Positions 1 to 64,000 of a stretch of DNA of 64,000 bases are shown one piece after another (within the stretch, counting starts at the first letter, position 1; each line of letters opens with the position of its first letter). The stretch is taken from NCBI GenBank assembly GCA_016280955.1, contig JAEEHV010000015.1, positions 1-64,000 of the forward strand, given 5' to 3'. The notes beneath the pieces are model-generated. The model was not told the origin of the DNA. It searched no databases and saw only the letters and a program-made list of their open reading frames with translations. The position numbers and the translations under genes are program-made. This stretch comes from Candidatus Gastranaerophilales bacterium (lineage in GTDB: Bacteria > Cyanobacteriota > Vampirovibrionia > Gastranaerophilales > Gastranaerophilaceae).

Positions 1-2
1 AA

Positions 3-824
3 CGTGTTGCCGTTATGGATCAAAACGGTATCGATGTTGCTGTTATGTCAACATCTCCCGCTTTAGAAGAATTACCTAAAGAAGAAGCTGTATATTTTGC
101 AAAGAAATCTAATGATGCGGTTGCTGAAATTATAAAAAAATATCCTAATCGTTTCTTAGGAGCTGCAGTTTTACCAACTCCTTATGTTGATAAAGCTATA
201 AAAGAACTTGAACGCTGTGTTAAGGAATTAGGTTTTAAATATTGGCATACACATTCTAATTATAAAAATGAACATTTATATGAAGAAAAATATCTTCCGC
301 TGCTTGCAAAAGCTGAAGAACTGGGATGCGCGTTCTATGTTCATCCGCAAGCATCTGATGATAAAGATATGAAAAATATGGGTTACGTATATTCTTCACC
401 CGGTCTTGGTTTTGGCTTAGATGCTATGAAAACGTCATTAAGAATCATATTAAACGGAACATTTGATAAATTCCCAAATCTAAGAATGATTCTTGGCCAT
501 CTGGGTGAATACTTCCCATTTATATTGGAGAGAGTTGATAATCGTTTTGAATGGATTAAAGATGATGAAGTAAAAATGAAACATCCTGTTTCATATTACT
601 TTAAAAATAAAAATGTTGTTGTAACAACAAGCGGCAATATGTCTAAACTTGCTTTTGAATGCACTAAGAAAGCCCTTGGTATAGATAGTATCATTTTTGC
701 TTCAGATTATCCTTATGAATGCTTGTCTGAAATGATGAAATATATGGAGACCTTAGAATTAAGCGAAGAAGAAAAAGAAAAGGTATTTCACTTGAATGCT
801 GAAAAATATATTTTAAATAAATAA
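3..824 (+). CDS. Amidohydrolase family 2 protein (5'-truncated by window edge)
   Basis: Metal-dependent amidohydrolase/decarboxylase-type TIM barrel, as in the ACMSD and gamma-resorcylate decarboxylase group. The reading frame stays open to the window edge (codons R-V-A-V precede the first Met). The methionine of VMDQNGIDVAVMS sits inside a conserved family segment, so the true start lies outside the window. Family signatures are a mid-protein His in FYVHPQ, the GHLGEYFPF block (metal-binding or catalytic His expected) and a late ASDYPYE segment carrying the expected catalytic Asp. About 270 of an expected 300 or so residues are present. The substrate cannot be read from the sequence. The next gene is almost 800 bases away, so there is no operon partner in the window. 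Confidence 0.8.
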   Translation, partial: RVAVMDQNGIDVAVMSTSPALEELPKEEAVYFAKKSNDAVAEIIKKYPNRFLGAAVLPTPYVDKAIKELERCVKELGFKYWHTHSNYKNEHLYEEKYLPLLAKAEELGCAFYVHPQASDDKDMKNMGYVYSSPGLGFGLDAMKTSLRIILNGTFDKFPNLRMILGHLGEYFPFILERVDNRFEWIKDDEVKMKHPVSYYFKNKNVVVTTSGNMSKLAFECTKKALGIDSIIFASDYPYECLSEMMKYMETLELSEEEKEKVFHLNAEKYILNK

Positions 825-1020
825 ACTAGTTTAATCCAGAGTACAACTCCATAATAAACTAAAACTGATATCGGTTCATTTTTAGCAATTGATACGAAAT
901 GTGTCTAAAAAACGCATTATTATTACTTGATAGACTTGACTTGTCTGAAAACAGAGTTAAGATAAATAGTGACATAGCAAGCATTTTAAGAATTAACAGG
1001 TTCGGGTCCAGCGCAAGCGA

Positions 1021-1115
1021 GCAGAGTGCACTCTGCCGAACAAAACGATTAAGTATCGTTTTGTGAGAGGTAGTTTTTGCAAAAAGAACGAAGTTCTTTG
1101 AAGCAAAACACGTAG
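1021..1115. repeat. Array of three strong palindromes (structured element)
   Basis: Three consecutive stem-loops lie within 95 bases. The first is a perfect 16-base palindrome, GCAGAGTGCACTCTGC (1021-1036). The second is a 10-bp stem, ACAAAACGAT/ATCGTTTTGT (1040-1064), with a five-base loop. The third has a TTTTGC/GCAAAA outer stem (1075-1108) enclosing AAAGAAC-GAA-GTTCTTT. A weaker ACGT-AGGC-ACGT motif follows. No uridine tract accompanies any of them, so they are not simple terminators. The stretch is richer in G+C than its flanks. It could be an interspersed palindromic repeat or a structured RNA; other genomic copies would settle this. Confidence 0.6.
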
Positions 1116-1417
1116 GCACGTTTAATGCGAGCGCAGCAAGACAACCCAGGCAGTTTTAAGAGTTTGTGTATATAGATACTCATGATACTTTGGGTTTTAA
1201 TGGGAAATTTGAAAAAATATTTTTCTGCCGGCTTTCGGCTTTACGTTTGTGTAGATTATTATAAATAGACAGTTAAAATTAGACAACTTTGACATAAAAT
1301 GAGACATGTTCAATTTTGTGAGTCAATATAATGATGAAATCATTATACTATATTTAATATGTTTGTAAAGAACTATAACATTTCGGTTTGATAATTTTCC
1401 TCGCAACCTTTTTAAAC

Positions 1418-1518
1418 TTTTCAATCAACGAATATATTTTCAAACAATTTATATCGATAATTTTTTCGTATAAACTTTCAAGACTTGTTTATAATTTCGT
1501 CCAATTTGGGGAGTTTTT
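1418..1518. repeat. Intergenic direct repeat, left copy
   Basis: About 100 bases with a second copy at 5033-5153, on the other side of the solenoid gene. The ends match best: TTTCAATCAACGAATA at the left and CGTCCAATTTGGGGAGTTTT at the right, with a partly matching middle. A third, partial copy lies at 6317-6400. Confidence 0.7.
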
Positions 1519-1579
1519 TCTTGGGGAAACATTATGTTGTTACAAAACTTTAAAAAAAATTATTTTTTAAGCAATTAAG

Positions 1580-1585
1580 TATAAT
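1580..1585 (+). promoter_or_regulatory. Candidate -10 box of the solenoid gene
   Basis: TATAAT lies 19 bases before the ATG at 1605 with no good -35 hexamer. If it is used, the untranslated leader would be only about a dozen bases and has no Shine-Dalgarno sequence. Confidence 0.35.
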
Positions 1586-1604
1586 AAATTGTTTTATTTA
1601 ATAT

Positions 1605-4600
1605 ATGAAGGTTTTGTTGTGCAATAATCAACCAATAAATATTAATTGTGTAAAAAATGTAAACTCACATTATTTAAGCAATCCTATAAAAGATACTTTT
1701 TATAAATCAAATGTTTCTTTTAGAGGGAAAAATCCTTTTACACCTGACGAACAAACTGAAATTAATAGAGCCAACAAAAATGATGCCCCGTCAAGAGCAA
1801 AATTAGCAGAACTTAAAGCAAAGGGATTAAATATCAAAGACGCACTTGCATGTTTGAATCTTAATAACCCACTAGAAGTCGAAGAGTATATCGAATTAAC
1901 AAACAATAATAATGATTTAGACACCTTAGATAAAATCGGTTTAATTGCTTATGAAATAAATGATACAGAAAGGTATAAACATTTATGTAAATTGGGGCTG
2001 GAAAAATATGAAGCACTTTTGGCAACAAAACTCGGTTTAAATGACAATGAGATTAACACTTATTTTGATAAAAAAAATAAGGGAATTGAACTGGATATAC
2101 AAGAAGATGAGTTAATGTTTTGTATAAAAAACGGGGTTAATAATGATGAACAATTCACAAGATTTGCACAACTTAAAAACCGTAAAAGAAGTTTTCAGAA
2201 CGAAACCGTAAGAAAAAAGGGAGATGTACAACCGTATCCGATAGAATATATCACCCATTGCATAAAAGAAGGAAAAACTGATTCCGACATCGAAAGAGAA
2301 GACAGGCTTATTGAACTTATGGACTATAAGTTTACTAACGAAATGCTGGCTATAATATTAAATTTATCAATTGAAGATTATAAGAAGTTTTTACAAAATT
2401 TCAGTGATATTAAAAATGTAAAAGTTGCATTAAAATTTGCAAAATTTACAGATGAACAACGTATAAGGTTCAAAAAACTATTAGATAAAAAATATGATGA
2501 GGACAGTGCACTAACTCTTGCCATACTGACGGATAAACAGATTGAAAAATTTGAAACACTTGTTAAAAATGGTAAAAATGCAAGATTTGCATATTGGCTT
2601 GCAACATTTACGGAAGAACGGCAAGAAAGATATGACAAACTGATTAATGAGGGTTTGGATAATATGCCTGCATTATACCTCTCAGGATTAACAGAAGAAC
2701 AGTATAACAGATATAAAACACTTTTGAACAAACATAAGGACGAAGGCAACGCTGCAATACTTTCAACCCTAACAGAAGAGCAAAGCGAAAAATACATAAA
2801 ACTCAGAGATGAGGGAGTAAGTTCAGAGATTGCCACGGAATTGGTAAAATTAACAGAAGAACAATATAAAAGATATAAATGTATTAAGAACAATGGTGTA
2901 GACAAACGTACTATACTGGATATTGTAAGGTTAAAAGAACAAGAATACATAAGATATAAACGATTTATTAAAGATGGTGAAGATAAATCATACGCTTACA
3001 GTTTTTCAAAGTTTTCTGAACTTGAATATGAAAAATATAAAAACCTTGTAAAAAAAGGCATCGATAAATTAATTGCAATAGAACTGGCTGTTTTAACAGA
3101 GGAACAAATTGAAAGATATTTATTATACATTAACGAAGGAGAAACTTGCTATAATGCACTAAATATTGCAAAATTAACAAATGAACAATATAAAGCATAC
3201 CAATCACTTCTAAAAGAATTTGTAAATGAAAGTGCTGCAATAAATATTGCAAAACTTTCCGCCGAACAATACGAAAGGTTCAGAACTCTTATTATGAATG
3301 GAACAGATGACCATACCGCTCAAAAGATAGCAAGATTAACAAAAGATCAATATGAAATATATAAAATATTTTTAAATGAATCAGAGGTTAGCAATCTTGC
3401 TTTAGACCTTGCAAAATTAACGGAGGAACAACGTGAAAGATACAAAATTTTAGTCAGTAAAGGTGAAGATAATTATAATGCAATTAAGTTTTCAAAATTA
3501 ACTAATAATCAGTATAAAAGGTACAAAAACCTGATTAAAATTGGTAAAAATGAATTTGATGCCTATGATTTAGCTTGTCTAACAGAAGAACAGTACAACC
3601 TATTTCAAGCACGTATAAATAACGGATTTGACATAGAGACTGCGATTCATATTGCCCAATTAACAGAAGAACAGGGGAATAGATATATAGAACTTGTAAA
3701 AAGTGGTGAAGACAAATCTTTTGCATACCTTGTTGCAACACTAACAGATGAACTGTATGAAAGATACAAAAAAATCCCAATACAAATTTCTGATATACAG
3801 GCAATTGCATTAGCAAAGACTACAAATCTTACTTCTGTTACCCCTGAATTAATAGAAAAACTTCCTGAAGATTTTTGGTATTTGACATCTATGGGCTGTG
3901 AAAAAGAAGCGAGTGAGATTATACATAAAGCAATTGAATCAATGCTTTTAAGAGAAGAGAATAATGATTTTGTATTATCGCCGTTAAGAAATATAGAAAT
4001 CAGAACTCCGTTGGTAAATTATAGCAGTAATTACTCGTACAACCAAAATAACGGAGATTTTAGTCTTTCAGGAACCCAGTCTTTTTCTGTCAATCTGTCT
4101 CAGGGTTATATTAGTCAAAAACCTTTGTTAGTGATAAAAGATAAAAATTCTTCTAATCAATATATTTCATATAACGGGGCAATAGCTCAAGTTAAAGAGA
4201 TAAACGAGCACGATTCCGAGCAATTTAGAATTTGGGGAAATTTATCTCCGCAAAAACAGTCGAAAATTTTATCCAAAGCGGCTGATGAGTTTATTTTCAA
4301 TATATTTGATGAGGAAGGGAATTGTATTATCGGGCAAAATTCACCAAAATTTAATACAAAAGAAAAAACTGATAGTGAAATAGAACAATATTATGCTCAA
4401 AAACTTTTAGAACTGAAAAACCGAAATGAATTAACACCACAAAACATTTTAAAATTAATGCCCAAAAATTGTATGCTGACAATCAGCCCATATATCCAGG
4501 GTGGAAATATTCTTTATGCAATTGTTACGGAATGGTTCTCAAAAAACGGTAACAGATGGCAAATGGAAATACATTCTCAGGATTTAAAATATAATAATGA

Positions 4601-4991
4601 TGAAAAATGGATTTTCAGATTGCATAAAGCTACAAATGACGGTAACAAACATTATTTCAAATTTGCAGAAAATGAAAACGGTTATGATTTTAATGGTGAG
4701 TTCAATGGTGAAGATGCCCACATAAAAATCAATACTCCGCTGGAAGATAATAATTTATTAAATAATGTAGCATTTCAGGCAATAATTACATTAATAAGCG
4801 CAAAATTATGCAAGGATTTTGCAATCAACAAAGTTGCCGAAAAAATAGGTGTAACAGTCGAAGAAAATAATTCTTTTGCAACAATGGGTAACATAGTTAA
4901 GCATTGTCTGAAAAATGTAAAAGATTTTGCAAATAATAAAGATCAAATTACAAAAATGAGAGTTGCACTCGGTAAAATCAGACTTGTATAG
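1605..4991 (+). CDS. Giant alpha-solenoid repeat protein (18 x ~28-aa LTEEQ repeats)
   Basis: A 1128-residue protein of unknown function. After an N-terminal segment containing NVSFRGKNPFT, residues about 250-750 hold 18 helical repeats of about 28 residues. The consensus is LTEEQ-x2-RYK-x-L-x3-G-x-D-x3-A-x3-A, which suggests a helix-turn-helix solenoid for protein binding. The C-terminal ~370 residues are non-repetitive with beta-rich segments and resemble no family I recognise. There is no signal peptide, transmembrane helix or catalytic motif. No Shine-Dalgarno sequence precedes the ATG. The gene stands alone between two copies of a ~100-base direct repeat, with a convergent MORN-like gene downstream. 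It could be a surface, effector or scaffold protein; location and partner are unknown. Confidence 0.85.
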   Translation: MKVLLCNNQPININCVKNVNSHYLSNPIKDTFYKSNVSFRGKNPFTPDEQTEINRANKNDAPSRAKLAELKAKGLNIKDALACLNLNNPLEVEEYIELTNNNNDLDTLDKIGLIAYEINDTERYKHLCKLGLEKYEALLATKLGLNDNEINTYFDKKNKGIELDIQEDELMFCIKNGVNNDEQFTRFAQLKNRKRSFQNETVRKKGDVQPYPIEYITHCIKEGKTDSDIEREDRLIELMDYKFTNEMLAIILNLSIEDYKKFLQNFSDIKNVKVALKFAKFTDEQRIRFKKLLDKKYDEDSALTLAILTDKQIEKFETLVKNGKNARFAYWLATFTEERQERYDKLINEGLDNMPALYLSGLTEEQYNRYKTLLNKHKDEGNAAILSTLTEEQSEKYIKLRDEGVSSEIATELVKLTEEQYKRYKCIKNNGVDKRTILDIVRLKEQEYIRYKRFIKDGEDKSYAYSFSKFSELEYEKYKNLVKKGIDKLIAIELAVLTEEQIERYLLYINEGETCYNALNIAKLTNEQYKAYQSLLKEFVNESAAINIAKLSAEQYERFRTLIMNGTDDHTAQKIARLTKDQYEIYKIFLNESEVSNLALDLAKLTEEQRERYKILVSKGEDNYNAIKFSKLTNNQYKRYKNLIKIGKNEFDAYDLACLTEEQYNLFQARINNGFDIETAIHIAQLTEEQGNRYIELVKSGEDKSFAYLVATLTDELYERYKKIPIQISDIQAIALAKTTNLTSVTPELIEKLPEDFWYLTSMGCEKEASEIIHKAIESMLLREENNDFVLSPLRNIEIRTPLVNYSSNYSYNQNNGDFSLSGTQSFSVNLSQGYISQKPLLVIKDKNSSNQYISYNGAIAQVKEINEHDSEQFRIWGNLSPQKQSKILSKAADEFIFNIFDEEGNCIIGQNSPKFNTKEKTDSEIEQYYAQKLLELKNRNELTPQNILKLMPKNCMLTISPYIQGGNILYAIVTEWFSKNGNRWQMEIHSQDLKYNNDEKWIFRLHKATNDGNKHYFKFAENENGYDFNGEFNGEDAHIKINTPLEDNNLLNNVAFQAIITLISAKLCKDFAINKVAEKIGVTVEENNSFATMGNIVKHCLKNVKDFANNKDQITKMRVALGKIRLV

Positions 4992-5032
4992 GTCAGTAGT
5001 TAACTTAATAAATTAAACAACAATTTTGAACA

Positions 5033-5153
5033 TTTCAATCAACGAATAAACTTTCAAATAATTTCTATCAACCATTTTTTCATATAAATCATTTATTCCG
5101 TTATCATTTACCCCTACCCCGGTTTCTGATTTCGTCCAATTTGGGGAGTTTTT
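5033..5153. repeat. Intergenic direct repeat, right copy
   Basis: Right-hand partner of the repeat at 1418-1518. It shares TTTCAATCAACGAATA and the terminal CGTCCAATTTGGGGAGTTTT. Its middle (CATATAAATCATTT, then ATTTACCCCT) instead matches the third copy near 6350-6381, so the three copies are mosaics of one family. Confidence 0.7.
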
Positions 5154-5246
5154 ATTGCAAAAATTAATAATTTGGTGCAGATAATTACACCCTACAATAA
5201 TCTCAAATCTCTATTTATTATTCTTAAACCGACTATTATTTTACAA

Positions 5247-6107
5247 TTATTCAGATATCTTATCGCCATTAATATTGCACTCATATTTACGTTGGTCACC
5301 TATGTATATATAATATTTAATTTCTTTTGGATTAAACGTAGTAAAGCGTCTTATTGATTTATTATTTCCCAAATCTTTGTATAAATCCAATATATAATCT
5401 TTTGTCGTTGTACTTTGCCATTTTCCTTTTTGGTTATAATCAACTACAGTATTCCCTTCTTCATTATTAAAGATAGTAGTTCTTTTTATCTTACCATTTC
5501 TATGATATTCAACAATATTATCAACTTTTCCATTGTTATATGATGTAATACGTTTAGGCATTTTGCCATCATCATAATATTCAGTAATGCCTTGACACCT
5601 ATCTTTTAAATCAAATTTTGATACTTTTGTTACGACACCATTCTCATTTTCTTCTACCAAACTATAGCCATTTTCATATTTTACTTTTCTACTGTTTCCG
5701 CAAGAAGAACTTTTTTCAGTTTCAGCTTTGGCAGATGTAGTGGCAGATTGTGCTATTGATTTATTTTTATCTGTCGCATCCGAATTTTTCTGGGCATTGT
5801 ATGACCAATTTATGCCAATAGCTTGAAGTGAACTTGATATAATTTCAGTTCCTTTTGTCCTGATATAATATGCAATTGATTTTATAGCATTTTGCAATGA
5901 TATTGATTTATTAATAGTACTCTTTTTACCTTCTTTACCGGTTCCGACAAATTGTCCGTCAGAACCTCCTGTAACAAATTTATTCCATATGGACTCCCCT
6001 AATATGTTCTTTCCGTTATTAACACCATTTTCGGTTTCTTTTTGTTCCATCAAATTTGCAATTTCTTGCGCCATAGAGTTTATTTGGTTTTCATTTAATC
6101 TTTCCAT
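5247..6107 (-). CDS. MORN-2/YwqK-like repeat protein, unknown function
   Basis: A 286-residue protein. The N-terminal half is polar and low complexity after a helical start (NQINSMAQEIANLMEQKE). The C-terminal half carries short beta-hairpin repeats of the form YNGKVDNIVEYHRNGKIKRTTIFNN, resembling MORN_2/YwqK-type repeats often annotated as antitoxin-like. No toxin gene lies beside it, so a toxin-antitoxin role is not supported here. A Shine-Dalgarno sequence (GGAAGG) sits six bases before the ATG. No signal peptide or membrane helix is seen. The gene converges on the solenoid gene, separated by the right copy of the intergenic repeat. Confidence 0.7.
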   Translation of the reverse strand: MERLNENQINSMAQEIANLMEQKETENGVNNGKNILGESIWNKFVTGGSDGQFVGTGKEGKKSTINKSISLQNAIKSIAYYIRTKGTEIISSSLQAIGINWSYNAQKNSDATDKNKSIAQSATTSAKAETEKSSSCGNSRKVKYENGYSLVEENENGVVTKVSKFDLKDRCQGITEYYDDGKMPKRITSYNNGKVDNIVEYHRNGKIKRTTIFNNEEGNTVVDYNQKGKWQSTTTKDYILDLYKDLGNNKSIRRFTTFNPKEIKYYIYIGDQRKYECNINGDKISE

Positions 6108-6316
6108 ATTAATCCTTCCAAAAGATTACTTTTCTATTTATAACTTTATTTTTTGAGTTACATAATTTATATCGGCATTTTTTTGAAAAGCTTTAACCTG
6201 TCAGAACAAAAATTTACAAAGATTTACAAATCCGACAATAATAATATTTGTTGGTATAGCAATGTTCTTATATAAGAATTCATGCACAGAATCTTTATTT
6301 TTCTAATAGCCTAAAT

Positions 6317-6400
6317 GTTTTCAGGTTATTTATATCAATAATCTTTTCATATAAATCATTTTTCCAATACCATTTACCCCTAAATGTGGCAGGTAATTTA
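6317..6400. repeat. Third (partial) copy of the intergenic repeat
   Basis: TTTTCATATAAATCATTT followed by ATTTACCCCT matches the right copy at 5033-5153. Its left edge, TTTTCAGGTTATTTATAT, recurs once more near 9403-9420. It lies in the 360-base gap between divergent genes, where it may overlap promoter sequence; nothing else is evident in that gap. Confidence 0.55.
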
Positions 6401-6467
6401 TCTTTTTTTACTACTGTCCGTTTTTGACACAGTGTGCTTTTAAAATAAAATCAGAGGATTAGTGAAA

Positions 6468-8168
6468 ATGGAAAAAAATTTGAATGAAAAGATTAATACG
6501 AGAATAAGTATTTTACAGGGCTTAATAACTTTGGCATTTATATTGTTAACCGGCTGGCTGTTCGGTTTGCAGATACTTGATTTAAGCGGATACAAGGCAA
6601 AAGGAACTGCTATGCGAAGCACCGGCAGTTTAACTTTGAGAGGTAATATTGTTGACCGAAACGGAATTAAACTTGCAACTGACGAACTTACTTATGAAGT
6701 TTATGCACATCCCCGTATGTATTCAACCAAACGACCGCCTGAAGTTTTGGCAGAAATTTTATATCCGTTTTTAGAAATGCCAAAAGATGAACTTCTGACA
6801 AAACTAAAATCAAAGAAAATGAATATAATTACACTAAAAAAAGAAGTAAACAGACAATCTGCGGAAAAAATCCGCAAGCTTGGTTTGCGTGAAATAAGTA
6901 TCGGAACAATTAATCGCCGTTTTTATCCACAAGGCAATATTGCATCACATATAATCGGGTTTTACAGTTATCTTTCAGATAACTCAATCGGAATTGAAAA
7001 TATTGCAGGAGGCAAATTAGGAATAAATGCCGATTCTGCCGGTGCTGAAAAGGTGCAGAGAATGGCAAACGGAGATATTATTTTTGATTTTAATACAGAT
7101 ATTCAAAACATTACCAAAAGACAAAAAGGCGAGGATATTACACTTACTATTGATGCTTCCGTTCAATATATTTGCGAAAAAGAGCTTGCTAAGACTATAA
7201 AAGAAACAAAAGCCGAACGCGGAACAGTTATTGTTGAAGATGTGACCAACGGAGAAATTCTTGCTTATGCATCATATCCTAATTTTGATCCGAATAAGTT
7301 TTGGGAAGCATCAATGATTGATATGAAAAACTGGTCTTTAACAGACATTTATCCTCCCGGTTCAACCTTCAAAATAATAACGGTTGCAACAGCAATTGAT
7401 TTAGGTGTTTTGAATGAATATTCAAAAGTACCTGATACCGGCAGGATGATAATTGACAAATACAAAATCGAAAACCACGATTATAAAGACCATCCGAATC
7501 CAGGAATGATTACACTTGATTATCTTTTTGAGCATTCAAGCAACGTAGCTTCTGCAAATATTGCACTTATGCTTGATAAAGAAGATTATTATAACAAGTT
7601 GTATGAATTCGGTTTCGGGCAAAAGACAGGCATAGATTTAACAGCAGAATCCGTAGGGCTTTTACCTAAGCCCAAAAGCTGGTACAAATCAAGACAGGCA
7701 AGTATGGGATATGGCTATGGAGCTTCTGTTACTGCAATACAAATGATTAGTGCAATATCCGCTATTGCAAACAATGGTGTCCGGACCACTCCGCATGTAA
7801 TAAAATATTCAGCCGAAGAATTACCGAATCACGTTCAAACCCGTCAGGTTATTTCGCCTGAAACGGCAAGAGCTGTCACAAGACTGCTTGCAAAAAGCAT
7901 TGCAAACGGAAACACTCCTCTTAATCTGGATAAGTACACAACCTGTGCCAAAACAGGAACTTCACGAAAACAAGTTACGAGCGGAAAAGATGTTTATGCT
8001 TCGGCTATCGGATATTTCCCTGCTTCCGCACCAAAAGTCGCTATATATGTCGTAATAGATTCACCCAAAACAGGTGTTGACTACGGCGGAACAATTGCAT
8101 CGCCATTATTCAGAAGAATTGCAACCGAAGTCGGAACATTATTAAATATCCCTTCGGACAAGGGGTAA
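6468..8168 (+). CDS. Class B penicillin-binding protein (FtsI/PBP2-type transpeptidase)
   Basis: D,D-transpeptidase that cross-links peptidoglycan at the periplasmic face. It has one N-terminal membrane anchor (about residues 15-33) and then the RGNIVDRNG segment typical of the dimerisation region. The transpeptidase domain holds all three catalytic motifs: PGSTFK with Ser near 299, SSN near 357 and KTGTS near 495. At 566 residues it fits FtsI or PBP2, and there is no PASTA domain. I chose the ATG at 6468, ten bases after GAGG, over the GTG at 6462, which is too close to the ribosome site. An FtsW/RodA gene follows immediately, forming the usual transpeptidase-polymerase pair. Sequence alone does not say whether it works in septation or elongation. 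Confidence 0.88.
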   Translation: MEKNLNEKINTRISILQGLITLAFILLTGWLFGLQILDLSGYKAKGTAMRSTGSLTLRGNIVDRNGIKLATDELTYEVYAHPRMYSTKRPPEVLAEILYPFLEMPKDELLTKLKSKKMNIITLKKEVNRQSAEKIRKLGLREISIGTINRRFYPQGNIASHIIGFYSYLSDNSIGIENIAGGKLGINADSAGAEKVQRMANGDIIFDFNTDIQNITKRQKGEDITLTIDASVQYICEKELAKTIKETKAERGTVIVEDVTNGEILAYASYPNFDPNKFWEASMIDMKNWSLTDIYPPGSTFKIITVATAIDLGVLNEYSKVPDTGRMIIDKYKIENHDYKDHPNPGMITLDYLFEHSSNVASANIALMLDKEDYYNKLYEFGFGQKTGIDLTAESVGLLPKPKSWYKSRQASMGYGYGASVTAIQMISAISAIANNGVRTTPHVIKYSAEELPNHVQTRQVISPETARAVTRLLAKSIANGNTPLNLDKYTTCAKTGTSRKQVTSGKDVYASAIGYFPASAPKVAIYVVIDSPKTGVDYGGTIASPLFRRIATEVGTLLNIPSDKG

Positions 8169-8215
8169 ATAGAATTTTTAGAATGGATAATTGAAAATGG
8201 AAAATGGAAAATTAG
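8161..8215 (+). repeat. Short tandem repeats across a stop/start junction
   Basis: AGGGGTAAAT overlaps the PBP stop codon. It is followed by seven-base units TTGAAAA-TGGAAAA-TGGAAAA that run into the start of the next gene and blur its start codon. The same AGGGGTAAAT ten-mer follows stop codons elsewhere in the window. Confidence 0.5.
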
Positions 8216-9375
8216 TTATAAATAATACTGTAAAAAACGGATATCAGCAAATAAAAACAGATGGTGACAGAGAGCTTTTGACTACAACTATAATCCTCAT
8301 AGTAATAGGATTGATGGCTATTGTGTCAGCCAGCCTGCCGCTTTGCGTTACAAAACATTTACCGCCGTTTTTTTATGTTTTTCAGCATTTGTTTTGGATA
8401 ATCATTGGTAGTGTCGGAATGTGGTTCTTTTCCAAATTTGATTATAACAATTTGCGAAAATTCACTTTTTTATTCGCTTTTGCAGTAATTATTCTTTTGC
8501 TGATGGTTAAATTTACACCGCTGGGGGTAACGATTAACGGTGCAAGAAGATGGCTGAATCTGGGGTTTCAGTTTCAGCCGTCAGAACTTACCAAACTTGC
8601 ACTTATTATGATTTTAGGCAACTTATTTTCACTAAAAAAAGAGGTTTTTAACAAAATGCTGTTTAAACATCTTTTATCCGCAGGGATTATGATTTTTATT
8701 GTATTAAAGCAGCCGAACCTCAGTATGACGCTTATTCTTCTCGGTATTTCATTTTGCATGTATGTCTGTTCAGGCAAAACTCTTAAACCGATTTTTATAG
8801 GAATTATTCTGCTTGCATCCCTTTTGGGAATGATTAAAACAAATATTATTGACCTTTCAAATTATATTGCACCTTATCAGCTTGAACGGATTATGAACTG
8901 GCATAACTCGGATACTGATGTTCAGAGCGAAGGATATCAGGTATTTCACTCGCTTGTCGCAATATCATCAGGAGGAATGTTTGGTTCGGGCTACGGTTCC
9001 GGCAAAGAAAAGCTCGGCTGGCTTCCGGAATCTCATACGGATTTTATATTTTCTGTAATCTCCGAAGAAATAGGATTTATCGGAAGTTTATTTGTAATCA
9101 TGCTTTTCTTAACCCTGTTATACAGAGGAATAACTATTGCAACCAAATGTCCAAACTTATACGGACGGCTGCTTGCCCTTGGAATAACTATCTCAATCAC
9201 AATGCAGGCATTTTTTAATATCTCTGTTGCAACCTCGTTCCTCCCTGCAACAGGTATAACCCTTCCGTTTATAAGTTACGGAGGTTCTTCGCTAGCCGTA
9301 TCAATGAGTATGATAGGGATACTTTTGAATGTATCAAAAATAAAGCTGAAAAGAATTTCTTATATTCAAAAATAG
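8197..9375 (+). CDS. FtsW/RodA/SpoVE (SEDS) peptidoglycan polymerase
   Basis: SEDS-family lipid II glycosyltransferase in the inner membrane. It shows about ten hydrophobic helices, the GARRWLNLGFQFQPSE block that marks the family, the large periplasmic loop with SEGYQVFHSLVAI...FGSGYGSGKEKLGWLPESHTDFIFS, and a C-terminal PATGITLPFISYGGSS motif. At about 392 residues it is full length. The start lies in a short tandem repeat; the ATG at 8197 is preferred to the TTG at 8191, with no clear Shine-Dalgarno sequence for either. It begins 28 bases after the class B PBP gene and is probably cotranscribed. FtsW or RodA cannot be decided here. Confidence 0.9.
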   Translation: MENGKLVINNTVKNGYQQIKTDGDRELLTTTIILIVIGLMAIVSASLPLCVTKHLPPFFYVFQHLFWIIIGSVGMWFFSKFDYNNLRKFTFLFAFAVIILLLMVKFTPLGVTINGARRWLNLGFQFQPSELTKLALIMILGNLFSLKKEVFNKMLFKHLLSAGIMIFIVLKQPNLSMTLILLGISFCMYVCSGKTLKPIFIGIILLASLLGMIKTNIIDLSNYIAPYQLERIMNWHNSDTDVQSEGYQVFHSLVAISSGGMFGSGYGSGKEKLGWLPESHTDFIFSVISEEIGFIGSLFVIMLFLTLLYRGITIATKCPNLYGRLLALGITISITMQAFFNISVATSFLPATGITLPFISYGGSSLAVSMSMIGILLNVSKIKLKRISYIQK

Positions 9376-9469
9376 AGAAATAAATTCCCACGGTCAGAAT
9401 ATTTTCAGGTTATTTATATTTTGTTCCGCAAAGGAAGTTTTTTCATATCAAAATTCCCCTGTGTTCTTA

Positions 9470-9498
9470 TTGACAAAATTTTTTATTTTGTGTTTTAT
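9470..9498 (+). promoter_or_regulatory. Promoter of the cysteine leader
   Basis: Perfect TTGACA (-35, 9470-9475), a 17-base spacer and TTTTAT (-10, 9493-9498). Transcription should start at about 9505-9506, exactly at the ATG of the leader peptide, so the mini-ORF may be translated from a leaderless message. Confidence 0.5.
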
Positions 9499-9505
9499 TA
9501 ATAGT

Positions 9506-9562
9506 ATGAAGAATTCATTTGTAAACAATTTAATCTGTTGCTGCTGTAAGTCTTGTTGCTAA
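9506..9562 (+). CDS. Cysteine-rich leader peptide (candidate attenuator uORF)
   Basis: An 18-codon ORF too short for the ORF track: MKNSFVNNLICCCCKSCC, stop. Six of its last eight residues are Cys, encoded by TGT or TGC. The stop codon falls inside the 3' arm of the first leader hairpin, as in classical amino-acid attenuators where ribosome position selects the RNA fold. There is no Shine-Dalgarno sequence, but the predicted transcription start coincides with the ATG. Inference: scarcity of charged tRNA-Cys would stall ribosomes on these codons and favour antitermination into the downstream gene. Confidence 0.65.
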   Translation: MKNSFVNNLICCCCKSCC

Positions 9563-9643
9563 GAACTTACTTATTATTTTGCGTGCAGATTTTCAGATAG
9601 AAATATTATTTAGGTTCTTAAATGTTTTTTAAGAACCTTTTTT
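9546..9643 (+). promoter_or_regulatory. Three-way transcription attenuator (pause hairpin / antiterminator / terminator)
   Basis: Hairpin 1:2 (9546-9570) has a nine-pair stem with one bulged A and loop GTTGCT, and it covers the last Cys codons. Antiterminator 2:3 pairs TAAGAACTTA (9560-9569) with TAGGTTCTTA (9611-9620), ten pairs including one G-U. Terminator 3:4 (9612-9638) has an 11-bp stem and U6 (9638-9643). Strands 2 and 3 each take part in two exclusive structures, the textbook attenuator layout. The terminator ends only four bases before the Shine-Dalgarno GGAG of the 9660 gene. Confidence 0.7.
9612..9643 (+). terminator. Intrinsic terminator inside the leader
   Basis: AGGTTCTTAAA pairs with TTTAAGAACCT around a five-base loop and is followed by six T. 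It lies 237 bases after the FtsW/RodA stop and 16 bases before the next ATG, so it suits attenuation better than simple termination of the upstream operon. Confidence 0.8.
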
Positions 9644-9659
9644 AACGGAGAAATTACAA

Positions 9660-11090
9660 ATGAGAATAAATAAAATTGACAATACCCTTAATTTTAATGC
9701 TGCTATGGGCGGATTATCAAAAGCATTATATACACTGAGTAACAATGATATGCTTAATGCCTCTTTCGTGGATGTTTTTGCGATGGACACACCAAGAACA
9801 ATAGTCGAAACAAAAAACAGAGGTAAGCAGGCAGGAATAGAGATGGGATTCAGAGAATACACCGGAACTTTTATTGCTGAATTTTCAGCCGCTCTTTTTG
9901 CAGTTATCGCTTCTAAATTTATCGCAAAAAAGATAAGACCTGATATAAAAGTTAATTCAGGTTCATGGATTACAAATAACGGATTGGATGTATTCTCTGA
10001 GATATATAATAAATCCGATAAAACTCCTGAAAGTTATGTCGAAAACATTCTTAATTCAATGTCAGGGCTTAAAGGAAAAGAAACAAAAGAATTTTCTAAA
10101 ATTGATAAAGAAAAAACAAAGCCTATTATTGAAAAACTTACAAATCTGATAACGGATAAAACCTCTGATAAAACTAAGAATAAAAAAGTTTTGGGAGAAG
10201 TTCAGGACGAAATAATAAATCTGCTTGGGGCTGATAATAACATCACGATTAAAGGCAGCAAAAACTCGTTATCAGCTAACTTAACTCATACATTAAGAGA
10301 TATCGTCGATTCGGGTAAAAATATTTTCTTTGAGGGAGTAAATAAAAAAGAGCCGGGTGAAATTATATCTAAGCTTAAGAAAATGAATAATTTAAGAATA
10401 GGCATTGCAATACCTTTATCAATGCTTCTTGCAATAACAAACCAGTATTTAAACAGATATTTAACAAAAAAACGAACAGGTATTGATAACTTTGTAGGCG
10501 AAAATAATTATGCCCAAAACGTTGCGTTTAAACACGAAAAGAAATCAGAAAAAGGGCTGTGGTGGAAAAAATTATTGTCCGCCGGAATTTTTGTTCTGAT
10601 GCTTTCTAAAGTTATGGGGGTAAAAAAGCCTGCTGATTTCATCAAAAAACTGGAATTTGACGGACCTGTTACAAGCGGTAATACTATCAAAACAGTCTAT
10701 GGAACATTGATTCTAGGCAGAATTTTTGCATCCAAAGATTCAACGGAATTAAGAGAAACTAACGTAAGAGATTATTTAGGTTTCTTAAATTGGCTTGTAT
10801 TGGGCGGTTTTGTCGCTAAGGGAGTCGGGCAAATACTTGACCAAAAGCAAGAAAAATTGTTTAATATATCTAACAAAGGTACGGGAATTAAGCATTGGCT
10901 TAAAGATGTTTCTTTAAAATCTCAAAAAGAAATTCTTGCACATGGCGGGAATGTCAAATCAAACCTGAGAAAACTGAATTTTGCTCAGATGTCAGGAATT
11001 GCATACAGTACAATAATGCTTGGGGTACTGCTTCCGAAATTAAATATTTGGATGACGAGGAGAGATAAAGGGAATAAAAACCACAATTAA
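9660..11090 (+). CDS. Cysteine-free multi-pass membrane protein, unknown function
   Basis: A 476-residue protein I cannot assign. Hydrophobic stretches lie near residues 73-92, 242-262, 305-322, 377-395 and 442-462, separated by Lys-rich hydrophilic segments, so an inner-membrane protein is likely. The N-terminus (INKIDNTLNFNAAMGG) has the short Phe-containing lead seen in several unassigned proteins of this window. The whole protein contains no cysteine, which is notable because its leader encodes a run of cysteines and an attenuator. Shine-Dalgarno GGAG lies nine bases before the ATG. An SGNH hydrolase gene follows within 12 bases and is probably cotranscribed. Transport or a stress response linked to cysteine is a guess, not a reading. 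Confidence 0.8.
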   Translation: MRINKIDNTLNFNAAMGGLSKALYTLSNNDMLNASFVDVFAMDTPRTIVETKNRGKQAGIEMGFREYTGTFIAEFSAALFAVIASKFIAKKIRPDIKVNSGSWITNNGLDVFSEIYNKSDKTPESYVENILNSMSGLKGKETKEFSKIDKEKTKPIIEKLTNLITDKTSDKTKNKKVLGEVQDEIINLLGADNNITIKGSKNSLSANLTHTLRDIVDSGKNIFFEGVNKKEPGEIISKLKKMNNLRIGIAIPLSMLLAITNQYLNRYLTKKRTGIDNFVGENNYAQNVAFKHEKKSEKGLWWKKLLSAGIFVLMLSKVMGVKKPADFIKKLEFDGPVTSGNTIKTVYGTLILGRIFASKDSTELRETNVRDYLGFLNWLVLGGFVAKGVGQILDQKQEKLFNISNKGTGIKHWLKDVSLKSQKEILAHGGNVKSNLRKLNFAQMSGIAYSTIMLGVLLPKLNIWMTRRDKGNKNHN

Positions 11091-11101
11091 AGGCGATGAG
11101 T

Positions 11102-11719
11102 ATGAAAAAGATTTTATGCTATGGGGATTCAAATACATTCGGTTATAATCCTGCTGACAATTCAAGGTTTGATGAACATACAAGATGGACTGCTCTTTTG
11201 CAGGAAAATTTAGGCAGCGATTTTAAAATAATAGAAGAAGGTATGTGTGACAGAACCGGCATTGCTAATAATGATAAAGGTTTTGACTTCTCGGCTCAAA
11301 GACACTTTCCTAAAATAATAACAAAAATTAAAGATATTGACTTGTTAATTCTTGCAATAGGTACAAATGATTTGCAGTTCAAGTACGATTTAACTATTCA
11401 TCAGTTTGAAAACGGGTTGGAAAAATTAATCGTTACAGCAAAAAATAATGTACAAAGAATCATTTTAATACCACCGGTCGTATTAAACGATAATATTTTA
11501 GAAGGAAGTTTTAACTTTCAGTTTAACAGTACAAGTATTTCCAAATCTAAAAAGGTAGGAAAAATTTACAGAAAATTAAGCAATCTTTATTGTTTAGACT
11601 ATTTTGACCTGAATGAATTTGTAAAACCGTCAAATACTGATGGTTTACATTATGACAGCGAAGGACATAATATTATTTCAACAAAACTGAGTGAATATAT
11701 TAAGAGTATATTTGCCTGA
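11102..11719 (+). CDS. SGNH/GDSL-family hydrolase (arylesterase-like)
   Basis: Esterase or lipase of the SGNH fold. Block I is CYGDSNTFGYN, carrying the nucleophile Ser near residue 9. Block III is AIGTNDLQFKY, and block V is DGLHYDSEGH with the catalytic Asp and His. The length, 205 residues, is usual for the family. No signal peptide is present, so it should be cytoplasmic. Of two ATGs, the one at 11102 lies eight bases after AAAGG, while the one at 11096 is only two bases away, so 11102 is preferred. It starts 11 bases after the cysteine-free membrane protein and probably shares its attenuated transcript. The substrate is unknown. Confidence 0.85.
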   Translation: MKKILCYGDSNTFGYNPADNSRFDEHTRWTALLQENLGSDFKIIEEGMCDRTGIANNDKGFDFSAQRHFPKIITKIKDIDLLILAIGTNDLQFKYDLTIHQFENGLEKLIVTAKNNVQRIILIPPVVLNDNILEGSFNFQFNSTSISKSKKVGKIYRKLSNLYCLDYFDLNEFVKPSNTDGLHYDSEGHNIISTKLSEYIKSIFA

Positions 11720-11903
11720 ATACTTCCGTATAACAAAATGAGAGGAAAACCATTCCCTTTTTCTATATAAAAATTTTTAATATTCATAATTTTATTCTTA
11801 CAAAATTAACAAAATATACCAAAAGTTTAAACATTGTTTTTTATATAAGTTTGTTATATCGTAATTCTAAGTTTTCATATTTGAGTTATAAGGATTTAAT
11901 GAC

Positions 11904-12317
11904 ATGAATAAAGCAATAAAATCAATAATTGTTCTGTTTGTAATGATGTTGTGCGTAACAAGTTCATCATATTCAGCGGAAAAAAATGTATCATTACAAA
12001 CAACCTCTACTTGGGATAATGTAAAATATAAAAAATTAAAAATTAAAAATCCCGAAGTTACGGTATTAAAAATTGTTATTAACGTCGGTGAAAAATTACC
12101 AATGCACAAACACGATTTAGTTAATATTGCGTATGTAAAACAAGGAACTCTGACTGTTATTACGGATGAAAATAAAGAAATAACATTACACGAAGGAGAA
12201 GCATTGCCGGAGTTAATAGGCAAATATCACTATGGTAAAAATACGGGGAATAAACCCGTTGAACTTGTAGTGTTTTATATCGGAGAAAAAGGAACTCCAT
12301 TATCTGTTAACAAATAA
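11904..12317 (+). CDS. Exported small cupin-domain protein
   Basis: A 137-residue protein with a Sec-type signal peptide (Lys-containing start, hydrophobic core IIVLFVMMLCV, cleavage expected after YSA near residue 25), then one cupin barrel. The metal-binding motif is visible as MHKHDLVNIAYVKQGTLTV with a later YHYGKN segment and the glycine turn HEGEALP. The shape is of a small periplasmic single-domain cupin; function could be sugar or metal binding or redox, undetermined. An AGGA ribosome site lies nine bases before the ATG. The gene stands alone with about 180 AT-rich bases upstream and a convergent AsmA-like gene downstream. Confidence 0.8.
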   Translation: MNKAIKSIIVLFVMMLCVTSSSYSAEKNVSLQTTSTWDNVKYKKLKIKNPEVTVLKIVINVGEKLPMHKHDLVNIAYVKQGTLTVITDENKEITLHEGEALPELIGKYHYGKNTGNKPVELVVFYIGEKGTPLSVNK

Positions 12318-12334
12318 CAGACAGATAAATGTAG

Positions 12335-12350
12335 GTTGGGTAAAACCCAA
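12335..12350 (+). terminator. Weak hairpin after the cupin gene
   Basis: TTGGGT-AAAA-ACCCAA-type stem about 20 bases after the stop, followed by an A/T-rich run without a clean T tract. It is a possible weak terminator. Confidence 0.3.
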
Positions 12351-12367
12351 TAACAACAATAATAATA

Positions 12368-12387
12368 ATTTACCCCTACCCCTACCA
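12368..12387 (-). repeat. Post-stop short tandem repeat (GGTAGG units)
   Basis: Read on the minus strand, GGTAGG-GGTAGG-GGTAAAT begins within a few bases of the AsmA-like gene's stop codon. It contains the AGGGGTAAAT ten-mer found after other stop codons in the window. Confidence 0.5.
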
Positions 12388-15015
12388 CTATCGAATTTCT
12401 TTTAGCTCCAGGCTGGTTTTGTTATTATTAATATCACCTTTTAATAGAACTCTGTAGTAAATTGAATTCTTTTCATCTGCGTTTATCTGAGGTATTTCTG
12501 ATAATTTTGACTTATACAGTTCTTTTGAATACTCAGGTCTGAATACTACTTTTAAAATTAAACTTACAGGAATACCGAAGATTCTTATGCCTTTTGGTGC
12601 TTCTTTGCTGTAATGCCAAAACAGCTGCAGGTCAGCATACTGTTTTTCCATCTCATAATTACCTTCCAGATACATTGCAGACAATGGGTGCCATGTTGTT
12701 AAGTTAATATTGTTAATTTCAGTATTATGAACATTGAAAGAACCCACTATGTCATCCTTCATTAAATCTTTTTGTGATAAATCAACATTCGTTATTTCTG
12801 ATAATTTGTACTTGGAATCCTTAATTGCAAGTTCTTTATCACCAAGTTTCGGCATATATCCTTCTTTTACTTCAAAAGTACAATCAGCATCCAAATATTT
12901 GAACATATCTTTTGCATAAATATCCACTTTTGCTTTCGCAATACCGCTTATTTGATCCTGAAGGTTAAGTGTCATCTCGGCAACTTTATTTGAGTCAATG
13001 TTTTCAGCTTCAAATGTCATTTTTGAGATATTTTTCCCAAAATCATAAAATCCGTTTGCGTTTATTGTTCCGTCTGCAAACTTCATTTCTTTCATCTTAA
13101 AATCAAAAATATTATTTTTCATGCTTCCGACAAGTTTTACATCTTCAAGCACAAACTTATCTCTTATAATTTTGTTAATAACTATTTCCCAATTATTAAT
13201 AGTCATAGGATTTTCTTTAACTGTTCTTGAGAAGTCCTTTGAATCTCTTTTATCCCCTGATTTACTCCCTGATTTACCCCCTAATTTACCCCCTGATTTA
13301 CCACTATCTTCTGTTGTTTCAAGAACAAGTTTATCCAAAAACAGCTTCAGGTTATAAATCAATGTATCACCAAAAATGTTATTTTTCATACTCAGTTCTG
13401 CTGTATATTTTTCACCTTTGTACAGTCCGTATGAAGTTATAGTAAAAATACCGTCTTTGGTAATTATATGTGCATTATCGATTTTGAAAGCTTCATGTCT
13501 TGCTTTTATTATGTCAAAAGTACCCAAAACCTGATTGTTTTTAAAATCATATTTTAAATCACCCTTAAATTCACCGCCTCTTACTTTTTCGCCAAAAGCA
13601 CCGATTACCGAAGTCGGAGCATACCCGTTAGTGCGGATTGTGAGGTATTGAGGGATAAATTTATCAGGGTTGTTTTTATCTATATTTTTTATAAACAAAC
13701 CGTCACCATAAAGGACAATATTTTCATTGCCGGAAGTGAAATAAGAATATTTATATTTTTTCAGGTACAAATCATTATCGTCTTTGAAGGTATTACCGTA
13801 TATTTTTCTATTATAATCTCTCAGGCCTAAATAAAACGAATTGTATATCAGGTCACTTTTTACGGGGATATCAATGTTATAATATACATCCGGTTTTCTG
13901 TTTTTTATCTTATAAACCAAATTAACATTAGCTGAGTTTAATACAGTAAGGTTCGGAACAAACTTAAATTTTGGAGTAAGAGTTGTGTTCATCTCTCCTA
14001 CAACCAGTTTTTTCTGAGGATTTAATAAATCCGTAATATTAAGGGTATGTGTAACCTTTTCATTTCCTAAAATACCAACTGCTGCTGAAGTTATTGTTTC
14101 ACCTTCAAAATTAAAAACAGCTTCTTTGAAGAATAGAGGTATGTCAAACCATACTGCATTTGCTCCGAGATTATTTGCAACACAAGTTCCCCAAATACCA
14201 TCGTTATTTACTTTCAGATTTACTCCAACCGTTCCTTTAAAATTTTTGAAATTTTCAATAAACTTTTTAGAAGAATCTTTTGATTTTTGGAACTTCAGTA
14301 ACATCGGCATAATTTCCGATACAGGAAGATTTTCGCCGTTTATATCAAGGTCCCGTGATTTATCTTTATCAACAAGCACTCCGTCTAAATAAAGGTGAGA
14401 GTTTCCTAATGATATTTTGAATTTATTTGCTTTAAGCTTATTATCTACTACTTGAAAAGAGCCTGATTCACCAAGTTTTAGTGTTTCTTTTATAATCGGG
14501 GTATTGATTGCTGCATTTAATTTTATAAAGTTATTGTCAGTATCTAAGTTCTCGACATTGATATTAACATCATCGGATTTAAAAACAAATTTTTTTATGT
14601 GGACTTCGGGAATCTTGTTTAAATCTGCTTTTCTACTGCTTTTGCGTTTATTCTTTTTATTTACCCCCTTTAAGTAATTTCCGTCAATAAATATATTATC
14701 CGCACTGACTAAAGCCAGATGCTTTTGTAACAGTTTGTATTTGATGGCAAGCTTTTTAATATCTGCAACCGCAACATTCTTGTTTTTTGCATCAATGCTG
14801 TAAACATTTAAAACAACGACAAGCTTCGGGGATATTTTCAGATTTAATCCCGTAATAGTTGTTTCTGCTCCTGTTTTTTCAAGAATCAATGACTGCAGTT
14901 TGTTTATTGTTGCTTTACTATTGATTATTGACGGTAATACGCAAACTATTCCAAGATACAAACCGATTGCGAGTAATAATAAAACACTAAAAGTTATTGT
15001 AAAAATCTTTTTCAT
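12388..15015 (-). CDS. AsmA-like envelope protein
   Basis: An 875-residue protein with one N-terminal membrane helix (FTITFSVLLLLAIGLYLGIV) and then a long periplasmic region of beta-rich repeats. The first segment (INSKATINKLQSLILEKTGAETTITGLNLKISPKLVV) matches the conserved AsmA/YhdP-type N-terminus, and later parts resemble the AsmA C-terminal half (NINLTTWHPLSAMYLEGNYEM). AsmA-like proteins are bridge-like proteins implicated in lipid transport to the outer membrane; that role is inferred from family resemblance. A hydrophilic linker near residues 571-590 (KSGGKLGGKSGSKSGDK) is encoded by four 12-base tandem repeats. No Shine-Dalgarno sequence is seen. It is transcribed divergently from the AI-2E-family transporter. 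Confidence 0.7.
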   Translation of the reverse strand: MKKIFTITFSVLLLLAIGLYLGIVCVLPSIINSKATINKLQSLILEKTGAETTITGLNLKISPKLVVVLNVYSIDAKNKNVAVADIKKLAIKYKLLQKHLALVSADNIFIDGNYLKGVNKKNKRKSSRKADLNKIPEVHIKKFVFKSDDVNINVENLDTDNNFIKLNAAINTPIIKETLKLGESGSFQVVDNKLKANKFKISLGNSHLYLDGVLVDKDKSRDLDINGENLPVSEIMPMLLKFQKSKDSSKKFIENFKNFKGTVGVNLKVNNDGIWGTCVANNLGANAVWFDIPLFFKEAVFNFEGETITSAAVGILGNEKVTHTLNITDLLNPQKKLVVGEMNTTLTPKFKFVPNLTVLNSANVNLVYKIKNRKPDVYYNIDIPVKSDLIYNSFYLGLRDYNRKIYGNTFKDDNDLYLKKYKYSYFTSGNENIVLYGDGLFIKNIDKNNPDKFIPQYLTIRTNGYAPTSVIGAFGEKVRGGEFKGDLKYDFKNNQVLGTFDIIKARHEAFKIDNAHIITKDGIFTITSYGLYKGEKYTAELSMKNNIFGDTLIYNLKLFLDKLVLETTEDSGKSGGKLGGKSGSKSGDKRDSKDFSRTVKENPMTINNWEIVINKIIRDKFVLEDVKLVGSMKNNIFDFKMKEMKFADGTINANGFYDFGKNISKMTFEAENIDSNKVAEMTLNLQDQISGIAKAKVDIYAKDMFKYLDADCTFEVKEGYMPKLGDKELAIKDSKYKLSEITNVDLSQKDLMKDDIVGSFNVHNTEINNINLTTWHPLSAMYLEGNYEMEKQYADLQLFWHYSKEAPKGIRIFGIPVSLILKVVFRPEYSKELYKSKLSEIPQINADEKNSIYYRVLLKGDINNNKTSLELKEIR
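13256..13303 (-). repeat. In-frame 12-base tandem repeat (4 units)
   Basis: On the plus strand the units are CCTGATTTACTC, CCTGATTTACCC, CCTAATTTACCC and CCTGATTTACCA, without gaps. They encode the Gly-Lys-Ser/Leu-Gly linker of the AsmA-like protein. Each unit contains ATTTAC(C/T), close to the intergenic ATTTACCCCT motif. Confidence 0.75.
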
Positions 15016-15114
15016 ATTTAATATATTATCATATAAATAGAATTGTAATGAATTTTGTTATATATTAATTTTATGTTATTATACAATTCAGGAGTTAAGA
15101 GATAGGAGATTTAT

Positions 15115-16095
15115 ATGAGTAACATGATTCAAAAATTAGGTAATTCACAAAACATTATCTTTTTGATAGGTATTATTATTTACGGTATCTGTCTTTTTAC
15201 AATAACGGATATAGCTTTAATGCTTTTTGTAACTTACGTTATAGCTTGTGCATTAAATCCTCTTGTGGACAAATTAGAGAAAAAAATGAAAAGAAATATT
15301 GCAGCAGCTATTGTGTTTGGCGGATTTATAGGTGGTCTATTGTTGATGTTTCTGCCCATTGTCGTAATTGGCGGTAATGAAATCGTACACTTAGCCGCTC
15401 AATATCCTCAATATGTTGACCAGGTAAAAGATTATATTATGAATTCACCTGTTGTTCAGGAATTTGCAAATTCAGGTGGTCTGATGGCATCAATCACAAG
15501 TATTTCCAAAGGCGGATTATATTTATTTGTGGCAATGATATTTACTTACTTCTTAATGGTAGACAGAGATAAACTTGTAACTGCCGCTTTAAGGTTTTTC
15601 CCTAAAAAATCAAGAGAAAGATTCAGAGAAATATATGAAATTTCAGAACAAAAACTTAGCAGATTTGTATCAGGTCAGTTTATTGCTTCTGCAAGTGTCG
15701 GTTTAATTGTAATTATCGGTCTTATGATATTAAAAGTTGATTCAGCCATAATCTTAGGCTGTGTTTCTGCGGTTTTGGATATTGTTCCGATTGTCGGACC
15801 TGCAATTGCATTAGTTATTTGTCTGGCTGTAACATACAAACTCGGTTGGACTATTGTAATAGCAACTGCAGTAATTTTCTTAATCGCACAAATAGTTGAA
15901 AACAACGTTGTAAAACCTTATGTATTTGGCAAATTTATGGACCTTCATCCGATAGTTATTTATATATTCTTATTTGTATGTGCAAAATACTTTGGTGCAG
16001 TAGGTGCAATTTTTGCTCCTGCAATAGCAGCAGATGTTTGCGTACTTGTTGAAGAATTATATTTGAAAAATATGGACGAAGACGTAGAGGCATAA
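15115..16095 (+). CDS. AI-2E family transporter (PerM/TqsA-like)
   Basis: Inner-membrane protein of the AI-2E/UPF0118 family, 326 residues. It has two N-terminal helices followed by CALNPLVDKLEKKMKRNIAAAIVFG, then another helix, a hydrophilic middle (residues about 95-180) and four or five C-terminal helices. The family block FVSGQFIASASVGLIVIIGLMILKVDSAIILG and the VLDIVPIVGPAIAL motif are clear. Members have been linked to AI-2 export, sodium-proton antiport or permease roles, so the substrate here is unknown. A ribosome site (GGAG) lies eight bases before the ATG. It is followed by post-stop tandem repeats and a bidirectional terminator. Confidence 0.88.
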   Translation: MSNMIQKLGNSQNIIFLIGIIIYGICLFTITDIALMLFVTYVIACALNPLVDKLEKKMKRNIAAAIVFGGFIGGLLLMFLPIVVIGGNEIVHLAAQYPQYVDQVKDYIMNSPVVQEFANSGGLMASITSISKGGLYLFVAMIFTYFLMVDRDKLVTAALRFFPKKSRERFREIYEISEQKLSRFVSGQFIASASVGLIVIIGLMILKVDSAIILGCVSAVLDIVPIVGPAIALVICLAVTYKLGWTIVIATAVIFLIAQIVENNVVKPYVFGKFMDLHPIVIYIFLFVCAKYFGAVGAIFAPAIAADVCVLVEELYLKNMDEDVEA

Positions 16096-16121
16096 AGGCA
16101 TAAAGGGGTAAATGGGTAAAT
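16087..16121 (+). repeat. Post-stop short tandem repeats (GGCATAAA/GGGTAAAT)
   Basis: The units GGCATAAA, GGCATAAA, GGGGTAAAT and GGGTAAAT overlap and follow the AI-2E-family stop codon. They carry TAA in more than one frame and contain AGGGGTAAAT, also present after the FtsY and PBP stop codons. Confidence 0.6.
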
Positions 16122-16172
16122 AAAAAAGTTTTTAAAAGAATGTTTCCCTTTTATATCTTAACAATTAAAAAT

Positions 16173-16203
16173 ATCGGGTTGAATATCAATTATTCAACCC
16201 GAT
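16173..16203. terminator. Bidirectional terminator between convergent genes
   Basis: ATCGGGTTGAAT pairs with ATTCAACCCGAT (12 bp) around a seven-base loop. The minus strand reads into a T-rich run (ATATTTTTAA), a good intrinsic terminator for the exported-protein gene. The plus-strand U tract is weaker. Confidence 0.75.
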
Positions 16204-16226
16204 GTTTAATTCATTAATATGATTTA

Positions 16227-17252
16227 TTAATATGTAAATTGATATGTTTGACCGTTTTTGTTTACCGTGAATTGAAGCGGTTGCGGATCATCTTTAAACT
16301 TCAAGCAAAGTATTCTCATTACAGAGTTTGCTTTTAGGTCATAGTTTTCAGGTAATGAATGAGAAAATCTTGTAGCTTCCTTAACAACCATTGCAAGTCT
16401 TACGTTGTTTGCAACAGTGAAACCAAATGACAAACCACCGGTAGCAACAGCTAACGGAACTGCTAAAGTATCAGCTACATCTAATCTATCCATATCTACA
16501 AATGTTGATGTTGTAATATCTTTTAGCGCTGCAAGTCTTTCTGAATATACTTTTTCTACTTTTATGTCGTTATTTGAATTATTTTTAACAATGTATTCAA
16601 AAGCATGAACATATTTGTTTTCTTTGTTTTTTAAACGATATTCATTAACTGTAACTGTAACATCAGCATCTGTATTATAAAATTCTTGCGAATCAATACA
16701 AGTTAAATCAATCGGATCTGTATCCTCTGAATAAGGAATAGCAGAAGTTTTTTCATTTCCTTTTGAAAGTTTATCATTAATTTTACTCATACCTTTTTTA
16801 AGCGGTTTTAAACCGTCAGGAAGAGTAAATAAACCGTCTAAAGCACCGGATCTTGCATAATCTATAAAATCAAACTTGTATTCTTTATAAGCTTCTTTGT
16901 CCTCAAGTGTTTCAAATGTGTAATTTTGACTTTTAAAGAACTGTGTAACATCGTTATCATCTTTGTCATATTCTTCATCTGTTACAATATATACATCCGT
17001 ATCATGCAATGCAGGGTAGAATTTCATATAATAGTGTCCGTCATCGTATGTTGCATAATATGCATTTCCTGCAAGCTTTTTAACCTCGACTTCTCTGCTT
17101 AAAATATTATCGACAACAGGCACAACCGTTCTTATATTTTGGTTTTTTATTCTGTATGCGTGATAATCTTTAATCATTCCGGCTGCATCTGCAGTTGCCG
17201 AGAATAATACAAGTAGTGATACTACAAAAAGACCTTTTAGAATTTTTTTCAT
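16227..17252 (-). CDS. Exported protein of unknown function
   Basis: A 341-residue protein with a clear signal peptide: MKK, hydrophobic LFVVSLLVLFSA, cleavage expected after ADA near residue 23. The mature part is mixed alpha/beta. One segment reads RTVVPVVDNILSREVEVKKLAGNAYYATYDDGHYYMKFYP, and a later one has an immunoglobulin-like feel (VTVNEYRLKNKENKYVHAFEYIVKNNSNNDIKVEKVY). Near residues 260-285 lies a Gly/Ala-rich hydrophobic stretch (AVPLAVATGGLSFGFTVANNV). I do not recognise the family. AGGAG lies about ten bases before the ATG. It has its own terminator and converges on the AI-2E-family gene. Confidence 0.75.
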   Translation of the reverse strand: MKKILKGLFVVSLLVLFSATADAAGMIKDYHAYRIKNQNIRTVVPVVDNILSREVEVKKLAGNAYYATYDDGHYYMKFYPALHDTDVYIVTDEEYDKDDNDVTQFFKSQNYTFETLEDKEAYKEYKFDFIDYARSGALDGLFTLPDGLKPLKKGMSKINDKLSKGNEKTSAIPYSEDTDPIDLTCIDSQEFYNTDADVTVTVNEYRLKNKENKYVHAFEYIVKNNSNNDIKVEKVYSERLAALKDITTSTFVDMDRLDVADTLAVPLAVATGGLSFGFTVANNVRLAMVVKEATRFSHSLPENYDLKANSVMRILCLKFKDDPQPLQFTVNKNGQTYQFTY

Positions 17253-17400
17253 ATAGATATTTCTCCTTTCTCAATAATCAAACACTTTCTTTTTTTCTTT
17301 TGTGTTTTTTAATATAATCCACCTATTACTTCTTAAAATAATATTAGTAATTATATACTAAAAATTAGCGCTATTCAATTATTATTTAAAAATAAAAAAA

Positions 17401-17818
17401 AGAATAAAGCAGCTCATAAGCCGTGTTCTGTTTCTCTGATTTTAAATCAGGGGGCATAATACCCCGATAATCATCTGTCTGGTATTGAAATTGCTTTCAA
17501 TCTCTAGCGATTTTTCCGGACTCGGCGGACACCTCAAACGTCCGATTCAATCTTGCATCCGCTCGGGGGTTGCCTGGCATATACTTCTCAGCATATCCGG
17601 TGAGCTCTTACCTCACCTTTGCACCATCGCCTGTGAGTGTTGTCAGGCTGTATGCCTGACATACATTATTCCATCGGCAGTCTTTTGGGTTAATGATTAA
17701 CCCCTTTCTGTGGTCCGATCCACCGGCTCACACCGTCCGGAGTTTCTCCGGCGAGCTGTCCTTGGATGCACGGACTTTCCTCACCCTATGGGTGCGATTA
17801 TCCGGCTGCTTTATTCTT
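17401..17818 (-). ncRNA. rnpB: RNase P RNA, bacterial class A
   Basis: Catalytic RNA that trims tRNA 5' ends. On the minus strand the hallmark GAGGAAAGTCCGTGC follows the 5' end, and the 3' end carries ACAGAACACGGCTTATGAGC. The two ends are fully complementary over 14 bases (AAGAATAAAGCAGC with GCTGCTTTATTCTT), forming helix P1 and fixing the boundaries. Interior P-helices such as GTCAGGCATACAGCCTGAC are visible. At about 418 bases it fits a class A molecule. ORFs called across it are fortuitous. Confidence 0.95.
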
Positions 17819-17824
17819 AAATTA

Positions 17825-17853
17825 ATTATACATTGAAACAACTGTTTTCTCAA
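17825..17853 (-). promoter_or_regulatory. rnpB promoter
   Basis: Minus-strand TTGAGA (17853-17848), a 17-base spacer and TATAAT (17830-17825). The expected start is near 17818-17819, which agrees with the P1 end of the RNA. Confidence 0.75.
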
Positions 17854-17905
17854 TTCCAATATATCCAATAATTAAGAAATAATAAACATTACCCTGAAAT
17901 CCGAT

Positions 17906-17933
17906 TTGATAACTTATAATTATTATATATAAT
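17906..17933 (+). promoter_or_regulatory. grpE promoter
   Basis: TTGATA, a 16-base spacer and TATAAT, ending 20 bases before the grpE ATG. No CIRCE inverted repeat is present nearby. Confidence 0.45.
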
Positions 17934-17953
17934 TGTAGTTAGAGGAGAAAATT

Positions 17954-18598
17954 ATGGAAAACCCATTCAAAAATGCTTTTAAAACAGCTGAAAATAAAGC
18001 AGATGAACAAACTGTAACAGAAGAAAATGTGCAGGATTCAAATGAAAATCCCGAAGAAACTACGGAAGAAAAAAATCCGGAAACTGATGTTACCATAGAT
18101 GAAGAACAAAAAACAGAAGAAACTGCAGATAATACAACAGAGCAAACAGAAACAAATCCGCTTCAGGAAAAATATGATACTCTGAATAACCAATATATAA
18201 GACTTGCTGCAGATTTTGATAATTACAGGAAACGTAATGAACAAGAGCGGGAAGCCCTTCTCAAATACGGGGCAGAAAGTACTCTGAAAAAAATGCTTGA
18301 AGTAATAGACAATTTTGAACGCGGACTTAAAGCAATCGAAACTGTAGATGACTGCGAAAAAGTAAAAGAATGCTATAATTTGGCATATAAAAACTTTACG
18401 GAAGCTCTCACTAAAGCAGGATTAGAAACAATAAAAGCGGAAGGTGAAGTTTTTGATCCAAACTTTCATGAGGCAGTAATGCAGACTCCGACATCTGACA
18501 AACCGGAAAACACAATTATAGCTGAATTACAAAAGGGATATAAACTTGGAGATAAGGTACTAAGACCTACTCTGGTAAATGTAGCAACAGAAGGCTAA
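17954..18598 (+). CDS. grpE: Nucleotide exchange factor GrpE
   Basis: Cytosolic DnaK cochaperone that releases ADP. The protein has 214 residues. The first ~75 residues are very acidic and low complexity (Glu/Thr-rich), a common GrpE extension. The long dimerising helix follows with the signature YIRLAADFDNYRKRNEQE. The C-terminal beta domain contains FDPNFHEAVMQTPTSD and ends in GYKLGDKVLRPTLVNVA, all typical. GAGGAG lies seven bases before the ATG. dnaJ follows 54 bases downstream, giving a grpE-dnaJ pair; dnaK is not in the window. No CIRCE element is visible, so the heat-shock control is unclear. Confidence 0.95.
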   Translation: MENPFKNAFKTAENKADEQTVTEENVQDSNENPEETTEEKNPETDVTIDEEQKTEETADNTTEQTETNPLQEKYDTLNNQYIRLAADFDNYRKRNEQEREALLKYGAESTLKKMLEVIDNFERGLKAIETVDDCEKVKECYNLAYKNFTEALTKAGLETIKAEGEVFDPNFHEAVMQTPTSDKPENTIIAELQKGYKLGDKVLRPTLVNVATEG

Positions 18599-18652
18599 AA
18601 TAATTTACCGGATAAAAACTTTGCATTTAAGATTAAAGGGAAATGAATAGCA

Positions 18653-19780
18653 ATGAGTGATTATTATGAAATATTAGGTATAGACAGAAATGCAACTAAA
18701 GATGAAATAAAAAGTGCATTCAGAAAAATGGCACGCAAATGGCATCCGGATGTCAATAAATCACCTGAAGCAGAAGCTAAATTCAAAGAATTAGGCAAGG
18801 CTTATGAAACCTTAATGGATGATGATAAACGTGCTACCTACGACCGCTTTGGTGAAGACGGTTTAAGAGATGCCGGTTTTAATACTCAGGGACCGTTTGC
18901 AAGCGGCTTTGGCGATTTGGAAGAAGTATTTAATTCTTTCTTTGGCGGTTTTGGCTTTGGCGGAGGCGGCAGAACTCAGGATCCTAATGCACCACAAAGA
19001 GGCGACGATTTAAGATTAGATATTAATCTTGATTTTGAAGAAGCTGTTTTCGGATTAACCAGAGAGGTTAAAATTGACCATCTTGAAGAATGCCCGACAT
19101 GTCACGGAAGCGGCGCAAAAGCAGGCTCCAAACCCGAAACCTGCAAAGCCTGCGGAGGACAGGGAAGAATACAGCAAACAACCAGAACTGTTTTGGGACA
19201 TTTTACTCAAATAGTAACCTGCCCGCATTGTCACGGAAAAGGAACTGTTATTTCAAACCCTTGTCCTGATTGTAAGGGACAGGGAAGAAAAAATGTAGAA
19301 AAGAAAATAGAAGTTAAAATCCCGGCAGGTGTTGATAACGGTTCAAAAATGCGATTGTCACATGAAGGAGATGCCGGAATAAACGGCGGTGTAGCCGGAG
19401 ATTTATACATTGTAATTCACGTTAATCCTTCTCCTTATTATCAACGTGACGGAGTTAACGTTATAACCAAACTCGAATTAACACCGGATCAGGCTGTTTT
19501 GGGAGATTATGTCAAAATCAAAACTTTAGACGGAGAAAAAGATGTTGCAATACCTGCCGGTATTCAGCACGGAGAGATTGTCAAAGTCAGAGGTTCCGGA
19601 ATTCCGAGTCTTTCAAAACCAAATTACAGAGGAGATCATATTGTTGTAGTTTCAATTAAAATACCGACACACATCTCCAATGATGAAAAAGTTTTATATT
19701 CAAAACTTTATGAAATACGTTCGGGCAAAAAAAGCGGTCAGACATCAACAAAAGACCGTATTAAAGGTATGTTCAAATAG
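18653..19780 (+). CDS. dnaJ: Chaperone DnaJ (type I Hsp40)
   Basis: Stimulates DnaK ATPase and delivers unfolded clients. All type I parts are present in the 375 residues. The J domain (1-70) has HPD at 31-33. A Gly/Phe-rich linker (about 78-110, FGGFGFGGGG) follows. Four zinc-binding CxxCxGxG repeats (CPTCHGSG, CKACGGQG, CPHCHGKG, CPDCKGQG) span about 146-210, and the client-binding C-terminal domains follow (PAGVDNGSKMRL; KTLDGEKDVAIPAGIQHGE). It is full length, 54 bases after grpE in the same orientation and presumably cotranscribed. Confidence 0.96.
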   Translation: MSDYYEILGIDRNATKDEIKSAFRKMARKWHPDVNKSPEAEAKFKELGKAYETLMDDDKRATYDRFGEDGLRDAGFNTQGPFASGFGDLEEVFNSFFGGFGFGGGGRTQDPNAPQRGDDLRLDINLDFEEAVFGLTREVKIDHLEECPTCHGSGAKAGSKPETCKACGGQGRIQQTTRTVLGHFTQIVTCPHCHGKGTVISNPCPDCKGQGRKNVEKKIEVKIPAGVDNGSKMRLSHEGDAGINGGVAGDLYIVIHVNPSPYYQRDGVNVITKLELTPDQAVLGDYVKIKTLDGEKDVAIPAGIQHGEIVKVRGSGIPSLSKPNYRGDHIVVVSIKIPTHISNDEKVLYSKLYEIRSGKKSGQTSTKDRIKGMFK

Positions 19781-19841
19781 TTACACCTCATGAAACTATT
19801 TATGTTCATGATATAATTATTGAAAAGAGGAAGGTAAAGAC

Positions 19842-20846
19842 ATGAGTTTAGATGTATATTTAGGGATTGATGTCGGTTCAGTAACAACCAAGCTGGCACT
19901 TGTCGATGAAAAAGGAAAATATATTGATTCATATATGCTGAAAACCGCAGGAAAACCTGTTGATGCAGTACAAGACGGTCTCAGACATATTATACAACAG
20001 GCACTTTGCGATTATTCCGTTCAGGGTGTCGGAACAACAGGTTCCGGAAGAAACTTAGCAGGAGCACTGGTTGGTGCTGATGTTATAAAAAATGAAATCA
20101 CCGCACACGCAGTTGCTGCAAGCACAAATATTCCGGGTGTTCAAACAATACTTGAAATCGGCGGACAAGATAGTAAGATTATTATATTGCGTGACGGTAT
20201 TGTTACGGATTTTGCAATGAATACGGTCTGTGCAGCCGGCACGGGAAGTTTTCTTGACCATCAGGCACAGCGTCTGAATGTACCTATTGAAAAATTCGGA
20301 GAAACTGCTCTGCGTTCCGATAATCCGGCACGTATCGCCGGAAGATGCGGAGTTTTTGCAGAATCTGACCTTATTCACAAACAACAGTTGGGATATCCGG
20401 TTGAAGATTTATTGTATGGACTTTGCCAAGCTTTGGTTCGTAACTATTTAAGCAATTTGGCTCTCGGTAAAGAACTTCTTCCTGTATTCTCTTTCCAGGG
20501 TGGTGTTGCTTCTAACACAGGTATGGTTAAAGCTTTTGAAGAAGCATTAAATGCCAAAGTTGTAGTTCCTGAACATCACCAAACAATGGGAGCTATAGGT
20601 GCGGCATTGCTTGCTATGGAAAATCACCAATATACTGAAGTTCCGACGAAATTTAAAGGTTGGGAAGTCGGTAACATGAACTTCCAATCTGTAACATGTC
20701 AATGTACAGGTTGTTCAAACAACTGTGAAGTTATTACAATTCTTGAAGGTTCGGAACCTGTTGGACATGTTCAAAAGATAGGAGATATCAAGGGTAATAT
20801 CATAGCTCGCTGGGGCGGCACTTGCGGCAGATGGGATGTAGGATAA
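19842..20846 (+). CDS. BadF/BcrA-type acyl-CoA dehydratase activase (ASKHA ATPase)
   Basis: ATPase of the 2-hydroxyacyl-CoA dehydratase activator family, which injects an electron into the dehydratase at the cost of ATP. It has 334 residues. The phosphate-1 motif is GIDVGSVTTKLALVD at the N-terminus. GGQDSKIIILRDG, CAAGTGSFLDHQ and GRCGVFAESDLIH follow, with cysteines expected to hold the bridging [4Fe-4S] cluster. The C-terminus adds a cysteine-rich segment (CQCTGCSNNCE, ending GGTCGRWDVG), as in the fused CoA-enzyme activases. The partner dehydratase subunits are not in the window, so its client is unknown. An AGAGGAAGG ribosome site precedes the ATG. Confidence 0.85.
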   Translation: MSLDVYLGIDVGSVTTKLALVDEKGKYIDSYMLKTAGKPVDAVQDGLRHIIQQALCDYSVQGVGTTGSGRNLAGALVGADVIKNEITAHAVAASTNIPGVQTILEIGGQDSKIIILRDGIVTDFAMNTVCAAGTGSFLDHQAQRLNVPIEKFGETALRSDNPARIAGRCGVFAESDLIHKQQLGYPVEDLLYGLCQALVRNYLSNLALGKELLPVFSFQGGVASNTGMVKAFEEALNAKVVVPEHHQTMGAIGAALLAMENHQYTEVPTKFKGWEVGNMNFQSVTCQCTGCSNNCEVITILEGSEPVGHVQKIGDIKGNIIARWGGTCGRWDVG

Positions 20847-20847
20847 A

Positions 20848-21861
20848 CTATTCAAAATATTTTTTGTTTAAACTATCCCTTATTTTATTAAAATTTCTGT
20901 CGTATTTTACAGCAGTTGATTTTTCTATTGCGTTTAGAAATGCTTTTTCTTCAATAAGCTTCGCTGAATCTTTTCGGGCAGGTACAATAAGTCCGGTCGA
21001 AGTAAAATAATCAATACTTTGCTTTGAAGCAAGAAATTCGGCAAATTTTATTGCTTCAGCCTTGTGTTTTGATTGTTTTGAGATTGCCCAGCCTGATGAA
21101 TCTGCTGATACGGTTCCGGGGAAATTTACAACTCCAAACGGAAATTCTGCGGTTTCTTTAAGCTTCGGATACATCCATCTGCCGGAAATATACAAAGCAA
21201 GTTTCCCTTCGGTAAACATCTGTGCTAATGTAAGACTTCCGATATCAGCAGGTGTCGGAGCATATTTTCCCTCAATGCTTTTATAAAACTCCATTCCTTT
21301 ATCAAACCCCAGTGTCAGAGTATATGGACTTGCCATATATATATCACGTTCATAGCTGACACCCCAGTGATTTTTATCCGTTGTTTTTTCAATAAGACTG
21401 ATAAAATCATCAAATGTCCAATCCGGATTGATATTGCCTGTTATATTTTTATTGTAATATACGACAAAATTTGAAATATCCCTCGGAATTGCCAACAGCT
21501 TATTTTCATACGTCATAGCCTCCGTACTTTGGGGATAATATTCACCGGTATTAATGTATGAACTGAGGTCTTCAAGATGATTTGCATATACAGGCAAATA
21601 CAGATTATTTATAAAAATAACATCCGGAGCTGTTGAAGAAGCAAAAAGCAAATGCAGTTTCTGAAAATAATTTTGCGGAATATGCAAAAAGTTTATTTTA
21701 ACCTTCGGATGTTCCTTTTCATATTCGGAAATAAGGGTATTAATTATTTTTGTTTCAGTAATTGAACCCCAGGAAGAAAATGTAACTTCTTCACGGGAAT
21801 CTCTTGTACATGCACAAAGCAAAAGAGAGATAAAAATAAAAGCAACAACCTTTTTTAGCAT
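20848..21861 (-). CDS. Extracellular solute-binding protein family 1 (lipoprotein)
   Basis: Periplasmic substrate-binding component of a carbohydrate-type ABC importer. The 337 residues begin with a lipoprotein signal (FIFISLLLCAC, lipid on Cys18). The family 1 core follows: TFSSWGSITETKIINTLISEYEKEHPKVKINFLHIP, then SSTAPDVIFINNLYLPVYAN, and a late SGWAISKQSKHKAEAIKFAEFLAS. No permease or ATPase genes lie nearby, so it is an orphan binding protein here. Its ATG overlaps the end of the upstream 893-residue membrane protein gene by seven bases, implying translational coupling. Its stop faces the BadF gene two bases away. Confidence 0.88.
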   Translation of the reverse strand: MLKKVVAFIFISLLLCACTRDSREEVTFSSWGSITETKIINTLISEYEKEHPKVKINFLHIPQNYFQKLHLLFASSTAPDVIFINNLYLPVYANHLEDLSSYINTGEYYPQSTEAMTYENKLLAIPRDISNFVVYYNKNITGNINPDWTFDDFISLIEKTTDKNHWGVSYERDIYMASPYTLTLGFDKGMEFYKSIEGKYAPTPADIGSLTLAQMFTEGKLALYISGRWMYPKLKETAEFPFGVVNFPGTVSADSSGWAISKQSKHKAEAIKFAEFLASKQSIDYFTSTGLIVPARKDSAKLIEEKAFLNAIEKSTAVKYDRNFNKIRDSLNKKYFE

Positions 21862-24536
21862 AAATTCATTACCAAACTCATACTATCTGAAACAAGCTGC
21901 ATAAGGAACTTGTGCGTACTAACCTTTACCATATACTGTGCTGAACCATCGGTCTTATTACCATTAATTCTTACCTGCATATTTTCGGATTTCAGTTCAT
22001 CATAATCATTTAATTTATATAATTTATCTTTTATGAATCCAAAAACAGTATATCCGTTTTGACTTTTAGTCAGATAGCAGCCTATGTCATTTTCACATAT
22101 TGCTACTTTTACAACTTTATATGAAACTCCGTCATAAATACAGCTTTGCGGATAACTGGGAATAGCATCTGATTTTGATTCAGGCATTGTATCTGCCGGT
22201 TTTGTATATTTTTTTTGAGTCTCGTTAGCATTAATATCTTTAACTATGGTTTCAGTCTTGTTAGAAACTTCTTGCGGCTGTTCTTGCACAGGGGCATATG
22301 CTGCAATTATCTCTTGTGCATTAAGTGTTTTTTCAGGTTTTTGTCTTGGAACATAATTTTTATTCTGTAATTCTGCTGTCGGAGGCTCTTCCGGTAATAA
22401 TTCAAATTCTTCAAAATTTTCCTGAGTCTCGGAAGCAATCATCTTATCTAAATCTAAAATTTGATTTTCTTCATCATAAAACGGTTTAAACGTAACATTC
22501 GTTATACTGTTCAGCAAAGCCTGCTCATCAGCGACAGCATTTGGTGCTTTTGCATCTTCATATTTTTCCGGATTAGCTTTTACATCTTCTAAATCCGGGA
22601 GTTCCGTTCCCACATTTAAAGTCTGAACTTCATAACCGGATTCAGATATGGGAGGAAAGTCTGAAGGACGAAATGCGTTTGGATCTTTTCTGTTAGCTTC
22701 TGATGACAAATTAAGCATTTCTTTATCAACGGACAATTTTGTATATTCGTATCCTTCGCTGAAATAAACAACCTGAGGTTTAGCTTCCGAACGAATACGT
22801 TTATTACCGTATTTTTTTAGTTCTTTTGAAAGATCCGGCAGCAAATCTTTAACACCAAGAATTTTTATTTCCGATGTCTTATGAGGTTGAGCATCTTTCT
22901 TTGAAAGTTCTTCCAACATTTCTTTTGTACGTATAGGATTTGTATGTAAGTTTTTGACAAAATCTTCATCCAATTCTACGCTCATAAGTTTTTGAAGTGC
23001 CGATACATCTTCTTCCGTAAAAGTAATTTTTTGTTTGACAAAATATGTTGAAATAAAATTTTCCAGTTGTTGTTCTTTTGTCGGAGCATTTTTCTTTTCT
23101 TCGAGCAAACGCATATATTCATGATACGTTTGTATCATATCTTCAGTTAATTCTATTGACATAAGAGAATCAATTTTTTCAGCATCCGCATCAGAAAAAA
23201 CAATGTTATTATCATTTATGCATTGTTCAAATAATTCTTCATCAAAAGGATGCTCTTCAGGAATTTCATCCACCTGTACCGTTTGAGGTTCAGGATGTTC
23301 GTCCTCAGGAATCACATCAAATTCACTTAAAATATCATAGTGGTCTTCATCCGCAGCTTCCTGATTATTGTTTTCTTCAGATTCTTGTTCTTCATCTATA
23401 GAAAAACTGTTCAGAAAATCATCTAAATCATCATTATTTTCGTCAACATCTTCCTGAACCGGAGCTTCAGGTATTTCAGTATCATTACCACTATTAACCG
23501 CCTCTGAATATAGTGCATCCAAATCTATAATATTTTTCTGTTCATCATCATCCGAATTATACGAATCATTGCTGTTATATGTTTCCGTATAATCAGCCGT
23601 TGGTTCGGGCATCGGCATCGGTTTTTTTATTGTATTTTGAGGCTTTCTGATATTTCTAATTTCTGTTTTCTTATCATCGGTGTCAAAATCATATTTTGCC
23701 TGTTCTCCGATTACGGCAGCCATTCTTTCTTTACTTACAAAATATACTATAATAATCAGCAATACAATAAGCAGAAAACCTGTCATAGCCATTAGTCTTG
23801 CCATCGGCTCCGAATCGGAAACATTTGTTTTTTTATAATTAATGTCTACGGCATCTTTTGAAGTTTCATACCGGTCTGCAGAAGGGCTCTTTGTTGTATT
23901 TTTGTCAGCATAAGAATTATTTGTATTATATGATTCCGGGGCATAATTTTGAGTATAATTCTGCGTCGTATTTTCAGCATAATTAGCAATCGGCGGCTGT
24001 GTAATCTGATTGGATACAGTTTTTTTTGTTTTGGGTTCATCATCATCCCAATAGCTTTTTTTCTTTTGAGGCACAACTTTTGTAGCTGCGTTCCCTTTTG
24101 AATCAGCTATACTGTTATCTGAAAGCATCTTTACATCTTTTTGAGCACTGGGAAGAAATATTGCAGTTTTAACTTCCAAAAAAACATTATCAGCCGTTTC
24201 AACAATAATTTTTGTTTTACCTTTAGCTTCCACTGTATATGGAGTTGTAGATACATTAACACTTTTTATTTTAGTACCGTAATTTACCCCCGAAGGGTTA
24301 AAATCTGAGCTTGTTTCCATAAGTTCTATTTCATAAATATTATTGCCGGTTTTGTTAACGGACATAGGTGTATCATACTGTCTTTCCGTATAAACAGTTA
24401 AGATACTATTATTCTGACTTGTGGTAAAATCCAGCCCCTTAACTGCATTTCGGTAATAATTTTCTCCGAAAGCTCCCAGAACAGTCATTACAGATGCCAA
24501 ACTTATTGCAATTAATTTTTTCTTATACTGCCTCAT
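21855..24536 (-). CDS. Large acidic single-pass membrane protein, unknown function
   Basis: An 893-residue protein. The N-terminal signal or anchor (LIAISLASVMTVLGAFG) is followed by about 130 residues of beta-rich sequence with an AMIN-like flavour (NNIYEIELMETSSDFNPSG...KIKSVNVSTTPYTVEAKGKTKIIVETADNVFLEV). Next comes an Asn/Thr-rich linker and a strong transmembrane helix near 247-266 (MTGFLLIVLLIIIVYFVSKE). The following ~550 residues are very acidic and mostly disordered, with repeated helical segments of the form FSDADAEKIDSLMSIELTEDMIQ / FTEEDVSALQKLMSVELDEDFVK. A small folded C-terminal domain starts near PQSCIYDGVSYKVVKVA. It overlaps the lipoprotein gene, so the two products are probably functionally linked. 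No family is recognised. Confidence 0.75.
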   Translation of the reverse strand: MRQYKKKLIAISLASVMTVLGAFGENYYRNAVKGLDFTTSQNNSILTVYTERQYDTPMSVNKTGNNIYEIELMETSSDFNPSGVNYGTKIKSVNVSTTPYTVEAKGKTKIIVETADNVFLEVKTAIFLPSAQKDVKMLSDNSIADSKGNAATKVVPQKKKSYWDDDEPKTKKTVSNQITQPPIANYAENTTQNYTQNYAPESYNTNNSYADKNTTKSPSADRYETSKDAVDINYKKTNVSDSEPMARLMAMTGFLLIVLLIIIVYFVSKERMAAVIGEQAKYDFDTDDKKTEIRNIRKPQNTIKKPMPMPEPTADYTETYNSNDSYNSDDDEQKNIIDLDALYSEAVNSGNDTEIPEAPVQEDVDENNDDLDDFLNSFSIDEEQESEENNNQEAADEDHYDILSEFDVIPEDEHPEPQTVQVDEIPEEHPFDEELFEQCINDNNIVFSDADAEKIDSLMSIELTEDMIQTYHEYMRLLEEKKNAPTKEQQLENFISTYFVKQKITFTEEDVSALQKLMSVELDEDFVKNLHTNPIRTKEMLEELSKKDAQPHKTSEIKILGVKDLLPDLSKELKKYGNKRIRSEAKPQVVYFSEGYEYTKLSVDKEMLNLSSEANRKDPNAFRPSDFPPISESGYEVQTLNVGTELPDLEDVKANPEKYEDAKAPNAVADEQALLNSITNVTFKPFYDEENQILDLDKMIASETQENFEEFELLPEEPPTAELQNKNYVPRQKPEKTLNAQEIIAAYAPVQEQPQEVSNKTETIVKDINANETQKKYTKPADTMPESKSDAIPSYPQSCIYDGVSYKVVKVAICENDIGCYLTKSQNGYTVFGFIKDKLYKLNDYDELKSENMQVRINGNKTDGSAQYMVKVSTHKFLMQLVSDSMSLVMNLC

Positions 24537-24667
24537 ACTTTGTATTCTAGCATAATATCGCTAATCGTACTATACATTATTTATATTAGTTAATTGGCAA
24601 AAAATATTTTTTTCGTGTATTATACTATTTAGTAAATGTTAACCTTGTTTGGCTAAAGGAAGAAAAA

Positions 24668-26104
24668 TTGGTAAAAGAGTTAAAAAATATAAATAAAACA
24701 GAAAATATAACAGAAGTTAAAGCACCACTGGTTGATGCGTTAAATTCTGCATACAAAAATCCTACATATCAGTTCCACATTCCGGGACATACAAAAGGAA
24801 AAGCTGTTTTTAAAGATTTTAAGAAACTGATTGGTGAAAAAGCATTAAATATTGATACCACCGATGAATTTGACAATCTCGGAACTTTGCATCCGGCTAC
24901 AGGTCCTATTAAGGAGGCTCAGGAACTGGCTGCTCAAGCTTTTGGGGCAAAAAAAACTTTTTTCCTTCTTAACGGTTCTACAGCCGGTAACCTTGCCGTT
25001 GCTATGGCTTTGACAAAAAAAGGACAAAAAATCATTGTTAACCGAAATTGCCACCGTTCTATTTTAACAGGTCTGATAATTTCAGGTGCCGAACCGGTAT
25101 GGGTTTGCCCAAAAAAAATAAACGATTGGTCTATTTGGGGAAATATAGAAGCAGAAGAAATTGAAAAATTGTTAAAAAATGACGATAAAATATCTATGGT
25201 TTGGATAACAAATCCAACTTATGAGGGTGTTGTATCAGACATAAAATCAATAAGTGAAGTTTGTAAAAAATATAATGTTCCTTTAATTGTGGATGAAGCT
25301 CACGGATGCTTATGGAATTTTAATAAACACCTCCCGGAAACAGCATTAAAGCTGGGGGCGGATGTTGTTGTACACTCACTGCACAAAACCGGCGGAAGCA
25401 TGAGCCAAACCTCAATGCTGCATGTATCAGAAAATTCCTGTATTGATGAAACATGTATAGAAAAAGCTCTTAAACTTTTACATACAACAAGTCCGTCTTT
25501 GATTCTTCTTGCAAGTCTGGATGCCGCAAGAGCCAATTTACAGACAGAAACAGGGCTAAAACTTATTGATAATGCAGTAAGTAATGCAAAATATTTAAGA
25601 AAAAGACTTGATAATATACCTAATCTTCATCAGCTGAAGGCTGATTTCGGATATAAAACAGACGTAACCAAAGTCTTTATTAAAATTGACGGTTTATCGG
25701 GGAAAAGACTGGAATCAATCCTTGAGATTGATTTTAAGATTGAAGTGGAATCAGCTTCCGATATAGGTGTGCTTATCCTTTGCAATATGGGTAACAAACG
25801 TTCCGAATTTAAATATCTTGCTGATGCACTCGAAAAAATCGCATCAACAAATTACAAAGATATTTATTACCTTGAAAAACGTAAACACATGCCAATGCTT
25901 GAACCAATAATCAAAATGAGTTTAAGAGAGGCATATTATTCAGAAAAAGAATCCGTCTTAAAACAAGATGCAATAGGAAGAATTTCGGCGGAAGTCGTTG
26001 CTGAATGTCCGCCCGGAATATCAATACTCCTGCCGGGAGAGTTAATTACAGAAGAACATTTGCCATACTTAAATGATTATGAAACATTAGAAGTTGTAAA
26101 ATAA
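24668..26104 (+). CDS. Orn/Lys/Arg decarboxylase family PLP enzyme
   Basis: PLP-dependent fold-type I decarboxylase, SpeA/YaaO-like, making a polyamine precursor from a basic amino acid. The 478 residues match the short single-domain form. Motifs are YQFHIPGHTKGK near the N-terminus, LNGSTAGNLAVAMAL (cofactor phosphate site), VDEAHGCLW with the pyridine-nitrogen Asp near 209, and HSLHKTGGSMSQTS with the Schiff-base Lys near 240. The C-terminal domain ends ECPPGISILLPGELI. The start is a TTG seven bases after AAGGA. Arginine, lysine and ornithine cannot be told apart from sequence alone. It is divergent from the 893-aa gene. Confidence 0.88.
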   Translation: MVKELKNINKTENITEVKAPLVDALNSAYKNPTYQFHIPGHTKGKAVFKDFKKLIGEKALNIDTTDEFDNLGTLHPATGPIKEAQELAAQAFGAKKTFFLLNGSTAGNLAVAMALTKKGQKIIVNRNCHRSILTGLIISGAEPVWVCPKKINDWSIWGNIEAEEIEKLLKNDDKISMVWITNPTYEGVVSDIKSISEVCKKYNVPLIVDEAHGCLWNFNKHLPETALKLGADVVVHSLHKTGGSMSQTSMLHVSENSCIDETCIEKALKLLHTTSPSLILLASLDAARANLQTETGLKLIDNAVSNAKYLRKRLDNIPNLHQLKADFGYKTDVTKVFIKIDGLSGKRLESILEIDFKIEVESASDIGVLILCNMGNKRSEFKYLADALEKIASTNYKDIYYLEKRKHMPMLEPIIKMSLREAYYSEKESVLKQDAIGRISAEVVAECPPGISILLPGELITEEHLPYLNDYETLEVVK

Positions 26105-26110
26105 CTTCAA

Positions 26111-26156
26111 AAAAAACCCCTCTTTAGAAAATTAAATAAAATTTACTAAAGAGAGG
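26111..26156 (-). terminator. Minus-strand intrinsic terminator with no gene upstream of it
   Basis: CTCTTTAG pairs with CTAAAGAG, extended by two further G-C pairs across a mismatch. The minus strand then runs into eight T. On the plus strand no T tract follows. No minus-strand gene precedes it, so it may end an unannotated small transcript or block antisense reading. Confidence 0.55.
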
Positions 26157-26267
26157 AAGGTTTGAGCGATGAGGATTCTTAATTATCATATTAGTTTTTT
26201 ATTCCACAAACATTGAACTTTATGGTAATATAAGGTAAATATAAAGATTAGGATTTGGGGAGAATTT

Positions 26268-27338
26268 ATGAACTATTCCTGTTTGTTCGACCGGGCCAGA
26301 GATATTTATACATCAATTTCATACGATAATCATTCGGGACGGGCAATGATTCCTTTCAGGTATTTTCTGGAACTAACCTACAGATGCAATCTTTCTTGCC
26401 CGTATTGTTATGTTGGAAATGAGAGAAATAAACAGGAGCTTACTACAGATGAATGGAAAAAAGTTATAGACCAGCTTCCTTTCTATTCAATAGTAACTCT
26501 TGTAGGCGGAGAACCTCTTATAAGAAAGGATTTTATTGATATTCTCGCATATACTTCCAAAAAATTATTAAATAAAGTCCACGTTGTTTCCAACGGAATT
26601 TTAATAAATGACGATATAATCAAATCTTTTATAAAATACAAATTATTGCTTCTTTCTGTATCCCTTGACGGTTACGGTGAAAATCATGACAAAAACAGAG
26701 GAAAAGACGGAATTTTTGATAAAATTATTTCTAATCTGGAAAATTTAAAATCCCAAAAGAAAAAACAAATGATTGATATAAAAACAATCGTATTGGAAAA
26801 TAATCTGGATGATTTACCAAAATTATATAAAATGTGCTGCGATATGAACTTTGAATTTTTATCAATCTCTTTTTTACGTAACAACAACTGGAAACAAAGT
26901 TCTGTATTGCAGGAAACATTTATTCCCGAATTTAACGGAAATTATCCGATAAAACTTTATTTTGACATGGAACACTTTAGAGAAGTTTATAAAGAAATTG
27001 AAGGCATAAAAGGGAAAACAAAATTGAGATTTTCACCAAAATTTGAATACAATAAGAATCCGCTTTTGGCAATCGAAAATTTCTTTAATACCGAAGAACA
27101 AAAACCGTTATCAGAAATATATGCTCCATGCACATTTCCTTATAATAACATGTTTATTAACCCGGAAGGATATGTTTACCCGTGTTTATCACAAAAAATC
27201 GGAAACGTAAAAGATATGCCGATAAAAGAACTATTTAACCTTCCGCACTATTGCTGTTTCAGAAAAAACCTCAAAGCAAACGGCGGCACTTTTGGTGCCT
27301 GCCAAATGTGCTGCGAACTGCAGGTCTTGGAAAAATAA
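26268..27338 (+). CDS. Radical SAM protein with SPASM-like C-terminus
   Basis: A 356-residue radical SAM enzyme. The CxxxCxxC cluster motif is CNLSCPYC (Cys40, 44, 47), followed by VGGEPLIRKDF (SAM-binding GGE) and VHVVSNG. The C-terminus has a SPASM-type cysteine set: PCTFPYNNMFINPEGYVYPCLSQKIGNVKDMPIKELF, then YCCF and CQMCCEL, which would bind an auxiliary cluster. SPASM enzymes commonly modify peptides (RiPPs) or act on other substrates; the target here is unknown. The next genes are a phosphopantetheinyl transferase 46 bases away and a 57-residue protein. TTGGGGAG precedes the ATG. Confidence 0.85.
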   Translation: MNYSCLFDRARDIYTSISYDNHSGRAMIPFRYFLELTYRCNLSCPYCYVGNERNKQELTTDEWKKVIDQLPFYSIVTLVGGEPLIRKDFIDILAYTSKKLLNKVHVVSNGILINDDIIKSFIKYKLLLLSVSLDGYGENHDKNRGKDGIFDKIISNLENLKSQKKKQMIDIKTIVLENNLDDLPKLYKMCCDMNFEFLSISFLRNNNWKQSSVLQETFIPEFNGNYPIKLYFDMEHFREVYKEIEGIKGKTKLRFSPKFEYNKNPLLAIENFFNTEEQKPLSEIYAPCTFPYNNMFINPEGYVYPCLSQKIGNVKDMPIKELFNLPHYCCFRKNLKANGGTFGACQMCCELQVLEK

Positions 27339-27383
27339 AACTGTTATATCGCCATAAACTTTTATTTAGTATAAAATATACCT

Positions 27384-27917
27384 ATGGATATTTTTATAAC
27401 AAATATTAATGACAGCAAAAAATTAGATAAGTCCGTTCTTAATGAATTTCAGGACAAAAAAATTCATAATACAAAAAAGCAAATTCAGCATTCATTTTCA
27501 TACTTAATGCTCGACAGAATTTTAAAAGATGTATATAAAATAACGGAATATGAACTTGTTTTTATTAATAAAAAACCATACCTTAAAAACAGAGAAAAAT
27601 ATATCAGCCTAAGCCATTCCGAAGATTATGCGGCGATTTGTTTTTCGGATAACGAATGCGGAATTGATATAGAAAAAATGACCGAAAGAAATTTTAAAAA
27701 AATTTCCGAGAGAAAAAACTTTGTAGCTGAAACTGCTGAAGATTTTTATAAAAACTGGACTTTGTATGAAGCCGAATATAAACTGGCATGCGAAGCAAAA
27801 AGCCATAAACACATTCAGTTTAAAGACTATATGCTAACGGCTGTTTCTGATAATATCAATGAAGAATTTATTATTTACATTCAGGTTTTAGAAGATATTT
27901 CTAAATCACAAAAGTGA
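27384..27917 (+). CDS. 4'-phosphopantetheinyl transferase superfamily protein (Sfp-like)
   Basis: Transfers phosphopantetheine from CoA to carrier proteins. At 177 residues it is shorter than Sfp (about 220). The family core is plain: KPYLKN...YISLSHSEDYAAICFS, the magnesium-binding GIDIEKM (Asp near 95) and WTLYEAEYKLACE near 125-137, where Tyr replaces the usual Lys of WTxKEA. The C-terminal third is short and lacks a clear second half, so a minimal or divergent form is likely. It follows the radical SAM gene by 46 bases. The carrier protein it serves is not in the window; fatty-acid ACP is the default candidate. Confidence 0.8.
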   Translation: MDIFITNINDSKKLDKSVLNEFQDKKIHNTKKQIQHSFSYLMLDRILKDVYKITEYELVFINKKPYLKNREKYISLSHSEDYAAICFSDNECGIDIEKMTERNFKKISERKNFVAETAEDFYKNWTLYEAEYKLACEAKSHKHIQFKDYMLTAVSDNINEEFIIYIQVLEDISKSQK

Positions 27918-27972
27918 TATTGTTAAACTTTTTATTCTTTATGCCGATAATGATATTGTCAGGAGGCATACA

Positions 27973-28146
27973 ATGGCTAGAATTATAGAAACATGTGACA
28001 GCAAGCGCAGAATAATAAAATTATCAACCGAGGATATAATGTCTGTCGTACAAGCATATCAGACAGCATGCGTACGACTTTATGACAAAGATGAAATAAG
28101 AAGTCGTTTGCAGGATACCGTAATTTTTATTCCGGAAGATATTTAA
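27973..28146 (+). CDS. 57-aa protein of unknown function
   Basis: A 57-residue ORF below the track's cut-off: MARIIETCDSKRRIIKLSTE at the start, ending TVIFIPEDI. A near-perfect Shine-Dalgarno sequence (AGGAGG) lies eight bases before the ATG, strong evidence that it is translated. It is mixed helix/strand, with two Cys and no membrane segment. It is 56 bases after the phosphopantetheinyl transferase, in the same orientation as the radical SAM/SPASM gene. A precursor-peptide role is conceivable but unsupported by a leader/core layout. It overlaps the convergent TPR gene by four bases. Confidence 0.75.
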   Translation: MARIIETCDSKRRIIKLSTEDIMSVVQAYQTACVRLYDKDEIRSRLQDTVIFIPEDI

Positions 28147-29798
28147 AGGGAACCCGGTGTTGATATATCTGCAAGAGCATTTTTTGCTTCAACAAATGTA
28201 GGATCCTGTTCAAGAACTTCAAGATAAAGTTCTTTTGCTTTATCCTTGTTGCTGTTTTCATATAAAATAGCAAGGTTATATTTTGCCTGAATCATTTCAG
28301 GATTGGATGCAATAGCTTTTTTAAATGCCTCTTCCGCATTTTTAACATTACGTTGAGATGCATACATCATTCCTACACGATATAAACCTTCTGCATTGTC
28401 CGGTTCTACATTTAACAAGTCGGTAAGAGCCTTTTTTTCTTCAAAGAAATTACCGAGTTCGTGCTGTGCCTGTGCAAGCAACAGTAAATACTTTGGAGAA
28501 TTTTGTGCTTCTTTATCATATTCAAGAGCTTTGCTTACAGATTCAACAGTACCGTTATAATTCTTCTGTAAAAATTTATTGTTTGCTTTGCTATAATACA
28601 CTTCCGGATTTATGGTATTATAACGTTCCGCACTTTCAAGCAATTCCATTGAACGTTCCAAATCACCATTATTTGTTGCAACGGTAGCCCATTTAACATA
28701 TAAGTCACAAATCAGCATATTCACTTGTTTTGCTTCTTTTTGACCGGCTTTGTCGAGCAATACCATGTATCTGTCAAGAGCATTCTGATAATCACCTCTT
28801 GCTATATATGCGGCAGCAAGCTCGGTTGTTATATCAAAAGCATTTTGTGAAAGCATTGTCAAATCTTCCAATATTAAAATTCCGTCATCAACATTACCAA
28901 GCTTCAAATTGAACTGAGCAATTTTTTCTCTTAAATTGAATTTATCCGAGCCCTGAACGTCCAGCATTTTCTCTGCATAAGCAATTGCTTTGTCATATTC
29001 GCCCATTGTTTCATACAAATCAACAAGCATGTCATATATCCAAAGAAGCATTTTAGACTCGGTAACAAAACTAAGCATTAATAATAACGTTTCAATTGCC
29101 ATATTGTAATTGTTTATTCTGACGTATAGTTCTACCAGTTTTTTATTTGTATCTACGTCTTTCGGATACACGGCAAGACGTGCTTTGTATGCTTCAAATG
29201 CCGCAGCATAATCATATATTTGTTCGTTTAAATCTGCTATAATAGCCTGTATATCAGCCTGCTCTGTCGGTGATGTAAGCAACTGCACAAGCTCACCGTA
29301 TGATTGTATTGCCATTACCAGCTGATCTGTTTCAACATACAATTCTGCTAATGTTTGTAAGGCTTCCTTATTTTTCTTATTTCTGTCATAAACAAAATTA
29401 AATTCTCTAATTGCTTTTATATATGAGTGTTTTTTTACATAACATTTACCGAGAACTTCACGGGTATCAACATCGTATGGACGCTTTTTGAGAATAATAT
29501 TACATTGTTTTATTGCCTGTGAATACTTTTTACTTTCATAATATGCCTTTGCAAGATAAATACGGACTTCTATTCTTGACGGAACTCTGTCCAAATATTT
29601 TGTTGCAAGAAGCTCAAGAATTGCATATTCTCCCTTTTCATAAAGAACCTCTACCTGTTCAAGCACTTTTTTGGTTGTCAGCTGTAAATCTTCACCTTTA
29701 GATGATACTCCCTGAAACAATATTATAGAATACAGTGCGTATATAGCAGCCGCAGCAATCAAAAATGCAACAATTATGAGTACAATACTTGAATTCAT
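28143..29798 (-). CDS. Membrane-anchored TPR protein
   Basis: A 551-residue protein with one N-terminal membrane helix (VLIIVAFLIAAAAIYALYSIILF, about residues 5-28). Tandem tetratricopeptide repeats follow to the C-terminus, for example EVREVLGKCYVKKHSYIKAIREFNFVYDRNKK-type and AEGLYRVGMMYASQRNVKNAEEAFKKAIASNPE units. About a dozen repeats can be traced. Such architecture suggests a scaffold facing the cytoplasm or periplasm, like LapB/YciM, but the rubredoxin-like C-terminal metal site of LapB is absent. It lies next to the lipid A genes on the same strand, which makes an envelope-assembly role attractive but unproven. Confidence 0.8.
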   Translation of the reverse strand: MNSSIVLIIVAFLIAAAAIYALYSIILFQGVSSKGEDLQLTTKKVLEQVEVLYEKGEYAILELLATKYLDRVPSRIEVRIYLAKAYYESKKYSQAIKQCNIILKKRPYDVDTREVLGKCYVKKHSYIKAIREFNFVYDRNKKNKEALQTLAELYVETDQLVMAIQSYGELVQLLTSPTEQADIQAIIADLNEQIYDYAAAFEAYKARLAVYPKDVDTNKKLVELYVRINNYNMAIETLLLMLSFVTESKMLLWIYDMLVDLYETMGEYDKAIAYAEKMLDVQGSDKFNLREKIAQFNLKLGNVDDGILILEDLTMLSQNAFDITTELAAAYIARGDYQNALDRYMVLLDKAGQKEAKQVNMLICDLYVKWATVATNNGDLERSMELLESAERYNTINPEVYYSKANNKFLQKNYNGTVESVSKALEYDKEAQNSPKYLLLLAQAQHELGNFFEEKKALTDLLNVEPDNAEGLYRVGMMYASQRNVKNAEEAFKKAIASNPEMIQAKYNLAILYENSNKDKAKELYLEVLEQDPTFVEAKNALADISTPGSL

Positions 29799-29898
29799 AT
29801 GATAACTTTCTTTATGTTATACACTCTTTCATTATACATTATATTAATAAAAAAATAAAATAACTCATATAAATGATTTGTATATCTCTTTAAATGCA

Positions 29899-29927
29899 AA
29901 ACCCGCATTTTTATCAAAAAACGGGTT
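29899..29927 (-). terminator. Terminator of the rfaE2-lpxD-lpxC-fabZ cluster
   Basis: AACCCG pairs with CGGGTT, extended by an A/T stem. It lies 34 bases after the fabZ stop and precedes a short T-rich run on the minus strand. Confidence 0.6.
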
Positions 29928-29960
29928 CTGACAACATTAACAATATTTATCGAATAATAA

Positions 29961-30401
29961 TTATTTTAAAGCGACTGTCAAATCTGCTTCAACACAAACT
30001 TTTCCGTCAACAGAGCCTACTGCATGACATTTGCTGATCGGACCTTTGCATTTTGTCATTTCAATATGCATATCAAATCTGTCACCAGGACGAACAATAT
30101 TTTTGAACCTTACATTATCAACACCTGCAAATAATGTTAATTTACCTTTGTTTTCGGGAGAACACATTAAAATAGGTGCTGAACACTGAGCCATTGCTTC
30201 TAATTGAAGAACTCCCGGCATAATAGGATTTCCCGGGAAATGTCCCTGGAAAAATTCTTCATTCATTGAAAGATTTTTATAACCTTTTGAATATTTGTTC
30301 GGTACACATTCCGTAATTCTGTCAACCAGCAAAAAAGGATATCTGTGTGGTATCATCTCCATAATTTCTTTAATATCAAAAGATAAAATTTCTTCTGTCA
30401 T
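29961..30401 (-). CDS. fabZ: 3-hydroxyacyl-ACP dehydratase FabZ
   Basis: Hot-dog fold enzyme that dehydrates 3-hydroxyacyl-ACP in fatty-acid synthesis. The 146 residues contain HRYPFLLVDRI at the N-terminus. The active-site helix is QGHFPGNPIMPGVLQLEAMAQ, with catalytic His54 and Glu68. It lies 15 bases after lpxC, the classical arrangement that links fatty-acid flux to lipid A, and its AAGGAG ribosome site is in that gap. A terminator follows. Confidence 0.95.
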   Translation of the reverse strand: MTEEILSFDIKEIMEMIPHRYPFLLVDRITECVPNKYSKGYKNLSMNEEFFQGHFPGNPIMPGVLQLEAMAQCSAPILMCSPENKGKLTLFAGVDNVRFKNIVRPGDRFDMHIEMTKCKGPISKCHAVGSVDGKVCVEADLTVALK

Positions 30402-30416
30402 TTCTCTACTCCTTAT

Positions 30417-31253
30417 TTATATTTTTACTAATTTATTTTTTAACATCTGAGCAACTTTACAATGTACGGCATGCCCGGCCTCTTTCACCAGAATCTGAGC
30501 CTTCATGTTTAAGGGAGAAACCCCCGTTAAATTCAAATCACCTAACATATCAAGGATTTTATGTTTTACAGGCTCCAAATCGGAACGTAACTCTGTGGTA
30601 TATCCGACATCCTTTAAACCAACGGTATTATCATAAGTAACACCTTTTGCAAAGCCTAACGCCTGAAATTTTTGCAAATCCTTATAGAATCCGAAAGTTC
30701 TTGCTTCGGTAATTTCATCCAGATTCTTATTATCCATTGTAACCCACTGATGACGCAAATCCGGATGATCATAATTTACAGCATAAGTAACTCGCAACTC
30801 TTTATCAGGCAAAATTACCATGCTTGTTTTTCCGTTCAGATAATAAACAGGCTCGCTTACCGTATATACATCCTTATTTTTTCCTTCCAGCCCAGCCTGA
30901 TTAAACAAATCCACCCACACTTTTGCACTTCCGTCAAATATAGGCATCTCCGTTTCTGAAAGATATACGTCAATAGAATTTACACCGGTAATTGCACATG
31001 CTGCATTAAAATGCTCACACAGCATCACCTTGTATTTATAATCACCGAGTAATGTCCTTCTTTCTCTGCTGCATAGTGTTACGCAGTGGTCTGTTGAATA
31101 AAGATTCTCAATACAAACCTCAAAAGGATCTTTTGCTCCCTTTGAATAAATCATAATCTTACCGCTGTCTGAAGGCTTTATTTCAACCTCACAATGGCGG
31201 TTTTTCATTAAGGAATTTCCTGATGTTTTTATCTCGTTTTTAATTGTTATCAT
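30417..31253 (-). CDS. lpxC: UDP-3-O-acyl-GlcNAc deacetylase LpxC
   Basis: Zinc hydrolase for the committed step of lipid A synthesis. The N-terminus TIKNEIKTSGNSLMKNRHCEVEIKPS aligns with the family start (RTIKNEV...G.GLH). Zinc ligands are in LCEHFNAACAITGV (His81), KHKILDMLGDL (His and Asp) and the catalytic GHAVH near residue 265. At 278 residues it is slightly shorter than E. coli LpxC (305). No strong Shine-Dalgarno sequence is seen. It is cotranscribed with lpxD upstream and fabZ downstream. Short 8-base tandem repeats occupy the lpxD-lpxC gap. Confidence 0.93.
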   Translation of the reverse strand: MITIKNEIKTSGNSLMKNRHCEVEIKPSDSGKIMIYSKGAKDPFEVCIENLYSTDHCVTLCSRERRTLLGDYKYKVMLCEHFNAACAITGVNSIDVYLSETEMPIFDGSAKVWVDLFNQAGLEGKNKDVYTVSEPVYYLNGKTSMVILPDKELRVTYAVNYDHPDLRHQWVTMDNKNLDEITEARTFGFYKDLQKFQALGFAKGVTYDNTVGLKDVGYTTELRSDLEPVKHKILDMLGDLNLTGVSPLNMKAQILVKEAGHAVHCKVAQMLKNKLVKI

Positions 31254-31302
31254 TTTTGTAAGTAAATGCGAGGTTAAGCAATTATGTGGTTAAACGAGTG
31301 AA

Positions 31303-31334
31303 TAATTCACTATTTCACCTGCTCACCGGCTCAC
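31303..31334 (-). repeat. Four 8-base tandem units between lpxD and lpxC
   Basis: The plus-strand units TAATTCAC, TATTTCAC, CTGCTCAC and CGGCTCAC sit with an exact eight-base period. On the minus strand they read as GTGA-led units soon after the lpxD stop. They resemble the post-stop repeats seen after other genes in the window. Confidence 0.55.
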
Positions 31335-31341
31335 ATTTCTC

Positions 31342-32451
31342 CTATACCTTTATTGTTTCGTTTTCCGATACACTGTCTTCAAAAGACTTTAACAGCGGTT
31401 CGTATTTTTTAAATTTTGCAATCAAATCTCCTGCATCTTTCATAATCTTTAACTGCTTGATAAATTCTTTTCTTGGAGCTGCCGGAGAACCTACAACAAT
31501 TGATTTTGCCGGAAAACTCTTTGTAACACCTGCTTGAGCGGCAATAATTGTATCATCACCTATTGATATATGGTCAGCCAAACCTGCCTGACCGGCAATA
31601 ACAACTCTGTCACCAATTACGCAGCTTCCTGCAATACCAACCTGAGATACAATCATACAACCTTTTCCGACACGACAGTTATGTCCTATCATTACAAGGT
31701 CATCAATCTTTGTATTATCACCTATAACTGTATTTTCTATAGTTCCTCTGTCAATACAAGAGTTTGCGCCAATCTCAACATTATTACCTACTTCAACCGA
31801 ACCGATAGACGGAATCTTAAATATTACCTGTTCTGAATTACCTTCTTTAATTTCTCCGTCTTTACGGGCCTGTTCTATGTTGTTAGGATTTTCTGTTACG
31901 AAACTGAAACCGTCAGCACCTAGAGAAACTCCATGGTTAAGAATTACCTTATTACCAACTTTAACTCTGTCACCGATATTTACACCCGGATGGAAGAAAC
32001 AATCGGCTCCGATAACGGCATTATTACCTATATAACAATTTGCCAGAATTTTTGTGTTATCACCGATAACTGCATGTTCTGCAATTACAACATTCTGACC
32101 TATAGAAACATTTTGACCGATTTTTGCGGTTGAAGCAACAACTGCACTCGGATGGATTCCCTTATTTACACCCGGTTCTTCATAAAACATTGAAATAAGC
32201 TTCATCATAGCCAAACGGGGTCTTTCAACTTCTATTGTCGAAAATCCGTCTATATTAACTCCCAATGGAACTAAAGCAGCTTTTGCTTTTGTTGTAGCAA
32301 GATTGCTGATTTCATCTTCGCCTAAAGCAAGGGCTAATGTATTTTCATCAGCTAATTTTGGCGGTGCAATTTGTGTTATGGCAATATCTGATGTTTTTGT
32401 CAGCATTCCGCCTGTAATTTGTGCAATTTGTTCCAATGTAAAAGTCTTCAT
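31342..32451 (-). CDS. lpxD: UDP-3-O-acylglucosamine N-acyltransferase LpxD
   Basis: Adds the second acyl chain in lipid A synthesis. The 369 residues start with the uridine-binding domain ([12 protein letters not shown]...LVPLGVNID). The left-handed beta-helix of hexapeptide repeats follows ([30 protein letters not shown]). [15 protein letters not shown] and the catalytic-His coil [23 protein letters not shown] are typical, and a C-terminal helical tail is present. AAGGAG lies eight bases before the ATG. It heads lpxD-lpxC-fabZ, with rfaE2 just upstream; lpxA is not in the window. Confidence 0.94.
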
Positions 32452-32475
32452 AATACACTCCTTATTATTAATAAA

Positions 32476-32943
32476 CTAATTATTCATCATCTTAATTACA
32501 TTTGTTGTAGATTTTCCTTCTACAAATTCGATAAACTCTACCTTTATACCGCTTTTCTTAACAATATCACGTTCAGGCAAAGTTTCCATTGTATAGTCTG
32601 CCCCTTTTGTATATATATCCGGCTTAATTTTTTCAAGCAATTCCGCCGGAGATCTCTCTTCAAATAATACCACATAATCAACATATCTCAAAGCGGCAAG
32701 AAGTTCTGCTCTGTCTTGTTCATTATTAATCGGACGGTTTTCACCTTTAAGCTGTTTAACTGATTTGTCGGAATTAAGCATGACAATACAGTAGTCTGCA
32801 AGCGATTGCGTCTTTTTAAGATATCTGACATGACCGACATGTAAAATATCAAAACAGCCGTTTGTAGCAGCATACTTTTTACCGCAACTCTGCCCTTCCC
32901 GTACTATCCGTACAATTTCATCCTGCGAAACTACAGTTCCCAA
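32476..32943 (-). CDS. rfaE2: D-glycero-beta-D-manno-heptose 1-phosphate adenylyltransferase domain protein (RfaE2/HldE-C)
   Basis: Nucleotidyltransferase that makes ADP-heptose for the LPS core. The 155 residues correspond to the stand-alone C-terminal half of HldE. The active site is ATNGCFDILHVGHVRYL (HxGH at 35-38), followed by LNSDKSVKQLKGENRPI, RAELLAALRYVDYVVLF and a late GKSTTNVI motif (usual KSTT). The start is a TTG seven bases after AAGGAG. The kinase half (HldE-N) is not seen here. It precedes lpxD by 25 bases, consistent with one LPS operon. Confidence 0.9.
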   Translation of the reverse strand: MGTVVSQDEIVRIVREGQSCGKKYAATNGCFDILHVGHVRYLKKTQSLADYCIVMLNSDKSVKQLKGENRPINNEQDRAELLAALRYVDYVVLFEERSPAELLEKIKPDIYTKGADYTMETLPERDIVKKSGIKVEFIEFVEGKSTTNVIKMMNN

Positions 32944-33034
32944 TTTTCACTCCTTAAAAAGAATATATGTAATATTGTACGATAAAAACAATTATTACAG
33001 AACAGTTTGTAACAAAAGAAGGGGAATTTTTACA

Positions 33035-33063
33035 AAATAAAAGCCTGATTGAGTAAATCAGGC
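33035..33063 (-). terminator. Terminator after the 57-aa minus-strand gene
   Basis: GCCTGATT pairs with AATCAGGC (8 bp) around a five-base loop. On the minus strand it is followed by TTTTATTTTG, a reasonable U tract. It lies about 70 bases after the small gene's stop. Confidence 0.65.
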
Positions 33064-33131
33064 GCTAATAGATAAGTAAGTTTTGGGGAATTAAATTAGT
33101 TAAGTAAGATTAAGATTGGTTTTGTAAATCT

Positions 33132-33305
33132 TTATTTTCTCGATCTCGATATGAAAGTCACTCGGGTTTTCATATCAATTGCGAATAATCGCATCTCGTC
33201 CATCAGGACATGAGACTGGTCAAACTCGTTATTATCATCTATAAAAAACTCTTTTGATATCTGTGTCGCCATGGCATTAATATTATAGGTGTTTAAAAGG
33301 GCCAT
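33132..33305 (-). CDS. 57-aa protein of unknown function
   Basis: A 57-residue ORF below the track's cut-off. It begins MALLNTYNINAMATQISKEF and ends TRVTFISRSRK. An AGAGAGG ribosome site lies five bases before the ATG, and a terminator follows. It is one of four genes with the shared GTAAC/AATTC/ACTTTATATATATG upstream element. Its element is about 215 bases upstream, so the message would have a long untranslated leader. No homology to a known family is apparent. The helical middle (DQSHVLMDEMRLFAIDMKTRV) resembles a small coiled coil. Confidence 0.65.
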   Translation of the reverse strand: MALLNTYNINAMATQISKEFFIDDNNEFDQSHVLMDEMRLFAIDMKTRVTFISRSRK

Positions 33306-33522
33306 AATACCTCTCTTTACGTTTAATTTACTCGTACCATATCAGCAAATACGCACAGGAAATACATCTGCTCGAACATCAGCATTGATATACCGCAATG
33401 CACTTTACTGAATAATGCTGGAATAACTTTTTACAAAACATCTTTTTATCGCATTGGTCTCACTATGTCTGCAACAAAATTTTTGTCTTAGTAATTTTGT
33501 TTTTACTCTCTTGTGATTTCGT
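33306..33522 (-). other. Long 5' leader of the 57-aa gene
   Basis: About 215 bases between the promoter-like element and the ATG. Stem-forming sequences include CAGCATT with AATGCTG and ACAAAATT with AATTTTGT. Several very short ORFs occur. No riboswitch class is recognised. Confidence 0.4.
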
Positions 33523-33582
33523 CTTACATATATATAAAGTATATCTGCATTTGTGAATTTCAATATGTACTGCATTCGTTAC
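33523..33582 (-). promoter_or_regulatory. Shared upstream element, copy 1
   Basis: Minus strand: GTAAC (33582-33578), 18 bases, AATTC (33559-33555), 14 bases, ACTTTATATATATGTAAG (33540-33523). Spacing is identical to the copies at 49039, 44359 and, with one added T, 53537. It drives the 57-residue gene at 33305. Confidence 0.7.
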
Positions 33583-33750
33583 AAAACTTAACATTATATC
33601 AAGGGGACAATTCAATTTTTTATTTTTAAAATCCGCTTATATCGAGGGTTTTGAGAGCTTATGTAAAGTTTTGTAAATATTATCGAAAAAATCCTAAAGT
33701 TTTTTGAAATATTGCCGATATACATTATATATCATATAAGAGGTGTGTTC

Positions 33751-34227
33751 ATGTCTAATTTCACTGTAAACGGAGTATATACTTATAGCAGTTCCAATGT
33801 CTACTCTTACCTTGGAATAGTGCCTTCAAACCAGAGGCAGCTCCAGGAAGCTTTTCGTGAATACCATATCACGCCGACCGGAACAGACTGGGACTTAAAA
33901 AGACTTAAAAATGCAATCTATGAAGATTATTCCACACAGGTAAAAGAACAGATTGAGAACCAAAACCAGAATACTCCCGTTATACCCTGGAGCGGACTTC
34001 TTGCTCAAATCGGAATTCAGGCAACAGGTGACTACGAAAAAGATTACAACGCATTTAATAACGCAATTAAACTGCTAAGCCAAAGTGCTGTTGACGGACA
34101 AGCCATGAGTTACTTTGCAAGCCTGAGAAGTGAAGCTGACATTGCTTTCGGATTGTCAAACAGACCTGCCGAACAGAGCTCAAACGTTCCGAATTTTTAT
34201 GACTTTATGGAAGACAATGTGTTCTAA
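33751..34227 (+). CDS. Hypothetical protein, 158 aa
   Basis: I do not recognise this family. It starts MSNFTVNGVYTYSSSNVYSY, followed by a helical part (NQRQLQEAFREY, DLKRLKNAIYED) and a C-terminal PNFYDFMEDNVF. No signal peptide or membrane helix is seen. The ATG at 33751 follows AGAGGTGTGTTC, a clear ribosome site, so the 13 extra residues of the longer ORF (from 33712) are promoter and leader sequence. A loose relative of the shared upstream element (GTTTTGTAA, TTGAAAT, TTATATAT) lies just upstream with altered spacing. A strong stem without a U tract follows the stop. Confidence 0.65.
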   Translation: MSNFTVNGVYTYSSSNVYSYLGIVPSNQRQLQEAFREYHITPTGTDWDLKRLKNAIYEDYSTQVKEQIENQNQNTPVIPWSGLLAQIGIQATGDYEKDYNAFNNAIKLLSQSAVDGQAMSYFASLRSEADIAFGLSNRPAEQSSNVPNFYDFMEDNVF

Positions 34228-34257
34228 TTAATGAATACTATTGTAAACCAAATTGGG

Positions 34258-34282
34258 TGCCGCTATAGAGGTTATAGCGGCA
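34258..34282 (+). terminator. Perfect 10-bp stem-loop after the 158-aa gene
   Basis: TGCCGCTATA pairs with TATAGCGGCA around GAGGT. No T tract follows, so it may protect the 3' end of the message or act as a processing signal rather than terminate alone. Confidence 0.45.
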
Positions 34283-34350
34283 TCACTGCGTTGTAAAAAC
34301 ATCTACACCTGATTCTTTTTTTGTGTTATAATTATCCAATCGGAAGTAAT

Positions 34351-35760
34351 ATGAGAGAAAGAATACTTTTATTTTTAATATTATTTGGGTTGGGTGTGTT
34401 TCTTTACATATTCCAAAATGTTATAGATACAACTAAGGGATTTGTAATACTTTGTGTATGTATGGTTTTTTACGGATTGTACTCTATTGCAGCCACAAAA
34501 TATCAAAAAAGAAAATTAAAAAAACATCCGCCCGTTATTAACGAAGATTATAAACCGTTTGTATCAATAATGATACCGGCACATAACGAGGAAAGTGTTA
34601 TTGCAAATACGGTTGAAAATATTGAACAGCTTGATTATCCTAATTTTGAAATAATAATAATAGATGACAGAAGTTCTGATAACACTGCTTCTGTTATAAA
34701 AAATCTGGAAAATTCTTATGAAAATGTTATTGCAATAATAAGAGAACCTGACGCATATCCGGGTAAATCAGCAGTATTAAATGATGCACTGGAGCATGCT
34801 AAAGGAGAGGCAATTCTTGTTTTTGATGCCGATGCGACAGTTGAACCGGATTTTCTGAACAAACTGATACCGAACCTGGAACCTGCTGATGTCGGTGCCG
34901 TTCAGGCGAGAAAAATTATACGAAATAAAGATACAAACCTATTAACAAGATGCCAAAACAATGAATATACAATGGATACACAACTTCAGGTCGGACGTGA
35001 TGCAGTTAAAGGTGCTGTTGAACTAAGAGGGAACGGCGAGCTGATTAAAAGAATTGCGCTGGACGATATTGGCGGTTGGAATAACGAAACAATTACCGAT
35101 GATTTGGACATGTCAACAAGATTACACATAAAAGGATGGGATATTCGTTTCTGTCCTGATGCATGCGTATATGAAGAAGGTATTATATATCTGTTTCCTT
35201 TATTCAGACAACGCAGAAGATGGCTTGAAGGTACAATCAGAAGGTATTTGGAATATTCTTGGCAGGCTATGTGCTCAAAAAAAATGTCCCTGAGAGCTCA
35301 GTTTGACATGGCTATGTACATAACAGAATTCATAATGCCTATGTGGTTTATGATGGAAGTTATATTCAGAATTATAAAATTATTTGCCGATAAAGTAGAT
35401 CCGTTCAGCTTACACAACACGTTATGGTCTTCTCTGATTGTATCTTCGGTTGTCGGATTTGGATTTTTCATGACAATAAGATATAGTTTAAGGAGATACG
35501 ATAATGTGCCGCGTCTCAGTGCAATAAAACAGGCATTAGAAACTACAATATATATGCTTACGATTTGGTTTCCGATGGAGATTTTTATTTGCGGCAAAAT
35601 TCTGTTCTGCAAAAAAAATATGAATTGGGGTAAAACCGCTCACGGACTTGTACTTGAAGAAAAGATGAAAATAAAAGAAAGAATTACAAAAGAAATACAG
35701 ACTTTGCAATCAAAATTACAAAATATACAGGCAAAACTGCAGGATGTATTAAAAAGTTAA
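34351..35760 (+). CDS. Membrane glycosyltransferase family 2 (poly-sugar synthase-like)
   Basis: Processive-type GT2 enzyme in the inner membrane. Two N-terminal helices are followed by the catalytic domain: VSIMIPAHNEESVIANTVENI, IIDDRSSDNT, VFDADATVEPDFL (DxD), TDDLDMSTRLHIKGW (catalytic TDD) and QRRRWLEG (Q/RxxRW). Three or four C-terminal helices and a short coiled coil (IQTLQSKLQNIQAKLQDVL) complete about 469 residues. The pattern resembles PgaC/IcaA and related synthases; the sugar is unknown. The ATG at 34351, five bases after GGAAG, is preferred over the TTG at 34321, which lies in a promoter-like TTATAAT. Confidence 0.85.
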   Translation: MRERILLFLILFGLGVFLYIFQNVIDTTKGFVILCVCMVFYGLYSIAATKYQKRKLKKHPPVINEDYKPFVSIMIPAHNEESVIANTVENIEQLDYPNFEIIIIDDRSSDNTASVIKNLENSYENVIAIIREPDAYPGKSAVLNDALEHAKGEAILVFDADATVEPDFLNKLIPNLEPADVGAVQARKIIRNKDTNLLTRCQNNEYTMDTQLQVGRDAVKGAVELRGNGELIKRIALDDIGGWNNETITDDLDMSTRLHIKGWDIRFCPDACVYEEGIIYLFPLFRQRRRWLEGTIRRYLEYSWQAMCSKKMSLRAQFDMAMYITEFIMPMWFMMEVIFRIIKLFADKVDPFSLHNTLWSSLIVSSVVGFGFFMTIRYSLRRYDNVPRLSAIKQALETTIYMLTIWFPMEIFICGKILFCKKNMNWGKTAHGLVLEEKMKIKERITKEIQTLQSKLQNIQAKLQDVLKS

Positions 35761-35787
35761 AAGGTAAAACAGAAAGGTGACATTAAT

Positions 35788-36339
35788 ATGACAACATTGG
35801 CTGAAGATTATAAATATGTAAAAGATCATGTAAGAATTGTTCCTGATTTTCCAAAAAAAGGAATTATGTTTCTGGATATTACAACTGCATTGAAAGATGC
35901 TAAAGCTATGCAGATGATGGTTGATTTTCTTTATGAAAAATTCTGCAATGAAAATGTCGATTATGTTGCCGGTATTGAATCAAGAGGCTTTATTTTCGGT
36001 GCGGCACTTGCTTATAAACTTGGCTGCGGCTTTGTTACAATCAGAAAACCCAATAAACTTCCGGCAAAAACAATTAAAGAAGATTACACTTTAGAGTACG
36101 GAACAAATACAATTGAAATTCACGAAGATGCAATAAAACCCGGTGACAGAATTGTTGTTATTGATGATTTACTTGCTACCGGAGGAACTGCCATTGCAGC
36201 ATGCAACCTAATTACAAGAGTGGGTGCTCAGGTTGTTGCAACAGCATTTATTATTGAACTTGATCCGCTTAAAGGCAGAGAAAAAATTGAAACAGCCGGC
36301 TACAAAGTTATTTCTATGCTTAACTATGATTTGGATTAA
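35788..36339 (+). CDS. apt: Adenine phosphoribosyltransferase
   Basis: Salvages adenine to AMP using PRPP. The 183 residues contain the family start (VRIVPDFPKKGIMFLDITTALKD), the flexible region GIESRGFIFGAALAYKLG...RKPNKLPAKTIKE and the PRPP loop VVIDDLLATGGTA. Full length. AAAGGTG lies about nine bases before the ATG. It lies 28 bases after the GT2 gene and 21 bases before mtaB on the same strand, so an operon is possible. Confidence 0.95.
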   Translation: MTTLAEDYKYVKDHVRIVPDFPKKGIMFLDITTALKDAKAMQMMVDFLYEKFCNENVDYVAGIESRGFIFGAALAYKLGCGFVTIRKPNKLPAKTIKEDYTLEYGTNTIEIHEDAIKPGDRIVVIDDLLATGGTAIAACNLITRVGAQVVATAFIIELDPLKGREKIETAGYKVISMLNYDLD

Positions 36340-36360
36340 TTTTTTTGATATCATATCTTT

Positions 36361-37629
36361 ATGAAAAAGTTTTTCCTCAAATCAATGGGCTGCAAATCAA
36401 ATCAATTTGAAGGGCAAATTATGGCTGAAAAATTGATTCAAGCCGGGTATGAAGGTATGTCAAAAATTGAAAATGCAGATTTTTATATACTTAATTCCTG
36501 TTCTGTTACTCATAAAAGCGATAATGAAGCCTTCTATTATTTACGACATGCACATTCTCTGGGAATAAAAACAATTTTGACCGGATGTATTGCCCAAATC
36601 GAAAAAAACAAACTTCTTAAAGAAGACTTTATTGACTATGTTTTTGGGAACGAAGATAAATTTAAAATTGCAGAATTACTGGAAGAAGATAATCATTATG
36701 CAGTAAAAGATTTGATGTCAGAAACTGAATTTTGTTCCGTAACTCTGCATGATTCGGTAAAAACCCGTATCAGTTTAAAAATACAGGACGGATGTGATAA
36801 CAGATGTGCCTATTGCATAATCCCGTTTGGCAGAGGAAAATCAAGAAGTGCTGATGAAAAATTTATTATTGACGAAATTAACAAATATGCAAAACAGGAA
36901 TATAAAGAGGTTATTTTAACCGGTATCCATATAGGTTTGTGGGGCAAAGAGCATAATAAAAATATATTGTATCTGCTTGAAAAAATTGAAAATTACACTG
37001 ATATTCACCGCTATCGTTTAGGCTCTCTGAATCCGCATGAAATTACACCGGAGCTTCTAAACTTCCTTGAAAAAAGCGAAAAATTCTGTCCGCATTTTCA
37101 CCTTTCGCTTCAATCCGCATGCAATTCAACATTAAAACGTATGAACAGGCATTATACAGTAGAATATTATCTGGACCAAATTGAAGATATCGTTTCAAGG
37201 TTCAAAAATCCGTTTTTGGGGAGTGATATTATTGCAGGTTTTGTCGGTGAAACAGAGGATGAATTTTCAATAACGGTTGAGAATTTAAAAAAATCAAAAC
37301 TCTCTCAAATCCATGTATTCCCGTACTCAATTCGCAAAGGTACGGCAGCAGAAAAAATGGATGGACATTTACCGGACAAAATTAAGGAAGAAAGAGCTTC
37401 CGTTATCAAGAAAATTTCTGCCGAAAAATATCAAAAGTTTTTAAACGATAATATCGGAACAGCACAGGAAGTCCTGATTGAAAAGCACCTCAGCAAAGGA
37501 GGGAAATATAAAGGAGTAACAAGAAACTATATAAATGTACTGCTTGATGAAGGCGAATTTAATTCACTAAAAAATGTTGTATTAACGCACGACATGCTCC
37601 TTGAAAATGCAGCATTTTTTGCAAAATAG
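36361..37629 (+). CDS. mtaB: tRNA (ms2t6A37) methylthiotransferase MtaB
   Basis: Radical SAM methylthiotransferase that turns t6A37 into ms2t6A in tRNA. The 422 residues carry the UPF0004 domain with cysteines in KSMGCKSNQ, NSCSVTHKSD and TGCIAQ. The SAM cluster DGCDNRCAYCIIPFGRGKSRS and a C-terminal TRAM-like region (VLIEKHLSKGGKYKGVTRNYINVLL) follow. The MGCKSNQ and GRGKSRS forms favour MtaB over MiaB or RimO. No Shine-Dalgarno sequence is visible, and the gene starts 21 bases after apt. Confidence 0.9.
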   Translation: MKKFFLKSMGCKSNQFEGQIMAEKLIQAGYEGMSKIENADFYILNSCSVTHKSDNEAFYYLRHAHSLGIKTILTGCIAQIEKNKLLKEDFIDYVFGNEDKFKIAELLEEDNHYAVKDLMSETEFCSVTLHDSVKTRISLKIQDGCDNRCAYCIIPFGRGKSRSADEKFIIDEINKYAKQEYKEVILTGIHIGLWGKEHNKNILYLLEKIENYTDIHRYRLGSLNPHEITPELLNFLEKSEKFCPHFHLSLQSACNSTLKRMNRHYTVEYYLDQIEDIVSRFKNPFLGSDIIAGFVGETEDEFSITVENLKKSKLSQIHVFPYSIRKGTAAEKMDGHLPDKIKEERASVIKKISAEKYQKFLNDNIGTAQEVLIEKHLSKGGKYKGVTRNYINVLLDEGEFNSLKNVVLTHDMLLENAAFFAK

Positions 37630-37741
37630 GACATAGCTTTACATTTTTTAATATTTTCTATAATATGGGCAATTTTTTATATTTACCTGTTTTATATTGA
37701 TACAAAGCCAGTGAAATATTAATTATACGAAAGGTGTGTGT

Positions 37742-39313
37742 ATGAACATTTCCCCAAATTACAACGTGAATTATCTAAGATTTAATCAAAAAATCAAAGA
37801 TAATGAAGGACAAACAGAACCGCAGGAGCTTAAAAACCCTCAATTTACCAAAAGATTTACCCCCTCACCTGCTTTTAAGATGAAAGAAAAAGCTGCCGGC
37901 ATAATAGGTGCAGCTGCTGCTACAGCAATATCATCCGCCGTAATAGGAGGTTTGCAGGCTGCAAAAAATATGGGTGAAGAAAAAATCCCGACAAGAGAAG
38001 AATTTGAAAAAATGCTTGATAGTGAAGAAGCAACAAGATGCGACAAAGAATACTGGCTTAGTGCATACGACAAAGATGCAAAAAATACACTGGCTTTTTA
38101 TAATATGGAAGATAAAGACGGAAATAAATACAGAGATAATGACTATTTAACACAGTACGAGTGTGACATCCGTTATCAACGTCCCGATTTGGTTAAACAA
38201 ATTGTTGATACGGAGGACGATAACGGTTTGCGTATTTTTTCTTTTAAAACAGCCAAAATAATTGGCGACAGTCACAGAGATTTTCCGAACGGTTTAGCAA
38301 AAATGCTAAATTTAAGGAATGACTACGGAAATTTAAGATTCAAAGATGATGAAGATTATGTAGCAGCAGAAGTTTTTGAAAAATATCCCGAAGAAGCTGA
38401 AAAGTATGCAATGGCAAAAGATGAATTGGGGAATTACCGATTTAGCGGAAGTGAAGTTCGCAATATTACACTTGCGAAAATGTTGAATGAGTTTATTACA
38501 AAAGAGCCTGATAACAGAAATTATAACTATATTCACAGAATCGACAATACAAACAGAATTGTTAACGGAAAATTAATCGGAGAGATTAAGCCGGAAGATA
38601 TAGATAATATTATGAATTTAAGAAGAAATGACGGCAGTTTTGTATTTAATTATTTACCGAATTACTATACTATTTGTAAATATACGGAAGAACCGGAACT
38701 GTTTTCCGATATAGCTAATACCAGAACTCCAAACCGTAACAGATATGTTAATGAATATAAGATAGCAGATTTAATGACCGCTTTCAGATTTTATCCGGAA
38801 GAAACAAAATATCTCCTGCAGGTGCCAACCAAAAGCCAATTTGAATCACGTTATTCGGAAGATAATATTATTAACAGCGAATTGGATGCACAAAAACTGT
38901 ATAAAGCAGCTCCAAAAACCTTTGCATCTTTAGCATCCCTAAAGAAGAAGGAATATACTGACTGCAATCGTTTTAATCTGCATGAGATTTGTAAGATAAT
39001 GATTAATATAGGACTTAAAGACAAGGTAGAAAATATCAGTGAATTCAGCAAAGAAGATATGAAAGTTATTAATAAATTATCTCAAATTCAGGTGCGTGAT
39101 AAACGTAACAATTGGAGATATTTAAAAACTGACGATATTTGTAAACTATTTAATATTTATAAACAATACCCGAAGGAAACAGAAGAAATCATCACAAAAT
39201 ATGCAATAAAAGACAGGTTTGGTGATTATATATTAATAATCCCTGATAAAATAGATATAGAAATCTATCAAAACAACCCTGATTCATTTGAAAACGTATA
39301 TGCAAAACGTTAG
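37742..39313 (+). CDS. Repeat-containing protein of unknown function
   Basis: A 523-residue protein. The N-terminal ~70 residues include a Gly/Ala-rich hydrophobic helix (AAGIIGAAAATAISSAVIGG). The rest holds degenerate repeats built on LRNDYGNLRFKDDEDYVAAEVFEKYPEEAEKYAM, with blocks alternating a NGxxxF segment and a helix ending in YPEE. This suggests an elongated helical binding protein distantly like the solenoid at 1605. The ATG at 37742 is seven bases after AAAGG; the longer ORF's GTG is not needed. TTGATA and TAATTATAC upstream give a plausible promoter. The gene ends at a very strong bidirectional terminator. Confidence 0.7.
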   Translation: MNISPNYNVNYLRFNQKIKDNEGQTEPQELKNPQFTKRFTPSPAFKMKEKAAGIIGAAAATAISSAVIGGLQAAKNMGEEKIPTREEFEKMLDSEEATRCDKEYWLSAYDKDAKNTLAFYNMEDKDGNKYRDNDYLTQYECDIRYQRPDLVKQIVDTEDDNGLRIFSFKTAKIIGDSHRDFPNGLAKMLNLRNDYGNLRFKDDEDYVAAEVFEKYPEEAEKYAMAKDELGNYRFSGSEVRNITLAKMLNEFITKEPDNRNYNYIHRIDNTNRIVNGKLIGEIKPEDIDNIMNLRRNDGSFVFNYLPNYYTICKYTEEPELFSDIANTRTPNRNRYVNEYKIADLMTAFRFYPEETKYLLQVPTKSQFESRYSEDNIINSELDAQKLYKAAPKTFASLASLKKKEYTDCNRFNLHEICKIMINIGLKDKVENISEFSKEDMKVINKLSQIQVRDKRNNWRYLKTDDICKLFNIYKQYPKETEEIITKYAIKDRFGDYILIIPDKIDIEIYQNNPDSFENVYAKR

Positions 39314-39325
39314 ATTAAATATAAA

Positions 39326-39365
39326 CTAAAAGGCGAGGAAAGCAAATGCTTTCCTCGCCTTTTAG
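39326..39365. terminator. Strong bidirectional terminator
   Basis: CTAAAAGGCGAGGAAAGC pairs perfectly with its complement over 18 bp around AAAT. It separates two convergent genes and has A/T flanks in both directions. Confidence 0.9.
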
Positions 39366-39379
39366 TTATAATCATATTT

Positions 39380-41383
39380 TTATTCAGCCAATAATTTATC
39401 TGCAAGCGGTGATTCAACTTTACCGTTCAGAGTTTTGGAAACTTTTTTGATATTCTGTGCAAGTGTTTCCATCTCAGGAGTCCATACAAAATAGTCGGTT
39501 ACATATTTTTCACCTCTATTAAAGTCGCCGCTTAATTGAACCTCAATGATTTCTTTCAGCATTTTTTGAGCTGTAGGAACCATTTTTTCAATATTAACAT
39601 CAAGAACACCGTCTTTTGATATTGATATAGCACCTTCTTTTATGAAGAAATAATTTTGCATAACCGAGCGAACCCTGTGAGCCTGACTCATTTTAGGTTT
39701 TGCCATAAGCATATTATCCGCAGCATAAGTAACAATCATCTGCTCTTTTTGTTCCTTAGTGTACATGCCGGCATCTGTCAGAACATCTAGCATAGCAAGT
39801 GAAACCATATCTGCTTTATTTTCTTCGATTATTGACTTATATTTTCCCAAACCTTCAGTTCCCGATTTTGGTCCGAGTGAATGTCCGTTTTCATGACCTA
39901 TTGTAAACCAGTGGTCTGCTTCATCATTGTAGTATTTATGGAGTTCGGGGTTAAGCATTGCATCAAGACGTTTTTGCATTTTTTCCCTTGCATCATCAGA
40001 AGTTATCAAACGAATTTGTCTGTGATAAACATTTCTTCTGCCGCCGTCCAGCATACTTACAGAAACTTTATCGTCATTGGGAAGATTTTCGGCAAGTGTA
40101 ATAGCAGCTCTGTATTCACCCACATCACCGAATACTCCGACCAAATCAACATCAACCATTGTTTGTTTTGATTCTTTATCTGTCGAAATATTTTGCACAT
40201 AACTGTTGTTAAGCGGCATGTTTTGAGCCATCAGGGGTAAATATTTTTTTACGTTTAGTATTGCATCAGTACCTTCCTTGTTAACAATTCCGACACGACC
40301 GCCTAAACAATCCTTTGAAACAGGAACGATTCCGTTTTCATCCAAAAGTTCTTTGAGCTCAGGGTTTTCAACAACAGATTCAGTCATCTCGTCAGAATAA
40401 TTTTCTCTTGTTATTGTAAATTCTAACGGTGTATCCTGTAATGTTGCCCATTTTTTATCGGCATAACCGTCTAACATCGGATCTGCCGTTCTGAGCGCTT
40501 TTGCCTGTAATCTCAAATACTCGTTGAAATCTTCGTTCGTAGAAGTTTCGGCAGCTTTTTCAAGCTCAGATGCCATATATTCAAAATCTTCTTTAAAATA
40601 GTCAACGTAATCAGTAGATTTTAACTCGTCGCCATTTCTTTCTACAACAGAACGTTGATTTAATATATTTCTGACTTCTTCTGTTTTCCCTTCATTAAGC
40701 ATTTTTATAAGAATTGTATGAAATTCTTCTCTTGTTAAATCTTCAGGATAAACTCCGATTCCCTTCTTCGGCTCAAGACCTTTTGCGAGTTTAATCATAT
40801 TAGAATCTCTGTCGAGTGCAAATATACCTTTTTGTGCATCAAAAAGAATTTTTGTTAACTTTGCATCCTCATTACCTTTTGCAATTTCTTTTTCTAAGTA
40901 TTCTTTGAATGCCAGATTGTTATGGTCATCAAGAATCATCTCAACCTTATCAATTCTTGCAGCAGCCTTCGTTAAATGTTTTAAAGCTTCTTTATCACCG
41001 TCAGAAAGTGCTGCATACTCAGGTGAATCAACCCCAAGCATCTTTTTGATTGTCAAATAATCTTTGTGTGTTCTTTTTTCAAGTTCTTCTCTGTCTAAAC
41101 CTAATTCAAAAGAAGGTTTAGAAATACCTACATTGTTAATCGTACTCATTTTATTAAGCTCTCCTATCAATAAATCGGATTTATCCGTTTGAATATTATT
41201 TTCTTTTATATATTTTATACCATTTTTGTTAAATTGTACTCGACCGTTAATACTATTGGGTGAAGTTTTTCCGTTAATTCCGTCTGTCATATTAAATCCT
41301 TTTACCGTTCTTGTTCCTAAAAATAACCCTGCTGAAGCTACCAAAGGCACTCCTATTTTAACATATTTTTCGGCTTCTACCAT
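39380..41383 (-). CDS. Peptidase M49-like zinc metalloprotein, membrane-anchored
   Basis: A 667-residue protein. A hydrophobic N-terminal segment (VGVPLVASAGLFLGT region) may anchor it. Near residues 497-501 it has HENGHSLGPKSG (an HExxH zinc site), followed about 20 residues later by IIEENKADMVSL, matching the ExxxAD second motif of dipeptidyl-peptidase III-like M49 enzymes. Classical DPP III has HExxGH, so this is a divergent branch or a different clan; activity is inferred. The start at 41383, just after AAGGATGTGTGT, is preferred: the longer ORF (41455) would overlap ispE and place a promoter-like region inside the gene. Confidence 0.65.
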   Translation of the reverse strand: MVEAEKYVKIGVPLVASAGLFLGTRTVKGFNMTDGINGKTSPNSINGRVQFNKNGIKYIKENNIQTDKSDLLIGELNKMSTINNVGISKPSFELGLDREELEKRTHKDYLTIKKMLGVDSPEYAALSDGDKEALKHLTKAAARIDKVEMILDDHNNLAFKEYLEKEIAKGNEDAKLTKILFDAQKGIFALDRDSNMIKLAKGLEPKKGIGVYPEDLTREEFHTILIKMLNEGKTEEVRNILNQRSVVERNGDELKSTDYVDYFKEDFEYMASELEKAAETSTNEDFNEYLRLQAKALRTADPMLDGYADKKWATLQDTPLEFTITRENYSDEMTESVVENPELKELLDENGIVPVSKDCLGGRVGIVNKEGTDAILNVKKYLPLMAQNMPLNNSYVQNISTDKESKQTMVDVDLVGVFGDVGEYRAAITLAENLPNDDKVSVSMLDGGRRNVYHRQIRLITSDDAREKMQKRLDAMLNPELHKYYNDEADHWFTIGHENGHSLGPKSGTEGLGKYKSIIEENKADMVSLAMLDVLTDAGMYTKEQKEQMIVTYAADNMLMAKPKMSQAHRVRSVMQNYFFIKEGAISISKDGVLDVNIEKMVPTAQKMLKEIIEVQLSGDFNRGEKYVTDYFVWTPEMETLAQNIKKVSKTLNGKVESPLADKLLAE

Positions 41384-41447
41384 ACACACATCCTTTTTGT
41401 ACTTATATATATAATTTAATAATAATTTTTTATCATAATAACGGTAT

Positions 41448-42296
41448 TCATGCAACCTTTACACCATCAGGAACAAAGCTGAGATTGGAAAAAAACTGAT
41501 AATTTTCAGGAAAATTAATATTACTTATGTCCTCAAGAATAAAGTATGTAGAACCCGAACCTGACATTATTGATGCCGGTAGTTTGGATTTAATATACCT
41601 TAATTCTTCATAGTCATCAAAAACAGCATATTCCAAATCATTGTATAAAAATTTTCTGATATCACCACCGTTATTCAAAGCCTCAACCATCTTCCCGGTA
41701 TTATTATATTTCGGCTTGTATTCTTTTGCAGCATATTTTGTATATGCTTCTTTTGCGGAAATACCAAGACCGACAGGCTTGATTAAAGTAACCGGCATGG
41801 AAATAAAAGGCAGTCGTTCTACATTTTCCCCTCTTGATGTTGCGTGCAGACACCCGCCTTCAAGACATACATTCAAATCAGAACCGAGCTTTGCACATAG
41901 TTTATGTAAATCCTCTCCTGACAAAAGCTCACTAAATAATTTATTTAAACCAAACAATGTACCTGCCGCATCCGTACTTCCACCGGCAAGCCCTGCTGCT
42001 ACAGGAATGTTTTTTTCTATATTTATCCGTAATTCGTAACCGCTCAACTTAGCTGTTTCCATATATAAAACGGCAGCTTTATAAACCAGATTTTTTTCAT
42101 TATACGGAATCTCCGTACTATTTCCGGATAATATAATACTGTTATTTTCAGAGGGTAATGCCGTTATCTCTAAAATATCGTACAAGCTTATAAGCTGCAT
42201 TATACTGTTAATATTATGGAATCCGTCATCACGCCTGTTTACAACTTCCAGTGTTAAATTTAATTTTGCCGGACATTTAATTCTGATTTTATCCAT
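41448..42296 (-). CDS. ispE: 4-diphosphocytidyl-2-C-methyl-D-erythritol kinase IspE
   Basis: GHMP kinase of the MEP isoprenoid pathway. The 282 residues contain the start KCPAKLNLTLEVVNRRDDGFHNINSIMQ, the ATP-binding VAAGLAGGSTDAAG (GLGGGS-type loop near 95) and the late GSGSTYFILED motif. Full length. No strong Shine-Dalgarno sequence is seen. Divergent from the exported-protein gene at 42385; the M49-like gene follows 64 bases later in the same direction. Confidence 0.93.
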   Translation of the reverse strand: MDKIRIKCPAKLNLTLEVVNRRDDGFHNINSIMQLISLYDILEITALPSENNSIILSGNSTEIPYNEKNLVYKAAVLYMETAKLSGYELRINIEKNIPVAAGLAGGSTDAAGTLFGLNKLFSELLSGEDLHKLCAKLGSDLNVCLEGGCLHATSRGENVERLPFISMPVTLIKPVGLGISAKEAYTKYAAKEYKPKYNNTGKMVEALNNGGDIRKFLYNDLEYAVFDDYEELRYIKSKLPASIMSGSGSTYFILEDISNINFPENYQFFSNLSFVPDGVKVA

Positions 42297-42384
42297 ATAA
42301 TAATTTTAGCATAAACGCATTTATTATATTAACTCCTCCGTTTGATTGTAGATTTCTAAATGATAAGGTTGTATAATATCAAGT

Positions 42385-43533
42385 ATGCGGAAGAGGTTAT
42401 CTATATTACTGGCAAGCCTTATGTTATTTAATACGGTTGTCTTTGCAGACACACCGTTCGAGGGTTATGCAGAATACAATGACAAATTTTTTAAACAGAA
42501 TGAAGAATTATATACCGGTAAAACGGACACTCTTGACAGAAAAGATGTTATTGAAATGACGGTATCTCAAGTTCTTGACGGTTCATTTTCTCTTCAGGGT
42601 GATGAATTTTTTGCACAGGTAACAAGCGATGTTGTCGGTGACAAAGGAGTAATTGTGCCGAAAGGAACTGTAGCTCACGGAACAATCGTAGATATGGGTG
42701 AAGCTAAAAGACTTGGCAGAAACGGTTATCTTGAACTTTCTTTTGATAAATTAATAACCCCGGACGGTCGCGAAATAGATATTGAAGGCAAAATGTCAAC
42801 AAGACTCCATCCGATAAAAGAAACCGGAAAAATAATTGCTACCGATTTAGGATATACAGCAGTGGGCGGAGTATGCGGAGGTTTCTTTGCTTTGCAGGCT
42901 CTCGGACCTGCCGCAGCAGTTGCTTCGCACGGCTGGACAATTGCCGGAGGTGCGGCTTTAGGCGGCACAGTCGGTTTGGGTATGTCACTTATCAGAAAAG
43001 GGAAAAATGTTTTAATATCTCCCGGCGATGAAATCAGGGTAAGGATTACATCAAGTATTGACTTACCTGTATATAAAGAAGATGCGCTGAAAAAAGAAGA
43101 ACTTTTATATCCCGGTCTGGATATAAGAATTGCTAATATTCTTTATGAAAAAGATCCGTTCGGCGAAGCTAATACAATAACACTTTCGCTTGCAATTACA
43201 AACATGTCAAAAAAGACAATATCCGGTATGGACTTGGCCCTTATTAATGATTACAATTCAGTCTTTAACCCGTCAATTTTTGGCGATACAAAACTTATGT
43301 TTACACAGCTGAAACCGGGAGACAGATATGCAGGAAAAATATCATTCAGTGTTAACAACCTAAAAAGTTCTTACTGGCTTATGGTAAACGACAGAACAAA
43401 AAACAAACCACTGGTTAAAATTTCATTGGATAATGCATACAAAAATGTTTCCAAAGATGTAAAAAAACGTAATAACAGAGTAAACAAAAAGAAAAATAAC
43501 TACTATAAAACAGACGATCCGTTTGATATCTAA
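42385..43533 (+). CDS. Exported protein with VirB10-like beta segment, unknown role
   Basis: A 382-residue protein with a signal peptide (LSILLASLMLFNTVVFA, cleavage near residue 21). A beta-rich segment GDEFFAQVTSDVVGDKGVIVPKGTVAHGTIVDMGEAKRLGRNGYLELSF resembles the barrel of VirB10/TrbI-type or FlgA-like pore proteins, though the resemblance is only partial. A Gly/Ala-rich helix follows near residues 155-205, and a second beta domain and a Lys/Asn-rich tail end the protein. No Shine-Dalgarno sequence is present: TATAAT ends seven bases before the ATG, so the message may be leaderless. Confidence 0.7.
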   Translation: MRKRLSILLASLMLFNTVVFADTPFEGYAEYNDKFFKQNEELYTGKTDTLDRKDVIEMTVSQVLDGSFSLQGDEFFAQVTSDVVGDKGVIVPKGTVAHGTIVDMGEAKRLGRNGYLELSFDKLITPDGREIDIEGKMSTRLHPIKETGKIIATDLGYTAVGGVCGGFFALQALGPAAAVASHGWTIAGGAALGGTVGLGMSLIRKGKNVLISPGDEIRVRITSSIDLPVYKEDALKKEELLYPGLDIRIANILYEKDPFGEANTITLSLAITNMSKKTISGMDLALINDYNSVFNPSIFGDTKLMFTQLKPGDRYAGKISFSVNNLKSSYWLMVNDRTKNKPLVKISLDNAYKNVSKDVKKRNNRVNKKKNNYYKTDDPFDI

Positions 43534-43554
43534 AGTTTAAATATTTTTATAAAT

Positions 43555-43586
43555 AAAAGGGGCGGATAAATATCCGCCCCTTTTTT
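43555..43586. terminator. Bidirectional terminator
   Basis: AAAAGGGGCGGAT pairs with ATCCGCCCCTTTT and is followed by T6 on the plus strand and A/T-rich sequence on the other. It separates convergent genes and should stop both the exported-protein and rpsU transcripts. Confidence 0.9.
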
Positions 43587-43594
43587 AATATCTT

Positions 43595-43768
43595 TTATAC
43601 CTTACGTTTGCGAGCTGCTTCAGATTTGCGTTTTCTCTTTACGCTTGGCTTTTCATATCTTTCACGTTTTTTAACTTCTGATAAGATACCTGCTTTTTGA
43701 ATTTTCTTTTTGAATCTTCTTAAAGCGCTTTCGATACTTTCGTTTTCGCCAACTTTAACTTCTGCCAT
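43595..43768 (-). CDS. rpsU: 30S ribosomal protein S21
   Basis: A 57-residue ribosomal protein, below the track's cut-off. The sequence starts [20 protein letters not shown], continues [21 protein letters not shown] and ends in the basic [16 protein letters not shown], matching S21 throughout. An AAGGTGG ribosome site lies ahead of the ATG with a TATAAT further upstream. The bidirectional terminator lies nine bases after the stop. Confidence 0.95.
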
Positions 43769-44007
43769 TTATATTTTCACCACCTTTATAGCATTTGTGT
43801 AACTGAAATCATATTATAACAACCATATTCAAAAAACAAGAGGGGGGAGTAAATGTATATTCGCAGATTCATGTTTTTGTTTTTTCAAGAGCATAAATAT
43901 ATTTATTTATTTCATATTTTTAAACGATACAATATCACGCAATATATATTAAACTAATAGTATAAATTTAGTGTCGGGTACTGTGGATTAACTTACGGGA
44001 TAATATC
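43769..44007. other. AT-rich intergenic region
   Basis: Contains the rpsU ribosome site and a TATAAT for rpsU (minus strand). The remainder is AT-rich, and no gene or clear repeat is seen before the 104-aa ORF. Confidence 0.5.
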
Positions 44008-44322
44008 ATGAACAATACACCTTCAGGTATAAATATCGGAGATTTTGACTGCGTAAAACCTGCTTTTGGAAATAGCAATGACGGTTTTTGCCATCACACC
44101 AACAAAACTGTAGATTTTGATATCAACAAGGATATGACAACTGATGAAATTATAACGTTTTTCCCGTCTATATTTGATTCAAAGCCGGATATTATGTCAA
44201 ATTCAAACAACAGCATTTTTAATTTCGAAAAAAAATTAGCCACAAACTCTTACGGTAAATATGGCAAAAACTTTGTAACCGATTTAACGGAATTTGTCAC
44301 CGGTACAACTAAAATAAAGTAA
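44008..44322 (+). CDS. Hypothetical protein, 104 aa
   Basis: Unassigned small hydrophilic protein starting MNNTPSGINIGDFDCVKPAF. It has no signal peptide or membrane segment. GGGAT lies upstream of the ATG as a weak ribosome site, and the codon use looks like its neighbours. It precedes a 50-residue gene with the shared upstream element. Confidence 0.5.
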   Translation: MNNTPSGINIGDFDCVKPAFGNSNDGFCHHTNKTVDFDINKDMTTDEIITFFPSIFDSKPDIMSNSNNSIFNFEKKLATNSYGKYGKNFVTDLTEFVTGTTKIK

Positions 44323-44358
44323 TATCAACCATATAAAATCACTGCCTGAATGTATGCT

Positions 44359-44418
44359 TTTACATTTCTTCACAATATAGCAATTCATGGATAAATTTTA
44401 ACTTTATATATATGGAAG
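44359..44418 (+). promoter_or_regulatory. Shared upstream element, copy 2
   Basis: TTTAC (44359-44363, degenerate GTAAC), 18 bases, AATTC (44382-44386), 14 bases, then ACTTTATATATATGGAAG starting at 44401. The two intervals are the same as in copies 1 and 3. It precedes the 50-residue gene. Confidence 0.6.
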
Positions 44419-44444
44419 GTAAAATTTTATATGGAGGTTATTGT

Positions 44445-44597
44445 ATGAATTTAGCATTAAGAAAACTGGCTATGATTGAAAAGGATTTTATTGCAAGAGA
44501 AGAAGCAGCAAAAATTGACGGCTACACTTCTTGTCCTATTGACAGAGATTTTAAAGAAAAAATATCCCGTGTACTTGACCAGGTAAGATATATTTAG
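44445..44597 (+). CDS. 50-aa protein of unknown function
   Basis: Starts MNLALRKLAMIEKDFIAREE, continues through a helical region and ends DRDFKEKISRVLDQVRYI. The ATG at 44445 is seven bases after GGAGG, so the longer ORF start at 44412 is rejected; it falls too close to the promoter element. Two amphipathic helices flank a Cys-containing loop (YTSCPID). It overlaps the stop of the convergent ABC exporter by four bases. Unknown family. Confidence 0.65.
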   Translation: MNLALRKLAMIEKDFIAREEAAKIDGYTSCPIDRDFKEKISRVLDQVRYI

Positions 44598-46330
44598 TCA
44601 TTAGATAAATTATTCAAATCTACAAAATGCTTAAATTCCTGATTGATTGAAATCAGTTCATTATAAGGTGCAACATTTGTTATTGTTCCGCCCTGCATGA
44701 ACACAATTCTGTCAGATGCTTTTATTGTTGAAAGCCTGTGTGCGATTATAATCACAGTCTTTATTCCTTTTTGTGAAATTAAAAATTTACAAATATCATC
44801 TTCTGTCTGCAAATCCAGAGATGATGTTGCCTCATCAAGAATTAAAATATCGGGATTTGTATATAATGCTCTTGCAAGAGCAAGTCTTTGTTTTTGTCCC
44901 TGAGAAAATCCGGTTGAATCGACGAAACAAGGAGTATTTATATCTCCGTTAAAATTGTCCTTAATGAAATCATACAAATTTGCATCCTTCAAAGCCTGAA
45001 TAACTTTGTTATCATCAACTTCAGACATACCATATACAACATTATCTTTTATTGAACCTGAAATAATGCTGTATTCCTGCGGAATATATCCTATTTTCAG
45101 GGGCTTAAATTCTGTCTTACCATTTACAAGAACCTCACCGTCATTTGCCGTCAACAAACCGGCAATAATGTCTGCAAGTGTTGTTTTACCTGAACCTGAT
45201 TTTCCGGCAATCCCGATATATTCGCCCTTATGAATTTTCAGATTTATATTTTTTAAAACAGGTTTGTCTTTTTCATATCCGAATGTAACGTTTTTCAGTT
45301 CAATTGATTCAAAATCAGTTTCGTATTCAGTTTTTTTAAGTTCTTTGGTTTGATTCAGTCCGTACTCTTTACACAGAGATAACAACTCATTAAGCAACGG
45401 AATTGCTGAATACACACCGTTCAGGTTTACCTGAATCCTTGAAAGAGTCGGTGCCATTCTGAATACAGCAGAAACTATTATTGCGAAAGATGCTATCAGC
45501 TTTTGCGGTTCCGAGTATGTCTGTCCCATTATTACTGCCAACAGAACAAATAATAATATTATTATAAACGGCTCTGTTATATACGGAGGAACAAGATTTA
45601 AAAAAGTCTGCCCTTTGTTACTTTTAAAATATGCTGAAACGTCATCTTTGTAACATGAGAAGAAAAATGCTTCATTTCTTGCAACTTTAACTGATTTCAG
45701 GTTAATGAGTGTGTCATTTAGCCTTTGATGAAATGCAAAAGAATTTTTATTCATATCATCGGAAAGTGATTTCATTTTAGGTTTAAACACTTTATTCTGA
45801 ATAAAAATCAAAACAAATGAAAAAATAACCGTTACTGCTGTAGCCAGAGGAAATTTTATAACCAAAAGCAGCATCAGCAATATAAAAATGAAAAAGTTAA
45901 CATTCAAATTCTGAATTCTCAGTATATAGTTATTAATAACATTGGGAACTATAAAACTAAATATATTTTGCTTATATGCAAGCGGAATTTTTGAAATTTT
46001 TATAAAGTCCTCGGCAAGAAAATACTGCATTAAACTTATGTTAACTTCTCTCTCAATTGACCTTGTCACATGTGCCTGTATTTTTGTATATAAAATCATA
46101 AACAGATTTTTTAAAATAAACAAAAATACAATTAATACACCTAAAAATACGGGAGAATTCCAAAATTCACCGTTGTAATCCTTATTATCAAGAAGACGCA
46201 TAACAAAAGGATAAGTTAGTGTAACTCCGCAAAGTTCTAAAATACCGGCGAAAAAAGAAAGAACCGAATAACAATAAAAAGACTTTCTGTTTTTCGGAAA
46301 ATATTTAAAAAACAATAAAAAATTTTTCAT
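44594..46330 (-). CDS. ABC exporter (MsbA-like, fused membrane and ATPase)
   Basis: Half-size ABC exporter of 578 residues. About six membrane helices fill the first ~300 residues. The ATPase then shows Walker A GIAGKSGSGKTTL, a Q-loop in GYIPQEYSI, Walker B DILILDEATSSLDL and switch His in IIAHRLSTI. The signature reads FSQGQKQRLALARAL instead of the usual LSGGQ, a conservative change that should still function. It would work as a homodimer. Its proximity to LPS genes is only regional. The substrate is unknown; lipid or glycolipid flipping is typical of this architecture. Confidence 0.88.
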   Translation of the reverse strand: MKNFLLFFKYFPKNRKSFYCYSVLSFFAGILELCGVTLTYPFVMRLLDNKDYNGEFWNSPVFLGVLIVFLFILKNLFMILYTKIQAHVTRSIEREVNISLMQYFLAEDFIKISKIPLAYKQNIFSFIVPNVINNYILRIQNLNVNFFIFILLMLLLVIKFPLATAVTVIFSFVLIFIQNKVFKPKMKSLSDDMNKNSFAFHQRLNDTLINLKSVKVARNEAFFFSCYKDDVSAYFKSNKGQTFLNLVPPYITEPFIIILLFVLLAVIMGQTYSEPQKLIASFAIIVSAVFRMAPTLSRIQVNLNGVYSAIPLLNELLSLCKEYGLNQTKELKKTEYETDFESIELKNVTFGYEKDKPVLKNINLKIHKGEYIGIAGKSGSGKTTLADIIAGLLTANDGEVLVNGKTEFKPLKIGYIPQEYSIISGSIKDNVVYGMSEVDDNKVIQALKDANLYDFIKDNFNGDINTPCFVDSTGFSQGQKQRLALARALYTNPDILILDEATSSLDLQTEDDICKFLISQKGIKTVIIIAHRLSTIKASDRIVFMQGGTITNVAPYNELISINQEFKHFVDLNNLSND

Positions 46331-46424
46331 AACTACATATTACATTAAAAAAATATTAATATCATTAATATTTATCCTATTATATGTTATACTGTCTATG
46401 TTAGGATTAAGAGGAGATTAAGTT

Positions 46425-47156
46425 ATGTCAAATCCCATATTAAATGAAAAAAACTTTAATGAACAGGCAAGGGTGTATGAAGGTGCATTTATGACTGTTA
46501 ACGGTACCATACAGGTAGCGGTATTTTTAGCATTAATTCTGGTTTGCACCGCAACATTCGTATGGTCAAGATACAGCAGCGGTTATATGGATATCGCAAC
46601 AATGCTGACCGGTGGCGGACTTATCGTCGGTATAATATTGGGATTTATTATAGCATTTACACGCAACAAGTATCTGGTACCGATATATGCTGCTGCCGAA
46701 GGATGTTTTATAGGCGGGACTTCTGCAATATTTGAATCACAATATCCCGGAATTGTAGTTCAGGCAGTTGCCGGTACTTTTGCAGCACTCTTCATGATGC
46801 TTGTGCTTTATAAAATAGGATTAATAAGAGCTACAGAAAAATTCAGAAGTGTTATTTTTATAACAACAGCATCTATAGCTGTAGTATATTTAGTTGATAT
46901 TATCGGAAGATTGTTCCTGCATTTGCATGTCCCTGTTATCAATTCGGCATCACCGTTTGGTATATTGGTAAGTATCGGTATCACTGCCGTTGCAGCATTA
47001 AATCTTATTATTGATTTTGATTTTGTTGAACAGGGCGAACGTATGATGCTCCCAAAAGACTATGAATGGATTGGTGCATTCGGTCTTATGGTTACACTTG
47101 TATGGCTCTATCTTGAAATTTTAAGACTGTTAGCTAAATTGAACAGCAAAAGATAA
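46425..47156 (+). CDS. Bax inhibitor-1/YccA-like family membrane protein
   Basis: A 243-residue integral membrane protein with about seven helices. Its sequence is of the bacterial BaxI_1 (PF12811-type) branch: short N-terminal tail NPILNEKNFNEQARVYEGAFMTVNGTIQ, RNKYLVPIYAAAEGCFIGGTSAIFE after the second helix, and VEQGERMMLPKDYEWIGAFGLMVTLVWLYLEILRLL at the end. Members have been proposed to be pH-dependent cation leak channels. AGAGGAG lies before the ATG. rmuC follows 15 bases later on the same strand. Confidence 0.88.
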   Translation: MSNPILNEKNFNEQARVYEGAFMTVNGTIQVAVFLALILVCTATFVWSRYSSGYMDIATMLTGGGLIVGIILGFIIAFTRNKYLVPIYAAAEGCFIGGTSAIFESQYPGIVVQAVAGTFAALFMMLVLYKIGLIRATEKFRSVIFITTASIAVVYLVDIIGRLFLHLHVPVINSASPFGILVSIGITAVAALNLIIDFDFVEQGERMMLPKDYEWIGAFGLMVTLVWLYLEILRLLAKLNSKR

Positions 47157-47171
47157 TCCGCAGGGTTTCAA

Positions 47172-48344
47172 ATGAATTCAGGCTTGTTATTTAGTTTATT
47201 TTTTATTACAGGAGCTGTTTTATCGGCATTTTTATTCGTTATTTTGTTTATCAAAAAAGAACGTGAAATTGCCATGCTAAAATCTCAAATCACGTCACCG
47301 GAAAATTTTCGCAAACTTCTGAAAGATGATTTTGCTCTAATTGCAGCACAAACAATCAAAACAGAACAGGAAGACATGAGAAAACAAAACCGGGAAGCTC
47401 TGGAAGAAAAAATAATGCCGCTTGCAAAAGAACTGAATGAATTTAAAGAAAAAGTTGATAAATTTAATATTTCCGGTGTTGAAAATACAACCAGAATAAT
47501 TGAACAAATAAGTTCCCTAGAAAAAAACAGCAAGAATCTGGAGCAGGAAGCAAGAAATCTTACACAGGCACTTACCAAAAATCAGAATGTGAAAGGTGCA
47601 TACGGTGAAGAAATTCTTGAAACTCTTTTACAGCATGCCGGTATGCAGGAGGGTATTCATTACAAAAAACAATACTCGACAACATCAGAAAATCTAAAGG
47701 ATGAAACCATACACAATATCAGACCTGATGTAATAATAAATATTCCAAACAACAGGCATCTCGTTATTGACTCAAAAGTTACACTTTCAAGCTACATCGA
47801 TTGCATAAAAGACAGTACAAAAATAAAAGACTTTAAATCAGAAGTAAAATCAAGAATTCACGACTTAGCCGGTAAAAATTATCAAAATGCCGCTAACACA
47901 AACCAGCCTGATTTTATTCTTATGTATCTGCCGATTGACAGTTCAATTGCCTTGTTATACGAAGATAATGACATTATAAATTATGCCTACCAGTCCAACG
48001 TTATAATAGCGGGAACATCCTCTTTGCTTGCGATTATAAGACTTGTAAATCAGCTTTACGCACAACAGAAACAAAATGAAAATGTACAACAGATTGTTAA
48101 AGCCGGAACAAATTTATACGAAACTTTTGTACAGTTTTCAGAAGAATTAATATTAATTAAAAAAGAGCTGGATTCTCTTTCACAACAATTTACAACCGCA
48201 ATTAACAGATTTAACAGAACAAATAAAAATAAGCCGAGCATGTTTTCGCAAATTAACGAACTGAAAAGACTCGGAATAAATTCCAATAAAAATATTCCGG
48301 AAGATATTTTTGAAACAGCAGAGGGAGTTTTAACTAATGACTAA
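47172..48344 (+). CDS. rmuC: RmuC family DNA-recombination protein
   Basis: A 390-residue protein. The N-terminal membrane helix (LFSLFFITGAVLSAFLFVILFI) is followed by a coiled coil (about residues 60-140) and the RmuC nuclease-like core: KGAYGEEILETLLQHAGMQEGIHYKKQY, IRPDVIINIPNNRHLVIDSKVTLSSY and PDFILMYLPIDSSIALL. RmuC was found through recombination and mutation phenotypes in E. coli, with a predicted endonuclease fold. It overlaps the following response-regulator gene by eight bases, so the two are translationally coupled. Confidence 0.9.
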   Translation: MNSGLLFSLFFITGAVLSAFLFVILFIKKEREIAMLKSQITSPENFRKLLKDDFALIAAQTIKTEQEDMRKQNREALEEKIMPLAKELNEFKEKVDKFNISGVENTTRIIEQISSLEKNSKNLEQEARNLTQALTKNQNVKGAYGEEILETLLQHAGMQEGIHYKKQYSTTSENLKDETIHNIRPDVIINIPNNRHLVIDSKVTLSSYIDCIKDSTKIKDFKSEVKSRIHDLAGKNYQNAANTNQPDFILMYLPIDSSIALLYEDNDIINYAYQSNVIIAGTSSLLAIIRLVNQLYAQQKQNENVQQIVKAGTNLYETFVQFSEELILIKKELDSLSQQFTTAINRFNRTNKNKPSMFSQINELKRLGINSNKNIPEDIFETAEGVLTND

Positions 48345-49032
48345 AATTTTGGTTATAGATGATGACACAGCAATAAATGAATTGATAAAGGTAAATCTGG
48401 AGTTACATGGATATCAGGTTGTTCAGGCATTTAACGGTATTGAAGGATATGCAAAAGCAAAACAAGAGGAGCCTGCTCTGATTATTCTGGATGTAATGAT
48501 GCCTGAAGTTGACGGATTTACCGTAGCACAAAGGATTCGTCAAAATCCAGAACTTACGGAAATACCCGTTATAATGCTGACAGCTCTTTCACAACTCAGC
48601 GACAAGGTTAACGGATTTAACTTGGGAGTGGATGATTACCTTACCAAACCGTTTGAGATTGAAGAACTTCTTGTCAGAGTAAGAGCATTACTAAAAAGAA
48701 CCAAGCAAATACCAAAATCTTCCGCTGTAAGAGAACTGTTAACTTATAAAGAAATAACATTAATGCCTGAAACATACAGTGTAAAAATTAATGATAAAGT
48801 ACAAAAACTTACCCCTATAGAATTTGATATTTTTAATCTTTTATTCCAAAACCACGGCAACATGGTTTCCGGAGCAAAACTGCTCAAGGAAATCTGGGGA
48901 TATGAACCTGATGATAATGTTGAAACAATCCGTGTTCATATAAGACATTTACGTTCAAAAATAGATAAAATATCCGATGGCAAACAATACATTGAAACTA
49001 TTTATGGCGGCGGTTATAAACTCAATGTGTAA
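48337..49032 (+). CDS. OmpR/PhoB-type response regulator
   Basis: Two-component transcription factor of 231 residues. The receiver domain has the acidic pair in VIDDD, the phospho-acceptor Asp52 in IILDVMMPEVDG and the switch Lys in YLTKPFE. A winged-helix DNA-binding domain follows from about 130 (LTPIEFDIFNLLFQNHGNMVSGAKLLKEIWG, then VRVHIRHLRSKI-type recognition helix). No histidine kinase is adjacent, so it is an orphan here; RpaB-type regulators in Cyanobacteria have a similar build. The start overlaps rmuC. Confidence 0.9.
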   Translation: MTKILVIDDDTAINELIKVNLELHGYQVVQAFNGIEGYAKAKQEEPALIILDVMMPEVDGFTVAQRIRQNPELTEIPVIMLTALSQLSDKVNGFNLGVDDYLTKPFEIEELLVRVRALLKRTKQIPKSSAVRELLTYKEITLMPETYSVKINDKVQKLTPIEFDIFNLLFQNHGNMVSGAKLLKEIWGYEPDDNVETIRVHIRHLRSKIDKISDGKQYIETIYGGGYKLNV

Positions 49033-49038
49033 AGTTTT

Positions 49039-49098
49039 GTAACGAATCGTTTAACATGTGAAATTGCATCCGTTTGAAATACTTTATATATACATAAG
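49039..49098 (+). promoter_or_regulatory. Shared upstream element, copy 3
   Basis: GTAAC (49039-49043), 18 bases, AATTG (49062-49066), 14 bases, ACTTTATATATACATAAG from 49081. The sequence around GTAAC (AGTTTTGTAACGAAT) matches copy 1 over 15 bases. It precedes the 301-aa gene. Confidence 0.7.
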
Positions 49099-49138
49099 AA
49101 GTAAATGTATATAGTAAATTAAGATGGAGTAGTAAAGA

Positions 49139-50044
49139 ATGGCCGATGCGTGCTCATGCATTGCAATTCCCGAGGAATTGCAGAAATTTCAAAATAAACC
49201 AAAAGAAATAGATATTGGCAGCACTACACGAGTTATTGCAAACTTTGGAGTCAAGGTCATAAAAAGTGACGGTCAAATTGACTTCGTAGAACATTACACA
49301 GATTCAGGGGATTTACTGAAAAGAATTTTCTATGACGGCTCACTGTTAGCACATATAATGTACTACCGCAAAAATATCCTGTATGAACAAGAAGATTTTT
49401 ACGAAGGCAAGGTAACAAGAAAACTGAGATTTGATGAAAGAGGAGATACTATTTCAACAATCTCGTATATCTATAACCGAAATGACCATATTGTCAGCAT
49501 ACAAAAAACAATAAAACGAGAGTCTTATAAAGTTGAATACGGCTATGACGAATTAGACCGCATTAACAGGCGAAGGTTGTTTGTAAACAACACTCTGGTA
49601 AATGAGCAGCATTACAGGTACGATATTCTTGACCGTATAGTAATGTATCGGGATAATAATCAAACCATTAATGTTAAAGAGGTCGGTTCTAACCGAAAAC
49701 TTATCAGTTATGTTATACAAGATCGAATGCATAATGACATTTACATATATAACCTATTTGAAAATGACAAATATTCCAAAACAGAAATTACACTGAACGG
49801 GCATAAAATGTTTGTCAGGGACATAAGTTATGTCGATAATGCAATGTTACGTAAACCATATACAAGAGAGGATGACTTAGATTTTATGATGACAAATTTA
49901 TTCAGACAGGAAGACGCACCTGTAAAACGTCAAGATGAAGATTCAAATGTTACAAATTTCAAATTGAACAACTGCATGCAGAGACCGATTTTACCGATCT
50001 CCATCAGAAAAAGTCAGTTGCTTTGCTCCAAAACAGGATTCTAA
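49139..50044 (+). CDS. YD/RHS-like beta-repeat protein, unknown function
   Basis: A 301-residue protein with repeating short beta-hairpins: VEHYTDSGDLLKRIFYDGSLLAHIMYY, KVTRKLRFDERGDTISTISYIYNRNDHIVSI and KVEYGYDELDRINRRRLFVNN. These resemble YD or MORN-type repeats, but the protein is too short for an RHS toxin. There is no signal peptide and no C-terminal toxin domain. Its N-terminus is short and Cys-containing (MADACSCIAIP). It is one of the genes with the shared upstream element and is likely a single-gene transcript. It is loosely similar in build to the minus-strand protein at 5247. Confidence 0.7.
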   Translation: MADACSCIAIPEELQKFQNKPKEIDIGSTTRVIANFGVKVIKSDGQIDFVEHYTDSGDLLKRIFYDGSLLAHIMYYRKNILYEQEDFYEGKVTRKLRFDERGDTISTISYIYNRNDHIVSIQKTIKRESYKVEYGYDELDRINRRRLFVNNTLVNEQHYRYDILDRIVMYRDNNQTINVKEVGSNRKLISYVIQDRMHNDIYIYNLFENDKYSKTEITLNGHKMFVRDISYVDNAMLRKPYTREDDLDFMMTNLFRQEDAPVKRQDEDSNVTNFKLNNCMQRPILPISIRKSQLLCSKTGF

Positions 50045-50145
50045 TTTTCCTGAGTGAGCATACCCCCCTTTTACACTATAACCTTTTACAAATATAAAAA
50101 GTTATAGTATAATAAACTTGTAATTAGAGTTTATCAGGAGGGTTT

Positions 50146-50544
50146 ATGAAAGAAGAATTTACAACTAATGCAAGACGCTGGTATGACAAAGATCCTGTGT
50201 TATCTTCTGCCATGAAAACACTCGAAGAATCTGATGATGAAACACAAATTAAGGTTGCTCTAAACCTGATTAAAATTATTACCGAGCACCATTTGTCAAG
50301 CACTGAATATGAATCTGTTGAAGATATTGTTTCTGCGACAGAAGATGTTCTTGATGATTCTAAGCATGGTCGTTGGTATGATTTGGACGGAACTTTAAGA
50401 ACAGCAATCAGCTTGCTTCAAAATTGTCCTGAATCTACAAGAAAAGTTATTGCAAAAGAGATGGCTAAAAATGTCATTGAAACAATAAAAAAAGAAGATC
50501 AGGATGACATTGATGATGTTGAACTTGATATTCCGGAAGAATAG
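50146..50544 (+). CDS. Acidic protein with an internally duplicated domain
   Basis: A 132-residue cytoplasmic protein. Two copies of one module are visible: RRWYDKDPVLSSAMKTLEESDDETQIKVALNLIKII at the start and GRWYDLDGTLRTAISLLQNCPESTRKVIAKEMAKNVI in the second half, with a shared RWYD-D motif followed by two helices. The family is unassigned. CAGGAGGG lies before the ATG and TATAAT a little further up, so it has its own promoter. The C-terminus is acidic (DDIDDVELDIPEE). Confidence 0.7.
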   Translation: MKEEFTTNARRWYDKDPVLSSAMKTLEESDDETQIKVALNLIKIITEHHLSSTEYESVEDIVSATEDVLDDSKHGRWYDLDGTLRTAISLLQNCPESTRKVIAKEMAKNVIETIKKEDQDDIDDVELDIPEE

Positions 50545-50590
50545 CATATAAATTATGACTTGGAATTTTCCCCGTTAGTTTGACTGTATT

Positions 50591-51718
50591 TTAGGCATTA
50601 TTTATCGCTTCAGAAGCCTGATATGCGGTTGACCAGGCATTCTGCAAATTAAAGCCGCCGCAGAAACCGTCAATGTCAAGAGCTTCACCTATTATATATA
50701 ATTTAGGGTTATTTTTTGATTCCAATGTTTTCGGATTAATCTCTTTTAAATCGTATCCACCCGATGTTACGGTTTCTTCGCCTTTATTTGTCCCTGAAAT
50801 ATCGAGATAAAAATTATGGATTTTATCAGAAATATTATCCCGTTGTCTGCCTGTTATTCTGCAGCCTTCTGTCTCCGACAAATCACCTGAAGTATATTCT
50901 GCAAATCGCTGGGGAAATATCTCCGAAAGTATATTTTTTAACATCTTATGCGGATTATTGTTAAGTTTGCCCTGAAAATCAAACTCCCCGTCATACAGAT
51001 TAAATTGGAGCTGATAGGGAAAATCTTTTCTTGCATTTACCGAAGATATTTTATAAACAAGAGGACCTGATATTCCAAAATGCGTAAACAAAATATCTCC
51101 CGTAGCTTTTATATCTTTTGAATAAACATTTTTTAAAACAACACCCGACAGAGTTTTTATATTTGTACGAAGTCCTGTCAAAGAGGGTTTGAAAGGAATT
51201 ATATTATGTTTAATTCCCTCAAGTACGGTTCCGCCGCCTGTTGCAATAACAAGATAACGGAAATAATATTCAGCCTTGTTTGTTTTAATCTTGTACCCGT
51301 CATTAACATGAGCGGCAGATATAACTTTTTCTCTTACAATCTCTGCATTAGCTATTGAACTTAAGATTTTTTCTCTGACATCTTTGGAACTGTTTGAAGT
51401 CGGGAAAATTCTTCCGTCTTCCTGAGTATATGTTTTTACCCCAAGATTTTCAAAAAGAGTAATCGTATCTTCAGTAGAAAATTTCGAAAATACGGAATAC
51501 AAAAATTTCTCTCCTCTCGGATAATTTTTGGCAAGCTCTCTAAAGTCATACTCGGCATGGGCAAGATTACATCTGCCGCCGCCGGTAGGAATGAGAGTCC
51601 CCAGAGGCATTCCCTTTTCAAAAATAGTAACTTCACAGCCTGACTGCAAAAGATAGTACGCACAAATGCACCCTGAAGCCCCTGCACCCACAATTCCGAC
51701 ATGTTTATTTTTTACCAC
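50591..51718 (-). CDS. HI0933/YhiN-type NAD(P)/FAD-dependent oxidoreductase
   Basis: Flavoprotein of the BaiN/HI0933 family, 375 residues. The dinucleotide motif is VGIVGAGASGCICAYYLLQSGCEVTIFEKG, the family block is PTGGGRCNLAHAEYD, and the C-terminus has the second flavin segment PKLYIIGEALDIDGFCGGFNLQNAWSTAYQASEA. Some family members reduce bile-acid or other substrates; this one's is unknown. The start is GTG, five bases after GAGGG. folK follows upstream on the same strand. Confidence 0.88.
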   Translation of the reverse strand: MVKNKHVGIVGAGASGCICAYYLLQSGCEVTIFEKGMPLGTLIPTGGGRCNLAHAEYDFRELAKNYPRGEKFLYSVFSKFSTEDTITLFENLGVKTYTQEDGRIFPTSNSSKDVREKILSSIANAEIVREKVISAAHVNDGYKIKTNKAEYYFRYLVIATGGGTVLEGIKHNIIPFKPSLTGLRTNIKTLSGVVLKNVYSKDIKATGDILFTHFGISGPLVYKISSVNARKDFPYQLQFNLYDGEFDFQGKLNNNPHKMLKNILSEIFPQRFAEYTSGDLSETEGCRITGRQRDNISDKIHNFYLDISGTNKGEETVTSGGYDLKEINPKTLESKNNPKLYIIGEALDIDGFCGGFNLQNAWSTAYQASEAINNA

Positions 51719-51751
51719 GTTACCCTCTATGATTTAAGATATCAAGACCTG

Positions 51752-52252
51752 TCAGCCTCTTGTACCATACAGAACTACCTGCTCAGGATTTTCAAGCTCA
51801 TCATATAATTCTGCAACAGTCTTATTAAAAAGCGGGTGTACAAAATCCTGTGCTATTTCCAACATCGGAACAAGCATGCATGCTCTCCTGTGGAAAAATC
51901 TGTGAGGAATTACAAGTTTATCCGTATTAATCAATTTATTATCATAAAATAAAATATCTATATCAATAGTTCTGTCTGTATATGGCCGCTGACCGCTATG
52001 TTCTCTGCCAAGCTGTGATTCAATTCTCTGGATAACAATTAACAGTTCCTCCGGTGAAAGAGATGTTGATATCTGTACAATTGCATTAACAAACCAGTTT
52101 GGAGAATCCATTTGCCAAGGCTCTGTTTCATAGAAAGAAGATGTGGACACGATACTTATATTATTTGTAGTACCGATAATCCCTGCCGCCTGCTGAACAT
52201 AGCCGAGTCTGTCACCTAAATTTGAACCTAATGATAAGAATACTGTTGCCAT
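51752..52252 (-). CDS. folK: HPPK, 2-amino-4-hydroxy-6-hydroxymethyldihydropteridine pyrophosphokinase
   Basis: Folate-pathway pyrophosphokinase, 166 residues. The start VFLSLGSNLGDRLGYVQQA, the TEPW...WFVNAIVQI segment and the HPPK signature GREHSGQRPYTDRTIDIDILFY are all present, with PHRFFHRRACMLVPMLEIA near the end. No strong Shine-Dalgarno sequence is seen. It sits between the HI0933-type gene and deoB on the minus strand. Confidence 0.94.
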   Translation of the reverse strand: MATVFLSLGSNLGDRLGYVQQAAGIIGTTNNISIVSTSSFYETEPWQMDSPNWFVNAIVQISTSLSPEELLIVIQRIESQLGREHSGQRPYTDRTIDIDILFYDNKLINTDKLVIPHRFFHRRACMLVPMLEIAQDFVHPLFNKTVAELYDELENPEQVVLYGTRG

Positions 52253-52306
52253 ATTTTAATTTTACAGTTTATAGTATTTTTTTGTCAATTTGTTACTAAA
52301 CTGCAA

Positions 52307-53491
52307 TTATTTGCCCCATTCTTCAACTCTTTTTGCAATAGTATCAAATCCTGACAAAATACCTAAATTTTCCGGCAAAATTCCTTTGGAATAATATAAT
52401 ACCGGAACCTGTTCTCTTGTATGGTCTGTTCCCGGTACGGTAGGATCACAGCCATGGTCTGCTGTTATAATAAGTAAATCATCTTCTGATATTAACGGGA
52501 GTATTTTCCCGAGATATACATCAATCTCCTCTATTGCTTTCCCATAACCTACAGCATCATTTCTGTGACCAAACAACATATCCGTATCAACAAGGTTTGT
52601 AAAAATTATTTCTGCCGAATCGTCCGTTATATTTACATCAGAATATTTGATTTTATTCAAATCCAGTGTTCCGTCGAGTGCTTTAATCGTCAGTTCAAGA
52701 CCTTCTCTGTTAGAACCAGTATGAATAGCATGGGTTATACCTGCTTTTGAGAATATATCTTCAATTTTTCCTATGCCGATAACCTTTTTCCCTGTGTCTT
52801 TGTATCTGTCAAGAACCGTCTTTTGCGGTGGTGCCATTGAATAATCACGTCTGTCTTTTGAAATCCTTGTCGGTTTTCCGTCAATAATTTTATATGGACG
52901 TGCAATTACCCTTGCGACATTGTAATTACCTTCGTCAAGAAGTTTTCTTGCAATTCTGCACCACTCATATAATGTCTCAAGCGGTATCATATCCGTATCG
53001 AGTGCTATCTGGAATACACTGTCTGCGGATGTATATACTATAGGAAATTTTGTTGCATGATGTTCATCATTAAGTTTTTCGATTATTGCAGTTCCGCTGG
53101 CGGGAATATTTGCCAATACTCCACCGCATCCTGTTTCATCTGTAAATTTATCAATAAGTTCTTTCGGGAATCCCTGCGGAAATGTGGAAAACGGCTTTTC
53201 GGAAATAAGCCCGGCAATTTCCCAATGTCCTGTTGTTGTATCCTTTCCTTTTGATTTTTCTCTTAAAATACCGTATTGAGCAATCGGAGCATCTGTTTTC
53301 GCAATTCCTTCATAATCGCCTAAATTGCCTAAGCCCATTTTTTCAAGATTTGGAACTTTAAGACCGTGATTAAAGCTGCAAACATTTTTTAGGGTATTAC
53401 ATTCCGGAATGTCCCCAAAATCAGCACAATCACTCATTGCACCACATCCCATTGAATCAATTACAATAATAATTGCTCTCTTTTTTCCCAT
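52307..53491 (-). CDS. deoB: Phosphopentomutase DeoB
   Basis: Interconverts ribose-1-phosphate and ribose-5-phosphate, also on deoxyribose, in nucleoside salvage. The 394 residues follow the family: AIIIVIDSMGCGAMSDCADFGD at the start (metal-binding Asp), GKDTTTGHWEIAG with the phosphorylated Thr and LLIITADHGCDPTVPGTDHTREQVP at the C-terminus. An AGGAGG ribosome site lies before the ATG. It heads the deoB-folK-HI0933 cluster on the minus strand. Confidence 0.95.
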   Translation of the reverse strand: MGKKRAIIIVIDSMGCGAMSDCADFGDIPECNTLKNVCSFNHGLKVPNLEKMGLGNLGDYEGIAKTDAPIAQYGILREKSKGKDTTTGHWEIAGLISEKPFSTFPQGFPKELIDKFTDETGCGGVLANIPASGTAIIEKLNDEHHATKFPIVYTSADSVFQIALDTDMIPLETLYEWCRIARKLLDEGNYNVARVIARPYKIIDGKPTRISKDRRDYSMAPPQKTVLDRYKDTGKKVIGIGKIEDIFSKAGITHAIHTGSNREGLELTIKALDGTLDLNKIKYSDVNITDDSAEIIFTNLVDTDMLFGHRNDAVGYGKAIEEIDVYLGKILPLISEDDLLIITADHGCDPTVPGTDHTREQVPVLYYSKGILPENLGILSGFDTIAKRVEEWGK

Positions 53492-53536
53492 ACAAACCTC
53501 CTGATTAATTCTAATTATATCACGATTGTTAAGAAT

Positions 53537-53597
53537 GTAACAATATTAACCGTTTGTGAAATTCTTATGATTTATATACTTTTATATATATGTAAGA
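53537..53597 (+). promoter_or_regulatory. Shared upstream element, copy 4
   Basis: GTAAC (53537-53541), 18 bases, AATTC (53560-53564), 13 bases, ACTTTTATATATATGTAAG from 53578. One extra T in the ACTTTT block replaces the missing spacer base, so total spacing is unchanged. It precedes the coiled-coil gene at 53615. Confidence 0.7.
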
Positions 53598-53614
53598 ACA
53601 AGATGAGGATAAAA

Positions 53615-54289
53615 ATGTCGTCAGAAATTTGGAACATTAACATATCCGCACAGGATTATTATAAGAAAGTCGAAGAAAATGTACCTGCACATTCTGAAGT
53701 GATTGCTGTTAAAGTATTGACAAATACTTGCGAAGATATGAGTGCAGATTTTGACGAACTGTTAGAAGATGAAAATAATTATGAAATTGAGCTTGATTCT
53801 TTATATGACGAATTTGATAATTTTGAAGAAAGTTCCGAAGATAAAATAAAAACTTTATTATCTGAAATACAGATTCTTGAACGAAAAGAAAAAGACGGAA
53901 CAATAACAGAAGAAGAACAAAAAGAACTTGATGCAAAAAGAACGGAATTCCAAAGCCTGAATGCAGAAGTACAATCAAAAACAAAAGAACAAAGTGATAG
54001 CATAAATGCAAAAAGTGAAAATATCAGTACAGCAATCAAAGATATTAGCACAAAAGAAAAAATGGCTAAAAATTTCGGTGAATTTTTAATTGAAAAAGGT
54101 ACACCACTTGCTGAAACCGAAGTTTCCAGCGGTTTCTTCAAAAAATTGTTCGGAAATACCGGTGCAGACAAAAAAGAAGCCGGTGACAATGCTCTTAAAG
54201 CAGGTAATGTCCTTTTAGGCAAAGTCAGAAATTCTATAGCCAACAGTTCGGCAATTGAAAGAGCAAACAGAAAAGTACAAACAAATTAA
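53615..54289 (+). CDS. Coiled-coil protein of unknown function
   Basis: A 224-residue acidic protein. It starts MSSEIWNINISAQDYYKKVE, then a long helical stretch (about residues 55-145) of heptad-like Glu/Lys-rich sequence (EIQILERKEKDGTITEEEQKEL). A C-terminal region has FKKLFGNTGADKKEAGDNALKAGNVLLGK. There is no signal peptide. The ATG at 53615, five bases after GAGGA, is chosen because the longer ORF (53567) would cover the promoter-like element. Role unknown. Confidence 0.75.
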   Translation: MSSEIWNINISAQDYYKKVEENVPAHSEVIAVKVLTNTCEDMSADFDELLEDENNYEIELDSLYDEFDNFEESSEDKIKTLLSEIQILERKEKDGTITEEEQKELDAKRTEFQSLNAEVQSKTKEQSDSINAKSENISTAIKDISTKEKMAKNFGEFLIEKGTPLAETEVSSGFFKKLFGNTGADKKEAGDNALKAGNVLLGKVRNSIANSSAIERANRKVQTN

Positions 54290-54426
54290 TATCCGGTTTT
54301 CTATAAGCCAATATTACAACAGCTTTTAAATCCTGAAATATCTCTATTTTAGGATTTTTCGTATTTTAATACTAAAATAAAATATTTCGTGATATTATAA
54401 TCCTATACAATTATAGGAGAACGGCT

Positions 54427-55089
54427 ATGCAAGCAAGACGTGCAGCAAGAGAATTGGCACTTATATTATTTTCTCAATTTGATAAAGAAATAACAAAATA
54501 TTCAAGCAAAGATTTTGAAGATATTATGGTTAAATCCGTCAGAATTCTTTCAAATTCTGCAATGGAAGAATTAAATTTAACCGTGGGTTCTTTAATCGAT
54601 ATAAAAGAATCACTGGATTCTTATGAAGCAGAACACGAATCAAATTTATCCCGCCCGATGGGTGCAAAAAACAAACCTGTTCAAATTCCGATGACAGATG
54701 AAATGATTAGCAAAGTCGATACAATGATTGACGTTGCGGAAAAAGCTATTTTGGCATTGGAAATTGCTGAATTTACAACTCTTGAAAATCAATCTGAAGT
54801 TAAAAATTATACTGTGGATATTGCAGAGCAGTTCAAAACAAACCACAAAACAATTGATAATGAGATTCAGAAATATTCTAACGGGTGGGATATATCCAGA
54901 CTTGTTAAAATTGACAAAGATATTTTAAGAATTGCTATTACTGAACTTCTTTATACAAAAGGAGCTCCTGTTAAGGTCATTGTTGATGAAGCTGTTGAAC
55001 TTGCAAAAAAATATTCAACAGAAGATTCTTCTTCTTTTGTAAACGGAATTTTAGCCAAAGTTATTGTTGAAAACGGTTTAAAGGGCTAA
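54427..55089 (+). CDS. nusB: Transcription antitermination factor NusB
   Basis: RNA-binding antitermination protein for rRNA operons. The 220 residues are longer than the E. coli protein (about 139) because of an internal insertion near residues 45-100. The family start ARRAARELALILFSQFD and C-terminal VKIDKDILRIAITELLY...VKVIVDEAVELAKKYSTEDSSSFVNGILAKVI are unmistakable. AGGAG lies before the ATG. ftsY follows on the same strand. Confidence 0.93.
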   Translation: MQARRAARELALILFSQFDKEITKYSSKDFEDIMVKSVRILSNSAMEELNLTVGSLIDIKESLDSYEAEHESNLSRPMGAKNKPVQIPMTDEMISKVDTMIDVAEKAILALEIAEFTTLENQSEVKNYTVDIAEQFKTNHKTIDNEIQKYSNGWDISRLVKIDKDILRIAITELLYTKGAPVKVIVDEAVELAKKYSTEDSSSFVNGILAKVIVENGLKG

Positions 55090-55173
55090 AGAGAAATCCG
55101 TATATACTTGTCCGGTTAAAGGCAAATGGAACTTAATTACACAATCTTTCTTTGTGTACGGGAATTAATAAAT

Positions 55174-56079
55174 ATGTTCGACTTTTTCGATAAATTAAAA
55201 AATACAGTAACAAAAACCGCACAGGCTCTTGTCGGTAATGTTGTTGATACGGTTGCCGAGGAGGAAGAATTTTCTGAATTCCTGCTTGACGATATGGAAG
55301 ACATACTGATTAGTGCAGACTTAGGTGTTGATTATGCCGCAGAGCTTGTTGACAAACTGAGAAAACAAGACAGGATTAAACCTTCTCAGGTTAAAGAGTT
55401 TTTACGTAACGAATTTATAAAAACCCTTGAAACAACGGGTTCTTCCGAGTTAAGTTACAAAGAAAACGAATTGAATATCTATTTTATAACCGGTGTAAAC
55501 GGTGCAGGAAAAACTACCCTCATAGGAAAACTTGCATACAAATTTAAACAGGAAGGAAAAAAAGTCCTTATTGCTGCCGGCGATACTTTTCGTGCAGCAG
55601 CGGAAGAACAGGTTGATATCTGGTCAAAGCGTTCAGGTGCCGATATTGTTAGACGTGACAAAGCAGATCCCGCATCTGTCGTTTATGAAGCAATCCAAAA
55701 AGGAATAAATGAACATTATGATGTAATACTTGTTGATACAGCCGGACGTCTGCAAAACAAGTTTAATTTAATGGAAGAACTTTCAAAAATTAAAACTGTT
55801 ATTGATAAAAATGCAGCAGATTCACTGAGAGAAAGTATTTTGGTTATTGATGCCAATACAGGACAAAACGGACTTCAGCAGGCAAAAGTTTTTAAAGAAT
55901 GTGTCAACTTAACCTCTGTTGCACTGACTAAACTCGACGGTTCTGCTAAAGGTGCAATCGTTCTTGCAATAGCTAAAGAACTCGGATTACCTGTTAAACT
56001 CGTCGGTGTGGGCGAAAAAATGGAAGACCTAAAAAACTTTGATGCAAAAGAATTTATTCAGGCTATATTTGAGGGTTAA
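55174..56079 (+). CDS. ftsY: Signal recognition particle receptor FtsY
   Basis: GTPase that docks the SRP-ribosome complex at the membrane. About 301 residues: a short basic N-terminal region (FDKLKNTVTKTAQALVG), the N domain, then the G domain with GVNGAGKTTLIGKLAY (G1), DTFRAAAEEQVDIW, VILVDTAGRLQNKFNLMEEL (G3), TKLDGSAKGA (G4) and VGVGEKMEDLKNFDA. The acidic A domain seen in some species is absent. The ATG at 55174 (MFDFFDKLKN) fits the family start; the ATG at 55126 (48 bases earlier) is an alternative. Post-stop tandem repeats follow. Confidence 0.93.
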   Translation: MFDFFDKLKNTVTKTAQALVGNVVDTVAEEEEFSEFLLDDMEDILISADLGVDYAAELVDKLRKQDRIKPSQVKEFLRNEFIKTLETTGSSELSYKENELNIYFITGVNGAGKTTLIGKLAYKFKQEGKKVLIAAGDTFRAAAEEQVDIWSKRSGADIVRRDKADPASVVYEAIQKGINEHYDVILVDTAGRLQNKFNLMEELSKIKTVIDKNAADSLRESILVIDANTGQNGLQQAKVFKECVNLTSVALTKLDGSAKGAIVLAIAKELGLPVKLVGVGEKMEDLKNFDAKEFIQAIFEG

Positions 56080-56097
56080 AGGGTTAAAGGGGTAAAT
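56071..56097 (+). repeat. Post-stop short tandem repeats after ftsY
   Basis: GGGTTAAA, GGGTTAAA and GGGGTAAAT follow one another around the ftsY stop codon. The last unit contains the AGGGGTAAAT ten-mer also found after the AI-2E-family and PBP stop codons. Confidence 0.6.
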
Positions 56098-56181
56098 AAA
56101 TATAGGTTCTTCATTTTTGAAACAAAGAAAATATTATTTTTAACCAACATAAATAAGATACAAAGAACTATTTTATCTGCT

Positions 56182-59100
56182 CTAATCTACGGAGAAGATA
56201 TCTTTAATATCTTCCATAGTAAGTGACTTAGTAATATTTCTGTCAATAGAAACAACACTGTCAACAAGGTCACGTTTACGACCTTTAATCTTCTGAATTT
56301 TTTCTTCAACCGTATTTTTGGTAATAAGTCTGTAAACAAAAACTTTTTTAGTTTGTCCGATACGATAAGCCCGGTCTGTAGCCTGGTCTTCTACAGCAGG
56401 ATTCCACCACGGATCGTAGTGGATAACATAGTCTGCACCTGTCAGGTTCAAACCTGTACCACCGGCTTTCAGACTGATTAAAAATATCGGAATATTGTTG
56501 TTATTATTAAAGTTTTCAACTGCTGCCTGACGGTCTTTTGTTTTACCTGTTAAGTATTCAAACGGAATACCCTCTCTTTGCAGCCAACCTTTAATAATAT
56601 CAAGCATATCTACAAACTGACTGAACAGAAGAATTCTGTGTTTTTCTTCAATAATCTGCTGAATCATACCCTTCAGGTATTCAAATTTACCCGATTTCAT
56701 ATCGCCTTTAACATGTTCTTTGTCGTATAAGCGAGGGTGACAGCATATCTGACGCATACGCAATAAAGCTGAGAAGATTGACATTCTGCTCTTTTCAAGA
56801 CCGTTTTGTTCAATGCTCTTGAACAGTTCTTCTTTTGTACTGTCGAGAACTTCAAGATAGAAGTCACGTTGTTCATCTGTAAGTTCGCAGTATGCCATGT
56901 TTTCAACTTTATCAGGCAAATCTTTTGCAACATCTCGTTTCATACGGCGTAAAATGAACGGGAAGATTTGAAGTTTCAGTCGTTTTTCAACTGTCTTATC
57001 CTGTCTTTCCATAATCGGTGTAACATAGCGGTAATTAAATTCCGCAACGTTAAACAGGAAGCCCGGCATCAGGAAGTCAAACACAGACCAAAGTTCTTCC
57101 AGTTTATTTTCAATAGGAGTACCCGAAAGTGCCAGTTTATGGTCTGACTGAAGCTCTTTAACGGATTGGGCAGTCTGAGATATTGCGTTTTTGATATTTT
57201 GAGATTCATCTAAGATTACATATCTGAATTTGTACTTTTTGAGTTTAGCAATATCACGCCGTACAAGAGCATAACTTGTAATAATAATATCGTAATTCGG
57301 AATTTCTTTGAATAATCCTTTTCTGTCAGCACCTTGTATTTTTAAACAGGTTAAATCAGGTGTAAATTTCTGAATTTCATTTTCCCAGTTAAATACAACG
57401 GTCGTCGGTGCAATAACAAGAGTAGGCATAGGTCCGTCAACTTCTTTGGCTTTTTGAAGAAGTGTAAGAGCCTGCAAAGTTTTACCCAAACCCATATCAT
57501 CAGCAAGGATTCCGTTCAAGCCATACTGGTACAAGAACCACAGCCAATGGAAACCTTTTGTCTGATATTCACGGAATTTTGCCTGAACACTTGTCGGAAT
57601 TTCAACACCTTCTGTTGTAGTAGAGAATGTAGAAATTTGTTCCCAGAACTTTCTGAATTTTTCAGACATAACAAGTTCAAACCCTTGGTTTTGAAGTTCA
57701 GTAATTAAACCTACACGATATGTTTTAACCAAGAATTTGTTTTCGTTATTTCTGTATGCATCAAAAGAGTTAAACGAACGCATTATTGCATAAATATTCT
57801 GTGCCGGATACTCAACAAAACCAAGACTTCTCACTCTGGCATATTTTTCACCGCTCTGAATCGTTTCATATATTTCATCAAAGTTAATAATTTCTTCTCC
57901 GATTTGTCCGTATAACTGAATTTCCATACTGTCAATTGATTCTTCGGAGAAGTCAATTTTTGCACACATCTTGAACGGTTCTTTTAGGAGTTTAAAGAAG
58001 TTCATATCATCCTGTTCTTCAAACTTCCAGCCTTCGCCTGCCTGTTGAATATAATAATTATAAAAGTCTATTGCATTTTCTTTTTCCAGTGCAAGGTTGT
58101 TTGTCTGCATCGGAACAAATTTACAAGCCAGAAGCATATTGTAAGCCATTTGTTCATGCTCATAATCTCTTTTAATCCAATAAACCAAATCCTCTTTTTC
58201 ACTTTTCACGGAAATGTACGGTGATTTTTCTTTACTCTTTGAATAAGGAACTTTTACACCCGAATAATCAAATTCAAGGGATGCTTTCAGGGACTGGTCA
58301 TAGTCAATACCCATTGTAACAACATTTACGGGCGGCTTGTGATCCATCAATAAACCGCTTATATTTTCGGCAATTGTTACAGGCATTATTTCCTGAAGAT
58401 GCGGAAGCTCCTCATAAACAAATTTACCTCCGTCAGCATCTTTAAGGTCAGTGAATGTTGATTTAATTATACTTTGAGGAAGTTCATTCATTGCAATATT
58501 AATCGGGAAAATTATGTTTTTGTATCTTCCCCATTTAATTTGGCGTGAAAAATATTTAATCTCCTCAAAAGGATATGTTTCATCCTTGTCCGGTCTTGTC
58601 CAGAAAAGTTCAAGAACAATATTGGTTCCGCCGTTAATGTTTGTTGTTGATACGTCAAGGTTCAAATTCCATACATTATCGGTAAACTGTATTCTTTCTT
58701 TAGTTTTTTCATCCAAAACTTCTTCAAGCTCTGCCATAAGCGGAAATACCGGTGCAAATTTTGTTATCGGGATATCATACCAACCGGCTTTTTTATCCTG
58801 TTTTGCAATTTTCAGCATTACCTGAAATAGAGCAATTTCGTTCTTTTGAGCATCGTTGAGTTCAAATCCCGGAGTAACTTTTTGAATTTCTATTAATGCC
58901 CGTAAAATACCTTCAAGAGAACGAACTATTTTATTTGTCGCTCTGTCTCTGACTAAAATAGAGAAGAAATTCTGTCTTCTTTTAGGATTAAAGTGGAATA
59001 TATAACTGCCTCTTGCCGGTTCTTTTAAAGCTGTATCGACATCGGATAAGTCAGCTTGTATTCCGTTCTTTTCATAATTCCAACGGTCAAAAGCACCTTC

Positions 59101-59370
59101 TTCTATAGCCTTCAGAGCGATTGCAACAGAATGTTTACACCATTCTTCTTTAAGAGGACAGTTACATCTTGCCTCTATTTTGTTTTTCTTAAAAATTAAA
59201 TCAGTAACATAAAAATCCTGATAATTACCTTTAACTTTACCCTTAAAAAAGTTTTTTTCGGAATATGCTTCAAGAATCATATCCTTTTGGTAATATTCAT
59301 ACCCGCGTCTCCAGCTGCCGGGAGTCGCATTGTTTTTTAAGAAATCATAATTAAATTTAAACTCGCCCAT
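56182..59370 (-). CDS. SWIM zinc finger and SNF2-family helicase
   Basis: A 1062-residue DNA or RNA translocase of the SNF2 family. The SWIM finger (ARCNCPLKEEWCKHSVA, CxC...CxH) lies near residues 67-83. The helicase core holds Walker A LADDMGLGKTLQALTLL near 625, DESQNIKN (the Walker B DExx box, here DESQ) near 720, LSGTPIENKLEELWSVFDFLMPGFL, and a late TDRAYRIGQTKKVFVYRLI near 1000. Between finger and core is a long region with beta structure. Full length by family standards. The role may be chromosomal repair, transcription or nucleoid remodelling; unknown here. Confidence 0.9.
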   Translation of the reverse strand: MGEFKFNYDFLKNNATPGSWRRGYEYYQKDMILEAYSEKNFFKGKVKGNYQDFYVTDLIFKKNKIEARCNCPLKEEWCKHSVAIALKAIEEGAFDRWNYEKNGIQADLSDVDTALKEPARGSYIFHFNPKRRQNFFSILVRDRATNKIVRSLEGILRALIEIQKVTPGFELNDAQKNEIALFQVMLKIAKQDKKAGWYDIPITKFAPVFPLMAELEEVLDEKTKERIQFTDNVWNLNLDVSTTNINGGTNIVLELFWTRPDKDETYPFEEIKYFSRQIKWGRYKNIIFPINIAMNELPQSIIKSTFTDLKDADGGKFVYEELPHLQEIMPVTIAENISGLLMDHKPPVNVVTMGIDYDQSLKASLEFDYSGVKVPYSKSKEKSPYISVKSEKEDLVYWIKRDYEHEQMAYNMLLACKFVPMQTNNLALEKENAIDFYNYYIQQAGEGWKFEEQDDMNFFKLLKEPFKMCAKIDFSEESIDSMEIQLYGQIGEEIINFDEIYETIQSGEKYARVRSLGFVEYPAQNIYAIMRSFNSFDAYRNNENKFLVKTYRVGLITELQNQGFELVMSEKFRKFWEQISTFSTTTEGVEIPTSVQAKFREYQTKGFHWLWFLYQYGLNGILADDMGLGKTLQALTLLQKAKEVDGPMPTLVIAPTTVVFNWENEIQKFTPDLTCLKIQGADRKGLFKEIPNYDIIITSYALVRRDIAKLKKYKFRYVILDESQNIKNAISQTAQSVKELQSDHKLALSGTPIENKLEELWSVFDFLMPGFLFNVAEFNYRYVTPIMERQDKTVEKRLKLQIFPFILRRMKRDVAKDLPDKVENMAYCELTDEQRDFYLEVLDSTKEELFKSIEQNGLEKSRMSIFSALLRMRQICCHPRLYDKEHVKGDMKSGKFEYLKGMIQQIIEEKHRILLFSQFVDMLDIIKGWLQREGIPFEYLTGKTKDRQAAVENFNNNNNIPIFLISLKAGGTGLNLTGADYVIHYDPWWNPAVEDQATDRAYRIGQTKKVFVYRLITKNTVEEKIQKIKGRKRDLVDSVVSIDRNITKSLTMEDIKDIFSVD

Positions 59371-59619
59371 ACTATCTGAGGTACTCTTTCAAGTTTTGTA
59401 TGTGTAATAATTAAATGGCAATTTCTGTGCCACGGGAAAGTATTTCAGAAAAAGGTTAAACTAATGTATTATACCTTATCCAAAACTCCCAACCTTATAT
59501 ATAATTATCTCATACAACACGATTATTTGCAATAGGGTAGTAAAATTATCTTAACATCATATTGAAATCATATTAATGTGATGATACACTCCATGATATA
59601 AGAAGAAAAGGAGTATAAT
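59371..59619. other. Intergenic region between divergent SNF2 and malQ genes
   Basis: Contains a small stem (TGGCA with TGCCA) and the malQ promoter. No gene, and no repeat shared with the rest of the window, is apparent. Confidence 0.5.
59562..59590 (+). promoter_or_regulatory. malQ promoter
   Basis: TTGAAA (59562-59567), a 17-base spacer and TACACT (59585-59590). AAAGGAG lies just before the malQ ATG. Confidence 0.6.
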
Positions 59620-61473
59620 ATGATTTGTTTAACATCACAAAAAAATGACGCTAAACTTATAAGTGAAGCATTAAAAGTTTTGGGAAAAGAGAATTTAGCT
59701 CTGATAATCCACGGAAGCAGTTTTCCTTCCGCTGAGGGAGAAGATACAGGATTCGGCTCATTCAATTCGGATGCCGGACATTCTCTGATAGATTATGCTT
59801 CCGGAATTTTCAATGCCCTCCAGTTAGGACCTGCTGGAAAAACAAAAAGTTCTGACTCATCACCATATACGGGAACTATTTTCTCAGGGAATCCGCTGTT
59901 TATTGATTTGAAACAATTAACAGAAAAAAAATGGGATAAAATTTTATCAGAAACTACTTTTGAAAAAACAGTTTCCGAAAATCCTAAGCAAAACACAGGA
60001 AGAACCTGCTATTCTTATATTTTCAATGCACAAAATAAAGCACTGAAGGAAGCATGGGAAAACTTTAAAAATTTAAAAGCAGCCAAATTGAAAAAAGAAT
60101 TTGAAAGCTTCAAAAAAGAAAATGAATTTTGGCTTGAAAATGATTCACTATATGAAGCTCTTTCTATAGAAAATAATAATGATTATTGGTATATCTGGTC
60201 AAATGATACCGATAAACGTTTATTGAACCCGAAAACAGCAGAAGAAGAAAAAGCTTTTTCAAAAAGAATTAATGACATAAAGAAAAAATACAGCGATGAA
60301 ATAGAATTTTATAAGTTCTGTCAGTTCGTTTTAGAAAAACAAAATGAAGAAACGAAAAAATATGCATTGTCTAAAGGAATCAAAATGATAGCGGATCGTC
60401 AGGTTGCTTTTTCTGACAGAGATGCCTGGGCTTACCAATCATTATTCCTTGACGGATGGTTCCTTGGATGTCCGCCGGATTATTTCTCAAAAGACGGTCA
60501 GGCTTGGGGATTTCCTGTGATGGATCCTGAAAAAATGTACAACGAAGATGGTTCCTTGGGAGAAGGCGGAATCCTGATGAAGAATCTCTATAAAAAAATG
60601 TTCAAAGAGAACCCGGGTGGTGTTAGAATTGACCACATTGTAGGTTTAATTGATCCGTGGGTATATAAAGCAGGCAAAAAACCAATGTGCGAAGACGGTG
60701 CAGGCAGACTATATTCTTCTCCCGAACATCCTGAACTTAAAAAATACGCAATTGCAAGAGAAGAAGATTTAGACTGGACACTTGAAGCAGACAAAGAAAA
60801 AAGAGTTAAATCTTTAACGGATAAACAAATCGAACTATACGGCAGATTGGTTGAAAAAATAGTTATTGCTGCTGCAAAAGAATGCGGACTTGATAAAAAC
60901 GCAATCGTTTGTGAAGACCTCGGAACATTAACAAATCCTGTTGATGCTGTTATGAAAAAATACGGTCTGCAAGGCATGAGATTAACTCAGTTTGTTGTTC
61001 CCGAAAAACCGGCACACCCATACAGATGTAAAAATATTACCGAAAATGTATGGAATATGGTTGGTACTCACGACAACAATCCTATTGCAACATGGGCAGA
61101 ATCAATGATTAATACCCACGGAGGATATTTACACGCAAAAAATCTTGTTGAAGATTTATTTGCAGATGCTGATAACAAAGACGATATTATTGTTAAGTTA
61201 ACTCAGGACAAAGAATATTTAACATTTATAAAACTTGTAGAAATATTTGCATCTAAAGCAAAAAATGTCCAAATATTCTTTACTGATTTCTTCCAAATAC
61301 AGGAAACATACAATACTCCGGGAACATCAGGCGACCAAAACTGGTCACTCAGACTGCCTAATAATTTCCGTGAATTAAATGCAATCGACCTTCAGGCAAT
61401 CCTGAAACAGGCAATTCTGTCGAGAGGTAAAGAATTTGCTGATAAACACTCAAAACTGATTGCAAAACTGTAA
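59620..61473 (+). CDS. malQ: 4-alpha-glucanotransferase (amylomaltase, GH77)
   Basis: Transfers glucan chains between alpha-1,4-glucans in glycogen or maltodextrin metabolism. The 617 residues have the GH77 blocks SPYTGTIFSGNPLFIDL, IADRQVAFSDRDAWAYQSLF, RIDHIVGLIDPW (catalytic Asp of the nucleophile strand), CEDLGTLTNPV (acid/base Glu) and VGTHDNNPIATWAE. Full length. AAAGGAG lies before the ATG, with its own promoter and a terminator after the stop. It is monocistronic in this window. Confidence 0.9.
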   Translation: MICLTSQKNDAKLISEALKVLGKENLALIIHGSSFPSAEGEDTGFGSFNSDAGHSLIDYASGIFNALQLGPAGKTKSSDSSPYTGTIFSGNPLFIDLKQLTEKKWDKILSETTFEKTVSENPKQNTGRTCYSYIFNAQNKALKEAWENFKNLKAAKLKKEFESFKKENEFWLENDSLYEALSIENNNDYWYIWSNDTDKRLLNPKTAEEEKAFSKRINDIKKKYSDEIEFYKFCQFVLEKQNEETKKYALSKGIKMIADRQVAFSDRDAWAYQSLFLDGWFLGCPPDYFSKDGQAWGFPVMDPEKMYNEDGSLGEGGILMKNLYKKMFKENPGGVRIDHIVGLIDPWVYKAGKKPMCEDGAGRLYSSPEHPELKKYAIAREEDLDWTLEADKEKRVKSLTDKQIELYGRLVEKIVIAAAKECGLDKNAIVCEDLGTLTNPVDAVMKKYGLQGMRLTQFVVPEKPAHPYRCKNITENVWNMVGTHDNNPIATWAESMINTHGGYLHAKNLVEDLFADADNKDDIIVKLTQDKEYLTFIKLVEIFASKAKNVQIFFTDFFQIQETYNTPGTSGDQNWSLRLPNNFRELNAIDLQAILKQAILSRGKEFADKHSKLIAKL

Positions 61474-61488
61474 ATTAAAATTATAAAT

Positions 61489-61525
61489 AGAGGGTGCAGG
61501 TTAAAGCCTCACCCTCTTTATTTAT
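61489..61525 (+). terminator. malQ terminator
   Basis: AGAGGGTG pairs with CACCCTCT, with an inner AGG/CCT stem, and is followed by TTTATTTATATT. It lies 16 bases after the stop. Confidence 0.8.
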
Positions 61526-61554
61526 ATTATACCGGTAGTTGGAGATAAGTTCTG

Positions 61555-62991
61555 GTGGAAAATATTTTTAAGAATAAATATAAAATAACACTATTTCTGG
61601 TTATTTGGGCAGGCATAATTATAAGAACAATACTTTATATTCAAAACCCGTCACTATGGGGAGATGAAGCAGGACTTGCTTTGAATACAGTTAATAAATC
61701 ATTTTCAGGTTTGTTTGGAGAATTGGACAATTTACAGGCTTGCCCTATAGGATTTCTGATAGTTTCCAAAATATTACTGAAAGTACTTTCTCCTGATAAC
61801 ATGTTTTACAGAGATTTGATTCTGAGATTTCTGCCGTTCATTTCGGGAATTGCAGCAATTTTTGCATTTTGGTATTTTGCAAATTTATTATTTAAATCCG
61901 ATAAGGCAAAAATTTTGATTTCAGTATCAATGGTATCATTACTTCCGTTACCTGTAATATATTCTGCACAGTATAAGCAATATTCAACCGAATTGCTGAT
62001 TTCAATAGTACTGCTTACGGTTTTTTATAAACTTATTAATACGGAACAAAAGAATTTATTATTAAGCAGTTTTATCATTGCACTATCTCTCTGGTTCTCA
62101 TATTCTTCCGTATTTATAATAACATCCGGATTTTTGGCTCTTTTTATAAAAAACAAAAAAACGGCAATTAAAGCTGCAATACTGCCATTTTTTAGCGCAT
62201 TAATAATATTTATTATAAACATGAAAGCTGTATTTAATTCCACATATCATAATATGACAGATTCACTGATAAATTCTTGTGCTTTCCTTTCTCCTTTCCA
62301 TCCTTTGCGTATTTTTATGCGTATGGGAGAAATTTTTGCACCTGATACTTTTTTATACAGCAAAAAGTTAATACTTGTTCTTGCGGGAGTTTTAACAATA
62401 TATTTTGTAATAAGGTATTTTTTTTCAAAAGAAAATTTATGCAACAAAATACTGTTTTACTTACCGATAATTCTTGTTTTAACAGCATCATTTTTGCATA
62501 TATATCCTCTCTGTGCAAGACTTATGTTATTTTTATTGCCGCTTATTATAATATATATAGTCAGTTCGACAATAAAATACGACAACATTGTAAAACTTGT
62601 TTTACTTGCAACGATTATTATTTCGGCAACCTCATATAATTATCATATAAAGTATTCTTATGCCAGAGATATTGTTCCAATCTTGCAAAATAAATTACAA
62701 AATGCTGATAATTTTATCTACGATTATCCAAATAATGAATACAGATATTATGCAAAAAATCCTGCTATGGTAAAAAGTAAACCTCAAATTCCTGCAGCAT
62801 GTGCAACAGAAACTCTTGATTTCTGCAGGGAATATATGAATAACCTTCCAAAAGGAGAATATTATTTTCTTTCACATAATTATTATGTAAAACAAGTTCT
62901 GGATGATGAAAATAAATTCAGAATAATTGATGACATTAATCTCGGGTATATTCCAAAAGAAACAAAAGTTGTACACTTTGAAGTCAGATAA
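61555..62991 (+). CDS. Membrane glycosyltransferase, GT39/ArnT-like (PMT type)
   Basis: A 478-residue protein with roughly ten to twelve membrane helices. The N-terminus has an Asp-containing loop (NPSLWGDEAGLALNTVNKSF), typical of the catalytic first loop of lipid-linked-sugar transferases such as ArnT and PMT. The remaining helices and periplasmic loops fit that fold. It would use an undecaprenyl-linked sugar to modify lipid A, proteins or polymers; the acceptor is unknown. The start is GTG about nine bases after GGAG. A bidirectional terminator follows. Confidence 0.75.
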   Translation: MENIFKNKYKITLFLVIWAGIIIRTILYIQNPSLWGDEAGLALNTVNKSFSGLFGELDNLQACPIGFLIVSKILLKVLSPDNMFYRDLILRFLPFISGIAAIFAFWYFANLLFKSDKAKILISVSMVSLLPLPVIYSAQYKQYSTELLISIVLLTVFYKLINTEQKNLLLSSFIIALSLWFSYSSVFIITSGFLALFIKNKKTAIKAAILPFFSALIIFIINMKAVFNSTYHNMTDSLINSCAFLSPFHPLRIFMRMGEIFAPDTFLYSKKLILVLAGVLTIYFVIRYFFSKENLCNKILFYLPIILVLTASFLHIYPLCARLMLFLLPLIIIYIVSSTIKYDNIVKLVLLATIIISATSYNYHIKYSYARDIVPILQNKLQNADNFIYDYPNNEYRYYAKNPAMVKSKPQIPAACATETLDFCREYMNNLPKGEYYFLSHNYYVKQVLDDENKFRIIDDINLGYIPKETKVVHFEVR

Positions 62992-63027
62992 AAAAAACGG
63001 ATGCTTTAAAAAAGCATTCGTTTTTTA
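62992..63027. terminator. Bidirectional terminator
   Basis: AAAAAACG and ATGCTTT pair with AAAGCAT and CGTTTTTT around a two-base loop, with one mismatch. It ends the glycosyltransferase transcript and, read on the minus strand, the tRNA-Arg transcript. Confidence 0.8.
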
Positions 63028-63029
63028 TT

Positions 63030-63105
63030 TGCTCCCGGCGAGAGTCGAACTCGCGACAGACACGGTTTAGGAAACCGCCGCTCTATCCTACTGAGCTACG
63101 AGAGC
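63030..63105 (-). tRNA. tRNA-Arg (anticodon CCU)
   Basis: Minus-strand 76-base tRNA. The acceptor stem GCTCTCG/CGGGAGC pairs with one G-U. The anticodon loop TTCCTAA carries CCT, which reads AGG. D-loop (AGCTCAGTAGGATAGAGC), T-arm (GTTCGACTC) and discriminator A are all canonical. CCA is not encoded. It has its own promoter upstream and a terminator downstream. Confidence 0.96.
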
Positions 63106-63113
63106 ATATATTC

Positions 63114-63142
63114 ATTTTATTACTTAATAAATTTATTGTAAA
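63114..63142 (-). promoter_or_regulatory. tRNA-Arg promoter
   Basis: Minus-strand TTTACA (63142-63137), 17-base spacer, TAAAAT (63119-63114), nine bases from the tRNA 5' end. Its -35 box overlaps the -35 of the divergent glycosyltransferase promoter. Confidence 0.65.
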
Positions 63143-63164
63143 CAATAATTAAAAGTGATAAAAT
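63136..63164 (+). promoter_or_regulatory. Promoter of the CgeB-like gene
   Basis: TTGTAA (63136-63141), 17-base spacer, TAAAAT (63159-63164). The expected start is at the ATG at 63173 or one to two bases before, which implies a leaderless message. Confidence 0.55.
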
Positions 63165-63172
63165 AGAAAATA

Positions 63173-64000
63173 ATGAAAGAGAGAAAGAAAAACATTTTAG
63201 CAATCCTGCCGGTTAGTATTGGCGGCAGACTTACTATGAGCAGCATTATAGACGGTTTTAAACAAAACGAATGCGGTGTTACTGTCTATGATGAGCTGTT
63301 TGATAAGGATTTGAATAAAGTTTTAAAGAAACAATATGATTATATTGCCGGATATGATTTTTCCGGATTAAAAATAAAAATTGATAACAAATTGGAACTG
63401 CCGTCTATAAATTATTTTTCAGATGATATAAGAAGTAACACATCCGGTCCTGATTGGGAAAAATACATTCCGTATCTTGAAAACGATGACAATTATACTT
63501 TTTATTGGGACAGACAACTGACTGAATACGAAAATTTTAAAAACATATTCTACCTGCCGCATTTTGTCAATTTTAGTATTTACAAAGATTTAAAAATTGA
63601 ACCGGAATTTGATATTATGTTTGCCGGCAGACTGGACACAAATTACAGACTGGATTTTTTTGAAGAACTGGTTATGAGAATGCCGCACCTGAAAGTAGCA
63701 TGGTACGCAATTGATAAGCACTACAAAGATGCAAGAGAACGGGCAAAATACCCCGAAATACTTGATTTATGCTACATGGGATTTATTGATAACGAAGCTG
63801 ATATGGCAAAAGCTATTAACAATACTAAAATTGTATTTAATATGCATTCTCAGGGAATAAGCTCGCTAAATTACAGAACCTTCCAGACGGCAGCTTGCAA
63901 AAGACTTATGATAAGCGATTACCGTGATGAACTGGCTTTATTTGAAGGTTATATGCCATATTATGAAGACATGTCGGATTTGATATTTAAAATTGAAAGC
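63173..64000 (+). CDS. CgeB-like glycosyltransferase (3'-truncated by window edge)
   Basis: A partial protein of 276 residues, absent from the track because it has no stop in the window. The family segment is visible at the end: GISSLNYRTFQTAACKRLMISDYRDELALFE, matching the Glyco_trans_1_2 (CgeB/DUF3880-type) C-terminal domain. An EFDIMFAGRLDTNYRLDFFEEL block precedes it. The N-terminus is KNILAILPVSIGGRLTMSSIIDG. These enzymes are usually linked to surface-sugar synthesis. No Shine-Dalgarno sequence precedes the ATG. Confidence 0.75.
   Translation, partial: MKERKKNILAILPVSIGGRLTMSSIIDGFKQNECGVTVYDELFDKDLNKVLKKQYDYIAGYDFSGLKIKIDNKLELPSINYFSDDIRSNTSGPDWEKYIPYLENDDNYTFYWDRQLTEYENFKNIFYLPHFVNFSIYKDLKIEPEFDIMFAGRLDTNYRLDFFEELVMRMPHLKVAWYAIDKHYKDARERAKYPEILDLCYMGFIDNEADMAKAINNTKIVFNMHSQGISSLNYRTFQTAACKRLMISDYRDELALFEGYMPYYEDMSDLIFKIES

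Follow-up and report, generated by a model that had tools for sequence, protein, structure and literature searches.

A putative cysteine-reading transcription attenuator before a membrane-protein gene family of Gastranaerophilales, and its serine-codon version on a paralogue

The window, that is, the whole 64,000-nucleotide stretch of DNA analysed here, comes from the 2.78 Mb genome of an uncultured gut relative of cyanobacteria. The usable labels among the relatives of this genome are Candidatus Gastranaerophilales and Melainabacteria. In the window, a promoter is followed by a short leader ORF, a hairpin formed by strands 1 and 2 (1:2), a terminator hairpin formed by strands 3 and 4 (3:4), a 476-codon gene, and the gene of an SGNH-type hydrolase:

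9470..9498, + strand: sigma-70-type promoter called from the sequence (-35 TTGACA 9470-9475, 17-nt spacer, -10 TTTTAT 9493-9498)
9506..9562, + strand: leader ORF MKNSFVNNLICCCCKSCC, ATG 9506-9508, stop TAA 9560-9562; kept in about 50 loci
9536..9547, + strand: putative regulatory Cys codons UGU UGC UGC UGU; the run is kept while TGT and TGC alternate
9546..9551, + strand: strand 1 (GUAAGU), pairing with 9565-9570; predicted to sequester strand 2 when no ribosome is present
9554-9559, + strand: two further Cys codons of the leader, read from the sequence
9560..9568, + strand: strand 2 (UAAGAACUU), starting at the leader stop codon; predicted antiterminator partner of strand 3
9612..9621, + strand: strand 3 (AGGUUCUUAA), common to the antiterminator and the terminator
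9612..9643, + strand: intrinsic terminator (3:4 hairpin 9612-9638, strand 4 at 9629-9638, U run 9638-9643)
9660..11090, + strand: controlled gene, encoding a predicted membrane protein of 476 aa that lacks Cys and belongs to a Gastranaerophilales family
11096..11719, + strand: SGNH/GDSL-type hydrolase gene, 5 nt downstream, a probable operon partner; it adjoins the controlled gene in 27 Cys-leader loci

An earlier, sequence-only reading of this DNA had placed a mini-ORF under a good promoter, with the predicted transcription start at the leader ATG. The -35 and -10 elements and the leader coordinates bear out the promoter. Because the leader ATG lies 7 nt past the -10 element, a leaderless transcript is likely, in agreement with the predicted start. 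The distance from the -10 element to the leader ATG, measured on the sequence with a putative start, is 6-7 nt in most Cys leaders, and a promoter was called at 43 of the 49 Cys loci. The leader mRNA is probably leaderless, with its ATG near +1. A run of four TGY codons has 40 matches in the genome; of those inspected, none but the window leader belongs to a mini-ORF that starts with ATG and is followed directly by a terminator and a gene. The genome also has a cysK-cysE operon that carries no such leader, and no second poly-Cys leader was found among the sites inspected, including the one before cysK-cysE.

The three helices 1:2, 2:3 and 3:4 are mutually exclusive. The 1:2 hairpin (9546-9570) has a predicted energy of -6.0 kcal/mol, and the terminator hairpin has 11 bp and -12.0 kcal/mol. 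The claim that the leader stop falls in a hairpin whose strand can instead pair with the 5' arm of the terminator was confirmed by the coordinates and by folding; the pairing had been put at ten bases, and helix 2:3 (9560-9568 with 9612-9620) is in fact 9 bp long, with one G-U pair and -9.1 kcal/mol. When folded alone, the segment 9505-9660 was moderately better than its shuffles (z -1.95). Since this single-sequence result is modest, it is conservation and not folding energy that excludes chance. A search of Rfam, T-box included, gave no match near a gathering score.

A protein-alignment scan of 84,980 genomes yielded 80 loci. Close orthologues retain the promoter, the leader, the Cys run, both hairpins and their spacing; two of these loci are stored in reverse and appear unrelated in the raw alignment. 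The Cys run is present in nearly every orthologous locus with enough upstream sequence, about 50 loci in Candidatus Gastranaerophilales. The sequence-only reading had proposed a search of related genomes for a Cys mini-ORF and the same three strands upstream of orthologues, and the arrangement recurs in about 50 loci; orthologues that keep the terminator and lose the Cys codons or the 2:3 pairing, which would have spoken against the element, did not turn out to be the pattern. Outside the Cys run the leader peptide drifts (MKYSFVENLICCCCKSCC, MINLNLVKVQICCCKFLCLRT, MNTIFKNVCCCCQSL, MPKSYSVKNNMCCCCKVPKGFYGNLCC), and the number and spacing of the Cys residues vary among leaders. The CCCC run itself is written in eight TGT/TGC codings, indicating synonymous turnover. 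Among the exceptions, L081 has a stop codon just before the leader Cys codons, about 150 nt 5' of the gene, with the rest of the attenuator intact; L075 has a weaker Cys run; L101 has no leader; L083 and L086 have a weak or missing terminator; and L059 has too little upstream sequence for its leader to be judged.

Several features of the neighbourhood were recorded along the way. A regulator of the DtxR/iron-dependent-repressor type with a Cys-rich C-terminal tail lies upstream of the leader in 21 loci (L057, L054, L060, L065, L069, L071 and others) and is adjoined in several of them by a biotin synthase-like gene. Genes resembling the tRNA thiouridylase MnmA lie near the leader in six other loci. 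The products of all three kinds of neighbour use sulfur or metals. Three public genomes labelled Acinetobacter, Clostridiaceae and Brachyspira (L047, L100 and L103) carry the genes and leaders of this Gastranaerophilales lineage, and these labels are probably wrong.

A covariance model of the cysteine element matched 44 of 286 genomes of the order. Among the 30 best-scoring loci retrieved, 27 precede the membrane protein and three precede an operon of cysteine-synthesis type (L215, L218 and L225, in genomes G218, G252 and G130). Of the weak matches (E above about 1e-5), most did not stand upstream of related genes. The PLP enzyme of the operon belongs to the Cys/Met-metabolism family PF01053 of Pfam (E below 1e-150 in both complete copies), and its best NCBIfam match, below the cut-off of that model, is cystathionine gamma-lyase/homocysteine desulfhydrase. 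An enzyme of the cystathionine beta-synthase (CBS)/cysteine synthase type comes next in L215 and L225, where the stored DNA reaches that far, and a SAM methyltransferase is first in the operon of L218. Gene sets with members of the cystathionine gamma-lyase and CBS types are of the sort used to make cysteine from methionine. The presence of the element before such an operon independently supports a predicted role in cysteine sensing, and a link between the target and the metabolism of the sensed amino acid is seen for these three operons. At L225 the leader is preceded by the DtxR-type regulator, Cys-rich tail included, that also stands beside the membrane-protein version, so that the same locus can have either of two targets under a single cysteine switch.

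Among loci with 40-45% identity to the window protein, most have leaders with a serine run (MMNLFTVKSNTSSSSCKYSGTCMNFGV, MIKLYATTSSSSSKSTLSGLGGFSV, MRNLYVANVNSSSSSSSSSSGCRCGTSFCV). The genome of the window itself has a serine leader, MKNLYFTVSSSSSSSSSSGCYRGLSDFDM, before a paralogue on contig C40, and the orthologues of this paralogue have a serine leader in 18 of the 18 relatives examined. The layout is that of the Cys leaders: the AAG codon behind the run opens strand 1, strands 2 and 3 resemble CGGGACUU and AAGUCCCG, respectively, and a terminator stands at the end. The serine runs are written mostly as UCC and UCA. UCC accounts for 91 of 180 leader serine codons, whereas its share in the long ORFs of these loci is 8%; the share of AGC/AGU is 7% in the leaders and 29% in those ORFs. 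Ribosomes of B. subtilis cells starved for serine slow down at UCN and not at AGC/AGU codons (PMC3862929), and therefore the codons of the Ser leaders are those expected to be sensitive. With a covariance model of the serine element, all 46 strong loci examined lay before the serine-leader paralogue, and none of these 46 matches was seen before serine-biosynthesis genes. On the tree, the proteins behind Ser leaders fall into a single group (support 97). The tree suggests that Ser leaders arose within the Cys clade; the AU test did not reject the alternative (p 0.35).

The pairing of strands 2 and 3 was examined by swapping strands between loci. The mean 2:3 duplex energy was -12.9 kcal/mol for strands of the same locus versus -9.1 kcal/mol for swapped strands, and none of 20,000 permutations reached the observed value, as was also the case for the Cys and Ser sets separately. 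Terminators for this test, found in 75 of the 77 leaders, were picked without regard to strand 2. Two variants were set aside, one with split terminator arms, in which the arms were cut short, and one with a fixed register, which favours own pairs. Positions 3 to 8 of strands 2 and 3 are paired almost always in 51 distinct sets, and at several of them A-U, G-C and C-G interchange. The 2:3 pairing stands at 96.7% for the Cys set (29 loci) and 93.0% for the Ser set (23 loci), and two alignments agree on this. Changes on both sides of a pair were found in 2:3 and in 3:4 for both leader types; in 3:4 they occur at 6 of 10 pairs in Cys loci and 7 of 9 in Ser loci. Because the shuffle control on pair counts ignores relatedness, it is the swap test and the both-sided changes that carry the argument. 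Helix 1:2 is paired in 98.9% of cells in 29 loci and is nearly invariant, with both-sided changes at two pairs, and thus gives little covariation evidence.

The spacing of the leader is consistent with control by a stalled ribosome. Counted from the first base of the final codon of the run, strand 2 lies at a median distance of 14 nt in both Cys and Ser leaders, which puts it just outside a ribosome whose A site holds that codon. In a constrained folding model of the window, the probability of 2:3 pairing was 0.98 with a stalled ribosome versus 0.17 without a ribosome. The modelled means were 0.77 for Cys and 0.79 for Ser leaders with a stalled ribosome, and 0.30 and 0.24 without a ribosome, where 2:3 is low because 1:2 competes. 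The near-zero value with a ribosome on strand 2 is imposed by the constraint and has no evidential value. By geometry and constrained folding, a stalled ribosome is predicted to cover strand 1 and free strand 2.

We propose that the element is a ribosome-mediated transcription attenuator sensing charged tRNA-Cys, a reading to which we give a probability of about 0.92. RNA polymerase would start at or near the leader ATG with a ribosome behind it. When Cys-tRNA is scarce, the ribosome would stall in the Cys run and cover strand 1, and strand 2, about 14 nt downstream of the stall, would be free to pair with strand 3 before strand 4 has been transcribed. Helix 2:3, once formed, would block the terminator, and the membrane-protein gene would be transcribed. 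When Cys-tRNA is plentiful, a ribosome at the stop codon would mask strand 2, the 3:4 hairpin would form, and transcription would end. If there is no translation, 1:2 would form and 3:4 would likewise be left free. We infer that such stalling and readthrough take place in cells.

The controlled proteins are poor in the amino acid that their own leader encodes. The protein in the window has 0 Cys among its 476 residues, as the sequence-only reading had stated; that reading had also expected a cysteine-free target under starvation control, and 51 of the 75 Cys-leader proteins are free of Cys. In a set of 159 distinct family proteins, the 75 Cys-leader proteins have a mean of 0.45 Cys and 7.3% Ser, and the 84 Ser-leader proteins have a mean of 2.9 Cys and 4.4% Ser. 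Of the 20 amino acids, Cys and Ser differ most between the two sets, in opposite directions, and Thr, Gly and Met show no difference. One Cys-leader protein (L067) has 8 Cys in the sequence as assembled. Since the Ser-leader proteins are one group on the tree, this comparison is one evolutionary contrast and not 159. Biosynthetic enzymes are known to show low cognate bias for these two amino acids (PMC4209129).

Searches of Pfam and NCBIfam with the 476-aa protein returned no family, and searches by PDB sequence, PDB fold and viral folds returned nothing credible; the fold searches used an AlphaFold2 model of fair quality (mean pLDDT 83.6, pTM 0.81). The protein is largely helical and has about five segments of weak hydrophobicity, from which we infer a membrane protein. 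Older family paralogues without a leader are present throughout the order, and, with the exception of L142, no convincing homopolymer leader with a terminator was found before the older paralogues searched (a tandem pair on contig C93 and order-level relatives).

In L142, a distant member in another family of the order, a leader-like ORF MLSFTSKLNAQQQQQQAATAQKAAQFCCLRFCNKFK, Gln-rich and Cys-containing, lies about 223 nt upstream of the gene at 2182, on the reverse strand. It was seen once, and a strong hairpin there could pair with it; it is perhaps a third attenuator, reading Gln or Cys. Elsewhere in the window, positions 1605-4991 encode a 1128-aa protein with many degenerate LTEEQxxRYxxL-type repeats and an N-terminal VSFRG motif. 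An N-terminal motif of the F[KRN][GA] type (NFNA, SFKG, NFKG) is also found at 9660-9720 of the window and in the paralogues L090, L127 and L139. This motif is common to the membrane-protein family and the unrelated 1128-aa protein, and it is a possible sorting signal of the lineage.

Could the hairpin be an ordinary constitutive or leaky terminator, with the mini-ORF there by chance? The modest single-sequence z-score and the other TGY runs in the genome would fit such a view, but about 50 loci keep the ORF, the Cys run and the 2:3 and 3:4 pairings with compensatory changes, and the design is kept with serine on the paralogue; we regard chance as having next to no probability. It is also quite improbable that the poly-Cys peptide acts, with the RNA switch unchanged, as a nascent-chain sensor of metals or redox state in which metal binding or disulfides alter stalling, in the manner of the uORFs with Cys motifs that respond to copper. 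Cys clusters do bind metals, and a Cys-tailed DtxR-type regulator lies upstream in 21 loci; yet serine, the residue found in this position in the paralogue, would not bind metal that way, the number and spacing of Cys vary and the remaining peptide is not conserved, and the element also stands before Cys-synthesis genes.

The proposed attenuation of the gene in response to charged tRNA-Cys leaves two views of what the targets do. It is most likely, at roughly even odds, that the targets of the Cys and Ser leaders help to acquire Cys (and Ser). An equally weighty alternative is that the attenuator is real and the membrane targets serve another starvation response, such as envelope remodelling or general stress, the low Cys or Ser content only permitting their synthesis. 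The lack of a known fold or family for the target, the SGNH hydrolase as operon partner, the cysK-cysE operon of the genome, and the older paralogues without such a leader all fit this alternative. The element, however, serves a Cys-synthesis operon elsewhere, once with the same upstream neighbour, so that the targets look interchangeable, and the division between the paralogues is by Cys and Ser, two neighbours in metabolism. The full reading, to which we give somewhat less than an even chance, is that a pair of paralogous membrane proteins with no structural precedent acquires Cys and Ser, each under the control of and purged of its own amino acid, that specificity changed once by rewriting of leader codons, and that one member of the pair has the first ribosome-mediated attenuator to read serine.

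The trp and his attenuators of E. coli likewise have a leader ORF in which one regulatory codon is repeated, along with helices 1:2, 2:3 and 3:4, an intrinsic terminator, and a stop codon near strand 2. Compared with them, the element described here reads Cys (Ser in the paralogue), its mRNA is often probably leaderless, it occurs in Melainabacteria, and its target is a membrane protein without known function instead of a biosynthetic operon. The proposal of a trp/his-type layout with cysteine is supported by the comparison of loci (Cys runs, 2:3 and 3:4 pairing, Cys-synthesis operons), and every testable structural feature of trp/his-type attenuators is found in the predicted RNA. Poly-Cys leaders had been taken as known in Actinobacteria. 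This holds for mycobacteria, where polycysteine short ORFs are reported to be leaderless and to show cysteine-responsive attenuation (PMC9031893, PMC9094748); the present leaders resemble these in being poly-Cys short ORFs that are probably leaderless, and differ in that lineage and targets are unrelated and a serine version exists. Poly-Cys leaders were predicted in PMC1262725 without a conserved terminator hairpin in Mycobacterium, whereas here terminator and antiterminator are conserved. Such leaders are not confined to Actinobacteria: the Rhodobacterales have the predicted motif uORFC-8-2 before cysS, a Cys-codon uORF with an intrinsic terminator for which Cys-tRNA attenuation was proposed (PMC8632094), and which differs from the present element in its two tandem Cys codons, its cysteinyl-tRNA synthetase target, and its sequence and lineage. 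In codon choice the UCC/UCA-rich and AGY-poor Ser leaders resemble sinR of B. subtilis, which is sensitive at UCN codons, but the sinR codons lie inside the repressor gene itself, with no leader or terminator (PMC3862929). No report of a serine attenuator of the trp/his kind was found in the literature searched, which leaves out most subscription papers. Cysteine attenuators are thus already known, and what is new here is the same predicted switch in serine codons on a paralogue.

The most surprising feature is this pair of paralogues with a changed sensed amino acid. It appears that an attenuator can switch the amino acid that it senses with its RNA architecture kept, and that a single genome can hold both states. 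Along with the leader, the amino-acid make-up of the controlled protein has shifted, which is a clear example of cognate bias (compare PMC4209129). A lineage-wide membrane-protein family of uncultured gut bacteria thereby gains a testable role in the supply of cysteine and serine.
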